64,000 nt of DNA, from contig NZ_SGUC01000001.1 of assembly GCF_005435165.1 (NCBI RefSeq), positions 62,001 to 126,000 on the forward strand. Direction: 5' to 3'. The stretch comes from Halorubrum sp. GN11_10-6_MGM (GTDB lineage: Archaea > Halobacteriota > Halobacteria > Halobacteriales > Haloferacaceae). The translations under genes and the position numbers were made by a program. Positions within the stretch are counted from its first letter, which is position 1, and the number at the start of each line of letters is the position of its first letter. Below, piece by piece: positions 1 to 64,000 of this stretch. Under the pieces are notes generated by a model, which saw only the letters and a list, made by a program, of their open reading frames with translations, did no database searches and had not been told where the DNA came from.

Positions 1-320
1 TCGGCGCGCCGCGGGTTCAGGTCGCGTTCCCCGGAGACGACGTAGACGGAGTAGCCCAGCTCCTCGAACCGCTCCCACTCGCTCTCCTTCTCGTTGGTGA
101 GCGCGCGCAGCGGCGCGACGAACAGGGCGGTGCCGCCCTCCGAGAGCGTCTTACAGATGGCGAGTTCGGCGAGCGCGGTCTTCCCCGAGGCGGTCGGCGC
201 CGACGCGACGACGTTGTGGTCGGTCTCCAGAATTCCCGGCAGCGCCTCGCGTTGCATCCGATTGAACTCGTCGAACCCGAAGGCGTCGGCGAACTCCGGC
301 ACCGCGTCCGCGACCTTCAC
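1..320 (-). CDS. Ski2/Hel308-type DEAD-box helicase, N-terminal part
   Basis: The gene runs off the left edge; only the first ~106 residues are visible. Read on the minus strand from a GTG at 320, it shows a Q-motif-like FNRMQREALPGIL, a Walker A motif APTASGKT and motif Ia VAPLRALTNEK, in the order and spacing of superfamily 2 Ski2-like helicases such as Hel308. In that family these drive ATP-dependent 3'-5' unwinding in replication-fork repair. An alternative in-frame GTG lies 12 bases upstream. Subfamily assignment is uncertain because the winged-helix and ratchet domains lie outside the window. Confidence 0.8.
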   Translation of the reverse strand, partial: MKVADAVPEFADAFGFDEFNRMQREALPGILETDHNVVASAPTASGKTALAELAICKTLSEGGTALFVAPLRALTNEKESEWERFEELGYSVYVVSGERDLNPRRA

Positions 321-542
321 GGCACACCACACCCGTGCGCGAGTCGTCGGGAACCGCGGCTGTGTCGCATCGGATCGAGACGGGGGCTTCGAGGGCAAAG
401 GCGTTTCTCATGCGGCCGCGCCGCGATCGACTCGGTCGCGAGGCGGCGTGTCGTCACCGGCGCCGCCGCCTCGCGACCGTCGGACGGCGACGCGCCGCCG
501 CGGACCCACACCGTTTAGGTGGCAGCGGCCGACCGGGTGGGT

Positions 543-905
543 ATGATTCCCACCTCGCCGGTCGTCGTCGGTATCGCCGTCGCGGTCGCGCTGCTCGCGC
601 TGTTCGTGCTCGCCCGCCGACTTCGCGGACCGTCGAGCGAGGCGCGCGAGTCGAAGCGCGCGCACGAGGCGGCACAGGAGCGCGAGCCGCCGGTCGAGAT
701 CGGCGAGACGTACGAGTTCGGCGTCACCGAGCTCACCGACCACCACTCCGGCGAGGAGGTCGCCGTCGGGAAGGTCGAGGGATTCGTCCTCTTCACCGAG
801 GGCATCCCGAGCGGGCTCGAACCGGGCGACGTGATCCGCGCGAAGGTGCTCTCGTTCAACGAGGGACGCACCTCGGCCGACGCGACGTTCGTCGGGCGGG
901 CGTAG
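543..905 (+). CDS. Membrane-anchored TRAM-domain protein
   Basis: A 120-residue protein. An N-terminal hydrophobic segment (about residues 4-26) is followed by a charged linker and a C-terminal TRAM-like small beta-barrel (about 49-119). That barrel contains a 'GVEGF..FTEGIP.GLEPGDVIRAKVLSF' type pattern: GKVEGFVLF, GLEPGDVIRAKV and a final DATFVGRA. TRAM domains bind RNA; small archaeal TRAM proteins are thought to act as RNA chaperones. The membrane anchor is what is seen here; its role is not known. I chose the ATG at 543 because a longer start at 519 would put charged residues before the hydrophobic segment. The gene is divergent from the helicase at 1-320 and precedes mcm. Confidence 0.75.
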   Translation: MIPTSPVVVGIAVAVALLALFVLARRLRGPSSEARESKRAHEAAQEREPPVEIGETYEFGVTELTDHHSGEEVAVGKVEGFVLFTEGIPSGLEPGDVIRAKVLSFNEGRTSADATFVGRA

Positions 906-994
906 GGGGCACGGCGGGCCTTCACACACCCCCGCACGACCACGTCCGCTCCGAACCGGAGGTTCATACGTGATGCCGACGAAGTGGTGTCGCA

Positions 995-3097
995 ATGGCT
1001 CAGGCCGGCACCCAGGACCTCACGGAGCGGTTCATTCAGTTCTATCGTAACTACTACAGAGAGGATATCGGCCAACTCGCCCAGCGGTACCCCAACGAGC
1101 AGCGCTCGCTGTACATCTCCTACGACGACCTCTTTCAGTTCGACCGCGACCTCGCCGAGGACTTCCTCAACAAGCCGGACCAGATGCGCGAGTACGCCGA
1201 GGAGGCGCTGCGGCTCTACGACCTCCCCGCCGACGTCAGCCTCGGCCGCGCGCACGTCCGCATCGAGGAGCTCCCCGAGAGCGTCGACATCCGCGGAATC
1301 CGCGTCCACGACGACCACATCGGCAAGCTCGTCTCGGTCCAGGGGATCGTCCGCAAGGCCACGGACGTCCGCCCGAAGGTGACCGAGGCCGCCTTCGAGT
1401 GCCAGCGCTGCGGCACGATGACGTACATCCCCCAGTCGGACGGCGGCTTTCAGGAACCCCACGAGTGTCAGGGCTGCGAACGGCAGGGCCCGTTCCGCGT
1501 CAACTTCGATCAGTCCGAGTTCGTCGACTCCCAGAAGCTCCGGATTCAGGAGTCGCCCGAGGGGCTGCGCGGCGGCGAGACGCCGCAGTCGCTCGACGTC
1601 GACATCGTCGACGACATCACGGGGAAGGTGAGCCCGGGCGACCACGTCACCTGCGTCGGCGTCCTCCACATCGAGCAGGTCGAACAGGGCAACGAGAAGT
1701 CCGCCATCTTCGACCTGTACATGGACGGCGTCTCCATCTCCATCGAGGACGAGGAGTTCGAGGACATGGACATCACCGACGCGGACAAACGCGAGATCAT
1801 CGAGCTCTCCGAGCGCGACGACATCTACGAGGCGATGGTCGACTCCATCGCGCCCGCTATCTACGGCTACGAGGAGGAGAAGCTCGCGATGATCCTCCAG
1901 CTGTTCTCCGGCGTCACCAAACACCTCCCCGACGGCTCGCGGATCCGCGGAGACCTCCACATGCTCCTTATTGGCGACCCCGGAACGGGTAAATCTCAAA
2001 TGATTTCGTATGTAGAAAATATCGCACCGCGCTCTGTGTACACGTCTGGGAAGGGGTCGTCCGCGGCGGGCCTGACCGCCGCGGCCGTCCGCGACGACTT
2101 CGGCGACGGCCAGCAGTGGTCGCTCGAAGCCGGGGCTCTCGTCCTCGCAGACAAAGGCATAGCCGCTGTCGACGAGCTGGACAAGATGGATTCGAGCGAC
2201 CGCAGTGCCCTCCATGAGGGCCTCGAACAGCAGAAGATCAGCGTCTCGAAGGCGGGTATCAACGCGACGCTGAAGGCTCGCTGCTCGCTGCTCGGCGCGG
2301 CGAACCCGAAGTACGGCCGCTTCGATCAGTACGAGCCGATCGGCGAGCAGATCGACTTAGAGCCCGCGCTCATCTCGCGGTTCGACCTGATCTTCACCGT
2401 GACGGACAGCCCGGACCCGGAGCACGACTCCCGGCTGGCCAAACACATCATCAAGACGAACTACGCCGGCGAGCTCAACACCCAGCGCGAGGAGCTGGCG
2501 AGCTCGGAGTTCACCTCGGAGCAGGTGGCGGAGGTGACCGAGGAGGTCGCGCCGGAGATCGACGCGGAGCTGCTGCGCAAGTACATCGCCCACGCGAAGC
2601 GGTCCTGCTTCCCAACGATGACGGAGGCGGCGAAGGAGGTGATAGAGGAGTTCTACGTCGACCTGCGCTCGAAGGGCGCCGACGAGGACGCGCCGGTGCC
2701 GGTCACCGCCCGGAAGCTGGAGGCGATGGTGCGGCTCTCGGAGGCCAGCGCGCGGGTGCGGCTCTCGGACACCGTCGAGCGCGAGGACGCGGACCGCGCG
2801 ACGGACATCGTCGAGTCGTGTCTCAAGGACATCGGCGTCGACCCGGAGACGGGGCAGTTCGACGCCGACGTGGTCGAGACGGGCACCTCGAAGAGCCAGC
2901 GCGACCGCATCAAGAACATCAAGGCGCTCATCGCCGACATCGAGGAGGAGTACGAGGACGGCGCCCCGGTCGACGAGGTGCTCGACCGCGCGGGCGAGGT
3001 CGGGATGGACCCGGGGAAGGCGGAAGGGGAGATCGAGAAGCTCCGCACGAAGGGGGAAGTGTACGAGCCCAAGCAGGGCCACCTCCGGACGACGTAG
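995..3097 (+). CDS. mcm: Replicative DNA helicase MCM
   Basis: A 700-residue archaeal MCM, the hexameric 3'-5' helicase of the replication fork. The N-terminal domain carries a zinc site of two CxxC pairs (C136/C139 and C158/C161). The AAA+ domain has Walker A GDPGTGKS at 327-334, Walker B with DELDKM beginning at D393, and an arginine finger in SRFDL (R462). A winged helix ends the protein. No intein interrupts it, but the codons around Walker A (about 1967-2050) and before Walker B (about 2134-2215) are far more AT-rich than the rest (see findings). The stop codon abuts the ATG of the next gene, suggesting co-transcription. Confidence 0.97.
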   Translation: MAQAGTQDLTERFIQFYRNYYREDIGQLAQRYPNEQRSLYISYDDLFQFDRDLAEDFLNKPDQMREYAEEALRLYDLPADVSLGRAHVRIEELPESVDIRGIRVHDDHIGKLVSVQGIVRKATDVRPKVTEAAFECQRCGTMTYIPQSDGGFQEPHECQGCERQGPFRVNFDQSEFVDSQKLRIQESPEGLRGGETPQSLDVDIVDDITGKVSPGDHVTCVGVLHIEQVEQGNEKSAIFDLYMDGVSISIEDEEFEDMDITDADKREIIELSERDDIYEAMVDSIAPAIYGYEEEKLAMILQLFSGVTKHLPDGSRIRGDLHMLLIGDPGTGKSQMISYVENIAPRSVYTSGKGSSAAGLTAAAVRDDFGDGQQWSLEAGALVLADKGIAAVDELDKMDSSDRSALHEGLEQQKISVSKAGINATLKARCSLLGAANPKYGRFDQYEPIGEQIDLEPALISRFDLIFTVTDSPDPEHDSRLAKHIIKTNYAGELNTQREELASSEFTSEQVAEVTEEVAPEIDAELLRKYIAHAKRSCFPTMTEAAKEVIEEFYVDLRSKGADEDAPVPVTARKLEAMVRLSEASARVRLSDTVEREDADRATDIVESCLKDIGVDPETGQFDADVVETGTSKSQRDRIKNIKALIADIEEEYEDGAPVDEVLDRAGEVGMDPGKAEGEIEKLRTKGEVYEPKQGHLRTT
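1967..2050 (+). other. AT-rich codon tract at the MCM Walker A site
   Basis: About 48% GC over ~84 bases, and only about 7 G/C in the 30 bases 1991-2020, inside a gene that is otherwise near 65%. Codons rare elsewhere in the gene (TTA-type, ATT, GGT, AAA, TCT, GTA, GAA, AAT) are concentrated around GDPGTGKS and the following helix, while the amino-acid sequence remains standard MCM. Walker A of archaeal MCM is a recurrent intein insertion site, so this is read as a footprint of a former intein or of its co-conversion tract (inference). Confidence 0.6.
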
Positions 3098-3424
3098 ATG
3101 GACCGCATCTCCGCGATACGGAACGTCGAGGACGCGCTCCGCGAGTTCGAGAACGGCGATGCCGACCTCGCGGCCACCGAGCGGCGCGTCGCGGCCGTGC
3201 TGCGGACGTACGCGACCGAGTTCGACGGCGACGGCGACGTGTACCGCGCGGTCGGCGACGACCCCGTCGACGGGACCGTCGTCGTCGCGCCCTCGGAACC
3301 GGCCGCACGCGAGCGCGTCCTCGCGGCCAGCGACGTCGACGGCGGGGGAGACACCAGCGACGTCGCCAGCGATGGGAGTTCCACCGGCGGCGACGACCCC
3401 GAGTTCGAGGTCGAGCGGTTCTGA
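3098..3424 (+). CDS. Conserved haloarchaeal protein immediately after mcm
   Basis: A 108-residue acidic protein whose ATG directly follows the mcm stop codon, so it is very probably translated from the mcm transcript. The N-terminal two thirds look folded, beginning with a helical MDRISAIRNVEDALREFENG segment. The last ~35 residues are a Ser/Gly/Asp-rich tail ending in EFEVERF. I recognise no catalytic motif. I recall the gene position next to mcm from other haloarchaea, but its function is unknown to me. It heads the run of uncharacterised genes leading to the MinD-like ATPase. Confidence 0.75.
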   Translation: MDRISAIRNVEDALREFENGDADLAATERRVAAVLRTYATEFDGDGDVYRAVGDDPVDGTVVVAPSEPAARERVLAASDVDGGGDTSDVASDGSSTGGDDPEFEVERF

Positions 3425-3529
3425 CCGCTTCGGTCGGCGCCGAGCGCGGAGGCCGGTCCGCCGTCGCTAACGACGACTGAAACGTTCCGGTCCGGAACGG
3501 CTAAATTCCAAAATCGACCAGCGGCGGGC

Positions 3530-3868
3530 GTGCTGCTGGTCGTGACGTATTCGGCGGCCGCCAGAACCGGCCTCCGAAACCTGTGTCGCCGCCACGAGTC
3601 GGTCGTCGCCCGGCGGTTCGGTCGCGCCGCGCTGTTCGACGAGACGGTGTACGCCGCGTTCCTCGCCCTGCGGCTGCGGGAGTCGCACGGCGGAGACGTT
3701 CAGATAGAGCGCACCGAGCCGTTCAACGAGTTCGTCGCCGTCGACGACGCGGTTCGCACGGCCGCCGCCGCCTACGCGGACCGGTCCGCGAAGTCGACGC
3801 CGTACGCCGCCTTCGCGGCGGGGACGGAGCACCCGGACCCGGACGACATGCGCGACCGAGAGCTGTGA
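3530..3868 (+). CDS. Conserved haloarchaeal protein, mcm-linked
   Basis: A 112-residue protein starting at GTG 3530. A TATA-like GCTAAATTCC lies about 27 bases upstream, consistent with a leaderless start. The sequence begins MLLVVTYSAAARTGLRNLCR. It contains several Arg/His/Phe-rich segments (RRHESVVARRFGRAALF) and ends in an acidic DPDDMRDREL tail. There is no membrane segment and no recognised domain. The stop codon overlaps the start of the next gene by four bases (GTGA), so the two are probably translationally coupled. Confidence 0.7.
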   Translation: MLLVVTYSAAARTGLRNLCRRHESVVARRFGRAALFDETVYAAFLALRLRESHGGDVQIERTEPFNEFVAVDDAVRTAAAAYADRSAKSTPYAAFAAGTEHPDPDDMRDREL

Positions 3869-4680
3869 CCGACGCGATGTCGACATCGTCGGGATCGGAC
3901 CCCCAGAAAAGCGGGAGCGCTCCCGTCGAAGAGCGTCCGGAACCGAGTTCGGTGCTCGGCTGCCTGCCGACCGACGCCGGGGTCAGACCACAGCTCGCGG
4001 CGGCCGCGCGCTCCCGGGGACGGAGCGCGTCGGTCGCGGCGGAGATCGACGAGATCGAGGCCGAGCTCGCGGCGATCGAGATCGACCCGGTCGACCTGAC
4101 GGAGGCCCGACGGCGAGTCGCCGAGACGACCGGAGAGATAGCGCGGCTGAAGGAACGGGTCGCGGCGCTGCGCGGCGACGCGCAAGCGCGCCGCGCGGTC
4201 GACGCCGAGGCGGGGGAGACGATCGACGACCTGGAGGCGGCGGCAGCGGAGCTGTCGGCCGCGCAGACGGAGGCGATCGCCGCCGAGCAAGCGCTCGAAC
4301 GCGCGCGGACCGAGGCGGCCCGGAACCGCGACGAGCGCCGGCGACGGCTGCGGCTCCGCGACCGGCTTCGAAACCGGCGCCGGACCGCCCGCCGAGAGCT
4401 CGCTGAAGCGGTGTACCCGGCGTTCCGGCGCGCGCTCGCGGTCGTTCCGGGCGGCGATCCGAGCGCGGCCGGCGAGGAACCGGGCGCGTACGACGGGGAC
4501 CCGGTCGCGGCGTCGCTCGCGGCGGTCAGGATCGCGGCGATCGACGGCGCCGTGGAGCTGCGCGGCGACGCGGCCCGAGCGGTCGCGGCGTCCGAGCGGA
4601 GCGCGAGGTCGCTGCTTCGGACGGCCGCGGTCCGCGTCGTGGATCCGTCGGCTGAATCCGAGGCATCCGGCGAGCGCTGA
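3865..4680 (+). CDS. Coiled-coil protein, mcm-linked
   Basis: A 271-residue protein starting at GTG 3865, overlapping the previous stop by four bases. Residues from about 50 to 175 are a long, Ala/Glu/Arg-rich heptad-like region (IDEIEAELAAIEIDP, IARLKERVAALRGDAQ, ERARTEAARNRDERRRRLRL) that should form coiled coils. The C-terminal ~90 residues are predicted globular. No enzymatic motif is visible. By position and architecture it may be a structural or scaffold partner of the neighbouring MinD-like ATPase, but that is only inference from gene order. Confidence 0.7.
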   Translation: MTDAMSTSSGSDPQKSGSAPVEERPEPSSVLGCLPTDAGVRPQLAAAARSRGRSASVAAEIDEIEAELAAIEIDPVDLTEARRRVAETTGEIARLKERVAALRGDAQARRAVDAEAGETIDDLEAAAAELSAAQTEAIAAEQALERARTEAARNRDERRRRLRLRDRLRNRRRTARRELAEAVYPAFRRALAVVPGGDPSAAGEEPGAYDGDPVAASLAAVRIAAIDGAVELRGDAARAVAASERSARSLLRTAAVRVVDPSAESEASGER

Positions 4681-4733
4681 CACCGAGCCGGAGGTCCCCC
4701 GACGCTTAAATACGATTCCGCGGGACCCGGCGC

Positions 4734-5543
4734 ATGGAACTCGACTGGTCGGTCGACCGCGAGGGGGGCGCCTCGCTCGTCGGCGTCCGGGTGCGCAACG
4801 ACGGAACGGTACCGCGGCGCGTCCGGATCGAGAGCCGGCTGGACGGTCCGGTGCTTCCCCCGCGGCGCGGAGGCGTCCCCGAATCCGGATGGGACGCCGA
4901 GAGTGTGACCGCGGTGATCGACTCGGGCGAACGCAGGGCGTTCGGGTTCGCGGCGCTCGCCGAGCCGGTCGAGCCGCCGGTCGAAATCGCGAGCGTCGAG
5001 CCCGTGCCGGCGGCCGCGGACGGCGATCCCACGGCGGACGCCGGGAGCGAGAACGTCGCGCTGTCGGCGGTGCGCGACCTCGAATCGCATCGTCCGCCGC
5101 GACGAGCAGTCACCGGGGGTGAAGCGGGCGACCGCGACGGCGGCGAAGGGGACGATGAAGGCGACGGGGGCTCGGCCGACGGGAGAGGAGACGGCGGGGG
5201 AACGACCGACGGCGACGCGAACGAGGGCGGCCGGCGCGGCGACGCGGGTCGGTCCGGGACCGTCGAGCCGTCGCCGAGCGAGACGGACCGCGACGCGATC
5301 GACGCGTGGTTCGCGGCCGTCGAGGCGCGGATCGAGCGGGCGGAGCGGCTGACCGACGCCGACCTCGCGACGGCGGCGGGTGTCGTCGAGGAAGCCGGCG
5401 GCCTCGACGCGGTCGCGGAGCTCGACGAGCGCGTCGCGGCCGACGCCGAGCGCCTGCGGGCGGTCCGGGACCGTGCCGCGGCGCTGGCCGAGCGCGCCGA
5501 GGAGAGCGAGGCCCCGACCGGGGCGCTGGAGCGGCTCGCGTGA
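4734..5543 (+). CDS. Beta-rich protein with acidic linker, mcm-linked
   Basis: A 269-residue protein. The N-terminal ~95 residues look like an Ig-like or CARDB-like beta sandwich: MELDWSVDREGGASLVGVRV, RVRNDGTVPRRVRIESRL, SGERRAFGFAALAEP. A very low-complexity Gly/Asp/Glu linker (about 125-180) follows, then a C-terminal helical region (about 185-269). The promoter has GCTTAAATA about 27 bases before the ATG. The stop overlaps the GTG of the MinD-like gene by four bases, a strong sign that the two are coupled. Function is unknown. Confidence 0.7.
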   Translation: MELDWSVDREGGASLVGVRVRNDGTVPRRVRIESRLDGPVLPPRRGGVPESGWDAESVTAVIDSGERRAFGFAALAEPVEPPVEIASVEPVPAAADGDPTADAGSENVALSAVRDLESHRPPRRAVTGGEAGDRDGGEGDDEGDGGSADGRGDGGGTTDGDANEGGRRGDAGRSGTVEPSPSETDRDAIDAWFAAVEARIERAERLTDADLATAAGVVEEAGGLDAVAELDERVAADAERLRAVRDRAAALAERAEESEAPTGALERLA

Positions 5544-6190
5544 TCCTCGCGGTCGCGGGCGGGAAGGGCGGCGTGGGAAAGACGACCCTCGCGTACAACC
5601 TCGCCGCCGAGCTCGGCGGGGTCGTCGTCGACGCCGACCTCGGCATGGCGGACCTCCCGAACGGCCGCGGCCCCGACCTCCACGACGTCCTCGCCGGCGC
5701 GGCGGACCCGATCGAGACGGTCCGCCCCGGTCCGGTCGACGTCGTCCCGTGCGGGCGGACGCTGGCCGGCGCGCGGGCGGCCGACCTGACCCGACTCGAG
5801 GAAGCGGTCGCCGCGGTCGAGCGCGAGTTCGGGACCGTGGTCGTCGACTGTCCCGCGGGGCGGCGCGCGGACGCGGGCGTGCCGCTGGCGGTCGCAGACG
5901 CCTGTCTCCTCGTCGTCTCGCCCCGGGCGTTCGCGCTTGCCGACGCGATCCGCACCCGGGAGCTCGCCCGCGAACTCGACGCCGGGCTGGTCGGCTGCGC
6001 GGTCAACCGCGTGACCGAGCCGCCGCCGATCGACGCGATCGGCGACGCGCTCGGCGCGCCGGTCGAGGTGGTCCCGGCCGACCCGCGCGTCGGGCGGTCC
6101 GTCGCCGCGGAGGAGCCGGTCGCGACCGCCGCGCCCGACAGCGAGGCCGCCGCGGCGGTCCGGGCGCTCGCGCGGCGCGTTCCCGAGTGA
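5540..6190 (+). CDS. Small MinD/ParA-family ATPase, mcm-linked
   Basis: A 216-residue P-loop ATPase. It starts with the deviant Walker A GGKGGVGKTT, has Walker A' VVDADLGMADL and Walker B TVVVDCPAGRR, all diagnostic of the MinD/ParA (SIMIBI) class. It is shorter than typical MinD (about 260) and the C-terminus (AVRALARRVPE) is not an obvious membrane-targeting amphipathic helix. GTG 5540 overlaps the stop of the upstream gene. MinD/ParA proteins position cell components through ATP-dependent dimerisation; the cargo here is unknown. Position five genes after mcm suggests a link with replication or chromosome placement (inference). Confidence 0.85.
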   Translation: MILAVAGGKGGVGKTTLAYNLAAELGGVVVDADLGMADLPNGRGPDLHDVLAGAADPIETVRPGPVDVVPCGRTLAGARAADLTRLEEAVAAVEREFGTVVVDCPAGRRADAGVPLAVADACLLVVSPRAFALADAIRTRELARELDAGLVGCAVNRVTEPPPIDAIGDALGAPVEVVPADPRVGRSVAAEEPVATAAPDSEAAAAVRALARRVPE

Positions 6191-6284
6191 AGCAGGGGAC
6201 GGGCGAGACGGAGATCGAACGACCGCGAACGCGGGAGACGCGACACCGGGTCTTTTTACTCCGGCCGTCCCGTCGGCGAGACCC

Positions 6285-6962
6285 ATGCTCGGAGTCGCGT
6301 TCGTCCTCGGGGTCGCCGTCGTCGCCGCGCTCGCGGTCTCGGTGGGACCGCTGTACGCGGCCGACCGCTTCCGTGACCTGCGGGAGCCGACAGAGGCGGA
6401 ACGCGCGCAGATCGCGGCGCTGGCGGAGCCGGGCGGGCTCGGCGTCGAGCGGATCGCGATCGAGTCGACCGGCGACGAGGGCGACGGCGGGGAGCGGGGG
6501 CCCGCCGAGGTCGCGGTCCGGGGGCCGCCTCGTCGTCGGGTGTTGTTCCTCACGGAAGACGTGTTGACCGACCTCGACGAGGACGTCGCGGTCGGGCTGT
6601 TCGCGGCGGAGGCCGGGCGGGTCGCGACGTACTACGCCGAGTTTCGCGCCGTCGCCGTCGGCGCCGTGCTGGCGGCGCTGGCGGCGGTCGTCACGGCGCT
6701 CGTCCCGTTCGAGTCCGGCTTCGCCGCCGTCGTCGCGGTGGGACTCGTCTCCTTCTGGGCCGGTCGGCGGGTCCAGTACGCGGCCGACGCGCGTGCGGCG
6801 GACGCGGTCGGTGCCGACCGCGTCGCCGACGCGTTCGAGCGCGTCGCGGAGCGGCGCGGCGTCGAACCGGAGACCGGCGACTGGTCGACGTGGTTCGAGG
6901 TCCAGCCGCCGCTCGGCGATCGGGTCGAGCGGCTCCGCGGACGATCGGCGGGCGAGGAGTAA
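6285..6962 (+). CDS. Degenerate M48 (HtpX-like) membrane protein, probably inactive
   Basis: A 225-residue membrane protein with an N-terminal hydrophobic segment (1-20) and two more at about 121-159. Its layout resembles HtpX/M48 peptidases: a beta strand VLFLTEDVLTDLDEDVAVGLF is followed where the zinc motif HExxH should be by A108-E109-A-G-R112. The Glu is kept but both histidines are lost, so zinc proteolysis is unlikely (inference). A TATA-like CTTTTTA about 30 bases upstream of ATG 6285 suggests its own promoter. It closes the mcm-linked block. Confidence 0.65.
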   Translation: MLGVAFVLGVAVVAALAVSVGPLYAADRFRDLREPTEAERAQIAALAEPGGLGVERIAIESTGDEGDGGERGPAEVAVRGPPRRRVLFLTEDVLTDLDEDVAVGLFAAEAGRVATYYAEFRAVAVGAVLAALAAVVTALVPFESGFAAVVAVGLVSFWAGRRVQYAADARAADAVGADRVADAFERVAERRGVEPETGDWSTWFEVQPPLGDRVERLRGRSAGEE

Positions 6963-6991
6963 GGGGGAGAACGAACCGAACCGGCGACGGC

Positions 6992-7297
6992 TCAGTTCCG
7001 CGAGTGGCGGGCGACCGCGGAGTCGGGGCCGACGCGGACGTCGTAACCCGCGACCGTGAGCGAGATGTCGACGTTGCTGTCCGAGCGGCCGGAGGCGAGT
7101 TCGTTCAGCGCGTCTGGGTCGACGTGGTCGTACAGCACCACGCCTTCCTCGGGGAGGTCGGCCGGGTCGACGCCGGCGAGTTCGGCGATCGCCTCGACGA
7201 CTGCGAGGCTGGGGGCGGGGCCGTCGCCGCCGTGAGGGATTCGGACCGTCTCCGGTACCGAACCGGAATCACTCGATCCGGTCGTTGCGCTGCTCAT
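6992..7297 (-). CDS. HalOD1 output-domain protein
   Basis: A 101-residue protein on the minus strand, convergent with the M48-like gene. After a Ser/Thr-rich N-terminus it shows the HalOD1 pattern: PSLAVVEAIAELAGVDPADL, then YDHVDPDALNEL, then a C-terminal strand pair ISLTVAGYDVRVGPDSAV. HalOD1 is a haloarchaea-specific presumed signalling output domain of unknown biochemical activity. ATG 7297 was chosen over a longer start because a TATA element (TTATATA at about 7318-7325) sits 22-27 bases before it, as for leaderless transcripts. Confidence 0.8.
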   Translation of the reverse strand: MSSATTGSSDSGSVPETVRIPHGGDGPAPSLAVVEAIAELAGVDPADLPEEGVVLYDHVDPDALNELASGRSDSNVDISLTVAGYDVRVGPDSAVARHSRN

Positions 7298-7448
7298 ACC
7301 CGCCCTACTCCGACGCAGTATATAACCCAATCGTTCAATTTATCAAACATGATGTTCGGGCGTGACGACTGCGCTGAACCGCGGCCGCGGTCGCGGCACG
7401 GTCCCGGAACCGTTACCAATCAGCCGCACGCGTGTAGAGATAACTCGA

Positions 7449-8957
7449 ATGCGACTCCCGGAACGACAGCTCGCGGTCCTCGAGGCCGCGAGCGCGACGG
7501 ACGAACGAACGGTGGCGGAGATAGCCGCGGAGACCGGCCTGAAGCCGGAGACGGTCGCCGGCGCGGCCTTCGACCTCGCCGACGAGGGGCTCGTCGCGGT
7601 CGGCTCGGCGACCGACGAAACCCTCGAACTCACCGACGAGGGGCGGAGTTACGTCGAGGCGGGGCTTCCCGAGACGCGGCTCTACCGGGCCGGACTCGAC
7701 GCCGGCGCCGACGCCAAACCAGTCTCGATGGGCGCGGTCATCGGCGAGGCGGGGCTAGAGGGCCCCGAGGTCGACATCGCGCTCGCGAACTTCGCGCGCA
7801 AGGGGTTCGGAACGGTCGAGAGCGGCGAGCTATCGGTCGATCCCGACGCCGACCCGGACGCCGACGCCGAGGCGACGGCGCTCGCGGCGCTGGCCGACGG
7901 CGACGACCCCGCCGTCGACGGAGACGTCCTCGACCAGTTGGCCTCCCGGGGACTTGTCGACCGCGGCGAGTCGGTCACGCGGACGGTTCGGCTCACGGAC
8001 GACGGCGTCGACGCGCTGATGACCGGCGTGGAGGCGACCGAGACGGTCGGGGCGCTCACGCCCGAACTCCTCGCGAGCGGCGAGTGGCGCGACGCCGAGT
8101 TCGCCGAGTACAACGTCGAGGCCGAGGCGGAGACGGCCCGAGGGGGCCGAAAGCACGTCCTCCGCCGGACCGCCGACCGCGTGAAGGACGTCCTCGTCGG
8201 CATGGGGTTCCAGGAGATGGAGGGCCCCCACGCCGACGCCGACTTCTGGATCAACGACTGCCTGTTCATGCCGCAGGACCACCCGGCGCGGACCCACTGG
8301 GACCGGTTCGCGCTCGACGTGGACCCGATGGAGGGAATTCCGGACGAGCTGATGGCCCGCGTCGAGGCGGCCCACCGCGACGGGTGGGGGATCGACGGCG
8401 ACGGCTACCACTCGCCGTGGTCGGCCGACTTCGCGCGCGAGGTCGCGCTCCGCGGCCACACCACGTCGCTGTCGATGCGCTACCTCTCCGGGGTCGCCGG
8501 CGCCGAACTGGAGCCGCCGCAGCGCTACTTCTCCGTCGAGAAGGTGTACCGGAACGACACGCTCGACCCGACGCACCTCTTGGAGTTCTTCCAGATCGAA
8601 GGGTGGGTGATGGCCGAGGACCTCTCGGTCCGAGATCTGATGGGCACCTTCGAGGAGTTCTACCGCCAGTTCGGGATCACGGACATCCGGTTCAAACCGC
8701 ATTATAACCCCTACACCGAGCCCTCCTTCGAGCTGTTCGGCGAGCACCCGGAGACGGGCGAGGAGATCGAGATCGGCAACTCCGGCGTCTTCCGCGAGGA
8801 GGTCACCGGCCCGCTCGGCGTCGACTGCGACGTGATGGCGTGGGGGCTCGCCCTCGAACGGCTCGCGATGTTGACCACCGGCGCGGAGGACATCCGCGAC
8901 CTCCACGGGACCTTGGCCGACATCGACTTCCTGCGGAACGCGGAGGTGAGCTACTGA
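7449..8957 (+). CDS. pheS: Phenylalanyl-tRNA synthetase alpha subunit
   Basis: A 502-residue PheRS alpha subunit of the archaeal/eukaryotic type, which charges tRNA-Phe with phenylalanine as an alpha2-beta2 enzyme. N-terminal winged-helix modules (ERTVAEIAAETGLKPETVAG) precede the class II catalytic core. Visible core motifs include VKDVLVGMGFQEMEGP (motif 1 area), YFSVEKVYRNDTLD (motif 2) and GLALERLAML (motif 3). ATG 7449 precedes the conserved MRLPERQLAVLEA start. The stop overlaps the pheT start by one base (TGATG), so both subunits are coordinately produced. Confidence 0.96.
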   Translation: MRLPERQLAVLEAASATDERTVAEIAAETGLKPETVAGAAFDLADEGLVAVGSATDETLELTDEGRSYVEAGLPETRLYRAGLDAGADAKPVSMGAVIGEAGLEGPEVDIALANFARKGFGTVESGELSVDPDADPDADAEATALAALADGDDPAVDGDVLDQLASRGLVDRGESVTRTVRLTDDGVDALMTGVEATETVGALTPELLASGEWRDAEFAEYNVEAEAETARGGRKHVLRRTADRVKDVLVGMGFQEMEGPHADADFWINDCLFMPQDHPARTHWDRFALDVDPMEGIPDELMARVEAAHRDGWGIDGDGYHSPWSADFAREVALRGHTTSLSMRYLSGVAGAELEPPQRYFSVEKVYRNDTLDPTHLLEFFQIEGWVMAEDLSVRDLMGTFEEFYRQFGITDIRFKPHYNPYTEPSFELFGEHPETGEEIEIGNSGVFREEVTGPLGVDCDVMAWGLALERLAMLTTGAEDIRDLHGTLADIDFLRNAEVSY

Positions 8958-10738
8958 TGCCCGTCGTCGACATCGACCCCGACGAGCTCCGCGAGCTCAC
9001 CGGCCACGAGGAGAAGGAGGACGCGGCGCTCAAAGACGACCTGTTCGGGCTCGGCTTGGAGTTCGAAGGGGAGACCGACGACGGGATGTTCCAGTTCGAG
9101 TTCGCGCCCGACCGCCTCGACCGGCTCTCGGTCGAGGGCGTCGCGCGCTCGCTGCGCTACCACTACGGCGACGCCCGCGGCGTGTACGTACCGAGCACGA
9201 ACGACCCCGAGTGGACCATCGAGGTCGACGAGTCGGTGCCGGAGGAGCGCCCGTACGTCACGGGCGCCGTGGTCCGCGGCGTCGACCTCGACGAGGCGGC
9301 GCTGGAGTCGCTGATCCAGCTCCAAGAGAAGCTCCACGCGACGATGGGCCGCGGCCGCGCGAAGGGCGCCATCGGCATCCACGACCTCGCGATGGTGAAG
9401 GGCGCGCCGCTTCAGGAGGGCGCGGAACCGTCGGTCACCTACCGCGGCGTCGACCCCGACGGCGAGGCGTTCGTCCCGCTCGACTCGAACGACAAGCTGA
9501 CGCCCGCCGAGGTCCTGTCGGAGCACGACACGGGGACGACCTACGCCGACCTCGTCGCGGACCTCGACCGCTACCCGGCGATCTACGACGAGCTCGGCCT
9601 CTTCTCGTTCCCGCCGGTGATCAACGGGAAGCGCACCGAGGTGACGACCGGCTCCCGCGAGCTGCTCGTCGAGCTCACCGGCACGGACCAGTGGACGATC
9701 GACCGGATGTGTACGATTATCTGTTACGCGCTGTCGGCCCGCGGCGCGACGATCGAGGAGGTCGAGGTGAACTACGCCGACGGCGCGACGCACCCGAGCG
9801 AGTACGGGCCGGAGCTCGTTCGCCCGAACCTCGACACCGACGAGAAGGCCGTCTCGCACGACCGGATCGAGACGCTGCTCGGAGTCGATTTCGAACCCGA
9901 GGAGGTCGTCGACTGCTTCGAGCGAGCCGGGCTCGACGCCGACTACACCCTCGGCGAGGACGTGCGCTACGAGGTTTCGATTCCGCCGTACCGCGTCGAC
10001 GTGCTCCACCCGCTCGACCTCGTCGACGACGTGGGGCGGGCGTACGGCTTCGACAACCTGGAGCCGCGCTACCCCGACGTGGGGACGGTCGGCGGGCGCC
10101 ACGAGCGTTCGCGGCTGGAGGACGCGGTCCGGACGAGCCTCGTGGGGCTCGGGTTCGAGGACCTGCTGAACTTCCACATGACGAGCGGGACGGAGAACTA
10201 CGACCGGATGAACGTCGAACCCGGCACCGGCGGCGCCGCGATCGCCGAGGAGGAGGAGTCGAACGCGAGCGCCGGCGTCTTCGGCGGCGGCGACCCCGTC
10301 GAGATCACGGAGCCGTACAGCGAGGAGTACACCCAGCTCCGCACCTGGGCGCTCCCGTCGCTCGTCATGCTGTTGGAGCGGAACACCCACAACGCCTACC
10401 CGCAGGACGTCGCCGAGGTCGGCTTCGTCGCCGAGCGCGACGACGACGCGGACGCCGGCGTCGCCGAGTCCAGACGCGTCGCCGGCGCGGTCGCCCGCCG
10501 AGACGCTTCCTACGAGGCCGCGAAGGGGCGCCTTCAGGCGCTCTGTGACGACTTCGGCGTCGAGCTGGCGACCCCCCGGACGGAACACCCCTCGTTCATC
10601 GAGGGGCGCGCCGCCGCCGTCGAGATCGACGGCGAGCGCGTCGGCGTGATCGGCGAGCTCCACCCCGCGGTGCTCGTCGAACACGACCTCGAAGTGCCGG
10701 TCGCGGCCTTCGAGTTCGACCTCGACGCGTTACGCTGA
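8957..10738 (+). CDS. pheT: Phenylalanyl-tRNA synthetase beta subunit
   Basis: A 593-residue PheRS beta subunit of archaeal length. Seen features are the N-terminal MPVVDIDPDELRELTG, a B3/4-type editing region (residues ~90-270) with KGAIGIHDL and LFSFPPVING, the B5 domain with EVSIPPYRVDVLHPLDLVD, and a class II-like core near DVAEVGFVAE. The beta subunit binds tRNA and edits mischarged Tyr. ATG 8957 shares its A with the pheS stop codon. Confidence 0.96.
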   Translation: MPVVDIDPDELRELTGHEEKEDAALKDDLFGLGLEFEGETDDGMFQFEFAPDRLDRLSVEGVARSLRYHYGDARGVYVPSTNDPEWTIEVDESVPEERPYVTGAVVRGVDLDEAALESLIQLQEKLHATMGRGRAKGAIGIHDLAMVKGAPLQEGAEPSVTYRGVDPDGEAFVPLDSNDKLTPAEVLSEHDTGTTYADLVADLDRYPAIYDELGLFSFPPVINGKRTEVTTGSRELLVELTGTDQWTIDRMCTIICYALSARGATIEEVEVNYADGATHPSEYGPELVRPNLDTDEKAVSHDRIETLLGVDFEPEEVVDCFERAGLDADYTLGEDVRYEVSIPPYRVDVLHPLDLVDDVGRAYGFDNLEPRYPDVGTVGGRHERSRLEDAVRTSLVGLGFEDLLNFHMTSGTENYDRMNVEPGTGGAAIAEEEESNASAGVFGGGDPVEITEPYSEEYTQLRTWALPSLVMLLERNTHNAYPQDVAEVGFVAERDDDADAGVAESRRVAGAVARRDASYEAAKGRLQALCDDFGVELATPRTEHPSFIEGRAAAVEIDGERVGVIGELHPAVLVEHDLEVPVAAFEFDLDALR

Positions 10739-10857
10739 CCGGCAGAGCGGGCGAGACGCGAGTCGGCGGAACACCCGTTTCGTCGGCTCTACCGCGAATT
10801 ATCACGGGTCCGACTGCGAGCAGAAGACCTATATCTCTCATAGAGCAGTGACCGGCT

Positions 10858-11013
10858 ATGAACTGTGAGAGATGCGGCGTCGACGCCTCGCTCGCGCACC
10901 GGGACGTCGACGGGTTCGCGTACTACCTCTGTGAGACCTGTATCGACGGGTGGGACGCGATCCGTGGGTCGTCGCCCGACGCCGCCGAGGGGCCTCGGTC
11001 GCCCGCGCGATAG
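10858..11013 (+). CDS. Small two-CxxC zinc-finger protein
   Basis: A 51-residue protein: MNCERCGVDASLAH at the start and YYLCETCIDGWDAIRG further on. The four cysteines, in two CxxC pairs 28 residues apart, should bind one zinc. A TATA box (CTATATCT, 10829-10836) lies about 26 bases upstream of the ATG, the spacing of a leaderless transcript, which supports a real gene despite its length. Haloarchaea encode many such micro-proteins, some tied to regulation or biofilm formation; this one's role is not known. Confidence 0.75.
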   Translation: MNCERCGVDASLAHRDVDGFAYYLCETCIDGWDAIRGSSPDAAEGPRSPAR

Positions 11014-11061
11014 CGGCCGCGCCGTGGACGGCGACGACCGGTGCGTCGGGAACCGACGCGA

Positions 11062-11700
11062 TCACTCCCGGGCCGCGTCGACCGCCTCGACGACCGCGCG
11101 CGCGTTCGATCGGATCGCGTCGAAGTCGCCGTCGGCGATCGCCGCGTCGTCGACGATCGAACTCCCGACGCCGACCGCGACGGCGCCGGCGCGGACGTAC
11201 TCGCCCGCGTTGTCCGCGCCGACGCCGCCGGTCGGGACGAGCGGGATCTGCGGGAGCGGGCCGCCGATCGCCGCGACGTGTTCGGGGCCGCCGGTCTTCG
11301 CCGGGAACACCTTCACCGCGTCGGCGCCGGCCTCGTACGCCTCGATCGCCTCGGTCGGCGTGTACGCGCCGACCGCAATCGGCGTCCCGTAGCGGTTCGC
11401 CGTGCGGATCACGTCGCGGTTCACCGTCGGCGTCACGAGGAACTCCGCGCCGGCGAGCTGCGCCGCGCGCGCGGTCTCGGCGTCGAGGACGGTTCCGGCG
11501 CCGACCAAGGCGTCGTCGACGCAGTCGGTTATCGCCGCGATCGACCCCGTCGCGTTCGGCGTGTCCGCCGTCACCTCCAGCGCCGTCACGCCGGCGTCGA
11601 CGACCGCGTCCGCGACCGCCACGGCGTCGTCCCGTGCCACGCCGCGGAGGATCGCGATCACCCCGCCGTCCGTGATCCGGTCGAGTCGGTCGGTTCGCAT
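11062..11700 (-). CDS. kdgA: 2-dehydro-3-deoxy-(phospho)gluconate aldolase
   Basis: A 212-residue class I aldolase of the KDPG/KHG family. The Schiff-base lysine is K130 in DAVKVFPAK; the catalytic Glu is E42 in ALEVT. VPTGGVG is the phosphate-binding loop. It splits KDPG to pyruvate and glyceraldehyde 3-phosphate, the last step of the semi-phosphorylative Entner-Doudoroff route. It is divergent from the dehydratase gene, and its partner kinase lies 2.5 kb away. A TATA element (TTAATAC at about 11724-11730) lies about 27 bases before the ATG. Confidence 0.9.
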   Translation of the reverse strand: MRTDRLDRITDGGVIAILRGVARDDAVAVADAVVDAGVTALEVTADTPNATGSIAAITDCVDDALVGAGTVLDAETARAAQLAGAEFLVTPTVNRDVIRTANRYGTPIAVGAYTPTEAIEAYEAGADAVKVFPAKTGGPEHVAAIGGPLPQIPLVPTGGVGADNAGEYVRAGAVAVGVGSSIVDDAAIADGDFDAIRSNARAVVEAVDAARE

Positions 11701-11774
11701 GCGTGGTATCTGCCCGCCAGGGGTATTAAATCGGACCGTGTCGGGGACGGCGGTGGCGCGCCGTCACCCAGCCG

Positions 11775-11783
11775 CTATTTAAG
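11775..11783 (+). promoter_or_regulatory. TATA element far upstream of the dehydratase gene
   Basis: CTATTTAAG is the only good TATA match between the divergent aldolase and dehydratase genes reading rightward. It predicts a start of transcription near 11806, giving about 105 bases of 5' leader before ATG 11913. That is unusual here, where most genes look leaderless. A GTG at 11806 sits at exactly the leaderless distance and opens a 53-codon frame that runs past the dehydratase start. Confidence 0.5.
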
Positions 11784-11912
11784 CGACGGACGGGCAAGTA
11801 CGACCGTGGCGACGGACCGGTCCGCGCCGGACGCCGCGACGACGCGCCGCTCGGTGATCTCGGTGCGCGAGTCCCGCGGCCGCCGGACCGGTTCGGAGTT
11901 ACCCATCTCACC

Positions 11913-13064
11913 ATGCACATCACCGACTACGAGCTGTTCGAAGTGCCGCCCCGCTGGCTGTTCCTGAAGCTCACGACGAGCGACGGCACCGTCGGCTGGG
12001 GGGAGCCGATCGTGGAGGGGCGCTCTCACACGGTCGTCGCGGCGGTCGAGGAGCTGCTCGACGGCTACCTGCTCGGCGAGGACCCGGCGCGGATCGAGGA
12101 CCACTGGCAGACGATGTACCGCGGCGGGTTCTACCGCGGCGGTCCCGTCCTGATGAGCGCCATCGCCGGGATCGACCAGGCGCTGTGGGACATCAAAGGG
12201 AAGGGGTTCGGCGCGCCCGTCCACGAGCTGCTCGGCGGTCGCGCGCGCGACCGGGTCCGCGTCTACCAGTGGATCGGCGGGGACCGACCGGCGGACGTCG
12301 GCGAGGCCGCCCGCGAGAAGGTCGACGCGGGCTTCTCGGCGCTGAAGATGAACGCCACCGCGGAGCTGGAGTCGATCGACACCCCGGCCGCGGTGGCCGC
12401 CGCGGCCGACCGGATCGCGGCCGTTCGGGAGGCGGTCGGCGACGAGGTCGACATCGGCGTCGACTTCCACGGCCGGGTGGCGAAGCCGATGGTCCGGCGG
12501 CTCGCGTCGGCGCTGGAGCCGTACGACCCGATGTTCATCGAGGAGCCGGTGTTACCCGAGAACAACGACGCGCTCCCGGCGATCCGGGCGTCGACGACGA
12601 TCCCGATCGCGACCGGCGAGCGGATGTACTCGCGGTGGGACTTCAAGGAGGTGCTGGAGGCGGACGCGGTAGACCTGATCCAGCCGGACGTCTCGCACGC
12701 CGGCGGCATCACCGAGCTGAAGAAGATCGCGTCGATGGCCGAGGCGTACGACGTGTCGGTCGCGCCGCACTGCCCGCTCGGGCCGATCGCGCTCGCCTCC
12801 TGTATCCAGGTCGACGCCTGTACGCCGAACGCGCTCATCCAAGAGCAGTCGCTCGACATCCACTACAACGAGACGAGCGACGTGTTGGACTACCTCGCCG
12901 ACCCGTCGGTGTTCGAGTACCGCGACGGGTTCGTGGACATCCCGGACGGCGACGGGCTCGGGATCGAGATCGACGAGGAACACGTGCGCGAGCAGGCCGA
13001 GAGAGACGTCGACTGGCACAACCCCGTCTGGCGCCACGACGACGGCTCGGTCGCGGAGTGGTGA
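11913..13064 (+). CDS. Sugar-acid dehydratase (gluconate/galactonate dehydratase, enolase superfamily)
   Basis: A 383-residue enolase-superfamily enzyme that closely follows E. coli D-galactonate dehydratase. Metal ligands D184, E210 and E236 are in VDFHGR, FIEEP and ATGERM; the catalytic bases are H186 and H286 (APHCPLGPIAL). Haloarchaeal gluconate dehydratase GnaD belongs to the same group, so the substrate is gluconate and/or galactonate. The product 2-keto-3-deoxy acid feeds the kinase and aldolase encoded on either side. The best promoter lies 130 bases upstream. Confidence 0.88.
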   Translation: MHITDYELFEVPPRWLFLKLTTSDGTVGWGEPIVEGRSHTVVAAVEELLDGYLLGEDPARIEDHWQTMYRGGFYRGGPVLMSAIAGIDQALWDIKGKGFGAPVHELLGGRARDRVRVYQWIGGDRPADVGEAAREKVDAGFSALKMNATAELESIDTPAAVAAAADRIAAVREAVGDEVDIGVDFHGRVAKPMVRRLASALEPYDPMFIEEPVLPENNDALPAIRASTTIPIATGERMYSRWDFKEVLEADAVDLIQPDVSHAGGITELKKIASMAEAYDVSVAPHCPLGPIALASCIQVDACTPNALIQEQSLDIHYNETSDVLDYLADPSVFEYRDGFVDIPDGDGLGIEIDEEHVREQAERDVDWHNPVWRHDDGSVAEW

Positions 13065-13104
13065 TCCGGATGGCGACCGAGACCGGACGACAGGGGGGGA
13101 GCCG

Positions 13105-13956
13105 ATGACCCGCCGGCGCGAGTCGCCGACCGAGGGCGCGGTTCCCGGGCGCTTCGCCGGCGAGACGGCCATCGTCACCGGGTCGACCCGCGGGATCGGC
13201 GCCGGGATCGCGGAGCGGCTGGCCGCCGAGGGCGCGAACGTCGTGGTCAGCGGGCGCTCCGAGACGGCGGGAGAGGCCGTCGTCGACCGGATCGCGGGCG
13301 GGGACGGTGAGTCGGGCGACGGCTCGCCGTCCGGCGACGCGACGTTCGTCCGCGCCGACATGCGCGACCCCGACGACGTGGCCGCGCTCGCGGAGGCGGC
13401 CGCGGAGCGGTACGGCTCGATCGACGTGCTCGTGAACAACGCGGGCGTCCAGACCGAGACGGCCGCCGACGAGGCGACGCTCGATGACTGGGCGTTCGTC
13501 GTCGAGACGGACTTCCGGGCGTACTGGCTCGCCGCGCGGGCCGCCCTCGAACACATGGACCGCGGGGCGATCGTGAACGTCTCGTCGAACCACGCGTACG
13601 CGACTATGCCGGCGCACTTCCCGTACAACGCCGTGAAGGCGGGGATCAACGGGATGACGCGGTCGCTCGCGGTCGACTTCGGTCCCCGCGTCCGGGTGAA
13701 CACGGTCGTCCCCGGCTGGGTGGAGGTCGAGCGGACGCGGGAGGAGCTCCCCGAGGGACGGCTGGAGGAGGTCGAGTCGATCCACCCGACCGGGCGGATC
13801 GGGACGCCCGCCGACGTCGCCGGCGCCGTCTCCTTCCTCGCGAGCGAGGACGCCGCCTTCGTCACCGGAGCCGCGCTGCTCGTCGACGGCGGCCGCGGCG
13901 CGGTGATGCAAGACGACGTGCTCCCGGACTACCGGGCGCGAGAGCGCTCGGAGTAG
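13105..13956 (+). CDS. Short-chain dehydrogenase/reductase
   Basis: A 283-residue classical SDR. It has the nucleotide-binding TGSTRGIG (25-32), NNAG (111-114) and the catalytic Ser-Tyr-Lys set (S160/S161 in NVSSN, Y174 and K178 in YNAVK). ATG 13105 is preceded by a GGAG-type ribosome site. Given its place between the dehydratase and KDG kinase it probably oxidises a sugar or sugar acid, for example glucose, galactose or a uronate derivative; the substrate cannot be read from sequence. The 'PGWVEVERT' segment is the usual SDR substrate loop. Confidence 0.85.
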   Translation: MTRRRESPTEGAVPGRFAGETAIVTGSTRGIGAGIAERLAAEGANVVVSGRSETAGEAVVDRIAGGDGESGDGSPSGDATFVRADMRDPDDVAALAEAAAERYGSIDVLVNNAGVQTETAADEATLDDWAFVVETDFRAYWLAARAALEHMDRGAIVNVSSNHAYATMPAHFPYNAVKAGINGMTRSLAVDFGPRVRVNTVVPGWVEVERTREELPEGRLEEVESIHPTGRIGTPADVAGAVSFLASEDAAFVTGAALLVDGGRGAVMQDDVLPDYRARERSE

Positions 13957-13964
13957 GCCGGCGC

Positions 13965-14048
13965 GACACGGCACGGGGCGGACTGCCGCCAAGACGCGGC
14001 ACGGGGCGGACCGCCGCCGCGACACAGCACGGGACGGACTGCCGCCGC
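13965..14048. repeat. Three tandem copies of a 28-bp unit
   Basis: Three consecutive 28-bp units at 13965-13992, 13993-14020 and 14021-14048 share the core GGCACGGGGCGGAC/TGCCGCC with two to four differences each; a partial fourth begins at 14049. They fill the spacer between the SDR stop and the kdgK promoter. Period 28 is not a multiple of three, and no gene crosses the array. It may be a replication-slippage minisatellite or a binding array. Confidence 0.75.
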
Positions 14049-14101
14049 GACGCGAGAGACGCACGGGTCCGTCGCTCGCCGGCCGACGGCGATCACCCGT
14101 T

Positions 14102-14109
14102 CTTATAAT
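14102..14109 (+). promoter_or_regulatory. TATA box of the kdgK transcript
   Basis: CTTATAAT is a strong archaeal TATA element. Its predicted start point, about 26 bases downstream, falls on the ATG at 14131, not on the kdgK ATG at 14169. The transcript would therefore begin with a 13-codon ORF. Confidence 0.65.
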
Positions 14110-14130
14110 TGGCCGAGCGTAGCACCGAGT

Positions 14131-14172
14131 ATGAACGCGTTCGAGACCTGCGGCGCGGGGTGGCCCCGATGA
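14131..14172 (+). CDS. Possible 13-residue leader peptide overlapping kdgK
   Basis: [13 protein letters not shown] then TGA. The ATG is at the leaderless distance from the TATA box at 14102-14109, and the stop overlaps the kdgK start as ATGA. This geometry allows translational coupling, with ribosomes loading on the leader and re-initiating at kdgK. There is no independent evidence that the peptide is made or conserved. Confidence 0.4.
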
Positions 14173-15125
14173 CCGACCTCGTCACGTTCGGCGAGACGAT
14201 GCTCCGGCTGTCGCCGCCGCGCGGCGAGCGGCTGGAGACGACCCGCGACCTGACCGTTCAGGCCGGCGGCGCGGAGAGCAACGTCGCGGTCGGGGCCGCG
14301 CGGCTCGGCGCCGACGCCCGCTGGCTCTCGAAGCTCCCCGACTCGCCGCTCGGCCGGCGGATCGTGACCGAACTGCGGAGCCACGGCGTCCGCCCGGGCG
14401 TCGCGTGGGCCGACCCGGACGCGAGCCGGGTGGGGACCTACTACCTCGAACACGGCGGCGAACCGCGCGGGACGAACGTGATCTACGACCGCGCCGACGC
14501 GGCGATCACGACCGTCGAGCCCGAGGAACTCCCGACGGACGCGGTCGCGGAGGCGGACTGGTTTCACACGACCGGGATCACGCCCGCGCTCTCGGAGACG
14601 ACCGCGGAGACGACGGCCGCGCTGCTGCGGACCGCCGGCGAGGCGGGGACCACGCGCTCGTTCGACCTGAACTACCGGGCGAAGCTCTGGGAACCGGAGA
14701 CGGCGCGGGCAGCCTACGAGGACCTGTTCGAACACGTGGACACCCTGTTCGTCCCCCGGCGCGACGCCCGCGAGGTGCTCGACCGCGAGGGCGGCGCCGT
14801 CGAGATCGCGCACGGCCTCGCCACGGAGTTCGGGTTCGATACGGTGGTCGTCACCCGCGGGCTGGAGGGGGCGATCGCGCTCCACGACGGCTCGGTGTAC
14901 GAACAGGAGGTGTACGAGGCGGAGACGTTCGACGCGATCGGCACCGGCGACGCGTTCGTCGCCGGTTTCGTCGCGGAGCGGCTGCGCGGCGCGGACCTCC
15001 CCGCGGCGCTCCGGTGGGGGTCGGCGACCGCGGCGCTGAAACGCACCACGGACGGCGACCTCGCGGTGACGACCCGGGCGGAGGTCCGCGACGTCATCGA
15101 CGGCGAGGGCGGGATCGACCGGTAA
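14169..15125 (+). CDS. kdgK: 2-keto-3-deoxygluconate kinase (PfkB/ribokinase family)
   Basis: A 318-residue PfkB-family sugar kinase. The N-terminal [17 protein letters not shown] and [15 protein letters not shown] are typical of KDG kinases; [13 protein letters not shown] is the PfkB signature 2 with the catalytic Asp. It phosphorylates KDG to KDPG, completing the route with the dehydratase and aldolase of this block. The start at 14169 gives the standard N-terminus; a 13-codon leader ORF overlaps it. Confidence 0.9.
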
Positions 15126-15202
15126 ACGAGGAGACGGCACTCCGACCGTTCTGAGGGGTGCCGAGCGGATGAGATGCGGCGCCCGCGACCCGGCGACCGC
15201 GT

Positions 15203-16207
15203 TCAGAGGTCGACGGGACCGCCGTCGGCGGCGCTCTGAGCGAGCGCGTCGATGACTTCCATGTTCGTGATCGCTTCCTCGCCGTCGGTCAGGGGGGCGG
15301 TCCCGTCGGCGACGCGCTCGGCGAAGTGCTCGATCTGGAGCCGGTACTGGTCGACCGCGGGGAACGTCTCGACGCCGTGCCGCCCGTCGATCTCGTACTC
15401 CAGCTCGACGGGCTCGTCCGTCGGGGCGTCGAACGCCCGCTCGACCTCGATCCACCCGTTCGTCGCGTCGACGCGGTACCGCTGGACCAGCTGCGTGTCG
15501 AAGCCGGACGCGACCCGCGCCGACCGCCCGTCGTCGTACGCCAACACGCCCGCGACCTCCGTGTCGACCCCCGCGTCCCGGGTGTCGCCGACGTGGGCGG
15601 AGGCGCGGTCGGGCTCGCCGAGTATCGTCCGGGCGAGCGAGACGGGGTAGCAGCCGACGTCCATCAGCGACCCGCCGGCGAGGTCGGGGTCGAGCCGCAC
15701 GTCGTTCGGCCGGTCGTACAGCGGGAACCGGAAGGTGGCTGTCACCGTTCGGACGTCGTCGAGCTCGGTCGCCGCGAGCGCGACGGCGCGCTCGGTTCGG
15801 GGGTGGTAGCGGTACATGAACGCCTCCATCAGCGTGACGCCCCGCCGGTCGCAGTGGTCGACCACCGCCCGCGCCTCGTCGGCGTCGGCGGCCAGCGGCT
15901 TCTCGCAGAGGACGTCTAACCCGGCGTCCGCGGCGCGTTTCGTCCACTCGGCGTGGCGCCCGTTGGGGAGCGGGACGTACACCGCGTCGAGGGCGTCGTC
16001 GTCGAGCAGCGCCTCGTAGGAGCCGTAGCTGCGGGGGATGTCGGTCTCGGCCGCGAACCGCTCCGCGCGGGCGGCGTCGCGGGACGCCACCGCGCCGACC
16101 GCGTGGTCGCTGGCAGCGATCGCCGGGATCACCGCTTTGCGGGCGATCCCCGCGGTGCCGAGGACGCCGAATTCGAGGCCAGACGAGTCAGTTGCCGGAG
16201 TGCTCAT
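15203..16207 (-). CDS. Gfo/Idh/MocA-family sugar oxidoreductase
   Basis: A 334-residue NAD(P)-dependent oxidoreductase, convergent with kdgK. It has the Rossmann motif GVLGTAGIA near the start, the family's catalytic EKP motif (VLCEKPLAAD) and GGSLMDVGCYPV in the C-terminal domain. Similar enzymes oxidise glucose, xylose or other aldoses. ATG 16207 is preferred over an in-frame start 72 bases upstream because the protein then begins just before the Rossmann fold. The neighbours suggest an aldose-to-lactone step feeding the dehydratase (inference). Confidence 0.85.
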   Translation of the reverse strand: MSTPATDSSGLEFGVLGTAGIARKAVIPAIAASDHAVGAVASRDAARAERFAAETDIPRSYGSYEALLDDDALDAVYVPLPNGRHAEWTKRAADAGLDVLCEKPLAADADEARAVVDHCDRRGVTLMEAFMYRYHPRTERAVALAATELDDVRTVTATFRFPLYDRPNDVRLDPDLAGGSLMDVGCYPVSLARTILGEPDRASAHVGDTRDAGVDTEVAGVLAYDDGRSARVASGFDTQLVQRYRVDATNGWIEVERAFDAPTDEPVELEYEIDGRHGVETFPAVDQYRLQIEHFAERVADGTAPLTDGEEAITNMEVIDALAQSAADGGPVDL

Positions 16208-16695
16208 GCGCGGAGCGACGTACCCCCCGGTCAAGTGGTTTGTGTCCCTCGGCGAGGTCGACGGGGACGACCCCTCCAACGACGAGGGGAGAAGAGCCGA
16301 GGCGGCCCGTCTGCGCTACTCGACGCCGAGTTCGCGGGCGGCGGCCGCCGAGATTGCCGATCCGCTTGACGTCCAAGTTGTCGGCTCCCTGAATGACCGC
16401 CTGGTGGTGGGCGCGTTCGTGATCGACTTCGTCCGGCGTGAAACGATACATGAACTGAATGTCACCGACGCCAATCAAATATCTTTCTTACCAACTATCA
16501 GTTGAAATATATCGACGTGCTCAACGAAATCACCCACCCCAAGGATTTTACCCCGACTCCGTTACGTGTATTTCGCGAACCGCACGAAGGCGACGACCCC
16601 CGTTACGCTGCGTGACGAACTCAAAACCGTCACCGGGGGTTGCCTTATATACATCGGGCCGCAGTCCTGTCAATTCACCCCGTCAGAAAACGTAA
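16208..16695. other. 488-bp gene-poor, AT-richer spacer beside tRNA-Arg
   Basis: No intact gene is supported here. The left half holds a degraded reading frame (separate entry). The right half (16470-16690) is clearly AT-richer than its surroundings, with runs such as AAATATCTTTCTTACC and TTGAAATATATCG and a TTATATA at about 16645-16651 that could act on either strand. It lies on the 3' side of the tRNA, where integrative elements usually insert, but I found no second copy of the tRNA 3' end in this window. Confidence 0.5.
16316..16480 (-). pseudogene. Probable frameshifted 3' remnant of a protein gene
   Basis: On the minus strand one frame reads coding-like from about 16480 (DIQFMYRFTPDEVDHERAHH, then QAVIQGADNLDVK) and then turns into Arg-rich nonsense. 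A second frame takes over and ends SAISAAAARELGVE plus TAG (16316-16318), a typical haloarchaeal C-terminus. A single indel near 16375 would join them. The 5' end merges into AT-rich sequence. I cannot name the parent family. Confidence 0.35.
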
Positions 16696-16768
16696 CGGGC
16701 GCGACGGGATTTGAACCCGCGGCATCTTGGTCCGGAACCAAGTGCTCTGTCCGCTGAGCTACGCGCCC
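16696..16768 (-). tRNA. tRNA-Arg (anticodon CCG)
   Basis: A 73-nt cloverleaf on the minus strand. The 7-bp acceptor GGGCGCG/CGCGCCC, D arm GCTC/GAGC, anticodon stem CTTGG/CCAAG with loop TTCCGGA (anticodon CCG), and T arm GCGGG-TTCAAAT-CCCGT are all present, with a G discriminator. There is no intron and no encoded CCA. A TTTAA element near 16794-16798 is placed about 26 bases upstream, and four T residues (minus strand) follow the 3' end. Confidence 0.95.
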
Positions 16769-16976
16769 TCACGACGGCGTACCCGCGGCGAGCGTTTAAC
16801 GCTTCTGACTCGGCTCGTTATCCGGGTCGGCCTGCCGCTCGGAGGCGTCGCAGACGGGCTCGGCGCCGACGAGGTGTGACCGCGCAGACGTGCGTTTTCT
16901 ATGGCCAATTATCTCTTTTGATTCTTCCGGCGCGCGGTTTTATCATCTCGGGTCCGTACGGTCGGTAGAACTCACT

Positions 16977-18710
16977 GTGACCCTCCGGCCATCCGATACG
17001 TCGACGCCGGCTCGCGGCGCCGGCGAGGGCGACGCCAGCGAGACCGACGAGCGATCCGCGGCCGACGCGCCGACCGACGACGCGGAGCGGGCGGCCCGAT
17101 CGGGAGAGCGCGTCGGCGACGATCGGTCCCCGAGTGTCGCCGACGCCGACCGGGCGCCGGAGCCCCTCGACGCGACGCCGGGGGAGGGAGAGTCGAAGCT
17201 CCCCGAGACCGACCGGTTCCTCCTCGCGGTCGCGGTCGACGGCGAGGTGCTGTTCGCCGGGCCGTCCGTGCCCGACGTGGTCGGCGTGGCGCGCGACGCG
17301 TTCGTCGGGAGCGACCTCCTCGACCGCGTCCACCCGAGCGACCGCGAACCGGTGGCCGACGCGCTGTCGGCCGTCGCGACGACCCGCACGGTCACGCACC
17401 GCATCCGCCGCGCGAGCGGGGGGTACGCGTGGGTCGAGTCGGTCGTCGACGAGGAGCTCGCGTCCGAGTTCGGCGGCCGGATCGTCACGGTCCGCCGCGT
17501 CGACGTTGACCGCACCTTCCCGGAGCGCTACCGCGCCTTCTTGGAGTACGGCAGCGACCTCGTCACCGTCGTCGACGGCGACGGCCTCGTCGTCTACGAG
17601 AGTCCCTCGATCGAGGAGGTGCTCGGCTACGAGCAGGGGTCGACAGTCGGGCGCTCCCCGCTCGGCTACGTCCACCCCGACGACCGCGAGCGGGTGACGG
17701 AGCGGTTCTACCGCGCGCTCGACGAGTCGACCGCGGCACCCACGCTGGAGTACCGCTACCGCACCGCCGACGGCGACTGGGTGTGGCTTGAGTCGCGCAC
17801 TCGGTCGCTGCCGACTGACAGCCCCGTGGGCGAACTGCTGATCAACTCCCGGGACGTCAGCGCGCGGAAGGCGCGCGAGCGCCGGCTCACCGACCGGAAC
17901 GAGCGGCTCGACCGCTTCGCGAGCATCGTCTCGCACGACCTGCGGAACCCGCTGTCGGTGATCCGCGGGTCCATCGAGATGGCGCAGGTGAAGGAGGACA
18001 CCGACCCCCTCGAACGCGGCGAACGCGCCGTCGATCGGATCGACCGGCTCGTCTCGGAGCTGCTCACTCTCGCGCGGCAGGGGAGCGGGATGGACGAGCC
18101 GACCGAGTTCGCGCTCGCGAGCGTCGCCCGCGACGCCTGGGAGACAACCGCGGGGAACGACGACGCCGGGCCGGAGCTGGTCGTCGCCGGCGACGCGCGA
18201 GTGTACGGGGACCGCGGGCGCCTCCGACAGGCCTTCGAGAACCTGTTCCGCAACGCGAGCGAACACGCGGTGACGGGGGACGGAGAGGCCGACCGACCGA
18301 ACGGTGGGGGCAGCGAGCCGGACGCCGAGGCTGAGGGATCGGACGCCGAGACCGGCGAATCGGACGCCGCCGGGCGAGACGGCACCGACGACGGCCTCAG
18401 CGTTCTCGTCACCGCCACCGACGCCGGCTTCCTCGTCGCCGACGACGGGAGCGGGATCGACCCCGGCGACCGGGACTCGGTGTTCGACTCGGGGTTCACG
18501 ACGCAGGCGGACGGGACGGGATACGGCCTCGACATCGTCCGCGAGGTCGTCGAGTCGCACGGGTGGACGGTCGAACTCCGCCGCGACGCCGACGGCCCGA
18601 TCGGGCTGCCGGACGGGCGACGGCTCCGGCTGCCGGACGGCGCGTGTTTCGAGGTGTGCGCCCCCGGTCCGGCCGACGCCGACCCCGAGGAGCCCTGGAT
18701 CGACGGCTGA
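16977..18710 (+). CDS. Soluble PAS-domain sensor histidine kinase
   Basis: A 577-residue kinase without membrane segments. A disordered acidic N-terminus (~75 residues) precedes two PAS-like domains (about 78-178 and 180-300; VYESPSIEEVLGYE and YRYRTADGDWVWLESRTR are PAS/PAC-like). HisKA follows with H320 in SIVSHDLRNPLSVIRG, then an HATPase domain with N-box FENLFRNASEHA, G1 DDGSGI and G2 GYGLDI. A Gly/Asp/Glu-rich insert interrupts the ATPase domain after the N-box. No receiver domain or partner regulator is adjacent. GTG 16977 was chosen; an upstream ATG at 16890 would add unlikely residues across the promoter-like TTTTATCA. Confidence 0.88.
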   Translation: MTLRPSDTSTPARGAGEGDASETDERSAADAPTDDAERAARSGERVGDDRSPSVADADRAPEPLDATPGEGESKLPETDRFLLAVAVDGEVLFAGPSVPDVVGVARDAFVGSDLLDRVHPSDREPVADALSAVATTRTVTHRIRRASGGYAWVESVVDEELASEFGGRIVTVRRVDVDRTFPERYRAFLEYGSDLVTVVDGDGLVVYESPSIEEVLGYEQGSTVGRSPLGYVHPDDRERVTERFYRALDESTAAPTLEYRYRTADGDWVWLESRTRSLPTDSPVGELLINSRDVSARKARERRLTDRNERLDRFASIVSHDLRNPLSVIRGSIEMAQVKEDTDPLERGERAVDRIDRLVSELLTLARQGSGMDEPTEFALASVARDAWETTAGNDDAGPELVVAGDARVYGDRGRLRQAFENLFRNASEHAVTGDGEADRPNGGGSEPDAEAEGSDAETGESDAAGRDGTDDGLSVLVTATDAGFLVADDGSGIDPGDRDSVFDSGFTTQADGTGYGLDIVREVVESHGWTVELRRDADGPIGLPDGRRLRLPDGACFEVCAPGPADADPEEPWIDG

Positions 18711-18782
18711 GAGAACGGCGCGTCGTCGTGGGTCCCTCCGGTGAGCCGGCGCGTTTATTCCCGGCGACCGCCAATCCGGGCC

Positions 18783-19295
18783 GTGAACGCCGCCGACGTC
18801 AGGGTCCGAGTGGCCGAGCGCGCCGACCTCCTCGCGGTGGTCCGGATCGAGCGCGCCTGCTTCTCGGACCCGTGGCCCTACGACGCCTTCGAGCGGCTGC
18901 TGGACGAGCCGGCGTTCCTCGTGGCGGAGCGGGCGGGCGCGGTCGTCGGGTTCGTCGTCGCCGACCGGACGCCGAACCACGGGCGCGACATCGGCCACGT
19001 CAAGGACCTCGCCGTCCACCCCGACGCCCGCGGCGAGGGGATCGGACGGACGCTCCTGCGGTCGGCGCTGGTCCGGCTCCGCTCGACCGGCGTGGCCGTC
19101 GTCCGGCTGGAAGTGCGCGAGGGGAACGACCCCGCCCGGTCGCTGTACGCCGACGAGGGGTTCGAGCCGATCCGGCGCGTGGGCGGGTACTACCGCGACG
19201 GCGAGGACGCGCTCGTCTTGGTCGTCGACCTCGCGGCGTGGGCCGATGGAGAGGCGTCGAGCGGCGGCGACGGCGGCGTCAGTGGAGAACGATAA
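18783..19295 (+). CDS. rimI: GNAT acetyltransferase, RimI-like
   Basis: A 170-residue N-acetyltransferase. The acetyl-CoA loop is in KDLAVHPDARGEGIGRTLL (motif A, RGEGIG), and RLEVREGNDPARSLYADEGF is the RimI-like motif B. RimI-type enzymes acetylate protein N-termini; in archaea they act broadly on N-terminal residues. GTG 18783 lies about 27 bases after GTTTATTC, consistent with a leaderless transcript. Confidence 0.85.
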   Translation: MNAADVRVRVAERADLLAVVRIERACFSDPWPYDAFERLLDEPAFLVAERAGAVVGFVVADRTPNHGRDIGHVKDLAVHPDARGEGIGRTLLRSALVRLRSTGVAVVRLEVREGNDPARSLYADEGFEPIRRVGGYYRDGEDALVLVVDLAAWADGEASSGGDGGVSGER

Positions 19296-19368
19296 CGAGC
19301 CGCACGCCTATCGGCCCGCGGCGCGGGGTTTGACAAGGCTTAGTGTGAGCGAGAGCCACTCAAGTGGT

Positions 19369-21168
19369 ATGAGTTCGGTTCCCGAGCGGTCCGAGATCGA
19401 CGCCGAGTACAAGTGGGACCTCGACGGCATCTACGCCGACGACGAGGCGTGGGAGTCGGCCTACGAGGAGGTGGCCGGCCGGATCGACGAGCTGGCCGCC
19501 TACGAGGGGCGGGCCGTCGAGGACGCCGGCACCCTGCTCGAACTGCTGGAGCTTCGCGAGGAAATCTTCCGCGAACTCCGACAGGTGATGACGTACGCCC
19601 GCCTGCGCAGCGCCGAGGACACCCGGAACCAAGAGTATCAGGCGATGTCCGCGAGGGCGTCGTCGCTCGGTTCCGAGGCGTCGAGCGCGGTCTCCTACCT
19701 CGAACCGGAGATCCAGTCGCTGACGGAGTCGGACGTGGAAGCCTTCGTCGACGACGAGCCCGCGCTCGCCGAGTACGAGCACTACCTCGACGACGTCCTG
19801 CGAAAGAAGCCGCACACGCGGTCGAGCGAGGTCGAGGAGGTGCTCGCGGACCTCTCGGAGGTCACCGACGCGCCGAGCGAGATCTACTCGATGCTGACGA
19901 ACGCGGACATGACCTACGGCGTCGTCGAGGACCCCGACGGCGAGGCGGTGGAGATCACGCAGTCGAACTTCACGAAGCTCCAGACGAACCCGGACCGCGA
20001 GTTCCGCGAGCGCGTCCACGAGACGTTCTACGACGAGTGGGAAAGCGTGCGCAACACCGTCGGCACCTCGCTTGAGAAGGCCGTCCGCGAACACGTCACG
20101 AGCGCCGAGATCCGCGACTACGACTCGGCGCGCGCCGCCGCGCTCGACGGCTCGAACGTCCCCGTCGAGGTGTACGACACGCTCGTCGAGGCGGTCGACG
20201 ACAACCTCGGGGTGCTCCACCGGCACGCCGAGTTGAAGGAGGCGGCGCTGGGCGTCGACCAGCTCCAGAGCCACGACCTCTACATGTCGCTGACGGGCGA
20301 TCAGGGCCCCGACGTGGAGTACGAGCAGGCCCGCGAGTGGGTGATCGAGGCGGTCGCACCGCTCGGCGACGCGTATCAGGAGCGCATGGCCGAGGGGCTC
20401 GACTCGCGGTGGGTCGACGTGTACGAGAACCGCGGGAAGCGCTCCGGCGCGTTCTCCTCGGGCACGTACGACACGCAGCCGTACATCATGATGAACTACC
20501 AGGACGACATCGCCTCGATGTTCACGCTGGCCCACGAGCTGGGCCACTCGATGCACTCGGAGCTGGCGGGCGACGCCCAGCCGTGGCACGACGCGAGCTA
20601 CGAGATCTTCGTCGCGGAGATCGCCTCCACCGTCAACGAGACCCTCCTCACCCACCACCTGCTCGACACGGTCGAGGACGACGAGCTGCGGACGCACATC
20701 CTCGACGAGTACCTCGAACGCTTCCGCTCCACCCTCTTCCGGCAGACGATGTTCGCGACGTTCGAACAGCGTATCCACGAGCGCGTGGAGGCCGGCGACG
20801 CGCTCACGCCCGACGCCTTCGACGAGATGTACGCCGACCTGAAGGGCGACTACTACGCGCCGGCGGAGCTCACCGGCGGCATCGAGCGCGAGTGGCAGCG
20901 CATCCCGCACTTCTACTACGACTTCTACGTCTACCAGTACGCGACGGGCATCTCCGCCGCGGCCGCCATCGTCGAGCGGATTCTCGACGAGGGCGAGTCC
21001 GCCGCCGCCGACTACCGCGAGATGCTGAAGGCGGGCGGCTCGGAGTACCCGCTCGACGTCGTCGAGCTCGCCGGCATCGACATGGCGTCGCCCGACCCGA
21101 TCGAGTCCGCCGTCGGCGTCTACGACGAGTACCTCGGTGAGATCGCGGCCCTGCTCGACCTGGAGTAG
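19369..21168 (+). CDS. pepF: Oligoendopeptidase F (M3 family)
   Basis: A 599-residue cytosolic zinc peptidase. The M3 motif is TLAHELGHSMHSE (zinc ligands H389 and H393, catalytic E390) with the third ligand in the following SYEIFVAEIASTVNE. The PepF N-terminal helical lobe (EYKWDLDGIYADDEAWE) and the C-terminal FYVYQYATGISAA are typical. It degrades short peptides, the last stage of intracellular protein turnover. ATG 19369 gives the usual start; a longer frame upstream overlaps rimI. Confidence 0.94.
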   Translation: MSSVPERSEIDAEYKWDLDGIYADDEAWESAYEEVAGRIDELAAYEGRAVEDAGTLLELLELREEIFRELRQVMTYARLRSAEDTRNQEYQAMSARASSLGSEASSAVSYLEPEIQSLTESDVEAFVDDEPALAEYEHYLDDVLRKKPHTRSSEVEEVLADLSEVTDAPSEIYSMLTNADMTYGVVEDPDGEAVEITQSNFTKLQTNPDREFRERVHETFYDEWESVRNTVGTSLEKAVREHVTSAEIRDYDSARAAALDGSNVPVEVYDTLVEAVDDNLGVLHRHAELKEAALGVDQLQSHDLYMSLTGDQGPDVEYEQAREWVIEAVAPLGDAYQERMAEGLDSRWVDVYENRGKRSGAFSSGTYDTQPYIMMNYQDDIASMFTLAHELGHSMHSELAGDAQPWHDASYEIFVAEIASTVNETLLTHHLLDTVEDDELRTHILDEYLERFRSTLFRQTMFATFEQRIHERVEAGDALTPDAFDEMYADLKGDYYAPAELTGGIEREWQRIPHFYYDFYVYQYATGISAAAAIVERILDEGESAAADYREMLKAGGSEYPLDVVELAGIDMASPDPIESAVGVYDEYLGEIAALLDLE

Positions 21169-21225
21169 ACGGTTCGACCCACCCACCCTCCGATTTTATT
21201 ATCTGTCTGCCCCGATGGCGACGGC

Positions 21226-22038
21226 ATGGAATGGCGCGACCGATTAGACGTCGGGGCGGACATGCTGCGTCGGCAGGCGGTTCGAATTCCGCTCCCCGAC
21301 ACGGAGGCGGAGCGGGACCTCCACGAGAACATGGCGCGGATCGCGGACGCCGGCGAGCGAAAGAGCCGGCTACTCGACGACCCGGACGTCCCGCTGACGG
21401 AGGTGTACGAGGACGAGTTAGACGAGATGCGACGGAGCTTCGAGTACCGCCTCCAGCAGGTCGCCGGCGAGGAGTACTACGAGGTCGCGACCGCCTATCT
21501 CGACGGGGAACGCGACGACTGGGTCGGGGCGTTGGCGGCGTATTACCTGGAGTGTTACTACCGGTTACAGGAGCGGTACACCGTCGACGAGCAGATATTC
21601 TTCTTGTTGATCCTGCGATACCCGGACTGTTTCACGGTGAACCTCAGTTTCCTCAGCGGCGGGATAGAGGGAGACGCGGTTCGGTACGAGTCGCCCGCGC
21701 TCGCGGACGCGGACCTCACCGACCGCGGTCGGGAACAGTACTACGCAGACAGCCAGTACTCCCAGCACGAGGCCGCGGAGTACCTCCGCGAGAGGGTCGG
21801 CAGCATCCGCGAGGCGTTCCCGGACCCGGACACGACGTCGGTCGAACGGCGGCGTTACGGCGGGTTCGTCCATCTCACCGGACGGCAGGGACCGACGTTC
21901 GCGGAGCTGCTCGACTCCTGCGCTCCGGATCCGGACCGGTTCGACGAACCGGCCGCGAGGCCAAGCATCGTCTCGGAGGGGCCGGAGGCGAAACGAGCGA
22001 AGCGAACCCTCCTCACCGACGCCGAGGTGTTGATCTGA
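21226..22038 (+). CDS. Uncharacterised 270-residue protein
   Basis: Not recognised. The TATA element TTTTATTA ends about 28 bases before ATG 21226, so it probably has its own leaderless transcript. The N-terminal half is strongly helical and charged (AERDLHENMARIADAGERKS, FEYRLQQVAGEEYYEVATAY). A Tyr-rich segment follows (YYLECYYRLQERYTVDEQIF), then a mixed C-terminal half with WTNPP-like absence of motifs. There is no signal peptide or membrane segment. It uses somewhat more TTA/TTG/ATA codons than its neighbours. Confidence 0.6.
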   Translation: MEWRDRLDVGADMLRRQAVRIPLPDTEAERDLHENMARIADAGERKSRLLDDPDVPLTEVYEDELDEMRRSFEYRLQQVAGEEYYEVATAYLDGERDDWVGALAAYYLECYYRLQERYTVDEQIFFLLILRYPDCFTVNLSFLSGGIEGDAVRYESPALADADLTDRGREQYYADSQYSQHEAAEYLRERVGSIREAFPDPDTTSVERRRYGGFVHLTGRQGPTFAELLDSCAPDPDRFDEPAARPSIVSEGPEAKRAKRTLLTDAEVLI

Positions 22039-22105
22039 CCGGTCCGGAATGACCGGTTCGACCGTCCCGGCACCGATTTACCGCTCCCCGACGACACACC
22101 GGACG

Positions 22106-23251
22106 ATGGACGAACGCGTACGCGAGCACGCCGAGGTGCTCGTCGACTGGAGCGCCCGGGTGGAAGCCGGCGACGACGTCGTCGTCAGCGTCGCGGAGGA
22201 CGCCCACGAGCTGGGCGTCGCGGTCGCCGAGGCGCTCGGCGAGCGCGGGGCGAACGTCACGACGCTGTACGGCTCCGACGAGGTCTCCCGCGCATATTTA
22301 AAAGGCGTCGAGGCCGGAACCGACGGTGACGTGGAGGCCGACGACTTCGATTCGGCCCCCGACGTCGAGCGCGCGATGTTCGAGGCCGCCGACGCCTACC
22401 TCCGGATCGGCGGCGGGCGCAACACCACCGCGACCGCGGACGTCGACCGCGCGACTCGACAGGCGCACGCGAAAGCGCGCAAGGGCGTCCGCGAGGCGCG
22501 GATGGACACCGACTGGGTGTCGACGGTCCATCCGACGCGGAGCCTCGCCCAGCAGGCGGGAATGGCCTACGAGGAGTACGCCGACTTCGTCTACGACGCC
22601 GTCCTCCGCGACTGGGAGGCGCTTGCCGAGGAGATGGCGAAGATGAAGGATGTCCTCGACGACGGCGACGAGGTCCGGATCGTCACCGAGCGCGACGGCG
22701 CGCCCGACACCGACGTTCGGATGTCGATCGCGGGCCGGACCGCCGTCAACTCCGCCGCCTCGGTCGCGTACGACTCGCACAACCTCCCATCGGGCGAGGT
22801 GTTCACGGCGCCGTACGACACCGAAGGGGAGGTGTTCTTCGACGTGCCGATGACGATCGACGCGACCCGCGTCCGGAACGTCCACCTCACGTTCGAGGGC
22901 GGCGAGGTCGTCGACTTCTCGGCCGAGGCGGGCGAGGACGCGCTCGCGGACATCCTCGACACCGACCCCGGCGCGCGGCGGCTCGGCGAACTGGGGATCG
23001 GGATGAACCGCGGCATCGACCGGTTCACCGACTCGATCCTCTTCGACGAGAAGATGGGCGACACCGTCCACCTCGCGGTCGGCCGCGCCTACGACGCCTG
23101 CCTCCCCGAGGGCGAGACCGGCAACGACAGCGCGGTCCACGTCGACATGATCACCGACGTGAGCGCCGACTCTCGGATGGAGGTCGACGGCGACGTGGTT
23201 CAGCGGAACGGGACGTTCCGGTGGGAAGAGGGGTTCGAGGAAGCGGACTGA
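22106..23251 (+). CDS. M29-family aminopeptidase
   Basis: A 381-residue metallopeptidase like thermophilic AmpS/AmpT, releasing N-terminal residues from peptides. Family metal-site segments are visible: GEVFTAPYDTEGEVFFD, LGELGIGMN, DEKMGDTVHLAVGRAY and SAVHVDMITD. The N-terminal half is the alpha/beta domain (EHAEVLVDWSARVEAGDDVV). ATG 22106 follows a GATTTACC element by about 30 bases. Together with pepF upstream it forms a small peptide-degradation neighbourhood. Confidence 0.88.
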   Translation: MDERVREHAEVLVDWSARVEAGDDVVVSVAEDAHELGVAVAEALGERGANVTTLYGSDEVSRAYLKGVEAGTDGDVEADDFDSAPDVERAMFEAADAYLRIGGGRNTTATADVDRATRQAHAKARKGVREARMDTDWVSTVHPTRSLAQQAGMAYEEYADFVYDAVLRDWEALAEEMAKMKDVLDDGDEVRIVTERDGAPDTDVRMSIAGRTAVNSAASVAYDSHNLPSGEVFTAPYDTEGEVFFDVPMTIDATRVRNVHLTFEGGEVVDFSAEAGEDALADILDTDPGARRLGELGIGMNRGIDRFTDSILFDEKMGDTVHLAVGRAYDACLPEGETGNDSAVHVDMITDVSADSRMEVDGDVVQRNGTFRWEEGFEEAD

Positions 23252-23267
23252 GAGACGGCCGGTTTCC

Positions 23268-24572
23268 TTACGCCGTCGCCGCCTCGATGGCGGCCTCCAG
23301 GTCGGCGACGATGTCCGCGGGGTCCTCGATGCCGACCGACAGGCGGACCATGTCGGCGGTGACGCCCGCGGCCTCCTGTTCTTCCTCCGTCAGCTGCTGG
23401 TGCGTGGTCGACGCCGGGTGGATGACGAGCGTCTTCGAGTCGCCGACGTTCGCGACGAGCGAGGCGAGGTCCGCCTCCTCGACGGTCGCGCGCGCGGCCT
23501 CGTAGCCCGCCTCGAGTCCGAAGGTGAGCATCCCGCCGTAGCCGCCGTCGAGGTACTCGCTCGCCTCCTCGTGGGTCTCGTGGCTCTCCAAGCCGGGGTA
23601 GTTCACCCACGCGATATCGTCGTGGTCGTCGAGGTACTCGGCGACGATCCCGGCGTTCTCGCAGTGGCGGTCCATCCGCAGCGGGAGCGACTCGGTCTGC
23701 TGGAGCGTGTTCCACGCGTCGAACGGCGACTGCTGGTCGCCGAGGTCGCGGAGCCCGCGGGTGATCGCGGCGAAGGTGAAGGCGGCGTCACCGAACCGTT
23801 CGGCGAAGTTGATCCCGTGGTAGGCGGGGTTGTCCTGTGCGATCTCGGGGTATTTCTCGGCGTGCTCGGCCCACGGGAACGAGCCGCCGTCGACGACGAC
23901 GCCGCCGACGGTGGTGCCGTTGCCGGTGAGCCACTTCGTCGTCGACTCCCAGACGAGGTCGGCGCCGTGTTCGAGCGGCCGGCAGAGGTACGGCGTCGCG
24001 AACGTGTTGTCGACGAACAGCGGGGCGCCGTGGTCGTGGGCGATGTCGGCGATCCGCTGGATGTCCGGCGTGACGAGGGCGGGGTTCCCGATCGTTTCGA
24101 GGTGGACGTAGGCGGTGTCCTCGTCGATCGCCTCGGCGTACCCCTCGTAGTCGAGCGGGTCCACGAACCGCGTCGTGACGCCCCGGCGCTCGACGGAGTG
24201 GGTGAGGTAGGTGTAGGTGCCGCCGTACAGCGCGGAGGAGGTGACGATGTTGTCGCCCGCGGAGGCGAGCAGGAACGTCGTCACGTCGAGCGCGGCCATG
24301 CCCGAGGCGGTCGCGACCGCGCCGACGCCCCCTTCCAGCGAGGCGATCCGCTCTTCGAGGGCGGCGTTCGTCGGGTTCATCAGTCGGGAGTAGACGTTGC
24401 CGGCCTCCTCTAGGGCGAAGAGATCCGCGGCGTGGTCGGCGTCGTCGAACTGGTAGGCGGTCGTCTGATAGATCGGCGTCGCGCGGGCGCCCGTCGCCGG
24501 GTCCGGGTCCGACCCGGCGTGAACGCTTCGCGTGCTGAACTTCGGCCCGTCGTCCCCCTCGTCGGATGGCAT
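23268..24572 (-). CDS. O-acetylhomoserine sulfhydrylase-like PLP enzyme
   Basis: A 434-residue member of the Cys/Met metabolism PLP family. The PLP lysine is K213 in ESTTKWLTGNG; ATASGMAAL and LFVDNTFATPY are family hallmarks. The length and the N-terminal FSTRSVHAG favour O-acetylhomoserine aminocarboxypropyltransferase (MetY type), which makes homocysteine from O-acetylhomoserine and sulfide; cystathionine synthase or lyase activity is a less likely alternative. It is convergent with the aminopeptidase. The promoter GGCTTTAAATACG lies about 25 bases before the ATG. Confidence 0.85.
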   Translation of the reverse strand: MPSDEGDDGPKFSTRSVHAGSDPDPATGARATPIYQTTAYQFDDADHAADLFALEEAGNVYSRLMNPTNAALEERIASLEGGVGAVATASGMAALDVTTFLLASAGDNIVTSSALYGGTYTYLTHSVERRGVTTRFVDPLDYEGYAEAIDEDTAYVHLETIGNPALVTPDIQRIADIAHDHGAPLFVDNTFATPYLCRPLEHGADLVWESTTKWLTGNGTTVGGVVVDGGSFPWAEHAEKYPEIAQDNPAYHGINFAERFGDAAFTFAAITRGLRDLGDQQSPFDAWNTLQQTESLPLRMDRHCENAGIVAEYLDDHDDIAWVNYPGLESHETHEEASEYLDGGYGGMLTFGLEAGYEAARATVEEADLASLVANVGDSKTLVIHPASTTHQQLTEEEQEAAGVTADMVRLSVGIEDPADIVADLEAAIEAATA

Positions 24573-24732
24573 ACGTCGGCATTCCGTCGCCGCGTATTTA
24601 AAGCCGACCGGCGTACGCGGACGTTTCCGGTATCTCTGATATCGCCTTCGCGGGGGGCGGGGCGAGGCGCGGGACGCGCCGCGGTGCCGAGCTCGTGACA
24701 ACGGTTAACAGCGTCGGGCCGTAACCTCGCGT

Positions 24733-25944
24733 ATGGGAACACAAGGTCCGCGCGGCGAATCCGCCGAGATGGAGGAGCTGCTGGCGGCGATCCCGGACGG
24801 GGTCTGGCAGTACCTCGCGCTCGGCGTCGCTCTCCTCGTCGGCTTCGCCCTCCTCAGCCAGAGCCTCGTCTACGGCGTCGCGGCGCTCGCGGTGCTGGTG
24901 GCGGCCGTCACGGTCGTCAGCGCCGTCGAGATCGTCGACGCCTACGACAAGGAGGCGCTCACCGTCTTCGGCGAGTACCGGAAGCTCCTCCAGCCCGGCG
25001 TCCACCTCATCCCGCCGTTCGTCTCCCGGACGTACGCGTTCGACATGCGGACCCAGACGATCGACGTGCCGAGCCAGTCGGCGATCACGCGAGACAACTC
25101 GCCGGTGACCGCCGACGCGGTCGTCTACATCAAGGTGATGGACGCCAAGAAGGCGTTCCTCGAAGTGGACGACTACAAGAACGCCGTCTCGAACCTCGCG
25201 CAGACCACCCTCCGCGCGGTCATCGGCGACATGGAGCTCGACGACACGCTCTCGAAGCGGGAGCTGATCAACGACCGGATCAACGAGGAGCTGGACGAGC
25301 CGACCGACGAGTGGGGGATCCGCGTCGAGGCCGTCGAAGTCCGCGAGGTGAGCCCCTCACAGGAGGTCCAGCGCGCCATGGAGCAGCAGACGGGCGCCGA
25401 GCGCCGTCGGCGCGCGATGATCCTCGAAGCGCAGGGGGAACGCCGCTCCGCCGTCGAGCAGGCGGAAGGTGACAAGCAGTCCAACATCATCCGCGCGCAG
25501 GGGGAAAAGCAGTCCCAGATCCTCGAAGCGCAGGGGGACGCGATCTCCACCGTTCTCCGCGCCCGCTCGGCCGAGTCGATGGGCGAGCGCGCCATCATCG
25601 AGCGCGGCATGGAGACCTTAGAGGAGATCGGGAAGGGCGAATCGACCACCTTCGTCCTCCCGCAGGAGCTCACCAGCCTCGTGGGGCGCTACGGCAAGGC
25701 GCTCTCCGGCTCCGACGTCCAGCAGATGGAGGGACTGGAGGGCAAGGAGTTCGACGAGGAGACGGAACAGCTGCTCGGCTTGGAGGACATCGAGTCCGCG
25801 TTAGAGGAGCTCGACAGCTACTCCGACGGGAACCTCTCGGCGAGCCGCGACGGCGAGGACGTCCCGGACGCCGAGATAGAGGAGTTCGAGGTCGACGAGG
25901 CCGACATCGACCTCGAAACGGAGACGGAGCGGCCGAGCGACTAG
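24733..25944 (+). CDS. SPFH/stomatin-like membrane protein
   Basis: A 403-residue protein. Two hydrophobic segments (about 28-45 and 47-66) anchor it; an SPFH/band-7 domain follows (about 68-235; VVYIKVMDAKKAFLEVDDYK, RVEAVEVREVSPSQEVQRAM). A long Ala/Gln/Glu coiled coil comes next with repeats of EAQGE/RAQGEKQS, and the tail is very acidic. Such proteins oligomerise in the membrane as scaffolds, often with NfeD or protease partners. None is adjacent; the next same-region membrane gene is now 3.2 kb away across the nrdBA segment. Confidence 0.9.
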   Translation: MGTQGPRGESAEMEELLAAIPDGVWQYLALGVALLVGFALLSQSLVYGVAALAVLVAAVTVVSAVEIVDAYDKEALTVFGEYRKLLQPGVHLIPPFVSRTYAFDMRTQTIDVPSQSAITRDNSPVTADAVVYIKVMDAKKAFLEVDDYKNAVSNLAQTTLRAVIGDMELDDTLSKRELINDRINEELDEPTDEWGIRVEAVEVREVSPSQEVQRAMEQQTGAERRRRAMILEAQGERRSAVEQAEGDKQSNIIRAQGEKQSQILEAQGDAISTVLRARSAESMGERAIIERGMETLEEIGKGESTTFVLPQELTSLVGRYGKALSGSDVQQMEGLEGKEFDEETEQLLGLEDIESALEELDSYSDGNLSASRDGEDVPDAEIEEFEVDEADIDLETETERPSD

Positions 25945-25982
25945 GCCGCGGTCGGGGTGGCGGGCGCGCGACGGCGCGTATT

Positions 25983-26005
25983 CTCAGGGCCGCCAGCGGT
26001 CGGGG
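25983..26005. repeat. Left copy of the 23-bp direct repeat around nrdBA
   Basis: Begins CTCAGGGCCGCCAGCG and ends TCGGGG. The same 23 bases with one change occur in the same orientation at 29188-29210. In the minus-strand frame this copy still reads AGPDRWRP-stop, matching the DPERWRP-stop end of the membrane protein gene at the right copy, so it looks like a displaced gene 3' end. Confidence 0.8.
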
Positions 26006-26030
26006 CCGGCGACTCGACTACGAGTAGCGA

Positions 26031-27719
26031 TCAGCTCTCACAGGCCCGACAGTCGAGGATGTCTCGACTGAATTTCTGTGCGGCGTTCACGCTGTGCTGA
26101 TAGTAGAGGCTCTTGACTCCCTTCTTCCAAGCCTCTATGTAGAGCTGATTGATCTCCTTGACGCTCACTTCGCTCGGGTCGATCGAGACGTTCACGCTCT
26201 GTGCCTGGTCGATGTGTTTCTGTCTCTGTGCCGCCTGATTTATGATCGCCATCTGCGGGATCTCCGCGAAGGTCTTGAACACGTCCTTCTCTTCGTCAGT
26301 CAGACAGTCGAGATGTTGGACGCTCCCGTCTTTGTTCGCGATGCTGTCCCAGACTTCGCGGGTGTCTTTGCCCCGCTCCGCCAGTCTCGCCTGAAGGAAC
26401 CTGTTCTTCTGCGTCGACTTCAGCTTCGCCCCGTCTCGCACGAAGTAGTTCGATTTCAGCGGCTCGATGCTCGGACTGACCTGACCCAGAATGACGCTGC
26501 TCGATTTCGTCGGCGCCACGCTCATCGTCGTCGCGTTCCGCCTGCCGTACCCCTCGAGAACCTCCGGCTCCCCGAACTCGTCGGCGAGCGCCTCGCTCGC
26601 CTCGTAGCTCCGCTCTTTGATCGTCCGGAACAGCTCTTCGTTCTTCTCCATCGCCTCCATGCTGTCGAAGGGGATCATGTTGCTCTGGAGGTAGCTGTGC
26701 CACCCGAGGACGCCGATCCCTATCGCCCTGTGTCGCTTCGCGAACCGCACGGCCCGCTCCATGAACCGGACGCCCTCCGTGCGCTGGATGAACTCCTCCA
26801 TCACCGCGTCGAGGAACCGCGTCAGCGTCTCCACCGCGTCGGTGTCCTTCCACTCGTCGTAGTGGAGCGCGTTCATGCTCGAGAGACAGCAGACGAAGCT
26901 CTCGTCGGCCGTGGCCGGCAGCGCGATCTCGGTGCACAGGTTGGACGCGTTTATCTGGTACCCCTTGTCCTTGTACACCTGTGGCTTCCCCTCGTTCATG
27001 TTACCCCGGAAGATGATGTACGGGACGCCGATGTTGATCCGGGTCTCGATGATGTCCGCCCAGGTCTCTCGCTTCTCTTCGTCGCCGTCGATCATCGCCT
27101 GAAACCAGTCGTCGCCGATGATGACGCCGTAGTAGATATCCTGAACCGGATCGCCTTCGGTCTTGATGTTGAGCCACTCCTCTAAGTCGTCGTGTTCGAC
27201 GTCGATGTAGCCCGCGAACTGCCCCCGACGGGTTTCGCCCTGACTGATGACGTTGATGATCGTATCGAACAGCTCCGTGAAGCTGTAGCTCCCGTTGCTC
27301 TTGCCGTTGTTCGTTATCGGACTGCCCCGCGGCCGCAGCTCGCCGAAGTACCCGCTCGTGCCCCCGCCCTGCTTGGTCATCTCGCCCACCTCGGCTTGGG
27401 TGTAGAGGATGCTCTCGATGTTGTCCTCCATGTAGCTGCCGAAGCAGCTGATAGGGAGGCCCCTGTCCAGTCCGAAGTTGGACCAGACCGGGCTCGCGAG
27501 ACTGTAGTAGCCGCGGCTCATGTACTCGTAGAACTTGTCCGCGAACCCCTCTTCGCCCAGAATCTCCTCGGCGCGCTCCGCTATCTGTCTGACTCTCTCC
27601 TCCGCGTCGACGCCGTCGATCAGGTATCCCTCTCTGAGAAACTCCCTGCTGTCCTCGTTCAGCCAATAGAACGGTTCGTCGTGTCGTTCCGCGACGCTGT
27701 CGAGTGCTGTTTGTGCCAT
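26031..27719 (-). CDS. nrdA: Class I ribonucleotide reductase large subunit
   Basis: A 562-residue catalytic subunit that reduces ribonucleotides to deoxyribonucleotides. It lacks the N-terminal ATP-cone domain, so overall-activity control by dATP is probably missing. Active-site residues are C92 (PISCFG), N260-C262-E264 (SNLCTEI), C277 in VCCLSS, the radical-relay pair Y539-Y540 (SLYYQHS) and a C-terminal cysteine pair C557/C560 (DCRACES). Most haloarchaea rely on a B12-dependent class II enzyme. The lower GC (about 47-60% in lines checked) marks it as acquired, possibly from a virus (inference). It follows nrdB by two bases. Confidence 0.94.
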   Translation of the reverse strand: MAQTALDSVAERHDEPFYWLNEDSREFLREGYLIDGVDAEERVRQIAERAEEILGEEGFADKFYEYMSRGYYSLASPVWSNFGLDRGLPISCFGSYMEDNIESILYTQAEVGEMTKQGGGTSGYFGELRPRGSPITNNGKSNGSYSFTELFDTIINVISQGETRRGQFAGYIDVEHDDLEEWLNIKTEGDPVQDIYYGVIIGDDWFQAMIDGDEEKRETWADIIETRINIGVPYIIFRGNMNEGKPQVYKDKGYQINASNLCTEIALPATADESFVCCLSSMNALHYDEWKDTDAVETLTRFLDAVMEEFIQRTEGVRFMERAVRFAKRHRAIGIGVLGWHSYLQSNMIPFDSMEAMEKNEELFRTIKERSYEASEALADEFGEPEVLEGYGRRNATTMSVAPTKSSSVILGQVSPSIEPLKSNYFVRDGAKLKSTQKNRFLQARLAERGKDTREVWDSIANKDGSVQHLDCLTDEEKDVFKTFAEIPQMAIINQAAQRQKHIDQAQSVNVSIDPSEVSVKEINQLYIEAWKKGVKSLYYQHSVNAAQKFSRDILDCRACES

Positions 27720-27721
27720 TG

Positions 27722-28750
27722 TTAGAACATGTCCTCGGCGGTAACGCTCTGCGTGTGTTTGTTGTACGTGGTCGACCGCTTGCTGAAGAAGTCGTTATCC
27801 TTCGTCATCATGATGTCCTCGTCGAACCAGCGCGTCTCTTCGAGCAGGTCGTCGTCCGTCTCGAATATCGGTTCCACGCCGACGTTTTCGAGACTCCGAT
27901 TGAACCGGTCCCGCAGGAACGCGTCGACGTGCGCCCGGGGAAGGAACTCCAGTTCGCCGTCAGCGAATATCCAGTCCAGGATCTCCGTCTCCGCCTCGTA
28001 GGCGCGCTGACAGGCATCCTGAACCTCTTCCTCGAAACCGTCATCGAAGAGGTCCGGGTTCTCCGCTCTGATCGTCTCCACCAGCTCGACCCCGAACAGC
28101 CCGTGTATCTGCTCTTCCTTGCTGGTCGCTTCGACGGCGTTCGCTATCCCCGTGAACTTCTTTTCGTGCTTGTCGAAGCTCGTCATGATGAGGAACTGGC
28201 TGAACAGCGACACGTGTTCGACGAACGTGCTGAACAGCAGGATGCTCATCACGTACTCCCGTTCGTCGTCGCTCTCGCTCTTCTCCAGATACTCGTCGAG
28301 ATACTCGATCCGCTCTTCGATCGCCGGCTCCGCAGTCACCTGTTCGAAATCGTCCGTGATTCCTAAGACGTCGAGCAGATGACTGTAGGCGTCCATGTGC
28401 CGCACTTCGCTTTCCGCGAAGGTCATACCCACGTTCCCGACCTCGGCTTTGGGCATCTCCTCGTAGATGTCCGACCAGAACGTCTTCACCTGCACCTCGA
28501 TCTGCGCGATAGCCAGCATCGTCCGCTTGATGACGGTCTGCTCGGCGGGAGTCGTGTTGACCTTGAAGTCTTGGACGTCTCCGTCGAAGTTGAACTCCGT
28601 GTGTACCCAGTAGCTGTTCCGGATCGCCTCGACGTAGTCGAGGAACTCGCTGTACTCGTAGGGCTTCAGCTGTGTTCTCTCCGAGAAGATGTCCGTCTCT
28701 GCCTCTGTTCCCGTACTCGCGTTCGTCTTTGCGTTTTCGCTTTCACTCAT
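27722..28750 (-). CDS. nrdB: Class I ribonucleotide reductase small (radical) subunit
   Basis: A 342-residue ferritin-like R2 protein that stores the radical used by NrdA. Metal ligands are E85 (QIEVQV), E115 and H118 (ESEVRHMDAY), E178 (FVEHVS), E213 and H216 (KEEQIHG). The radical tyrosine Y122 is present, so a tyrosyl-radical enzyme is expected. Glu instead of Asp as first ligand is seen in some phage and bacterial R2 groups. It is first in the nrdB-nrdA operon. The promoter is probably at 28911-28918, leaving a leader of about 135 bases. Confidence 0.94.
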   Translation of the reverse strand: MSESENAKTNASTGTEAETDIFSERTQLKPYEYSEFLDYVEAIRNSYWVHTEFNFDGDVQDFKVNTTPAEQTVIKRTMLAIAQIEVQVKTFWSDIYEEMPKAEVGNVGMTFAESEVRHMDAYSHLLDVLGITDDFEQVTAEPAIEERIEYLDEYLEKSESDDEREYVMSILLFSTFVEHVSLFSQFLIMTSFDKHEKKFTGIANAVEATSKEEQIHGLFGVELVETIRAENPDLFDDGFEEEVQDACQRAYEAETEILDWIFADGELEFLPRAHVDAFLRDRFNRSLENVGVEPIFETDDDLLEETRWFDEDIMMTKDNDFFSKRSTTYNKHTQSVTAEDMF

Positions 28751-29187
28751 CGTTGGTCAGCTCGAACGTGACCGATCGCTTGGATCGCCGCTGCCACTGT
28801 TTCGCATCAGTCCAGTGAGTCCGGCCGCAGTCGTGTCGCTCGGGAGACGGTCTTACAGCGTAGTGCGAGTGTAGCCGTGTGAACCGTATCGGACCACACA
28901 GACTCCACTGGTATAAGTATTACCAACAAAGTTGTAGTATGGCAAATTCACTTTCATAGCGGGGGTTCGGAGCCGTCCCTCCGATCCGCGAACGGACGGT
29001 TCCGAGGCGGGGGCTGAGCGGTGATCTCCGGTTACGAGTGGTCGCTACGGTGCCCAACTGACGGCGTCAAGCTCCACGCGGGTCCAATCGCGGGGGCTCA
29101 GTCGGGCGGTTCGGCGAGAAGCGCGAAGCCGATGAGCCGATCGGCGTCGAGCGATCGGGCGCGGAAAGGACGACGGCAGAGAATCCA
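28751..29187. other. 437-bp non-coding right arm of the nrdBA segment
   Basis: No gene is supported. It contains the nrdB promoter region near 28910 with an AT-rich run (GTATTACCAACAAAGTTG), and otherwise short frames without start signals or codon bias. It extends up to the right direct repeat at 29188. Confidence 0.55.
28909..28925 (-). promoter_or_regulatory. nrdB promoter with overlapping palindrome
   Basis: On the minus strand CTTATACC (28918-28911) is the best TATA match upstream of nrdB. It lies inside a perfect inverted repeat TGGTA-N7-TACCA (28909-28925). A dyad centred on the TATA element is a plausible repressor site. It does not match the NrdR box consensus that I know. Confidence 0.45.
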
Positions 29188-29210
29188 CTCAGGGCCGCCA
29201 GCGCTCGGGG
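29188..29210. repeat. Right copy of the 23-bp direct repeat around nrdBA
   Basis: 22 of 23 bases equal the copy at 25983-26005, in the same orientation. It coincides with the last seven codons and stop of the membrane-protein gene on the minus strand. The two copies start 3,205 bp apart and enclose nrdB-nrdA plus its non-coding arm. Confidence 0.8.
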
Positions 29211-29782
29211 TCGACCGCCCAGAGGAGGGCGACGGCGACCGCGCCGCCGACCCCGCCGGCGGCGAGCGAGAGGGGATTAGACGCTCCCAGCGCCAGCGCG
29301 ACGAGGAGCAGGATCGATCCCGCAAGGAGGACTGGGGTGTCCTCGGTGACCGTCGCCTGAACCACCGGCGCGACGGCGCTACCGACGACCGCGCCGGCGA
29401 CGATCCGGGGAGAAAATTCGGAGAGGAGCGCCGTCCGTGCCGCCGGGTTCGTCACCGTTTCGGGAACGGATTCGGGCGCAAGAAAGAGACCAGCGCCGAA
29501 CGCGAGCGCGGCCACGATGCTGAGTGCGGGCGCGACCAGCGCGGCGCGGGCGGAGGCGTCGGTGCCGCCCGCGGCGGCCGTACCGCCGACGAGCAGGACC
29601 GAACCGACCGCGAGGAGCGCGGGAGTGGCGAGCAGCGAGACGGGCGAGGGGGTAACGAACGCGATTCCGTCGGGCGCGGACGACGAGGGCACGAGTCCGA
29701 TGGAGACCGTTCCGGCGAGAGCGATCGCGGCAACGCCGACGACGAGGAGGGCCGATCCGAGGAGACGACTGCGGAGTGCCAT
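29189..29782 (-). CDS. Polytopic membrane protein of unknown function
   Basis: A 197-residue hydrophobic protein with about five or six membrane segments (for example LGSALLVVGVAAIALAG, LLAVGSVLLVGG, LVAPALSIVAALAFGAGLF, VLLAGSILLLVALALG). It ends DPERWRP, and these last codons form the right-hand direct repeat. No enzymatic motif is visible. It was probably next to the SPFH gene before the nrdBA segment entered (inference from the repeat), so the two may be functional partners. Confidence 0.7.
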   Translation of the reverse strand: MALRSRLLGSALLVVGVAAIALAGTVSIGLVPSSSAPDGIAFVTPSPVSLLATPALLAVGSVLLVGGTAAAGGTDASARAALVAPALSIVAALAFGAGLFLAPESVPETVTNPAARTALLSEFSPRIVAGAVVGSAVAPVVQATVTEDTPVLLAGSILLLVALALGASNPLSLAAGGVGGAVAVALLWAVDPERWRP

Positions 29783-29856
29783 GGGCGGTCGGACGCGTTC
29801 CGATCACAAAACGATCGCGGGACGGAGTGGGGTGAGGTGTCCCGGAGCGGCCGCCC

Positions 29857-30387
29857 TCACACCGTGATTCCGGCGCGCTGGCCGCCGATTGTGACGATCA
29901 CGCGCTCCGGCGGCCCGCGCTCGTCGGTGAGCCGGAGGAGGAGCGTCTTCACGACCGGGTCGTCGGTCTCGATCTCGCCGCGGACGCCGGCCTGATCGAC
30001 GGCGATCCGGAGCGAGTGGTCGCCGGTGCGGCTGACCCCGCCGAGGCGGAGTTCGACCTCGGGCGCGGTGAGCCGCTGGGCGATCACGAGGATCGCATCG
30101 CCGCCGTCGTCGACGAAGTCGGTGCGCTCGACGAACTCGCGGGACTCGGTCGCGTCGGGCTTGAGCGCGCCCAGGGCCGACGCGGCCGATTGGAAGGAGG
30201 CCGCGTGCGTCAGTAGCTCCTCGGGGCGCGCGAGGACGCTGCGCGCGTCGACCATCGGATTGCCGTCGACGTACCGGCTCCGCACGCCGAGATCGCGCGG
30301 GGTCGAGGCGGCGACGTCGTGGAGGCGGTCGACGCACCCGGCGGTGGCGAGTGCGAGCGCGCCGGCGACCACCGCGCGACGGTACAC
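29857..30387 (-). CDS. Predicted secreted lipoprotein
   Basis: A 176-residue protein. From GTG 30387 it begins VYRRAVVAGALALATAGC, an Arg pair, hydrophobic core and lipobox (ATAGC), so the Cys would be lipid-modified on the outside of the membrane; the paired arginines hint at Tat export. The mature part is hydrophilic with no family I recognise. TTTTTAC about 26 bases upstream supports this start over a longer one at 30429. Confidence 0.65.
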   Translation of the reverse strand: MYRRAVVAGALALATAGCVDRLHDVAASTPRDLGVRSRYVDGNPMVDARSVLARPEELLTHAASFQSAASALGALKPDATESREFVERTDFVDDGGDAILVIAQRLTAPEVELRLGGVSRTGDHSLRIAVDQAGVRGEIETDDPVVKTLLLRLTDERGPPERVIVTIGGQRAGITV

Positions 30388-30457
30388 GGCCTCGACTGTG
30401 ACGCACCGACGTAAAAACCCCGCCGTCACGGTGACGCGGACTGAGAATCGGAGCGGC

Positions 30458-30493
30458 GGTCGCGGTGCGGGCGACGGTCGCGGTGCGGGCGAC
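30458..30493. repeat. Two tandem copies of an 18-bp unit
   Basis: GGTCGCGGTGCGGGCGAC occurs twice in perfect tandem (30458-30475 and 30476-30493) in the spacer between uvrB and the lipoprotein gene. It probably reflects simple slippage. Confidence 0.8.
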
Positions 30494-30513
30494 GGCGCCG
30501 GGACCCCCGGCCG

Positions 30514-32568
<2,055 letters not shown>

Positions 32569-32639
32569 GATACCCGTCGTTGGGCGGCGAGACACTTGAG
32601 CGGCGCGGCGCGCGCGGGGTTCGTCGGTGACCCCGGCGA

Positions 32640-32867
32640 TCAGTCGGCCGGCGTCTCCCGCCGTCGCCGGTGGTCGACGAGGGTCGCGATCGAACCGAGG
32701 AGCGCCAGCGTCGTCCCGGCGGCGCCGAACGCGTGGTACGGGTTCGCGAGGTCGGCGATCGGCAGCATCATCGCCAGCGTGAACGCGGACCCGAACAGGC
32801 AGATTGCCGCCGCTCGGAGGTCCGGGTCGTAGTGTTCCCAGAGGCGGGAGAGGAGGGCTGTCAGCAT
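32640..32867 (-). CDS. Small two-helix membrane protein
   Basis: A 75-residue protein with two hydrophobic segments ([19 protein letters not shown] and [19 protein letters not shown]) and a basic C-terminus ([11 protein letters not shown]). ATG 32867 is preceded by a CATATTA element about 27 bases upstream. Function is unknown. Confidence 0.65.
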
Positions 32868-32981
32868 GCCGCGGGCTGCTCGCGGGGCGGTAATATGTCT
32901 TCGGGTCGACCGGGGTCGGCGGAAATCCTCGTCCTCGCCTGACCCGCCGGCCGCGGCGGGAGAAGACTGACAACCGGTGCG

Positions 32982-33404
32982 GTGGAACGCCCGGGAGTGT
33001 TCCCCGCCCTCACGCCCGGCGTCGCGGTCGGCGCGGCCCTCGTGCTGTTCGTCTGGATCGCCTCCGGCGTCTGGGTCAACTTCGACTCGCGTGCTCGCGG
33101 CAGCCGCCACCCCACGATTTGGGGCATTCTCACGCCGCTTTCGGGATTCGTGCTGTTCTATTACCTCCTGTGGTGGCGTCGCGGGCGCCCCCGCGAGTGG
33201 CCGCCGGGACGAGTGGAGCGGGCCACGGCGGTCGTCGTCGTCGCCGGACTCGGCGGGCTGCTCGTCGGAAGTCTCGTGTCGCCGCCCGACCCGGCTTCAC
33301 AGCTGACCACGTGGCCGATCGCGTTCGCCGGCTGTCTCCCCGTCGCGTACTGGGGGGTTCGGAAGAGATTCGGCGCGGAAGACTCCGAGTCCGACGTTCA
33401 GTAA
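32982..33404 (+). CDS. Small polytopic membrane protein
   Basis: A 140-residue protein with about four hydrophobic stretches ([62 protein letters not shown]) and an acidic tail. The GTG at 32982 gives the longest plausible start; a second GTG at 32997 is possible. There is no recognised family and no clear promoter. Confidence 0.6.
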
Positions 33405-33452
33405 AGTCCGCAGCGATCGGCGCGGTGACGAGCACCACCGAATCCCCGCACG

Positions 33453-33523
33453 GCGACCGCACCTCACGCCCCCCCAGCCTCGCCGCTCACGCCCTAGCGG
33501 GCGTTCGCGGCGTCCCTCGCGCG
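33453..33523 (+). repeat. Dispersed palindromic repeat element, copy 1
   Basis: A 35-bp block (33453-33487, beginning GCGACCGCACCTCACGCC) is followed by a small hairpin (ACGCCC-TAGC-GGGCGT) and then TCCCTCGCGCG. The block recurs inverted at 58775-58809 with two differences, again followed by a hairpin and the same TCCCTCGCGCG end. Both copies are intergenic. Confidence 0.75.
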
Positions 33524-33652
33524 TGCGACTCGCGGCCTCAGGCCGCTCGTCGGCACGCGCCACCGCATTTTCATCGTTTCGCGTGTCCGCATCGACGACC
33601 CCGCCGCTCGCCGGACGAAAACGTTTCCCCCTATCCCCGCGACGCTCTCGGT

Positions 33653-34543
33653 ATGCGCATCGCCGTCCCCAACAAGGGTCGTCTACACGAGCCGACGCTC
33701 TCGCTCTTAGAGCGCGCCGGGCTCCACGTCGAGGAGACCGCCGACCGCCAGCTGTACGCCGACACCGTCGACGAGGACGTGACGGTGCTGTTCGCGCGGG
33801 CGGCCGACATCCCCGAGTACGTCCGCGACGGCGCCGCGGACCTCGGCGTCACCGGCCTCGATCAGGCGGCCGAGTCCGGCGGCGTCGCCGACGACGCGAG
33901 CGCGGCCGCCGGCGACGACCTCGTCGACCTGCTCGATCTGGGGTACGGCTCCTGTAAACTCGTCCTCGCCGCGCCGGAGGACGGCGGGATCGAGGCCGTC
34001 GAGGACCTCGCCGGGAAGACGATCGCCACCGAGTTCCCGAACGTCACCCGCGACTACCTCGACCGCGTGGGGGTCGACGCCGACGTGGTCACCGTGACGG
34101 GCGCGACGGAGCTGACCCCCCACGTCGACATGGCCGACGCCATCGTCGACATCACCTCGACGGGGACGACGCTGAAGGTGAACCGACTGGCGGTGATCGA
34201 CGACGTGCTCGCCTCCTCGGTCCGGCTGTTCGCCCGTCCCGACGTCGTCGGCGACCCGAAGGTCGAGCAGGTGGTGACGGCCTTCGAGTCCGTGCTCGCG
34301 GCGGACGGCCGCCGCTACCTGATGATGAACGCGCCGACGGCGCGGCTCGACGACGTGAAGGACGTGATCCCCGGGCTCGGCGGGCCGACCGTGATGGACG
34401 TCGAGGCCGACGAGAACGGCAACGGGATGGTCGCGGTCCACGCCGTCGTCGACGAGCGCGACGTGTTCGAAACCATCTCCGAGCTGCGGTCGGTCGGCGC
34501 GACCGGCATCCTCGTCACGGAGATCGAACGCCTCGTGGAGTGA
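33653..34543 (+). CDS. hisG: ATP phosphoribosyltransferase, long form
   Basis: A 296-residue HisG that joins ATP and PRPP, the first step of histidine synthesis. [11 protein letters not shown] is the typical start, [13 protein letters not shown] the phosphate-binding region. The C-terminal ~75 residues ([40 protein letters not shown]) form the ACT/PII-like regulatory domain, so this is the long form that is inhibited by histidine without HisZ. It stands alone here. Confidence 0.95.
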
Positions 34544-34550
34544 GGCCGAC

Positions 34551-34829
34551 TCACCGCGGTTCGGGACCGCCGTCGCGGACTTTATCATCGCCGATCAGGC
34601 TCTCCTTCTCGGCTCGCGAGAGCGATTTGATCGCGTACTCCCGCGACATCGCGGCCGACTTCGAGTCGAACGACTCGACGTGGCGCAGGGCGACGGGGGT
34701 CCGGCCGCGGGTGTACTTCGCGCCCTCGCCCGCGTCGTGTTCGGCGACGCGTCGCTCGACGTCGGTCGTATACCCGGTGTAGAGGGTGTCGTCGGCGCAC
34801 TCGATCACGTACACGTGGTGGTCGGCCAC
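34551..34829 (-). CDS. GIY-YIG nuclease-domain protein
   Basis: A 92-residue single-domain protein of the UPF0213/YhbQ type. It shows [20 protein letters not shown] (GIY-YIG core), [19 protein letters not shown] and [19 protein letters not shown] 34829 begins VADHHVYV. Such proteins are presumed nucleases, possibly in DNA repair; substrate unknown. It is convergent with hisG with only seven bases between the stops. Confidence 0.85.
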
Positions 34830-34938
34830 GGGGGTGCGTGCGAGCGCGAGCGCAAAATGTGTGCGGATGTGCCCGAGGCGGGGGCGAGACGGAGCAGCGG
34901 CTCTCCGTGCGCTCGGCATTCGAACGGCGTTTCGCCGG

Positions 34939-35091
34939 TCAGTCCCCGGTTCGAGTCCGCTCGCGAGACACCTCGGCGATGCCCGCGTTCGCGGAGCACT
35001 TCGGGCACGCGTTCAGGTCGCCGCGCTCGTCCGCGAAGACGCGCGCAAAGCGGTCCGAGACGTGCGACCCGCAGTGGTCACAGCGTGGCAT
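34939..35091 (-). CDS. Small two-CxxC zinc protein
   Basis: A 50-residue protein: [20 protein letters not shown], then [18 protein letters not shown]. Two CxxC pairs 25 residues apart should bind zinc. Similar short proteins are widespread in haloarchaea; function unknown to me. An in-frame start 45 bases upstream is less likely. The nearest TATA-like element (TATTAGTT, about 35140) is some 50 bases upstream. Confidence 0.75.
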
Positions 35092-35264
35092 GTGGTACCG
35101 ACGTGTACGTCGGCAAGATCGGTAGGAACTCGACAAACTAATACCCTTTCTCGGCCCCGTCGACTGCCGGTGTTCGCGGGTTTAAGCGGATCGGAGGCCC
35201 CCCGAGACGGCCGGGTCGATCGCGGCCGCCGAGCCGGGTCCGCGACCGCCGTGAACCGGGCCGC

Positions 35265-36032
35265 TCACTCGGCGCGCGCCGCGTCGACCGCGCGAGCGAT
35301 CAGCCCGGCCTGCGCCCCGGCGACGAAGCCGGCGTCCACGTTGACGGTCGCGAGCACGGAACACGACTGGAGCGCGCCCTCCAGCGCCGCGACGCCGTCG
35401 CCGCCGACGCCGTAGCCGGTCGAGACGGGGAGGGCGATCACGGGGGCGTCGACGAGCCCCGCGACGACGGTCGGCAGGGCGCCCTCGCGGCCCGCGGCGA
35501 CGACGACGGCGTCGGCCTCGCGGACCCGGTCGATCTGATCGAGGATTCGGTCGAGGTTCGCGACGCCGACGTCGTCGACCCGGTCGACCGTCGCGCCGAT
35601 CTCGCTGGCGACGACCGCCGCCTCGCCGGCGACCGGGGCGTCCGCGGTGCCGGCGGCCACGATCGCGACCGTGGCGTCGAGCGACGGCGGCTCGAAGTCG
35701 GCGGCGCGCGCGACCACCGTTCCCGTGCGGTCGTCGCGGTCGACCGTCGCGTCGGCGTCGAGGTCGCCGACCGCCGCCGCGACCGCCGACGCCGTCGCCC
35801 CGTCCGCGCGCGTCACCAGCGCCCGCCCCGTGGTCTCGACCGCCGTCGTCGCCAGCGCGGCGACCTCCGCGGGCGTCTTCCCCTCCGCGAGGATCGCCTC
35901 GGGTATCCCGCGTCGCCGCTCCCGGTCGGCGTCGAACCGCCCGGCGTCGGTGGTCGCGTAGCCCGCGAGCCGTGACTCCGCCTGCTCGACGCCGATCTCG
36001 CCCGCTTCGAGCGCCGCTAACGTCTCTCGCAT
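35265..36032 (-). CDS. larB: LarB, nickel-pincer cofactor biosynthesis carboxylase
   Basis: A 255-residue LarB homologue. The N-terminal helical part begins MRETLAALEAGEIGVEQAE. The C-terminal half (from about residue 120) is a PurE-like domain: AIVAAGTADAPVAGEAA, DAVVVAAGREGALPTVVAG, ALPVSTGYGVGGDG. LarB carboxylates and hydrolyses nicotinic acid adenine dinucleotide for the nickel-pincer cofactor of lactate racemase-type enzymes. larC, larE and larA are not in this window. Confidence 0.88.
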   Translation of the reverse strand: MRETLAALEAGEIGVEQAESRLAGYATTDAGRFDADRERRRGIPEAILAEGKTPAEVAALATTAVETTGRALVTRADGATASAVAAAVGDLDADATVDRDDRTGTVVARAADFEPPSLDATVAIVAAGTADAPVAGEAAVVASEIGATVDRVDDVGVANLDRILDQIDRVREADAVVVAAGREGALPTVVAGLVDAPVIALPVSTGYGVGGDGVAALEGALQSCSVLATVNVDAGFVAGAQAGLIARAVDAARAE

Positions 36033-36345
36033 GGGCAGTCGTGAGAGGCGAGCCGAGTCGTACCTGTCGGTTCGGCACGGCCGGCGCCGACCGCGACGCG
36101 GTCGCCGGCGCGCGCGACGCCGACCGGAGGCCCGAGCGCACCGGTGAGCGTCACGCGACGGTGCCGCCGCCCGAGCGAAGCGAGTGCGGGACGGGGTCGG
36201 AGCGCGTTCGGAACAGCGCGGCGACGTGAATCTCACAAGATTTATAAGTCACTATCTTCGCGGCCCCCCGCGAACCGGCGCCACGGCGCCCCTCGCGGTC
36301 GAATTCAGGAACTCTTATTAACCATCACCGGGTAGAGCCGGTCGC
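36033..36345. other. 313-bp spacer with two tandem promoters
   Basis: No gene is supported. A strong TATA (ATTTATAAG, about 36239-36247) lies 100 bases upstream of the histone-fold gene and a second (TCTTATTAA, 36313-36321) lies at the leaderless distance. Between them are inverted repeats (CGCGGCCCCCCGCG; GGCGCC-AC-GGCGCC). The left part next to larB shows only GC-rich sequence. Confidence 0.55.
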
Positions 36346-36513
36346 ATGGCAGACCTCATTGTCAAAGCGGCCGTCAAGGAAGCCCTGGACGACAAGAACG
36401 TCGCTTCGGACTTCTACGACGCGCTGGACGACGAAGTGGACGAGCTGCTCGAAGACGCCGCGCGCCGCGCCGAGGCTAACGACCGGAAGACGGTCCAGCC
36501 GCGCGACCTGTAA
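36346..36513 (+). CDS. Tiny histone-fold-like protein
   Basis: A 55-residue acidic protein (MADLIVKAAVKEALDDKNVA ... ANDRKTVQPRDL). The pattern of a short helix, a long central helix and the terminal RKTVQPRDL strand/loop is that of archaeal histone-fold proteins (compare 'R.TV...D' in histones), but it is only about one fold long. It probably dimerises; DNA binding is uncertain given its acidity. TATA 36313-36321 is about 28 bases before ATG 36346, and a T-rich tract follows the stop. Confidence 0.75.
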   Translation: MADLIVKAAVKEALDDKNVASDFYDALDDEVDELLEDAARRAEANDRKTVQPRDL

Positions 36514-36520
36514 GGCGGAC

Positions 36521-36543
36521 CCGTTTCCGTTCCGTTTTATTTC
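36521..36543 (+). terminator. T-rich terminator-like tract
   Basis: Directly after the histone-fold gene the plus strand has successive T clusters (GTTTCCGTTCCGTTTTATTT), the usual form of archaeal termination without a stem. Confidence 0.45.
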
Positions 36544-36598
36544 CGCGTTACCCGCCGAGCGGCGGCGCTGTCGGCCACCTCCGTCTCTTCCGGCGGTG

Positions 36599-37333
36599 TC
36601 AGATATCCTCGACTCGGACCCCCGACTCGGTGCCGACGTGGACCTCGTCCGCGAGCCCGACAAACAGGCCGTGTTCGACGGCGCCGGGGACCTCGGCGAG
36701 CGTCGTCGACAGCGCCGCGGGGTCGTCGATCGCGCCGAACGCGCAGTCCAGCACGAGGTTCCCGTTGTCCGTCACCACGGGACCGTCCTTCCGCTCCGCG
36801 CGCCGCAGCGTCGGCTCTCCGCCGGCCTCCCGGACCGCCGCGGCGACCGCGGTCCGCCCCGCCGGCAGGACCTCGACCGGGACGGAGCGGTCCAACCGCG
36901 GCAACTCCTTCGAGGGGTCGGCGACCACGAGGAACCGGTCGGCCGCGGCGTCGACGAGCTTCTCGCGGGCGTGGGCCGCGCCGCCGCCCTTGATCAGCGC
37001 GCCGCCGGGGACGGGACCCGGCGATCCGTCGCGCCCGGTCGCCACCTGATCCGCCCCGTCGATGGCGAGGTCAATCCCCGGTCCGTCGGGGCCGACCGCC
37101 TCGGGGAGGTCGAGGCAGGGAATCCCCTCCTCGGCCGCGAGCTCGCGGCTCGCGAACGAGGTGGGGACGCCGCGGACGTCGAGACCCGCGTCGACTCGAT
37201 CGCCGAGCCGCCGGATCGCGTGCGCCGCGGTCGAGCCGGTTCCGAGGCCGACCACGTCGCCGTCGGTCACCGCCTCGGCCGCCGACTCGCCCGCCCGGCG
37301 CTTCGCCGCGTCGCTCCCGCCGCTGGTCTTCAT
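36599..37333 (-). CDS. rpiA: Ribose-5-phosphate isomerase A
   Basis: A 244-residue RpiA interconverting ribose 5-phosphate and ribulose 5-phosphate. Diagnostic segments are VVGLGTGSTAAHAI, DLAIDGADQV and LIKGGGAAHAREK (catalytic Asp and Lys), and GNLVLDCAFG. It supplies ribose for nucleotides in an organism lacking the oxidative pentose-phosphate route. A weak CTTTTCAAC lies about 27 bases before the ATG. Confidence 0.95.
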   Translation of the reverse strand: MKTSGGSDAAKRRAGESAAEAVTDGDVVGLGTGSTAAHAIRRLGDRVDAGLDVRGVPTSFASRELAAEEGIPCLDLPEAVGPDGPGIDLAIDGADQVATGRDGSPGPVPGGALIKGGGAAHAREKLVDAAADRFLVVADPSKELPRLDRSVPVEVLPAGRTAVAAAVREAGGEPTLRRAERKDGPVVTDNGNLVLDCAFGAIDDPAALSTTLAEVPGAVEHGLFVGLADEVHVGTESGVRVEDI

Positions 37334-37409
37334 GAGACCGAGTGCGCGCGCGGCGGTTGAAAAGGCGTCGGCGCGCGAGCGGCGGCGGGGCGGGACGCGC
37401 CCGGTGGCG

Positions 37410-38534
37410 TCACTCCAGTCGGTCCAACACCGCCTCCGCGTCGTACGCGAGGGTGAGCTCGCGGGAGCGGCCGCGGCCGTCGACGTCGGCGTACTCGGCG
37501 TCGATCACGCCGAGCTGGTCGAGCTTGTTGATGATCTCCGAGTAGCGGGTGTAGCCGAGGTCGGTCTCGTCGTTGAACGCGTCGTACACCGTCCCGGCGC
37601 GCTCGCCGTCGTGCTCGGCGAGGACGCGGACGAGGTCGCGCTCGGAGTCGGAGAGCCCGCGGAGCGACCGCGAGAGGTGGACGTGTTTCGACTTGTCGTA
37701 CGCCTCCTCGACGTCCTCATCCGAGATCGTCTTCGAGGCGCGCATCTCGGCGTTGAGTCCGGCCCGGCGCAGGAGATCGATGCCGACCCGGAGGTCGCCG
37801 CTGTCGGCGGTGAGGTCGGCGACGCGCTCCAGTTCGACGTCGCCGATGACGCCCTCGTGAAAGCCGCGCTTGGCGCGCTCGGCGAGGATGTCGTATATCT
37901 CGGTGGCGTCGTAGACGGGGAAGTACACCTCCTCGGGCCGGAAGACGGACTGGACGCGGGTGTCGAGGTCGTCGATCACGTCGAGGCCCAGATCGGAGGA
38001 GACGACGATGACGCCGATCTTCGCGCCGGAGTGGGCCTCGTGGGCGCGAAGCAGCGAGTACAGCGTGTCGGACGCCTCGTTCTCGTAGAAGAGGTAGTTC
38101 ACGTCGTCGAGGGCGACGACCAACACCTCGTCCTCCTCGACGAGCCGGTCGGTGATCTGGCCGAACAGCTTCTTGAACGAGATGCCGGACGAGGGGGGTT
38201 CGTACTCGAATATCCCCTCGAACAGCCGGGAGAACACCGCGTAGCGCGTCGAGTCGACCTGACAGTTGACGCGCACCGTCCGGACTTCCGTGCGGGCACC
38301 CAGCTCGCCGAACAGCTTCTGGACCGCGGTGGTCTTGCCGGTTCCCGGCGGGCCGCGGACCATCGTGTTGAGCGGGCGGGAGCCGCGGACGGCGGGGCGG
38401 AGTGCGTACTTGAGGTTCTCCAGCTGGCTCTCGCGGTGGCGGAACGTCTCGGGGACGTGGTCGATCTCGAACACCGACTCGTCGCGGAACACGGACTCGT
38501 CCCACGAGAGCATGTCCCCGCCGTCCCCGGTCAT
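37410..38534 (-). CDS. Orc1/Cdc6-type replication initiator protein
   Basis: A 374-residue AAA+ protein of the archaeal origin-recognition family. Walker A is VRGPPGTGKTTA, Walker B VVALDDVNYL, sensor regions follow (SSDLGLDV), and the C-terminal winged helix includes TDLGYTRYSEIINKLDQLGV. These proteins bind origin repeats and load MCM. Several haloarchaeal paralogues are not tied to origins; I saw no origin-type repeat array next to this gene. ATG 38534 fits the GGTTAAG element about 26 bases upstream; an in-frame ATG at 38513 is possible. Confidence 0.92.
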   Translation of the reverse strand: MTGDGGDMLSWDESVFRDESVFEIDHVPETFRHRESQLENLKYALRPAVRGSRPLNTMVRGPPGTGKTTAVQKLFGELGARTEVRTVRVNCQVDSTRYAVFSRLFEGIFEYEPPSSGISFKKLFGQITDRLVEEDEVLVVALDDVNYLFYENEASDTLYSLLRAHEAHSGAKIGVIVVSSDLGLDVIDDLDTRVQSVFRPEEVYFPVYDATEIYDILAERAKRGFHEGVIGDVELERVADLTADSGDLRVGIDLLRRAGLNAEMRASKTISDEDVEEAYDKSKHVHLSRSLRGLSDSERDLVRVLAEHDGERAGTVYDAFNDETDLGYTRYSEIINKLDQLGVIDAEYADVDGRGRSRELTLAYDAEAVLDRLE

Positions 38535-38639
38535 GCGAGTACCACGAGAGGCCGCGCACTTAACCGTTGCCCGGCGCCGGGGCGAAACTGAAACGTGTCG
38601 CACGAGCGCCCGATGGAAGCGATTACGCCGATCGCTCGT

Positions 38640-39734
38640 TCACTCTCGGTCCGGCGGAGAGGCGGGGTCGTCCGGCCGATCGGCCCCCGCGTTCCCCGAC
38701 GCGTCTCCGCGGCGCAACACCAGCACGTGGCGCGTCAGCGACCGATGGACGCGCCGCTCGAACGCCGCGTCGACCGTCCAGCCGGCCTCGCGCGCCGGCC
38801 CGCGCCAGTCGCGATCCGCGACCAGCACCGCGCGCGGCGCGACCCGGGCCGCCTCGGCGAGCGCGCCCGCGACGAGGTCCGCGAGCTCGTGGCGCGCGAT
38901 CTTCGACTGCCGGCCGTACGGCGCGTCGAACGCGACGCCGTCGAGGGCGTCGTCCGGGAGCGGGAGCGCGGTCGCGTCCGCGCGAGCGACGTGCCACTCC
39001 GGGGATCCCTCGCTTCCCAGATACTCGCGGAAGTTCTCCCGCGCGCCGCGGACCATCTTGGCCTGCGCGTCGCAGGCGACGGCGTCGGCGCCGACGAGGC
39101 CGGCCTCCAGCGGGAGTCCGCCGGTGCCGCACATCGGATCGAGCAGCGTCCGACCCGGAGCGGCGCCGGCGAGGTTGGCGTACGCGCGGGCGTCCGCCGG
39201 CGCCATGCTCCCGGGCTGGAAGAAGGGGCGCTCGGTGGGGTTCGGCGCGAAGTCGCGGGCGGCCTCGACGGCGACCCAGCCGAGTGCGCACAGGTCCGCG
39301 TCGCCGCCGTCCGCGCCCGCGACGGCGTCGTGGTCGGCGCGCGGGCCGGCCGAAAACAGCGCGCGGAGGACGTGGTCGGGGTCGTCGAGGTCGACGTCGA
39401 ACCCGCGGTCGACGAGGACGCCGCCGAGTTCGCGCTCGGCTTCCTCCGTCGAGACGCCGGACGTGCCCCGGACGTCGCGGGCGCGGACCGCGACCGTCCC
39501 GGAGCGGTCGAGCGACGCGGCCCGGAGCGCGGCGACCGCGGCGTCGACGTCGGCGTCCGTCCGCGCGACCGCCTCGTGCGCGGCGCGGGTGTAGGCGAGC
39601 CGCCGTATCCCGGACCGGTCGACGCCGCCGGTACGCGCGACCCCCGGTGCGAGGAGGTCGACGCCGGTCGCGGCGGTCGCCGCCTCGCGGGCGGCGAAGG
39701 CGTCGGTCTCGCCGGCGAGTTCGAGCCAGTACAC
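38640..39734 (-). CDS. tRNA (guanine-10-N2)-methyltransferase
   Basis: A 364-residue protein: an N-terminal THUMP-type RNA-binding region (about 1-155) and a class I methyltransferase with SAM motif I LLDPMCGTGGLPLEA and catalytic motif IV FDAPYGRQSK. This matches archaeal TrmG10, which makes N2-(di)methylguanosine-10 in tRNA. GTG 39734 (VYWLELAGET) is preferred over a TTG further upstream. It is divergent from tbp. Confidence 0.88.
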   Translation of the reverse strand: MYWLELAGETDAFAAREAATAATGVDLLAPGVARTGGVDRSGIRRLAYTRAAHEAVARTDADVDAAVAALRAASLDRSGTVAVRARDVRGTSGVSTEEAERELGGVLVDRGFDVDLDDPDHVLRALFSAGPRADHDAVAGADGGDADLCALGWVAVEAARDFAPNPTERPFFQPGSMAPADARAYANLAGAAPGRTLLDPMCGTGGLPLEAGLVGADAVACDAQAKMVRGARENFREYLGSEGSPEWHVARADATALPLPDDALDGVAFDAPYGRQSKIARHELADLVAGALAEAARVAPRAVLVADRDWRGPAREAGWTVDAAFERRVHRSLTRHVLVLRRGDASGNAGADRPDDPASPPDRE

Positions 39735-39786
39735 GCCGACCGCTCCGCGCGGCGGCGGCAATAGCGTGGCGGTTCCGACCGGCTAC

Positions 39787-39795
39787 CATTTAAGT
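39787..39795 (+). promoter_or_regulatory. TATA element of tbp
   Basis: CATTTAAGT is centred about 28 bases before ATG 39819. It is the only TATA-like site in the spacer and, being nearly symmetrical, might also serve the divergent methyltransferase gene with a longer leader. Confidence 0.55.
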
Positions 39796-39818
39796 GCGTC
39801 CGGGCGAGAATCGAGGTG

Positions 39819-40379
39819 ATGACGGCCGACCCGAAGGAGACGATCACCGTAGAGAACGTCGTCGCTTCCACGGGGATCGGACAGGAGCTCGATCTCCAGA
39901 GCGTCGCGATGGACCTCGAAGGCGCCGACTACGACCCCGAGCAGTTCCCCGGCCTCGTCTACCGCACCACGGACCCGAAGTCGGCCGCGCTGATCTTCCG
40001 TTCGGGGAAGATCGTCTGTACCGGCGCGAACTCGATCGAGGCGGTCCACGAGAGCCTCGACATCGTCTTCGGCGAGCTCCGCGCGCTTCAGATCCCGATC
40101 GAGGACCCGGAGGTGACGGTCCAGAACATCGTCACGTCGGCCGACCTCGGCGAGAGCCTCAATCTGAACGCGATCGCGATCGGCCTCGGCTTGGAACACA
40201 TCGAGTACGAGCCGGAGCAGTTCCCCGGCCTCGTCTACCGGCTCGACGAGCCGGAGGTCGTCGCGCTCCTGTTCGGCAGCGGGAAGGTCGTCGTCACCGG
40301 CGGCACGACCCCCGAAGACGCCGCCGCCGCCGTCGACGTGATCGTCGAGGAGCTGAACGGGCTCGGTCTGTTGGACTGA
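39819..40379 (+). CDS. tbp: TATA-box-binding protein
   Basis: A 186-residue TBP, the core transcription factor that recognises the TATA elements annotated here. It consists of two direct repeats; the halves share PEQFPGLVYR (at about residues 41 and 132) and GSGKIV/GSGKVV. Haloarchaea commonly have several TBPs; this one has the classic sequence and an acidic C-terminus. ATG 39819 is preferred to a GTG three bases upstream. Confidence 0.96.
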   Translation: MTADPKETITVENVVASTGIGQELDLQSVAMDLEGADYDPEQFPGLVYRTTDPKSAALIFRSGKIVCTGANSIEAVHESLDIVFGELRALQIPIEDPEVTVQNIVTSADLGESLNLNAIAIGLGLEHIEYEPEQFPGLVYRLDEPEVVALLFGSGKVVVTGGTTPEDAAAAVDVIVEELNGLGLLD

Positions 40380-40461
40380 CGCGACGGACGGGGCGCTGCG
40401 ACGCTCGTTCGACCCGGGCGCGTTCCGCGGCCACTTTTATCCCCGCCCCCGTAGGTGAACC

Positions 40462-40821
40462 ATGCTCTTACAGACGGTGACGCCGGTCTCCGTGCTCGGG
40501 ACGACCGTCCTGTTGGCGCTGTTCCTCTCTATCACCGCACACGTCGCGGCCCGAAACGTCCTCGGCGACGTCGACCCGCGGCGCGCCCTCTACGTCGGGC
40601 CCCTGCCCGCGGTGATAAGCGTCGTCGGCAACGCGTTCGACCTCTCGGGGGCGCTCATCCTCCTCGCCGCGCTCCTCATCGACGGGACGATGTTCTGGTG
40701 GAGCTACGAGCAGCCGCGGCGGGTCGTCGCCGTGATGACGCTGATCCACGCCGTGGTCACGACGCTGCTCAGCGGGCTTCTGCTCCTGATCTCGGTTCTG
40801 CTCGCGTCGATGCCGGGGTAG
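40462..40821 (+). CDS. Small polytopic membrane protein
   Basis: A 119-residue protein with four hydrophobic segments (VLGTTVLLALFLSITAHVA, PLPAVISVVGNAF, GALILLAALLIDGTMFW, VVTTLLSGLLLLISVLLA). A CTTTTATCC element is about 26 bases before the ATG. It is a conserved-looking haloarchaeal membrane protein of unknown function. Confidence 0.7.
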   Translation: MLLQTVTPVSVLGTTVLLALFLSITAHVAARNVLGDVDPRRALYVGPLPAVISVVGNAFDLSGALILLAALLIDGTMFWWSYEQPRRVVAVMTLIHAVVTTLLSGLLLLISVLLASMPG

Positions 40822-40854
40822 GCCGACTGGAACGGTCCTCGGCGCGCCCTCCGG

Positions 40855-43170
40855 TCACGGCGACGGCGGCGGTCCGTCGTACGCGTCGTGGTCCTGATAG
40901 AAGTTGAGGGTCGCGAACTTCAGCTTCTCGGGGGCGACGTCCAGCAGTTCCTCGCGCTCCTCCGGCGGGAAGGCGGACCGGACCGAGTACTTCCCCATGT
41001 CGGCGGTCGTGTAGCGGCGGTCGGCGAGGATCCGCACACCGAAGTCGTCCGGGCCGCGGATCACCCGGCCGAGCGCCTGCCGCGTCTTGCGGATCGTCGG
41101 GATCTCGACCGCGTACGTCCACCCCGGGTCGCGGGCGCGGTCGCGGTCCGCGAACGCCCGGTCGTAGGCGTCCTGAACCGCCTCGGTTCGGTCCGAGAGG
41201 TGCGGGTACGGGACGCCCACCACGACGACCGTGCGGGCGTCGTCGCCGTCGAAGCTCACCCCCTCGCCGAGCGTGCCCCACAGCGACGTGAACAGCGCGG
41301 CGCCGTCGCTCTCCACGAACTCGCTGCGGAGGCGTTCCTCGTCCTTGCCCGGGCCGTCGAGGTAGATCGGGCCGAGGTCGGAGGCGGCCGCGTCGGGTCG
41401 CCCCGCAGCGTCCCCGGCGCCGCTGCCCCCGGGGTCGACGCCTCCGCCCGACCCCGTGAGCCGCTCGTGGTAGCGCTCGGCCTCGGCGTACGAGGGGAAG
41501 AAGGCGAGCATGTTGCCGGGCGTAAACCGGATCGCGTCGCGGAGCAGCGAGGACACCGCCTCTTGCGTCTCCGGGTCGTTGCGGTCCGAGGCGAAAAGCG
41601 GCGGCACGTCGGCCGCGAACGTCCGCCGGTTCGCCTCGGGGTACCCCATCCCGTAGGCCATCGACGCCGCGTCCTCCAGCCCGAGCACGTCCTCGGTCAC
41701 GTCGAACGGGCGCAGCGTCGCGCTCATCAGGACGGAGGCGGCCACCTCGTCGAACAGCTCGCCGGTGACGTTCCGGGGGATACAGGTGTACAGCTCCGCC
41801 CGCCCGTAGGCCTCGTCGGTGCCGGCGTCGCGCCGGACGGAGACCACCGGGTACTGGCCGAACTCGGCCCCCTCGTCCATCCACGTCGCGACGAATCGGG
41901 CGGCCGCGAGCGTCTGCGACTCCGACCGGGTCGTCGCCTCCCCGTCGCGGTAGCGGCGCTCGTACTCCTCGTCTATCGCCTGCCCGAGCTGGACGGCGAG
42001 CTCGGTCTCAGTGTCGATCCCCTTCCCTTCGTAGTTGCGGAGGAACGCCAGCGTGAGGTCGTCGCGGCGGTCGTCGTTGGCGATCGAGACGTCCTCCCAG
42101 CTCTCCGTCACCGACTCCGAGCCCCCGAAGCCGAGCGCGTCCTCGTACGTCTCGACGAGGGCGTCGCGGAACGCACGGAGCACGTTCTCGGCGGGCTCGG
42201 CGCGGGAGTCGTCGCTGTCGTCCAGTTCGTCGAGCGCGGCGTCGAGGGTGTTCTCCGTCAGCGTCCGGGTGGCGTGGTCGCGGGCGGCGTCCTCGATGTT
42301 GTGCGCCTCGTCGAAGACGGTGATTATCTCGCTCGGGTCGCGGTCGATCCAGCGGAAGAACTGCTCGCGGATGTTCGGGTCGAGGAGGTGGTGGTAGTTA
42401 CAGACGACGAGGTCGACGCCCTCCATCCCCTCCTTCAGCAGCTCGTAGCCGCACAGCTCCCGTTCGTCGGCGTACGCGTACACGTCCTCGGGCGTCCGAA
42501 CGTCTTCGAAGAGCCACGAGAAGAACTCGTCGGTGTCGCGGGTGAGGTTGTTCCGGTAGTGTTCACAGACGTTTGCGGCCTCGTACTCGTCGATCTCTGC
42601 TTCCAGCTCGTCGAGCTCCTCCATGATCGCCTCGCGGGCCTCGGCCGCGCCCGCGTCGCCCTCGCGGCTCTCGGCCAGCAGCTCGCGCTGGCGCGACTCC
42701 AGCTCGCGGACCTCGCTCTCCGTCTCGACCATCTCGCGGGTGGTGTCGCGGAGGGTCTGACACTCCTGATAGTCGACGTCGATGTGACACATCGACGACT
42801 TCCCCTTGAAGACGACCGCGCGGATCGGCTCCTCGCGGGTGATCGCGCGGGCGTCCTCGACGAACTGCCGCATCTGCTGGTGGACGTTGGTCGTGATGAC
42901 GACCGTGCGGTCGTGCTCGCGGGCGTGTTCGAGGGCTGGCACGAGCGCGGAGAGGGTCTTCCCCGTGCCGGGCGCCCCCTCGAACAGCACGTCCTGTCCG
43001 CGGTCCAGCGCGTTGGCGACCCTGTCCATCGCCTCGCGCTGGTTGGGGTACGGCTCCTCGTAGGGGAAGAACCGCAGGTGCGGCGGCTCTGACACGGGGA
43101 GAGGTTCGACGGCGTCGGCTAAAAGGAGTCGGGTGGCGTGGCGGAAGTGGTCCGCGTCGACGGCCGTCAC
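40855..43170 (-). CDS. XPD/Rad3-like iron-sulfur DNA helicase
   Basis: A 771-residue superfamily 2 helicase of the XPD/DinG group. Walker A is FEGAPGTGKTLS, the DEAH box VFDEAHNIED, motif VI QALGRVIRG. Four cysteines placed between motifs Ia and II (SSMCHID, YQECQTL, NVCEHY, ELCGYE) form the [4Fe-4S] site of 5'-3' XPD-type helicases. A Gly/Asp-rich low-complexity insert (about residue 590-615) is a haloarchaeal feature. GTG 43170 is the start. Role: probably DNA repair or removal of DNA structures. Confidence 0.92.
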   Translation of the reverse strand: MTAVDADHFRHATRLLLADAVEPLPVSEPPHLRFFPYEEPYPNQREAMDRVANALDRGQDVLFEGAPGTGKTLSALVPALEHAREHDRTVVITTNVHQQMRQFVEDARAITREEPIRAVVFKGKSSMCHIDVDYQECQTLRDTTREMVETESEVRELESRQRELLAESREGDAGAAEAREAIMEELDELEAEIDEYEAANVCEHYRNNLTRDTDEFFSWLFEDVRTPEDVYAYADERELCGYELLKEGMEGVDLVVCNYHHLLDPNIREQFFRWIDRDPSEIITVFDEAHNIEDAARDHATRTLTENTLDAALDELDDSDDSRAEPAENVLRAFRDALVETYEDALGFGGSESVTESWEDVSIANDDRRDDLTLAFLRNYEGKGIDTETELAVQLGQAIDEEYERRYRDGEATTRSESQTLAAARFVATWMDEGAEFGQYPVVSVRRDAGTDEAYGRAELYTCIPRNVTGELFDEVAASVLMSATLRPFDVTEDVLGLEDAASMAYGMGYPEANRRTFAADVPPLFASDRNDPETQEAVSSLLRDAIRFTPGNMLAFFPSYAEAERYHERLTGSGGGVDPGGSGAGDAAGRPDAAASDLGPIYLDGPGKDEERLRSEFVESDGAALFTSLWGTLGEGVSFDGDDARTVVVVGVPYPHLSDRTEAVQDAYDRAFADRDRARDPGWTYAVEIPTIRKTRQALGRVIRGPDDFGVRILADRRYTTADMGKYSVRSAFPPEEREELLDVAPEKLKFATLNFYQDHDAYDGPPPSP

Positions 43171-43287
43171 GGAGGGGCGCGGCGCGACCCGTTCGAGGCG
43201 TTGTCACCCGCGACGCACTCTCCCGAGACGCGACTGCCCGCGACGCACCCGCTAATTTAACAGCGCGCGGCGAGCATCCGGAGACGA

Positions 43288-43788
43288 ATGTTCGACGAGA
43301 TCCTCGAGAAGTTCGAGGGGTCACCCAGCCAGCAGGCGGTGATCCGGCTGTTCTTAGAGCGCGGCTTCTCCGTCAACGAGGAGGGACGGGTCGTCTCCGG
43401 CGGGATCGAGATCCCGTACACCGGGATCGCGCGCGAACTCGACGTCGACCGGCGCGTCGTGGACTCGACGACGGACGCGATCCTCGCCGACCCCGAGTTG
43501 AAGCGCATCTTCACCAACATCTCGTCGATCCCGAGCCTGATGGATCTGGCACCGGTCCTCGATCTCACGGTCCTCACCATCGAGGTCGCGGCCGCCGACG
43601 AGACCGGGATCGTCGCCGAGGTGACCTCGATATTAGCCGACCGCGGCGTCTCGATCCGGCAGGTGCTGAGCGAGGACCCCGAGTTCACCGACGACCCCAA
43701 GCTGTACGTGATCACCGACGCCGAGCTGTCGGGCGACCTACTCGTCGAGATCCGCGAGCTCGACTACGTCCGCCGCGTCGGCTTCTGA
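43288..43788 (+). CDS. HTH plus ACT-domain regulator
   Basis: A 166-residue protein. The N-terminal half looks like a winged helix (SQQAVIRLFLERGFSVNEEG, TGIARELDVDRRVVDSTTDA). The C-terminal half is an ACT domain (VLTIEVAAADETGIVAEVTS, ILADRGVSIRQVL). ACT domains bind amino acids, so this is probably a transcription regulator of amino-acid metabolism. TAATTTAAC lies about 30 bases upstream; a T5 run at 43805-43809 follows the gene. Confidence 0.82.
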   Translation: MFDEILEKFEGSPSQQAVIRLFLERGFSVNEEGRVVSGGIEIPYTGIARELDVDRRVVDSTTDAILADPELKRIFTNISSIPSLMDLAPVLDLTVLTIEVAAADETGIVAEVTSILADRGVSIRQVLSEDPEFTDDPKLYVITDAELSGDLLVEIRELDYVRRVGF

Positions 43789-43804
43789 ACCGCCGTCGCA
43801 TCCG

Positions 43805-43809
43805 TTTTT
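43805..43809 (+). terminator. T-run terminator
   Basis: Five T residues 17 bases after the ACT-domain regulator stop, with no stem needed in archaea. Confidence 0.4.
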
Positions 43810-44020
43810 GAGGCCTCACCGAATCCCCTTCTGAGCCCCGTCGCATTCCCCTCAGAATCCCCGCCGCGTCGGCTCGCGCTCCCGTCGCGGCGGCGGTCCG
43901 TCGATCAGTTTCACCGCGCGGTCTGTCCGCGCGTGCCGGCAGATCCCTTCGAGAGATAACGAGCCGCGACCGAGCGCCGACGCGGATCGGATTTCACTTT
44001 CACTAGGGTGTAAACCAGTC

Positions 44021-44027
44021 TTTATAC
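44021..44027 (+). promoter_or_regulatory. TATA box of radA
   Basis: TTTATAC is centred about 29 bases before ATG 44053, consistent with a leaderless radA transcript. An AT-rich TTTCACTTTCACTAG tract lies about 25 bases further upstream. Confidence 0.65.
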
Positions 44028-44052
44028 CCGATGGCGAACAAGGGTCGTGTAC

Positions 44053-45084
44053 ATGCCTGAAGACGAACTCGAGGACCTCCCCGGCGTCGGCCCGGCGACC
44101 GCGGACAAGCTCGTGGACAACGGATTCGAGAGCTACCAGTCGATCGCGGTCGCGAGCCCCGGCGAGATGTCGAACACCGCCGACATCGGGGAGTCGTCCG
44201 CCGCGGACATCATCAACGCCGCCCGCGACGCCGCCGACGTGGGCGGGTTCGAGACGGGCGCGAGCGTGCTGGAGCGCCGCCAAGAGATCGGCAAGCTCTC
44301 CTGGCAGATAGACGAGGTCGACGACCTGCTCGGCGGCGGTATCGAGACGCAGTCGATCACCGAGGTGTACGGCGAGTTCGGGTCCGGGAAGTCGCAGGTC
44401 ACCCACCAGATGGCGGTCAACGTCCAGCTGGAGCCGGAGAACGGCGGCCTCGACGGCGGCTGTATCTTCGTCGACTCCGAGGACACGTTCCGACCGGAGC
44501 GGATCGACGACATGGTCCGCGGGCTCGACGACGAGATCCTCGCCGACGAGATGGAGCGGCGCGAGATCGAGGGGACGCCCTCGAACGAAGAGGCGCTCGA
44601 AGAGCTCGTCGAGGCGTTCTTGGACCAGATCCACGTCGCGAAGGCGTTCAACTCCAATCACCAGATCCTCCTCGCCGAGAAGGCGAAGGAGCTGGCGGGC
44701 GAACACGAGGAGACGGAGTGGCCGATCCGGATCGTCTGCGTTGACTCCCTGACCGCCCACTTCCGCGCGGAGTACGTCGGCCGGGGCGAGCTCGCCGAGC
44801 GACAGCAGAAGCTCAACAAGCACCTCCACGACCTGATGCGGCTCGGCGACCTGTACAACACCGCCATCCTCGTCACCAACCAGGTCGCGTCGAATCCCGA
44901 CTCCTACTTCGGCGATCCGACGCAGGCGATCGGGGGGAACATCCTCGGGCACGCCTCCACCTTCCGGATCTACCTCCGGAAGTCGAAGGGGAACAAGCGG
45001 ATCGTCCGGCTCGTCGACGCGCCGAACCTCGCCGACGGCGAGGCCGTGATGCGCGTCCAGAACGAGGGACTGAAGCCGGAGTAA
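44053..45084 (+). CDS. radA: DNA recombinase RadA
   Basis: A 343-residue archaeal Rad51/RecA homologue that forms filaments on single-stranded DNA for strand exchange. The N-terminal helix-hairpin-helix domain begins [14 protein letters not shown]; Walker A is GEFGSGKSQ, Walker [14 protein letters not shown], and L2 follows [20 protein letters not shown]. It is uninterrupted by an intein. ATG 44053 is used; a GTG six bases upstream is less likely. Confidence 0.97.
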
Positions 45085-45522
45085 CCGACCGATCGACGCG
45101 GCCTCGCTCGGCGATCCGGGTGGAATCGGTCGGCAAACTGACGGACGGAGCGCTCGACCGCGACACCGGTTGACGAACGTCAATTTCTCTCGACGAACCC
45201 GGAAACGTCCGAATTCGACAGTAACGGGCCGTCTGTCGATCGATCCCCCGAAAACGGGGCGGCAATACTCGCCGATCCGGGCCGCGCACGGCGCAGGGAC
45301 CGGCGTCGGCCGGGATTAACGACAAAACAGACAGAATACTTACACAACGATCGTGCGCTTCGGTCGCAACGATTGCCGCGAAATACCCGGGAAAACGTCC
45401 TTATATTCCATAGCCACGTCCTTATATCGGACGACCGCCGTATTATCAAGCGTGTTTTTTGTGAAACTCAACTCTAACGTTTATGTATAGTCGTTCCCCG
45501 GTGTCGAAACGTGATTCAGCAC
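45085..45522. other. 438-bp AT-rich regulatory spacer before amt
   Basis: No gene is supported. The right half is AT-rich and holds at least three TATA-like elements facing the ammonium transporter: a pair at 45395-45427 and TTTATGTATAG at about 45479-45489. Frames on either strand lack start signals and coding bias. Confidence 0.6.
45395..45427 (+). promoter_or_regulatory. Duplicated core promoter, 21 bp apart
   Basis: ACGTCCTTATAT occurs at 45395-45406 and again at 45416-45427, identical and exactly two helical turns apart. Both include a TATA box and upstream purine-poor element. They would give leaders of roughly 70-90 bases before the short ORF that precedes amt. Confidence 0.55.
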
Positions 45523-45585
45523 ATGAACACGAGCGAAGCGCGGTACGAATCGGACGAGCGTTCAGTAGAGGTGGATAACGCGTGA
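45523..45585 (+). CDS. Possible 20-residue leader peptide overlapping amt
   Basis: [20 protein letters not shown] then TGA; the stop overlaps the GTG of amt (GTGA, 45582-45585). A TATA-like TTTATGTATAG ends some 35 bases upstream. Translational coupling to amt is plausible; expression of the peptide is not shown. Confidence 0.4.
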
Positions 45586-47261
45586 CGGGCGGCATCCTCG
45601 CCTCGATCGATCCGAGCGTCCTCGCCGAGGGCGTGAACCTGATGTGGGTCGCGGTGGTGTGTTTCCTCATCTTCTTCATGCACGCCGGCTTCGCGATGCT
45701 CGAAGCGGGCCAGGTGCGCGCGAAGAACGTGGCCAACCAGCTCACCAAGAACCTGCTGACGTGGAGCGTCGGCGTGCTGTTCTACTTCCTGGTCGGGTTC
45801 GGCGTCGAAGGGATCGCCGGCGGTGCCGGCTTCTCGGCGGCCGCCGCGCTCGGTGACGGCGGCTGGGTCAACAGTTGGCTGTTCGGCGCCGTCTTCGCGA
45901 TGACGGCGGCGACGATCGTCTCCGGCGCGGTCGCCGGACGCGCGAAGCTCCGCGCGTACGTGGCGTACACGATCGCCATCTCGGCGGTCATCTACCCGGT
46001 CGTCGCGGGGATCACCTGGGGCGGCGGCTTCCTCGGCGGGGCCGGCCTCGGGTTCTCCGACTTCGCGGGCGGGATGATCGTCCACGGCATGGGCGGTATC
46101 GCCGGTCTCACGGCGGCGTACGTGCTCGGTCCGCGGATGGACCGCTACGCCGAGGACGGCTCGACGAACGTCATCCCCGGTCACTCGATGACGTTCGCGG
46201 TGCTCGGCACCCTCATCCTCGCGTTCGGCTGGTACGGGTTCAACGTCGGCACGACCGCGACCGTGTTCTCGGTCACGGAGTCCGGCGAGCTCGCGCTCGG
46301 CGGCTACGCGTCGGTCGGCCGCGTCTCGCTCACCACGACCCTCGGTATGGCTGCGGGCGGAGTCGGCGCCGCGCTGGCCTCGGTCGGGCTCTCGAAGAAG
46401 GTCGACACGCTGTACGTCGCGAACGGGCTCCTCGCGGGGCTGGTCGGCGTGACCGGCATCGCGAACCTCGCCACATGGTGGGGCGCCATCGCGGTCGGGC
46501 TGGTCTGCGGTCTCCAGCTCCCGCTCGTCTTCGAGTTCGTCGCCGACCGGATGAAGATCGACGACGTCTGCGCGGTGTTCCCCGTCCACGGTTCGGCCGG
46601 GGTACTGGGCGTCCTCGCGCTGCCGTTCGTCAGCATCAACGGCTTCTCCGTCGACCTGCTCGTCTCGCAGGTGATCGGCGTGGTCGTCATCGCGGCGTGG
46701 ACCGTGGTCGCGACGGCCGTCGTCTTCGGCCTGTTCAAGGCAGCCGGACAGGCCCGCGTCACCCCCGAACACGAGCGCGACGGCCTCGACGTCAGCGAAC
46801 ACGGCGTCGAGACGTACCCCGAGTTCGGTAAGCCCTCGGTCACCACCGACGGCGGTCGCGTGGTCGGCGACGCGAACGAGGGTTCTCCCCGCGCCGACGG
46901 CGGCGAGGAGGAGGGCGCGGAGATCAAGATGGTCACCGCGGTCGTCCGCCCCGACAAGCTCGGGGCCATCAAGCAGGCGCTCGCGGAGATCAACGCGCCC
47001 TCGCTGACGGTGACGAACGTCTCCGGCCGCGGCAGCCAGCCCGCCAAGAAGGGCCAGTGGCGCGGCGAGGAGTTCACCGTCGACCTCCACCAGAAGGTGA
47101 AGATCGACGTCGTCGTCGCCGACATCCCGGCCGACGAGGTGGCGGAGGCGATCGCCGACGCCGCCGAGACCGGCGAGCCCGGCGACGGCAAGGTGTTCAT
47201 CATGCCGGTAGAGGACGCGCTCCAAGTGCGCACGGGTACGACCGGCCCGGAGGCAGTGTAA
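45582..47261 (+). CDS. amt: Ammonium transporter fused to a P-II domain
   Basis: A 559-residue fusion. Residues 1 to about 400 are an 11-helix Amt/Mep ammonium channel ([58 protein letters not shown]). After an acidic linker (about 410-445), residues ~448-559 form a P-II signal domain: [19 protein letters not shown], a T-loop [20 protein letters not shown] and a C-terminal [19 protein letters not shown]. Normally P-II (GlnK) is separate and blocks the channel when 2-oxoglutarate is low; here the gate is covalently attached. The T-loop lacks the Tyr used for uridylylation. Confidence 0.94.
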
Positions 47262-47316
47262 GCGGACGGACGCAGCGGTAGCGAACGGACGCGACGGAAC
47301 GAACGAACGCGGTCAG

Positions 47317-47321
47317 TTTTT
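47317..47321 (+). terminator. T-run terminator after amt
   Basis: Five T residues about 55 bases after the amt stop codon and before the hemL promoter region. Confidence 0.4.
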
Positions 47322-47382
47322 CACCGTCCGAACCGGCGGCGGTTCGGCAACTACTTTCAGCCCGACGCTCCAACCGGTCGGT

Positions 47383-48720
<1,338 letters not shown>

Positions 48721-48785
48721 CCCCCGCAGGCGCCGTCCCGCGAACCGCTCGGCAAGTGTTGCGCGCGCCGGGCGGTGCGCAACAG

Positions 48786-48793
48786 TTTTATAT
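48786..48793 (+). promoter_or_regulatory. TATA box of the small transcript upstream of argG
   Basis: TTTTATAT is one of the strongest TATA matches in the window. Transcription would start near 48816, which is the ATG of a 42-codon Arg-rich frame. Confidence 0.6.
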
Positions 48794-48815
48794 CGGAGAT
48801 CGGTACGTAGAGGTG

Positions 48816-48957
48816 ATGACCGCAGCGGCTCGTCTCGACGCCGCCCTCTTCCGAGGCCGACGAGCCCTGCGACCGCGACGAGACGTCCGACCGCCGCGAC
48901 CGGCTTCCGGCGCGGCGCGACGACGAGGCCCTTCGGGCCAGTAATCTTTCACCTCTC
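48816..48957 (+). ncRNA. Candidate structured small RNA (or 42-codon Arg-rich leader) before argG
   Basis: From the start point predicted by the TATA box at 48786-48793, the transcript contains a perfect 8-bp pairing (GGCTCGTC at 48827-48834 with GACGAGCC at 48859-48866) and ends in a GGCCC-TTC-GGGCC hairpin (48927-48939) followed by a T-containing tail (AGTAATCTTT). The same segment encodes a 42-residue frame with 12 arginines (48816-48944) just upstream of the arginine operon. A small RNA fits the terminal hairpin best; a leader peptide sensing Arg-tRNA is a speculative alternative, because Arg-rich frames are common in GC-rich DNA. Confidence 0.4.
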
Positions 48958-49023
48958 GTCGCGTTCGCGCCGTTTCGTTCCGAAGAGTCTCGACTCCGCG
49001 TTCCGCGAGCGGCCGCGCCGCCA

Positions 49024-49036
49024 TTTTGTTACAAAA
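49024..49036. promoter_or_regulatory. Palindrome upstream of the argG TATA box
   Basis: TTTTGT-T-ACAAAA is a perfect 6-bp dyad with one spacer base, ending 12 bases before the argG TATA (GAATTTAAGG, 49048-49057; ATG 49082). AT-rich dyads in this position are typical archaeal operator sites. A looser relative, GTTT-TATGT-AAAC (51977-51989), lies about 20 bases upstream of the lysW TATA. Confidence 0.45.
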
Positions 49037-49081
49037 TCTAAACCGCTGAATTTAAGGGCGTAGGCCGGGTGTACACTGGTA

Positions 49082-50320
49082 ATGACGAGCGTTGCACTCG
49101 CGTTCAGCGGGGGACTCGACACCACGGTCTGCGTACCGCTACTGAAAGAGGAGTACGGCTACGACGAGGTCATCGGCGTCAACGTCGACGTCGGCCAGCC
49201 GACGGAGGAGTTCGACGAGGCGGAAGAGACCGCCGAGGCGCTGGGGCTCGACATCCACGTCGTGGACGCGAAAGCGGAGTTCGCGGACCTCTGCTTCGAC
49301 GCGGTGAAAGCGAACGCCAGCTATCAGGGCTACCCGCTCGGCACCGCCCTCGCGCGCCCGGTCATCGCCGAGGCCATTCTGGAGGTCGCCGAGGAGGAGG
49401 GCTGTGACGCCATCGCCCACGGCTGTACGGGCAAGGGCAACGACCAGCTCCGCTTCGAGGCCGTCTGGCGCGGCTCCGACCTCGAAGTGATCGCCCCCGT
49501 GCGCGAGCTCGGCCTCACCCGCGAGTGGGAGATCGACTACGCCGCCGAGAAGGACCTGCCCGTCGAGGCCGGCGACGGCGGCGTCTGGTCCATCGACGAG
49601 AACATCTGGTCGCGCGCGGTCGAAGGCGGGGAGCTGGAGAACCCGGACTACGAGCCGCCGGAGGACATCTACGAGTGGACCGCCGAGCCCGAGGGCGAGA
49701 CCACCATCGAGGTCGCCTTCGAGGAGGGGGTCCCGGTCGCCGTCGACGGCGAGGCGATGGACCCGGTCCCGCTGATCCAGCACCTCAACGAGTACGCGGG
49801 CGGCTACGGCGTCGGTCGCACCGACGTGATGGAGGACCGCATGCTCGGGCTGAAGGTGCGCGAGAACTACGAGCACCCGGCCGCGACGGTCCTGCTGACC
49901 GCGCATCAGGCGCTCGAAGACCTCGTCTTGACGAAGAACGAGCGCTCGTTCAAGAAGGGGATCGAACAGGAGTGGTCCGAGAAGGCCTACGAGGGGCTCG
50001 TGTTCGCGCCCGTCGTCGACGCGCTCGACGCCTTCGTCGACGAGACGCAGGACGTGGTGACCGGCACGGCGACGGTGAAGGTGTCTGGCGGGGACTGCCG
50101 CGTCGTCGCGCGCGACTCCGAGTACGCGGTCTATTCCGAGGAGATGGCCTCGTTCAACACCGAGGACGTCGCCGGCATCGCCCAGTCGGACGCGACGGGC
50201 GTCGCGAAGTACCACGGACTCCAGGAGCGCCTCGCAAACGACGTGAAAGCGAGCGTCTCGAAGCCCGAACTCGCGACGGACGGCGCCGGTGAAACGGACG
50301 AGACCGCCGACGGAGAATAG
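49082..50320 (+). CDS. argG: Argininosuccinate synthase
   Basis: A 412-residue ATP-dependent ligase joining citrulline and aspartate. The PP-loop is LAFSGGLDTTV near the start; AIAHGCTGKGNDQLRFE and EWEIDYAA are conserved substrate-binding segments. It opens the nine-gene arginine cluster; its stop is directly followed by the argH ATG. A TATA box 29 bases upstream implies a leaderless message. Confidence 0.97.
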   Translation: MTSVALAFSGGLDTTVCVPLLKEEYGYDEVIGVNVDVGQPTEEFDEAEETAEALGLDIHVVDAKAEFADLCFDAVKANASYQGYPLGTALARPVIAEAILEVAEEEGCDAIAHGCTGKGNDQLRFEAVWRGSDLEVIAPVRELGLTREWEIDYAAEKDLPVEAGDGGVWSIDENIWSRAVEGGELENPDYEPPEDIYEWTAEPEGETTIEVAFEEGVPVAVDGEAMDPVPLIQHLNEYAGGYGVGRTDVMEDRMLGLKVRENYEHPAATVLLTAHQALEDLVLTKNERSFKKGIEQEWSEKAYEGLVFAPVVDALDAFVDETQDVVTGTATVKVSGGDCRVVARDSEYAVYSEEMASFNTEDVAGIAQSDATGVAKYHGLQERLANDVKASVSKPELATDGAGETDETADGE

Positions 50321-51793
50321 ATGAGCGACGACGATCCCGGCACCGCCGTCCGCCGCGACCGCTTCAGCGGCGGCCCCGCCCGCAAGTTCCTGTCGAGCCT
50401 CGCGGCCGACGAGGCCATCTTCGAGGCGGACCTCGCGGTCGACCGCGCGCACGTGGTCATGCTCGCGGAGCAGGGGATCGTCGACAGCGCGGCCGCGGGC
50501 GAGATCCTCGCCGCGCTCGACGACGTGGAGGCGGCCGGGCACGCCGAACTGCCGGACGGCGAGGACGTCCACGAGGCGATCGAGACCGCCGTCATCGACC
50601 GGGTCGGCCCGGACGGCGGTCGGATACACACCGCGCGGTCGCGCAACGACGAGGTGGCGACCTGCATTCGGTATCGGCTCCGCGAGGACCTGCTAGACGT
50701 CGCCGAGGCGACCGTCGCCGCCCGGGAGGCGCTCGTCGAGGTCGCGGGCGAGCACGCCGAGACCGTGATGCCGGGGTACACCCACCTCCAGCCGGCGCAG
50801 CCGACGACGGTCGCGCACTACCTGTGCTCCTACGAGGGCGGACTCGCGCGCGACACCGAGCGCCTGCTCGACGCGTACGGCCGGGTGAACCGGTCGCCGC
50901 TCGGCGCCGCCGCGTTCGCGGGGACGCCGTTCGACGTCGACCGCGACCGCACCGCGGAGCTGCTCGGCTTCGACGGGACGGTCCGGAACTCGACCGACGC
51001 CGTCTCGTCGCGCGACTTCCTCGCGGAGGCGGCGAGCGCGCTCGCGACGCTCGCGACGACGCTGTCGGGGCTCGCGGAGGACCTGATCGTCTTCTCGAAC
51101 AAGGGAGTCGTCGAACTGGCGGACGCGTACGCCTCCACCTCCTCGATCATGCCCCAGAAGAAGAACCCCGACACGCTGGAGCTGACCCGGGGCGTCGCGG
51201 GCGACGCGATCGGCGAGGCGACCGGAACGCTGAGCCTGCTGAAGGGGCTCCCGCGGGCGTACAACCGCGACCTCCAGCGTGCCCACGCCAGCGTCTTCGA
51301 GATCGCGGGCGACGTGCGGGAGGCGACCGAGGTCGCCGCGGGCGCGGTCGCGACCGCGGAGTGGGACGAGGCCGCGCTCGCGGCCGCCGCGGGCGAGGGC
51401 TTTTCGACGGCCACCGGGGTCGCGGACCTGCTCGCGACCGGCGGGATGCCGTTCCGGACCGCCCACGAGATCGTCGCGACAGCCGCGGAGACCGTCGAGG
51501 ACGGCGATTCGCCGGGCGCGGCAGCCGCAAAAGTTGACGAGGCCGCGCGAAAGGTCACGGGCGAGCCCCTCTCCGCGTACGTGAGTCGCGAGGACGTGGA
51601 GTCGGCGCTCGACCCGGCCGAAAGCGTCGCGAGCCGCGACTCCGCCGGGGGACCGGCCCCCGAGGCGGTCGCCGACGAACTCGCCGCGGCCGAGGCCGGG
51701 ATCGAGTCGGACGGCGACGCGCTGGCGGTGGAGCGCGACGCGCTCGACGCCGCGAACGAGGCGCTCGACGCGGAGGTCGATCGCTATGTCTGA
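50321..51793 (+). CDS. argH: Argininosuccinate lyase
   Basis: A 490-residue member of the fumarase/aspartase superfamily, releasing arginine and fumarate. The signature is TSSIMPQKKNPDTLEL; other conserved segments are DGGRIHTARSRNDEVAT and PGYTHLQPAQPTTV with the catalytic His. It starts on the base after the argG stop. The C-terminus after the MPQKKNP region carries a haloarchaeal acidic extension. Confidence 0.97.
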   Translation: MSDDDPGTAVRRDRFSGGPARKFLSSLAADEAIFEADLAVDRAHVVMLAEQGIVDSAAAGEILAALDDVEAAGHAELPDGEDVHEAIETAVIDRVGPDGGRIHTARSRNDEVATCIRYRLREDLLDVAEATVAAREALVEVAGEHAETVMPGYTHLQPAQPTTVAHYLCSYEGGLARDTERLLDAYGRVNRSPLGAAAFAGTPFDVDRDRTAELLGFDGTVRNSTDAVSSRDFLAEAASALATLATTLSGLAEDLIVFSNKGVVELADAYASTSSIMPQKKNPDTLELTRGVAGDAIGEATGTLSLLKGLPRAYNRDLQRAHASVFEIAGDVREATEVAAGAVATAEWDEAALAAAAGEGFSTATGVADLLATGGMPFRTAHEIVATAAETVEDGDSPGAAAAKVDEAARKVTGEPLSAYVSREDVESALDPAESVASRDSAGGPAPEAVADELAAAEAGIESDGDALAVERDALDAANEALDAEVDRYV

Positions 51794-52008
51794 GCCGCGC
51801 CCGCGCGGCGGTCGTCGGCTCGGTCGGCGTTCGGCGACCCGCCGTCGGCTCGGTCGGTGCCAACCCGATCGACGCCGACGACCGTCCCCGTAGGGGGACA
51901 CACTTACTACCGAGATCTGACATCCGATCTCGATACGACTCGATTTCGTCGAACTGCTCCCGTTAGCGGCCGATCCGTTTTATGTAAACTATCCGATAAG
52001 TTCGAAGC

Positions 52009-52016
52009 CTTTATAC
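52009..52016 (+). promoter_or_regulatory. TATA box of lysW
   Basis: CTTTATAC is centred about 30 bases before ATG 52043. It gives the second half of the arginine cluster (lysW to argE) its own promoter. Confidence 0.6.
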
Positions 52017-52042
52017 CCGTTCACGGCCCAGTGTCTGGCACG

Positions 52043-52231
52043 ATGACGAGCGACACCGACACGCTGACCGCGGAGGACCCGATCACGGGCGAGGAGATCG
52101 AGATTCCGGCCGACGTCGAGGTCGGCGAGATCATCGACAGTCCGGTCACCGGGACCGAGCTGGAGGTCATCTCGCTCGACCCGGTCGTCCTGGAGGAGGC
52201 GCCCGAGCTCGAGGAGGACTGGGGCGAGTAA
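52043..52231 (+). CDS. lysW: Amino-group carrier protein LysW/ArgW, without cysteines
   Basis: A 62-residue carrier protein whose C-terminal Glu (EAPELEEDWGE) receives the glutamate that is converted to ornithine while bound. The family's usual zinc site is two CPxCG motifs; here they read DPITG (residues ~12-16) and SPVTG (~33-37). All four cysteines are gone, yet the core IEIPADVEVGEI and ELEVISLDPV is intact. The fold must be stabilised without zinc, perhaps by the high-salt, acidic context (inference). Confidence 0.93.
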   Translation: MTSDTDTLTAEDPITGEEIEIPADVEVGEIIDSPVTGTELEVISLDPVVLEEAPELEEDWGE

Positions 52232-52271
52232 TGGCGACGACCGCCACGGCCGCGACACCCGAGTGGTCGAC

Positions 52272-53180
52272 ATGCGCGTAGGGATCCTCTACTCCCGGAT
52301 CCGGAAAGACGAGAAGCTCCTGCTCAACGAGCTCCGCGACCGGGGCCACGAGGTCGAGAAGATCGACGTGCGCAAGGAGCGGTTCGGGCTGGAGTCGACG
52401 ACGGCGGCCGTCGACGACCTCGATATCGCCGTCGACCGCTGCCTGTCGACGAGCCGGTCGCTGTACGCGACCCGCTTCCTCGACAGCTACGGCGTCCCGG
52501 TCGTGAACGCTCCCGAGACGGGCGACGTCTGCGCCGACAAGGCGAAGAACTCGCTCGCGCTCGCCGAGGCGGACGTCCCGACCCCGGCGACGGAGGTGGC
52601 GTTCACCAAGGAGGCCGCCCTAGAGGCGATCGAGGAGTTCGGCTACCCGTGCGTCCTCAAGCCGGTCACCGGCTCGTGGGGGCGGCTGATGGCGAAGATC
52701 GACTCGCGCAACGCCGCCGAGGCGATCTTGGAACACAAGGAGACGCTCGGTCACTACGAACACAAGGTGTTCTACGTTCAGGAGTTCGTCGACAAGCCCG
52801 GCCGTGACATCCGCGTGCTGGCGGTCGACGGCGAGCCGGTCGCGGCGATGACGCGGTCGTCGGACCACTGGCTCACGAACGCCGCGAAGGGCGGCGAGAC
52901 GAACTCGTTCGAACTCGACGACCGCGCGACCGAACTGGTCGAGACGGCGTCCGACGCGGTCGGCGGCGGCATGCTCGGCGTCGACCTGATGGAGGTTGGC
53001 GTCGACGCGGACGGCGGGGCCGACGACTACACCGTCCACGAGGTGAACCACACCGTCGAGTTCAAGGCGCTCGATTCGGCCACCGACGTCGACGTCCCGG
53101 CGCGGGTCGTCGACTGGCTGGAGGCGAAGGCCGCGGCGCTGGCCGACGACGGCGAGGCGCCCGAGGAGGTGAACGCGTGA
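52272..53180 (+). CDS. argX: Glutamate--LysW ligase ArgX
   Basis: A 302-residue ATP-grasp enzyme that attaches glutamate (possibly also 2-aminoadipate in some species) to the C-terminus of LysW. The N-terminus MRVGILYSRIRKDEKLLLNE and the ATP-grasp segments CVLKPVTGSWGRLMAKID, FYVQEFVDKPGRDIRV and EVNHTVEFK (Mg ligands) are visible. ATG 52272 is chosen over a GTG nine bases upstream. The stop overlaps the start of argC by four bases. Confidence 0.93.
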   Translation: MRVGILYSRIRKDEKLLLNELRDRGHEVEKIDVRKERFGLESTTAAVDDLDIAVDRCLSTSRSLYATRFLDSYGVPVVNAPETGDVCADKAKNSLALAEADVPTPATEVAFTKEAALEAIEEFGYPCVLKPVTGSWGRLMAKIDSRNAAEAILEHKETLGHYEHKVFYVQEFVDKPGRDIRVLAVDGEPVAAMTRSSDHWLTNAAKGGETNSFELDDRATELVETASDAVGGGMLGVDLMEVGVDADGGADDYTVHEVNHTVEFKALDSATDVDVPARVVDWLEAKAAALADDGEAPEEVNA

Positions 53181-54226
53181 CTGACGACACCTACACCGCG
53201 AGCGTCGTCGGCGGCACCGGCTTCACCGGCGGCGAGCTGCTTCGGCTGCTCGCCGGGCACCCGAGCTTCGAGGTCGTTCAGGCCACCTCGCGGTCGGCCG
53301 ACAACATGACCGTCGGGCGCTCGCACCCGAACCTGCGCGGGCTCGACCTGCGCTTCTCCGACCCCGACGACCTCGAATCGGTCGACGTGCTGTTCGCGGC
53401 GACGCCCCACGGCGTCTCGATGGGCCGGATCGACGAGTTCTTCGACGCCGCCGACACGGTCGTCGACCTCTCGGCCGACTTCCGGCTCCCCGAGGCCGAC
53501 GCCTACGACGAGTGGTACGACGGCCACGAGTCGCCGGAGTACCTCGAACGCGCCGAGTACGCGCTCCCGGAGCTGAACCGCGAGAATCTCCCCGGCGCCG
53601 ACCTGATCGCCGGCGGCGGCTGTAACGCGACCGCGACGATCCTCGGGCTCAAACCCCTCGTCGACGCCGGGGCGATCGGTCCCGACGCCGGCGAGGTCGT
53701 CGTCGACGTGAAGGTCGGCTCCTCGGAGGGCGGCGCCAGCGGCGGCGCGGCCTCCTCGCACCCGGAGCGCTCGGGCGTCGTGCGCCCGTACGCGCCCACG
53801 GGCCACCGGCACGAGGCGGAGATCGAGGCGTACCTCGGACTCTCCGTCTCCTTCACCGTCCACGCGGTCGACATGGTCCGCGGCGCGAGCGCGACCTGCC
53901 ACGTCTTCCCCGACGAGCCGGTCTCGAAGGGGGACCTGTGGGGCGCGTACCGCGACGCCTACGCCGACGAGCCGTTCATGCGGATCGTCTCCGGCGGGGG
54001 CGGGGTGTACCGCTACCCCGAGCCGAAGTCGGTCGCTGGGACGAACCACGGCGAGGTCGGCTTCGAGCTCGACCCCGGGAACCGTCGGGTGGTCGTCTTC
54101 TCGGCCATCGACAACATGACCAAGGGCTCCGCCGGGCAGGCGGTCCACGCGGCGAACGTCGCGCTCGGGCTGCCGGAGACCGCGGGCCTCGAATTCGACG
54201 GGTTACACCCGGTGGGTGCGCCGTGA
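53177..54226 (+). CDS. argC: LysW-glutamyl-phosphate reductase
   Basis: A 349-residue NADPH-dependent semialdehyde dehydrogenase. VVGGTGFTGGELLRLL is the nucleotide-binding start; AGGGCNATATIL contains the catalytic Cys. In the carrier route it reduces the phosphorylated LysW-glutamate made by ArgB. GTG 53177 overlaps argX, and its own stop overlaps argB, so five genes here are coupled. Confidence 0.95.
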   Translation: MTDDTYTASVVGGTGFTGGELLRLLAGHPSFEVVQATSRSADNMTVGRSHPNLRGLDLRFSDPDDLESVDVLFAATPHGVSMGRIDEFFDAADTVVDLSADFRLPEADAYDEWYDGHESPEYLERAEYALPELNRENLPGADLIAGGGCNATATILGLKPLVDAGAIGPDAGEVVVDVKVGSSEGGASGGAASSHPERSGVVRPYAPTGHRHEAEIEAYLGLSVSFTVHAVDMVRGASATCHVFPDEPVSKGDLWGAYRDAYADEPFMRIVSGGGGVYRYPEPKSVAGTNHGEVGFELDPGNRRVVVFSAIDNMTKGSAGQAVHAANVALGLPETAGLEFDGLHPVGAP

Positions 54227-55152
54227 CGGGGACCGATTCGGAAGCGGCGACCGCGCCGCCGGTCGTCGTCAAGATCGGCGGCGCGAAGGCGGTGGACCCG
54301 GCCGGCGCGGTCGGCGACGTCGCGCACCTCGCGGTCAACGGGCGCTCGGTCGTCGTCGTCCACGGCGGCTCGACGGTCGTCGACGAGACGCTCGAACGGC
54401 TCGGCATCGAGCCGGAGTACGTCGAGTCCGCCTCCGGCGTCACCGGTCGGTTCACCGACGCGGAGACGATGGAGGCGTTCTCGATGGCGATGGCGGGCAA
54501 GCTCAACACCGAACTGACGGCGCAGTTCCGGTCGGCCGGCGTCGACGCGGTCGGCCTCTCGGGCGTCGACGGCGGGCTCCTCGCGGGGCCACGCAAGTCG
54601 GCGGTCCGCGTCGTCGAGGACGGGAAGCGGAAGATTCGCCGCGGCGACCACTCGGGGACGATCGAGTCGGTGAACGCCGACCTGCTCGACGGACTCCTCG
54701 AAGACGGCTACACCCCCGTCGTCTCGCCGCCGATGGCGGGCGACGAGGGCGACGGCGACGTGACGGCCGTCAACGCGGACGCGGACCGCGCGGCCGCGGC
54801 GGTCGCGGGCGCGCTCGGCGCCGACCTCGTCCTGCTGACCGACGTCTCCGGCGTGTACGCCGACCCCGACGACCCCGAGACGCGGATCGACGCCGCCGCG
54901 ACGCCCGACGAGCTGGCGGCGGTCGAGGACGCCGCCGAGGGGTTCATGGGCAAGAAGGTGATGGCCGCGAAAGAGGCGCTGTCGGGCGGCGCCGGCCGCG
55001 TCGTGATCGCCGACGCCAACGTCCGCGACCCGGTCGTCGCCGCGCTTGACGGCGAGGGGACGACGGTGGCGCGGTCGGCGCTCGGCGACGCGGCGGACGG
55101 AGGCGACGCCGGCCGCGACGACGCCGAGACCGAAGGAGGTGAGACCGCGTGA
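54223..55152 (+). CDS. argB: LysW-glutamate kinase
   Basis: A 309-residue amino-acid kinase family protein. The substrate and ATP signatures are VVKIGGAKAVD, VVVVHGGSTVVDETL and LVLLTDVSGVYADPDDPE. It phosphorylates the side-chain carboxylate of glutamate carried on LysW. The start is GTG 54223; a short acidic C-terminal tail runs into argD with a four-base overlap. Confidence 0.94.
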   Translation: MTGTDSEAATAPPVVVKIGGAKAVDPAGAVGDVAHLAVNGRSVVVVHGGSTVVDETLERLGIEPEYVESASGVTGRFTDAETMEAFSMAMAGKLNTELTAQFRSAGVDAVGLSGVDGGLLAGPRKSAVRVVEDGKRKIRRGDHSGTIESVNADLLDGLLEDGYTPVVSPPMAGDEGDGDVTAVNADADRAAAAVAGALGADLVLLTDVSGVYADPDDPETRIDAAATPDELAAVEDAAEGFMGKKVMAAKEALSGGAGRVVIADANVRDPVVAALDGEGTTVARSALGDAADGGDAGRDDAETEGGETA

Positions 55153-56276
55153 GCGGCTTCGTCTTCTCGGAGAAGCCGATCGAGATCGCCTCGGGCGACG
55201 GGGTCCACGTGACCGACGCGAACGGCACCGAGTACCTCGATTTCGGCGCCAGCTACGCGTGTACGCCGGTCGGACACTGCCACCCCGAGGTCGTCGACGC
55301 CGCGACGAGCCAGCTGGAGGAGCTGGTGTACGTCCAAGCGTCGTACCCGCACGCGGCGCGGACGGCGCTGTACGAGCGGCTGGCCGAGGTCGCGCCCGTC
55401 GACGTCGACAACGTCTGGCTCTGTAACTCCGGCACCGAGGCGAACGAGGCGGCGCTGAAGTTCGCCCGGCACGCGACCGGACGCGAGAAGATCGTCGCGA
55501 CCACGCAAGGGTTCCACGGCCGGACGATGGGCGCGCTCGCGACGACGTGGAAGGAGAAGTACAAGCAGGGGTTCGGCCCGCTCGCGGGCGGCGTGGAGTT
55601 CGTCGAGTACGGCGACGCCGACGCGATGCGCGAGGCCGTCGACGAGGACACCGCCGCGGTCATCCTAGAGCCCCTCCAGGGCGAGGGCGGGATCAACCCC
55701 GTCTCGACCGAGTACCTCCAAGCCGTCCGCGTCGCGACGGCGACCTCGGGCGCCGCGATGATCCTCGACGAGATCCAGACCGGACTCGGCCGCACCGGCT
55801 CGATGTGGGCGGCCGACCGCCACGACGTGGTCCCGGACGTCCTCACGACCGCGAAGGGGCTCGGGAGCGGACTCCCGATCGGCGCGACGCTGTGTCGCGA
55901 CTGGATCGCCGAGGACGCCGGGGACCACGGCTCGACGTTCTCCGGCGGGCCGGTCGTCTCCGCGGCCGCGGGCGCCACGCTCGACGTGATCGAGCGCGAG
56001 GAGCTCCCCGCGCACGCCGAGGAGATGGGCGCATACCTGCGCGGCGAGCTCCGCGACCGCCTCGGCGACGACGTCCGCGACGTGCGCGGCGACGGGCTGA
56101 TGGTCGGAATCGAGGTCCGTCGCGGCTCGAACCGCTTGCTCCGCGATCTCGCGATCGAACACCAGATCCTCGCGCTGCCGGCGGGCCGGACCGTGCTGCG
56201 GCTGCTCCCGCCGCTGACGATCGAGCGCGAACACGCCGACGCCGTCGTCGACGCGATCGAAGAGGTGATCGGCTGA
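55149..56276 (+). CDS. argD: LysW-ornithine aminotransferase
   Basis: A 375-residue class III PLP aminotransferase. The cofactor site includes NSGTEANEAALKFAR, ILDEIQTGLGRTG and TTAKGLGSGLPIGA (PLP lysine). It converts LysW-glutamate semialdehyde to LysW-ornithine. It overlaps argB by four bases and argE by one. Confidence 0.95.
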   Translation: MSGFVFSEKPIEIASGDGVHVTDANGTEYLDFGASYACTPVGHCHPEVVDAATSQLEELVYVQASYPHAARTALYERLAEVAPVDVDNVWLCNSGTEANEAALKFARHATGREKIVATTQGFHGRTMGALATTWKEKYKQGFGPLAGGVEFVEYGDADAMREAVDEDTAAVILEPLQGEGGINPVSTEYLQAVRVATATSGAAMILDEIQTGLGRTGSMWAADRHDVVPDVLTTAKGLGSGLPIGATLCRDWIAEDAGDHGSTFSGGPVVSAAAGATLDVIEREELPAHAEEMGAYLRGELRDRLGDDVRDVRGDGLMVGIEVRRGSNRLLRDLAIEHQILALPAGRTVLRLLPPLTIEREHADAVVDAIEEVIG

Positions 56277-57457
56277 TGGCGGCCGGAAAGGAGCGGGAGG
56301 CCGAGGGAGACGAGGCGTCCGACGGGGGGGCGGCCGGCGGCACCGACGTCGTCGCCGGCGGCGGCTACCCCGCGCCCTGCGACACCCCCGCCCGGAAGCT
56401 GCTGTACGACATGGTGTCGATCCCGTCGCCGTCGGGCGAGGAGGAGCGCGCGGCGGAGCGCCTCGTCGACTTCTTCGAGGCGAACGGCCGGGAAGCGTGG
56501 ATCGACGACGCGGGCAACGTCCGCGCGCCGGGGAACGACGCCGTGCTGCTCACCTCGCACATCGACACCGTGCCCGGCGACATCCCGGTCGAGGTACGGC
56601 CGGCGCCGGCGGAGGGGGAGCTCCCGGAGCCCTCGGACGTCCGCGTCGGCGAGCCGGGCGAGCCCGTGCTGTGGGGGCGCGGCGCGGTCGACGCGACGGG
56701 GCCGCTGGTCGCGATGGCGGTCGCGGCGGTGAAGACCGGGGTCTCCTTCGCAGGCGTCGTCCGCGAGGAGGTCGACTCCGGCGGCGCGCGCGCCCTCATC
56801 GACGACCGCGACGCGCCCGAGGCCGTGATCAACGGCGAGCCGTCGGGCTGGCAGGGGATCACGCTCGGCTACCGCGGCCTGCTGGAGGGGACCTACGTGA
56901 ACACGAGCGAGTCGGGCCACTCCTCGCGGCCGGAGCCGAACGCGATCCAGCACGCGATCGACTGGTGGCACGGCGTCGAGGAGGCGTTCACGCCGGACGA
57001 CGCCGAGACCGCCGTCTTCGACCAAGTGACGACGAAGCCGATCTCGGTCGACGGCGGGCTGAGCGACGACGGCCTCGCCGTGGAGGCGACGATGGAGGTC
57101 CAGCTCCGGGTCCCGCCCTCGCGCCCGGTCGACGAGGTCCACGAGCTCGCGGAGGCGGAGCTGTCGACCGGGTCGGTCCAGTGGGGCGAGCCGATGCCGC
57201 CCGTGATGGAGAGCCCACGGACCGACCTCGCTCGCGCGTTCCGCGTCGCGATCCGCGGCGCGGGCGGCGACGTGCGCCTGCTGCGGAAGACCGGCACGAG
57301 CGACATGAACCTCTTCGCGGCCGCGTGGGACTGCCCGATGGTCACCTACGGCCCCGGGAACTCCGACTTGGACCACGCGCCCGACGAGCGCCTCCCGCTG
57401 CCGGACCTCGACCGCGCGGTGACCGTGCTGACCGAGGTCTGTCGGGAGCGACTGTAG
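56276..57457 (+). CDS. argE: LysW-ornithine hydrolase
   Basis: A 393-residue M20-family metallopeptidase that frees ornithine from LysW. Zinc-ligand segments are LLTSHIDTVPG, WGRGAVDATGP and a REEVDSGG acidic pair; GTSDMNLFA is near the C-terminus. A ~35-residue disordered acidic N-terminal extension precedes the usual start, and an internal start nearer to 'CDTPARKLLYDM' cannot be excluded. ATG 56276 overlaps the argD stop. Confidence 0.92.
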   Translation: MAAGKEREAEGDEASDGGAAGGTDVVAGGGYPAPCDTPARKLLYDMVSIPSPSGEEERAAERLVDFFEANGREAWIDDAGNVRAPGNDAVLLTSHIDTVPGDIPVEVRPAPAEGELPEPSDVRVGEPGEPVLWGRGAVDATGPLVAMAVAAVKTGVSFAGVVREEVDSGGARALIDDRDAPEAVINGEPSGWQGITLGYRGLLEGTYVNTSESGHSSRPEPNAIQHAIDWWHGVEEAFTPDDAETAVFDQVTTKPISVDGGLSDDGLAVEATMEVQLRVPPSRPVDEVHELAEAELSTGSVQWGEPMPPVMESPRTDLARAFRVAIRGAGGDVRLLRKTGTSDMNLFAAAWDCPMVTYGPGNSDLDHAPDERLPLPDLDRAVTVLTEVCRERL

Positions 57458-57516
57458 CTCGCCGCGACTCCTCGCACCGACGCTTCGAACGACACGACAT
57501 CACTCCCAACTCAACG

Positions 57517-58416
57517 ATGCCACTCGCCACCGACGACTTCCTCGACATCGACGACGTGACGCCCGCCGAACTGGACGCCCTGCTCGACCGCGCCGCCGCG
57601 ATGAAGGCGGGCGAGACCGACCCCCGACTGGGCGACGCGACGCTCGGGATGATCTTCGAGAAGCCCTCGACGCGAACGCGCGTCTCCTTCGAGACGGGGA
57701 TGACGCGGCTCGGCGGGCACGCGATGTTCCTCGGTCCCGACGACATCCAGCTGGGCCACGGCGAGCCGCTGCGCGACACCGCGCGCGTCCTCGGCCGGTA
57801 CGTCGACGGCGTGATGGCGCGGCTGTTCGACCACGAGGACGTCGAGACGCTCGCCGAGTACGCCGACTGTCCCGTGATAAACGGGCTCACCGACGAGGCG
57901 CACCCCTGTCAGACGCTCGCCGACCTGCTCACGATCCGGGAGACGGTCGGCGAGGACGCGACGGTGGCGTGGGTCGGCGACGGCAACAACGTCGGGCAGT
58001 CGTTCGTCGTCGGCGCGGCGATGGCCGGCCTCGACGTGGAGGTCGCCACGCCCGCCGACTACGGGATGGACCCCGACGTGTTCGACCGCGCCGCGGCGTT
58101 CGGGCTGGACGTCGAGCCCACGACGGACCCCGCGGCCGCGGTCGACGGCGCCGACGTCGTCTACACCGACGTCTGGATCTCGATGGGTCAGGAGGACGTG
58201 CGCGGCGAGAAGCTCGCCGCCTTCGACGGGTTCCAGGTGAACGCCGACCTGCTCGCGGGCACCGACGCGAAGGTGATGCACTGCCTGCCCGCGCACCGCG
58301 GCGAGGAGGTCACCGACGACGTGCTCGAATCCGACCGCGCCCTCGTCTGGGATCAGGCGGAAAACCGGATGCACGCGCAGAACGCGCTGCTCGTCGAACT
58401 GCTCGGCGACGACTGA
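57517..58416 (+). CDS. argF: Ornithine carbamoyltransferase
   Basis: A 299-residue transferase making citrulline from ornithine and carbamoyl phosphate. FEKPSTRTRVSFE is the carbamoyl-phosphate site, DEAHPCQTLADL and MHCLPAHRGEEV are the ornithine-site motifs. It ends the arginine cluster, 59 bases after argE, and returns its product to ArgG. Confidence 0.96.
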   Translation: MPLATDDFLDIDDVTPAELDALLDRAAAMKAGETDPRLGDATLGMIFEKPSTRTRVSFETGMTRLGGHAMFLGPDDIQLGHGEPLRDTARVLGRYVDGVMARLFDHEDVETLAEYADCPVINGLTDEAHPCQTLADLLTIRETVGEDATVAWVGDGNNVGQSFVVGAAMAGLDVEVATPADYGMDPDVFDRAAAFGLDVEPTTDPAAAVDGADVVYTDVWISMGQEDVRGEKLAAFDGFQVNADLLAGTDAKVMHCLPAHRGEEVTDDVLESDRALVWDQAENRMHAQNALLVELLGDD

Positions 58417-58459
58417 GGCCGTCGAGGCGAAACGGGGGCCGACTCAGTACCGTCGCGAC

Positions 58460-58615
58460 CTACCGGCGGTCCGGCGGGTCGCGGTCGTCCATGAGGAAGA
58501 CGCTGTCCTGATTCGGGTCGAAGTAGACCTCCAGCGCGCGGAGCGCGCCGACGTACGCCGCGACCGCGGCGAACACGAACGAGATTGCGGCCGGAACGAC
58601 GAGACCGAGGACCAT
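58460..58615 (-). CDS. Small single-span membrane protein
   Basis: A 51-residue protein: MVLGLVVPAAISFVFAAVAA is a membrane segment, then RALEVYFDPNQDSVFLMDDR and an acidic/Pro tail. It is convergent with argF. A weak GTTTAGTG at about 58634-58641 fits a leaderless start; a strong TATA (CTATAAATAG) at 58674-58683 would give a 37-base leader. Confidence 0.6.
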   Translation of the reverse strand: MVLGLVVPAAISFVFAAVAAYVGALRALEVYFDPNQDSVFLMDDRDPPDRR

Positions 58616-58673
58616 GTCGGGGGCGGCTACGCACTAAACGCAGATAGGCCTGACCCAGTCCCGATGGACACCA

Positions 58674-58683
58674 CCTATAAATA
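58674..58683. promoter_or_regulatory. Strong symmetrical TATA element
   Basis: CTATAAATAG reads CTATTTATAG on the other strand, so it could fire either way. Leftward it would serve the small membrane protein; rightward it would transcribe into the palindromic repeat copy 2, where no gene is present. Confidence 0.5.
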
Positions 58684-58731
58684 GAACGCCGTGGCGCGCG
58701 CCTCCGAGGCCGCACCGCGGCCGAGGAGCGC

Positions 58732-58809
58732 CGCGCGAGGGAGTCGCTGGCGGTCGAGCGAAGCGAAGACCGCCAGCGACGAGGCTGGGGAGGCGTGAGG
58801 TGCGGTCGC
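58732..58809 (-). repeat. Dispersed palindromic repeat element, copy 2
   Basis: The inverse of the element at 33453-33523. The 35-bp block is at 58775-58809; next to it is a 12-bp perfect stem (TCGCTGGCGGTC at 58743-58754 with GACCGCCAGCGA at 58769-58780), then CGCGCGAGGGA. The stem is longer and of different sequence than in copy 1, while the flanks are conserved. Confidence 0.75.
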
Positions 58810-58891
58810 GTGCTGTGCGGGGCGGGACTCGAAGGGGCAGTCGCGAGGGGTCCTGTGTCGATCCCAGATCGATAAACGGAGCCGACCGGAT

Positions 58892-60124
58892 CTAGTTCCC
58901 GGTCCAGCGCAGTATCGCGAGCGTCCCCTCGAAGAGGGCGATCATGGTGAGCGTCACGATGATCGGCGCCATCCCGGTCGGGTCGGGGCTAAAGAGGAAG
59001 GCGATCCCGAGGAACGACCCCCAGAAGATCAGCCGCTTCGCCTCCAGCCACTGCCGGGTGACGAGGTTCATCATGATCGCGAGCATGATGAAAAGCGGGA
59101 TCTGGAACACGATCGCCATGAACGCGAGCATGATGACGATCAGGTTGAACGTCTCCGCGAGCCCGAAGGCGATCGTCGCGGCGTCGGCGGTGTAGGTGGT
59201 GAAGTACGAGAAGATCGCGGGCAACACGAGGAAGTGGGCGAACGCGATCCCGATCCCGCCGAGGATGAGGCTCGTCGGCACCGCCGCGAGGTAGTAGCGG
59301 CGCTCCGTCTGGTAGAGCCCCGGGCGCATGAACCGGTACGTCTCGTAGACGAACGCGGGGAGCCCCACCACGACGCCCGCGAGACCCGCAACCTTCAGCC
59401 GCGTGAGCGGGAGTTCGAGCGGGCCGTACAGCCGCGGCCGGTTCTCCATCGGCGCCGGGATGTGGTAGCTCCAGAAGTAGTTGATCAGCTCCGTCGACTC
59501 GGTGACGACGACGAGCGTCGCCAGCCCGCCGATGAGGAAGACGACCGCGAGCCGGCGCATCATCTCCTCGATGTGCGCGGCCAGCGGCATCTCCTCGTCC
59601 GTCTCCGGCCCCTCGATCCCCTCGAACGACTCGTCGTCGGCGAACGGGTCGTCCTCGACTGCGGTCGCCTCGCCGTCGGCCGGCGTCGGGGCCTCGGCGG
59701 TCGACGCGTCCGCGGCCGTCGCCGGGGTACCGCCGTCGCCGGCCGCCTCGTCGGCGTCCGTCTCGTCGGGGTCCGCGGCCGCAACGTCGTCCGCGGCTTC
59801 GGCGTCGCCAGCGTCCTCGTCGGACTCGGAATCGGCAAGCGCGTCAGATCGGTTCGCGTCCTCGGCCTCGACGACCTCGTCCGGGTCCGAGAGCGCGTCC
59901 CACGACTCGTCCGCGGAGTTCTCGTCGTCGGAGGGGTCGGCGTCGCTCGCGGCGGGCTCGACCTCGGATTCGACCTCGGGAGTCACCTCGGACTCGACGC
60001 TCTCGGACTCCTCGTCGGTCTCGGACTCCTCGCCGACAGTGCCGTCGCTCGCGGGTTCACCCTCGTCGGTCGACCCGTCAGCGGCGGCCGAGTCGTCGTC
60101 GCGCGACCGGTCCGAGTCGTCCAT
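58892..60124 (-). CDS. tatC: Twin-arginine translocase subunit TatC (single)
   Basis: A 410-residue protein. The first ~175 residues are an extremely acidic Asp/Glu/Ser/Ala-rich cytoplasmic extension; the rest is a six-helix TatC (PLAAHIEEMMRRLAVVFLIG, FVYETYRFMRPGLYQTERRY, FAHFLVLPAIFSYF, SPDPTGMAPIIVT). TatC recognises the RR signal peptides of folded exported proteins, the main export route in haloarchaea. It is divergent from the double TatC gene and shares a 16-bp identical core promoter with it in inverted orientation. Confidence 0.93.
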   Translation of the reverse strand: MDDSDRSRDDDSAAADGSTDEGEPASDGTVGEESETDEESESVESEVTPEVESEVEPAASDADPSDDENSADESWDALSDPDEVVEAEDANRSDALADSESDEDAGDAEAADDVAAADPDETDADEAAGDGGTPATAADASTAEAPTPADGEATAVEDDPFADDESFEGIEGPETDEEMPLAAHIEEMMRRLAVVFLIGGLATLVVVTESTELINYFWSYHIPAPMENRPRLYGPLELPLTRLKVAGLAGVVVGLPAFVYETYRFMRPGLYQTERRYYLAAVPTSLILGGIGIAFAHFLVLPAIFSYFTTYTADAATIAFGLAETFNLIVIMLAFMAIVFQIPLFIMLAIMMNLVTRQWLEAKRLIFWGSFLGIAFLFSPDPTGMAPIIVTLTMIALFEGTLAILRWTGN

Positions 60125-60148
60125 TCAGTTTCCCTACGCGACCGGGCG

Positions 60149-60289
60149 GTTATCAACCTTTTCGGATGGCCGCGTCGCTCGACGGCGGAGGCGAGGCGCG
60201 CGGCGGTCGGGGAGATCCGGACGACTCGGTTGCTCTCGACGACCCGGGACTCGGCGACCGGAGCGCCCGCGGTCGAAAAGGTTGATAAC
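60149..60289. promoter_or_regulatory. Inverted pair of identical core promoters between the tatC genes
   Basis: CGAAAAGGTTGATAAC occurs at 60274-60289 on the plus strand and, inverted, at 60149-60164. Each ends 23-25 bases before the ATG of its gene (60312 rightward, 60124 leftward), where BRE and TATA should be. The 109 bases between the copies show no gene. Confidence 0.7.
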
Positions 60290-60311
60290 GGCGACGGCCC
60301 TCGCTCACCGT

Positions 60312-62540
60312 ATGGCGAGCGCCCTCGACGAGGACACCCAACAGTCGATCGCGGAGGGCCAGGAGGCGGCGAAGGCGTTCCTTCGGTCGATCCAGAAGGA
60401 CCTCCAGAAGGTGTTCGTCGTCTTCCTCATCGGGTTCCTCGGGACGTTCTGGGCGCTCCGCGTGTACATCTGGGACCGGCTCCGAGCGGTGACCGAGTCC
60501 AACATGAGCGCCGCGGTCGCCGAGGAGGCGGACATCATCGCGACGACGCCGTTCGAGGTGATCCTCCTCCAGGCGAAGATCGGGTTGATCGTGGGCGCGA
60601 TCACCGCGATCCCACCGCTGATCTACGTCACCCGCGACGAGCTCCGCGCCCGCGGCATGTGGCCGCGGTCGCCGATCGCCCGGTGGAAACTCGCGCTGCT
60701 CGGCCTGCTCGCCGCCGGCCTCTTCTCCGCCGGCGTCGCCTACGGCGTGTTGGCCTTCTTCCCGCTGATGTTCGGCTTCCTCGCGGAGTTCGGGCTCGAA
60801 GCCGACATCCAGCCCACCTACGGGATCGTGATGTGGACGGAGTTCATCGTCTTCCTCTCGCTCTCCTTCGGGCTCGCCGGGCAGATGCCGATGGTGATCA
60901 CCGGGCTCTCGTACGCCGAGATCGTCCCGTACGAGACGTTCCGGGACAAGTGGCGCTACGCGGTCGTGGCCATCTTCGTCTTCGGCGCCGTCTTCTCCCC
61001 GCCGGACCCGTTCACCCAGCTCCTGTGGGCGTTCCCGCTGGTCGCGCTGTACGGCTTCAGCCTCTACCTCGCGAAGCTCGTCGTCACGGCCAAGCGGAGC
61101 TCCGACCGCATCGACGTGCTCGGCGCGGTGCGGAACCACTGGAACGTCGTCGGCGGCGCGACCGTCCTCGGCGGCGCGCTCGTGTACGGCTTCTACGAGT
61201 ACGGCGGCCGAACTGCGCTCAACGACCTCCTCCGGCTCGCGGGGAGCACTCGGCGCTTCCTCGAACCCGGCGCCGGGCTCGGCGTCGACCCCGCGACCGC
61301 GCTCGCGGTGTACGCCGCCGGGTGGGCGCTCGCGTTCGCCGCCGTCGCGACGCTGTGGGCGGTGTACACCGACCTCGACACGGCGAGCGCGGGCTACCAG
61401 TACGGCGACCCGACCGCCATCGACGTGAGCGAGCTCGACGCCGCGGGCGTGCGCGCGGCGCCCGACGACGCGTTCGCCGAGATGGAGGAGGGGGAGTCGC
61501 TCGCGCTCGCGCAGGCCGCGATGGACGACGACGACCCGGAGAAGGCGCAGGCGATCCTCGACCGCTACGACGAGGCGAACGAGGGGAGCGACGAGGAGAC
61601 GGACGAGGGCGCCGACGCGAGCGGCGGCGGCGCCGGCTCCGGAGGCGGGGGCGGCGGTGGCGAGGGCGGCCTCGTCGGCTCCGTCCAGAACCGGACCTCG
61701 CGGGCGAGTTCGACGTTCCTCGCCGAACTGACCGACGGCGACGAGGAGGGCGCCGAGGACGACATCGGCGGCTACTACAAGGACCTCAAGTTCATCTTCG
61801 ACTCGCTGCGCACGCGGTCGTTCCGGATCGTCGCGGTGTTCGGCGTCGTGATGGCGGCCGCGTTCACGTGGCTGTACCTCGGCGGCCTCGGCACCGTCCG
61901 CGGCGACCTCGAACGGCGCGTGCCCGCGGAAATCGAGGGCGGGATCAACATCATCACGCTCCACCCGGTCGAGGCGCTGATCTTCATGGTGAAGTTCTCG
62001 GTGCTGCTCGGGATCTTCGCCGCGCTCCCCGTGGTCCTCTACTACGCGTGGCCCGCGCTCCGCGAGCGCGGCTTCGTCGCCGGGCGGATCTATCAGGTGT
62101 ACCTGTGGGCGGGCGCGCTCGGCGCCGGCATGATCGGCGGCTTCGCGCTCGGCTACGCCTACATCGCGCCCGGCATCATCGGCTGGCTCGTCACCGACGC
62201 GCGCCTCGCCGACATGGTGATCACGTATCAGGTGAGCGACTTCCTCTGGCTCGTCATCTACACGACGATCGGGATCGGCTTCCTCGCCGACATCCCGATC
62301 GCGATGGTGCTGTTGAACAACGCGGGCGTCCCCTACCGCGTGTTCCGCGAGCGCTGGCGCGAGGTGACGATCGGGATCATGCTGATCGCCGCCGTGTTCA
62401 CGCCCGCCGACGTGATCACGATGTTCCTCGCGACGATCCCGCTGATGCTGGCGTACGGGCTCGGGATCGGCGTCCTCTTCGTCGTCACCCTCGGCGGCCG
62501 GCGAGACCTCTCGCCGCCCGCGGAGTTCGTGACGCGCTGA
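60312..62540 (+). CDS. Double TatC fusion (TatCt)
   Basis: A 742-residue protein with two TatC domains, about 30-265 (RSIQKDLQKVFVVFLIGFLG, YVTRDELRARGMWPRS, FSPPDPFTQLLWA) and about 500-740 (DLKFIFDSLRTRSFRIVAVF, YYAWPALRERGFVAGR, FTPADVITMFLAT). Two extra membrane segments and a Gly/Asp/Glu-rich linker join them. This fused form is a haloarchaeal speciality and is essential in tested species. ATG 60312 gives the MASALDEDTQQSIAEGQ start. Confidence 0.93.
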   Translation: MASALDEDTQQSIAEGQEAAKAFLRSIQKDLQKVFVVFLIGFLGTFWALRVYIWDRLRAVTESNMSAAVAEEADIIATTPFEVILLQAKIGLIVGAITAIPPLIYVTRDELRARGMWPRSPIARWKLALLGLLAAGLFSAGVAYGVLAFFPLMFGFLAEFGLEADIQPTYGIVMWTEFIVFLSLSFGLAGQMPMVITGLSYAEIVPYETFRDKWRYAVVAIFVFGAVFSPPDPFTQLLWAFPLVALYGFSLYLAKLVVTAKRSSDRIDVLGAVRNHWNVVGGATVLGGALVYGFYEYGGRTALNDLLRLAGSTRRFLEPGAGLGVDPATALAVYAAGWALAFAAVATLWAVYTDLDTASAGYQYGDPTAIDVSELDAAGVRAAPDDAFAEMEEGESLALAQAAMDDDDPEKAQAILDRYDEANEGSDEETDEGADASGGGAGSGGGGGGGEGGLVGSVQNRTSRASSTFLAELTDGDEEGAEDDIGGYYKDLKFIFDSLRTRSFRIVAVFGVVMAAAFTWLYLGGLGTVRGDLERRVPAEIEGGINIITLHPVEALIFMVKFSVLLGIFAALPVVLYYAWPALRERGFVAGRIYQVYLWAGALGAGMIGGFALGYAYIAPGIIGWLVTDARLADMVITYQVSDFLWLVIYTTIGIGFLADIPIAMVLLNNAGVPYRVFRERWREVTIGIMLIAAVFTPADVITMFLATIPLMLAYGLGIGVLFVVTLGGRRDLSPPAEFVTR

Positions 62541-62637
62541 GCCGCCCGGCGTCGCACGGCCGGTCTCGGTGACGCGCGGCCCCCCACCCCCGCGACCGAC
62601 GACTATTCCCGCGCGCGCCCGCAATGGCGGAGTAGAA

Positions 62638-64000
62638 ATGAGCAAGGACTACATCGAGGTCCGCGGCGCCGAGGAACACAACCTCAAGGACCTCGACGTC
62701 CGGATTCCGCGCGAGGAGTTCACCGTCGTCACCGGGCTCTCCGGCTCGGGCAAGTCGTCGCTCGCGTTCGACACCGTCTACGCCGAGGGGCAGCGCCGCT
62801 ACATCGAGTCGCTGTCGGCGTACGCCCGCAACTTCCTCGGGCAGATGGACAAACCGCAGGTGGAGTCCGTCGAGGGGCTCTCGCCGGCGATCTCCATCGA
62901 CCAGAAGAACGCCGCGAACAACCCCCGATCGACGGTGGGGACCGTCACGGAGCTCCACGACTACCTCCGGCTGCTGTACGCCCGGATCGGCACCCAGTAC
63001 GACCCGGTCACCGGCGAGGAGGTCGGCGAGCAGTCCGCACAGGACATGGTGAAACAGATCCTCGACCTCCCGGAGGACACCCGCGCGAAGATCGCCGCCC
63101 CGGTCGTCCGCGACCAGAAAGGCGCCTTCGAGGAGCTGTTCGAGGAGCTGGTCTCGGACGGGTACAGCCGCGTCGAGGTCGACGGCGAGCCGGTCGATCT
63201 GACCCTCGACGACCCGGACCTCGACGAGAACTACGACCACACGATCGACGTGGTCGTCGACCGCGTCACCGTCTCGCCCGACGCGCGCTCGCGGATCACC
63301 GACTCCGTCGAGACCGCGCTGGAGGAGGCCGGCGGCGTCCTCAAGCTGATCGTCCCCGACCCGCCGGCGGACGTGCCGTTCGCGTCGAACGCGCGCTCGA
63401 CGGGGTCGCTCGCGGCCGACGCCGACGGCGACGACCGCCTCGTCGTCGAGTTCTCCGAGGAGCTCGGCAACCCCAACTCCGCCGTCCAGTTCTCCGCGAT
63501 CGAGACGCGCTCGTTCTCCTTCAACAGCCCCTACGGCGCCTGTCCCGAGTGCGAGGGGATCGGCTCGACGAAGGAGGTCGACGAGGAGCTCGTGGTCGAG
63601 GACCCCTCGAAGCCGCTGAAACACGTGTTCGAGCCGTGGAGCTACGACCGCACCTACTACTCGCGCCAGCTCGACAACGTCGCAGACCACTTCGGCGTCG
63701 ACCTCGACGCGCCGTTCGAGGAGCTCGACGAGGAGATCCGCCGGCAGTTCCTCTACGGCACCGACGAGATGGTCCACTTCGAGTGGACGACGAAGAACGG
63801 CACCCGCGAGAAGACCGAGCGGTTCGAGGGGGTCATCCCGAACCTAGAGCGTCGCCACGTCGAGACCGACTCCGAGCGCGCCCGCGACCACATCGAGGAG
63901 TACATGGCCGTGACGACCTGCCCCGAGTGCGAGGGCACCCGCCTGAAAGAGCAGTCGCGGCACGTCCTCGTCGCGGGCACGTCGATCACGGACGTGAACG
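62638..64000 (+). CDS. uvrA: Excinuclease ABC subunit A, N-terminal part
   Basis: The first ~454 residues of UvrA, running off the right edge. The damage-sensing ATPase of nucleotide excision repair: [20 protein letters not shown], Walker [35 protein letters not shown] and a zinc half-site CPECEG twice (at about 302 and 426). An acidic insert near 255-270 ([14 protein letters not shown]) is typical for halophiles. GACTATTCC about 27 bases before ATG 62638 may be its promoter. It works with UvrB encoded at 30514-32568. Confidence 0.96.

Follow-up and report, generated by a model that had tools for sequence, protein, structure and literature searches.

What occupies the DNA that separates hemL (47383-48720) from the arginine operon argG-argH-argW-argX-argC-argB-argD (49082-56276) in Halorubrum sp. 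GN11_10-6_MGM? An earlier reading of the window, i.e. the whole stretch of 64,000 nucleotides analysed here, had pointed to a TATA box with a predicted start at 48816, a perfect 8-bp stem, a terminal hairpin with a T-containing tail that would delimit about 140 bases, and a 42-residue frame with 12 arginines immediately ahead of argG. The original prediction was that this is either a regulatory RNA or an arginine-sensing leader. The comparisons described below, which were made at the level of sequence, confirm that the observation is more than chance and is more general than had been assumed, and they favour the leader over the regulatory RNA. The element is probably a ribosome-sensing arginine leader (an attenuator) that acts in cis on the argG operon. 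Its features are collected in Table 1.

Table 1. Features of the argG leader and of the adjoining arginine operon, in window coordinates.
Feature	Position	Strand	Remarks
BRE/TATA of the leader transcript, GCGCAACAGTTTTATAT	48777..48793	+	read from the sequence; kept in 51 genus genomes
Leaderless leader ORF, 42 codons, 12 Arg	48816..48944	+	encodes MTAAARLDAALFRGRRALRPRRDVRPPRPASGAARRRGPSGQ
Stem P1, 13 bp with one bulge	48821..48871 (48821-48834 / 48859-48871)	+	covariation
Arg-codon run	48858..48923	+	nine CGA codons invariant in 51/51 genomes
CGCGACGAG (Arg codons), 5' strand of a predicted stem with 48955-48963	48874..48882	+	predicted fold
Stop-codon hairpin GGCCC-TTC-GGGCC	48927..48939	+	stop TAA (48942-48944) starts 2 nt later
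Near-invariant strand CTCGTCGCGTTCGCGCCG	48955..48972	+	complementary to 48874-48882 and to ~48911-48928, in mutually exclusive stems
T-tract TTTTGTT	49024..49030	+	first T-tract 3' of the leader, between the leader and argG units
Second promoter GAATTTAA, argG's own TATA at leaderless spacing	49048..49055	+	kept in the genus and, outside it, in class I loci
argG, argininosuccinate synthase	49082..50320	+	NCBIfam NF010392, TIGR00032
argH, argW, argX, argC, argB (within ORF 53938-55152), argD	50321..56276	+	remaining arginine operon genes

The TATA box proper is TTTTATAT (48786-48793), and its centre lies 26 nt from the leader ATG (48816-48818), as expected for a leaderless transcript. The region is present in 51 of the 52 genomes of the genus, which are not independent of each other, and both the TATA box and the predicted start are kept in these 51; in the 52nd (G020), argG is cut at the end of a contig. 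Among 87 loci from other genera, positions counted from the leader start codon show a T-rich peak at -31 to -29 and purine/A at -38 to -36, with the proviso that the TATA box was used in part to pick the starts in these loci. Since argG in the window lineage has a promoter of its own, its expression there does not strictly depend on the leader. A scan of the whole window against Rfam 15 at gathering score returned a single tRNA and nothing else, i.e. the leader matches no known RNA family, riboswitch or T-box. It should be noted that the argW/lysW ORF at 51857-52231 carries about 70 extra N-terminal residues ahead of the LysW domain, and its true start is probably internal to the listed ORF. 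Elsewhere in the window, the ORF at 45582-47261 fuses an ammonium transporter domain to a P-II regulatory domain, as identified with Pfam.

Within the genus, the leader frame begins with ATG or GTG in 51/51 genomes and ends with an in-frame stop in all of them, namely TAA at 48942 in 43 and TGA or TAG at 48933 in the other 8. Insertions and deletions inside the ORF are of 3 or 6 nt; those of 1 nt occur solely 3' of the stop. The openness of the frame was dropped as evidence: in most of the 51 genomes, five of the six frames have no stop over 48816-48926, and an open frame alone thus carries little weight. In the window, 11 of the Arg codons are CGA and one is CGT, and the invariant CGA codons of the genus are those at 48858, 48861, 48870, 48876, 48879, 48888, 48897, 48918 and 48921. 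The codons between them vary freely, and many of the changes hit the second base and so replace the residue. For example, codon 48867 is Pro in 31 genomes, Leu in 18 and Val in 2, and codon 48882 is Gly, Asp, Ala or Val. Entropy at the three codon positions is 0.19, 0.41 and 0.27, respectively, with most changes at second positions; an ordinary protein gene would not show such a profile. Of the 400 Arg codons found in the last ten leader positions of other genera, 264 (66%) are CGA, as compared with 37 of 256 (14%) in window genes, the latter background being drawn from eight window ORFs only. A function of the peptide alone does not need such a preference, and it appears that mainly the Arg codons and the frame matter in the leader peptide.

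The predicted 8-bp stem (GGCTCGTC at 48827-48834 with GACGAGCC at 48859-48866) holds up and is the core of the longer stem P1, which begins 5 nt 3' of the A of the leader AUG. P1 covaries: 18 cells have double changes, compared to a shuffled mean of 5.5, and this value was matched by none of 500 shuffles. The Leu/Pro change at codon 48867 is accompanied by a silent third-base change at 48824 that restores the P1 pair. Thus, RNA pairing ranks above peptide sequence at this site, and the RNA constrains the peptide. Beyond the genus, 30 of 87 leaders have a P1-like stem after the AUG at p≤0.05, where about 4 would be expected, significance having been derived from mononucleotide shuffles. Both the TATA box and the stem are conserved in close relatives, and this check, which could have refuted the original prediction, did not do so.

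The terminal hairpin exists as well, although its role differs from the one proposed. It was rejected as a terminator and as the end of the RNA, given that it bears or adjoins the stop codon and has no U-run after it; the conserved RNA continues past it into the near-invariant strand at 48955-48972, and the first T-tract is found only at 49024-49030. The stop begins after the hairpin in the window lineage and lies within it in most genera. The hairpin shows compensatory changes, with G-C replaced by C-G at stem position 3 and U-A pairs at positions 4 and 5, and its stem takes the forms GGGCC/GGCCC, GGCCC/GGGCC, GGGGTC/GACCCC and GACGGGC/GCCCGTC across loci; loci with longer loops fall out of register in the ungapped alignment, which lowers the formal covariation score of the hairpin. 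The T-tract may be where archaeal termination takes place, or it may form part of the argG promoter region.

The fold of the whole leader RNA is only modestly stable (z = -2.0), which counts against the attenuator reading. When a ribosome is modelled on 48876-48912, the predicted fold shifts from the stem formed by 48874-48882 to that formed by ~48911-48928, both of which would use the near-invariant strand. This pair of mutually exclusive stems is predicted in the window lineage only, by an energy model without covariation support. The pairs of the 48874-48882/48955-48963 stem are unchanged in 33-34 of 34 sequences, and such near-invariance means that covariation cannot test it.

We read the DNA upstream of argG directly in 145 genomes, including those of the genus, that represent nine haloarchaeal family-level groups. 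About 140 of these regions share a common plan: a TATA box, a leaderless AUG, P1, a run of Arg codons (mostly CGA), and a stop codon that sits in a covarying GC hairpin or next to it. A script identified a leaderless Arg-rich ORF in 137 of the 145 regions, and reading added six that it had missed (L051, L096, L106, L113, L154 and L157), leaving L128 and L144. As the script takes the best of several candidates, the same rule was run on control regions, namely 74 upstream regions of five genes (trpC, pheS, tyrS, trpS and hisG). Under a strict rule (3 or more Arg among the final 12 codons, and the stop held by a GC stem), 75 of the 94 argG regions outside the genus pass and none of the 74 controls do; only 7 of 51 genus genomes pass, because the stop there usually falls just past the hairpin. 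Any leaderless short ORF is found in 87/94 and 1/74, respectively. The stop lies in the hairpin at 74 of 81 loci for the ORF frame and at 0 and 3 for the other two frames, counts that are somewhat biased by an ORF choice favouring the hairpin, though the start required a TATA box. Start, frame, Arg/CGA codons, and a stop in or beside the hairpin are kept class-wide, which favours the leader alternative of the original prediction.

The DNA motif CGACGACNGGSCCNNTARGSCC has a single occurrence per genome in 90 of 391 genomes of the class; the reversed control gave 0. Among named genomes, it is present in Haloferax, Halococcus, Haloplanus, Halorhabdus, Halorientalis and others. All 30 matches checked in other families lie 92-139 nt 5' of argG, and 28 of them have a recognisable leaderless start. 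Among 30 genomes negative for the motif, the leader ORF was found in 28 by the script and in the other two by reading. Scattered bacterial matches to the motif pattern in a scan of 84,980 species, and low-scoring short GC-rich matches elsewhere in genomes, were taken as chance. In close relatives of Haloferax volcanii, the argG leader encodes MATRSTFATFAPLRAAAVRPRRRAL. A conserved TATAGGCATCTCTGC-like motif was also seen about 70 nt before argG, between the leader and the T-tract, in several genera (L088, L090, L092, L106, L108 and L272).

Across families, the leader peptides end alike (VRRPRRPGR, RRRRPAL, RPRRPGL), and comparison of their N-terminal halves, which are unrelated between families, yielded no conserved peptide sequence. 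An Arg-rich micro-protein that functions for its own sake would account for a conserved, probably translated ORF and for its steady C-terminal flavour (RRPRRPGR and similar); however, it accords poorly with those unrelated N-terminal halves, with lengths that range from about 21 to 59 codons, with the excess of second-position over third-position entropy in the genus, and with the retention of the codon itself rather than of the residue alone, and we consider it very improbable. A trans-acting small regulatory RNA with an accidental frame is equally hard to credit. Its own promoter, conserved stems, the T-tract before argG and strong nucleotide conservation in the genus would suit such an RNA, but families too diverged for nucleotide alignment still share its start, frame and stop, and the element is present in single copy and, at all loci examined, immediately 5' of argG.

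The loci of other genera fall into two classes, assigned by simple pattern rules. In class I (50 of 87), argG has its own TATA box, and a T-tract lies upstream of it in 45 of the 50. In class II (37 of 87), argG has no recognisable TATA box, and the T-tract is found in 0 of 37. Since argG in class II has no recognised promoter, leader and argG should share a transcript, and action in cis is the natural reading; together with single copy and position directly before argG, these 37 loci back the leader and speak against an RNA that acts in trans. A still more remote idea is that the conserved element is promoter or operator DNA of argG and that its RNA has no role. The region from the T-tract to the argG start is indeed conserved and AT-rich, but this leaves unexplained the patterns of frame, codon, stop and covariation 80-250 nt further upstream.

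The class II loci also lend some support to a different mode of cis control, one that would act on argG translation or on mRNA stability rather than on transcription termination. The position of the ribosome on the leader could, for example, refold the 5' UTR before the argG start. Class II lacks both the T-tract and a recognisable argG promoter, and in several of its genomes (L117-L121, L126-L131 and related) the last 70 nt before argG carry the interleaved complementary segments CCGCCC, GTCGGG, GGGCGG and CCCGAC, a possible pseudoknot or switch. In class I, however, to which the window belongs, argG has its own leaderless promoter, and the resulting leaderless mRNA would escape the control of an upstream leader. 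We regard this explanation as possible, though on the whole unlikely.

That the element is a cis-acting arginine leader seems to us highly probable; this identity is more secure than the transcription-attenuation step, on which we are evenly divided. Competition between the ribosome and FttA for the archaeal transcription complex is a published hypothesis (PMC11616081), and we infer that it could extend to the argG leader. The leaderless mRNA would begin at the leader AUG, and the translating ribosome would open P1 and then meet the CGA run just before the stop codon in or next to the GC hairpin. With charged arginine tRNA in ample supply, the ribosome would reach the stop and leave, the hairpin and downstream stems would form, and transcription would stop short of argG, most likely around the T-tract and aided by the termination factor FttA/aCPSF1. 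Under arginine shortage, the ribosome would wait at the CGA codons, block the stems and stay close behind RNA polymerase, such that transcription continues into argG. Where argG has its own promoter, the leader would add to a basal level, and where it does not, the leader would control all argG mRNA. Transcription, translation, stalling, termination and the direction of the arginine response are all expectations of this model. Some of the preference for CGA may reflect a need for RNA pairing or for a binding protein, and the T-tract could be a promoter element of argG rather than a terminator. If present class-wide, an arginine leader would point to the way in which haloarchaea sense arginine at the argG operon, and would couple translation with transcription in archaea in a manner directly testable in Haloferax.

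Ribosome-mediated attenuators are familiar from bacteria, e.g. trpL, hisL and pheM, the leader of E. coli pheST. The argG leader resembles them in its short co-directional ORF upstream of a biosynthetic operon, its run of codons for the amino acid of the pathway, and its putatively ribosome-sensitive stems. It differs from them in having a leaderless AUG at the transcript start, a stop codon inside or beside a GC hairpin, a proposed T-tract/FttA-type termination in place of the bacterial intrinsic terminator, and, at roughly half of the loci, a further promoter that serves the target gene. E. coli tnaC, which is linked to Rho, requires free tryptophan and a specific peptide; to our knowledge, archaea have no Rho. 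The likeness here is that the stop codon is the key position and that a held ribosome would keep a termination factor off, whereas in the argG leader it is the codons that are conserved and not the peptide. The fungal arginine attenuator peptide (CPA1/arg-2 uORF) has a conserved sequence and stalls ribosomes at high arginine. It shares with the argG leader the amino acid, an upstream ORF of about 25 codons and an arginine-pathway target gene, but the haloarchaeal leader conserves little beyond Arg codons. A 2021 paper knew of no archaeal example of a bacterial-type ribosome-sensing amino-acid leader, which a class-wide arginine leader would supply. In the literature searched, we found no later report of archaeal attenuation or of a haloarchaeal argG leader peptide; preprints and key Haloferax ribosome-profiling work were outside the scope of this search, so priority is not assured. 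The argG leader thus appears to be an undescribed gene of a kind known in bacteria.

Leaders of similar layout were found at two aminoacyl-tRNA synthetase genes. Leaderless ORFs with Phe-rich ends lie upstream of pheS in four other families (L193, L194, L203 and L206; e.g. MASEPHSRCPARKQQDGPGFGFFFAA and MAPEPHRRCRRAGDRPTASPGFGFFFAG) and in some genomes of the window genus (L196, L200, L201 and L202; MALERATAGIARRADGDAFGFFFN), with ends such as FGFFFA and FGFFFN; the window's own pheS (coding from ~7450) seems to have no Phe leader. The target gene is of the same kind as that of E. coli pheM. Two trpS genes (L234 and L236) are preceded by leaderless ORFs with Trp runs, MRAAPATRRWRWHPPGADSVGGAVGAA and MIAVRWRWRVPSPADSPARSPAVA (RRWRWH and VRWRWR). 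Weak Trp matches at trpS in L238, L245, L246 and L247 were set aside, as they have no TATA box or resemble other coding frames, and the upstream regions of trpC, tyrS and hisG contain no cognate codon clusters in the leader layout. In Haloferax volcanii, Table 2 of a dRNA-seq study lists uORFs of 26 and 23 amino acids in the 5' UTRs of pheS and a Trp-tRNA ligase gene (PMC4983044), which may be the same ORFs as the Phe and Trp leaders. The H. volcanii argG (HVO_0049) is absent from that uORF table, which counts against the leader reading, and the accompanying section proposes no sensing role for the uORFs.

These synthetase leaders also bear on nascent-peptide arrest, in which an RRPG-like C-terminal end would stall the ribosome at the stop when arginine is plentiful, after the manner of the fungal arginine attenuator peptide, giving control of the opposite sign. 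An Arg/Pro-rich end does stand just before the hairpin stop codon in nearly all lineages. However, the peptide ends vary (RRRGR, RRRAL, RRRPGRF), a mechanism based on the peptide alone leaves the CGA preference unexplained, and the Phe and Trp versions fit codon sensing better; we find arrest improbable. Returning to codon sensing, we lean towards the view that haloarchaea generally use ribosome-sensing leader peptides that end at or near a hairpin, with Arg at argG, Phe at pheS and Trp at trpS. If so, these would be the first cases of amino-acid attenuation in archaea, where a eukaryote-like transcription machinery would have arrived at the bacterial design by convergence. The combination of a TATA box, a leaderless ORF, a run of cognate codons and a stop hairpin offers a recipe in the search for further leaders. 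Two of the pheS leaders carry their stop in the hairpin loop, e.g. GCGGCC-TGACCG-GGCCGC in L203.
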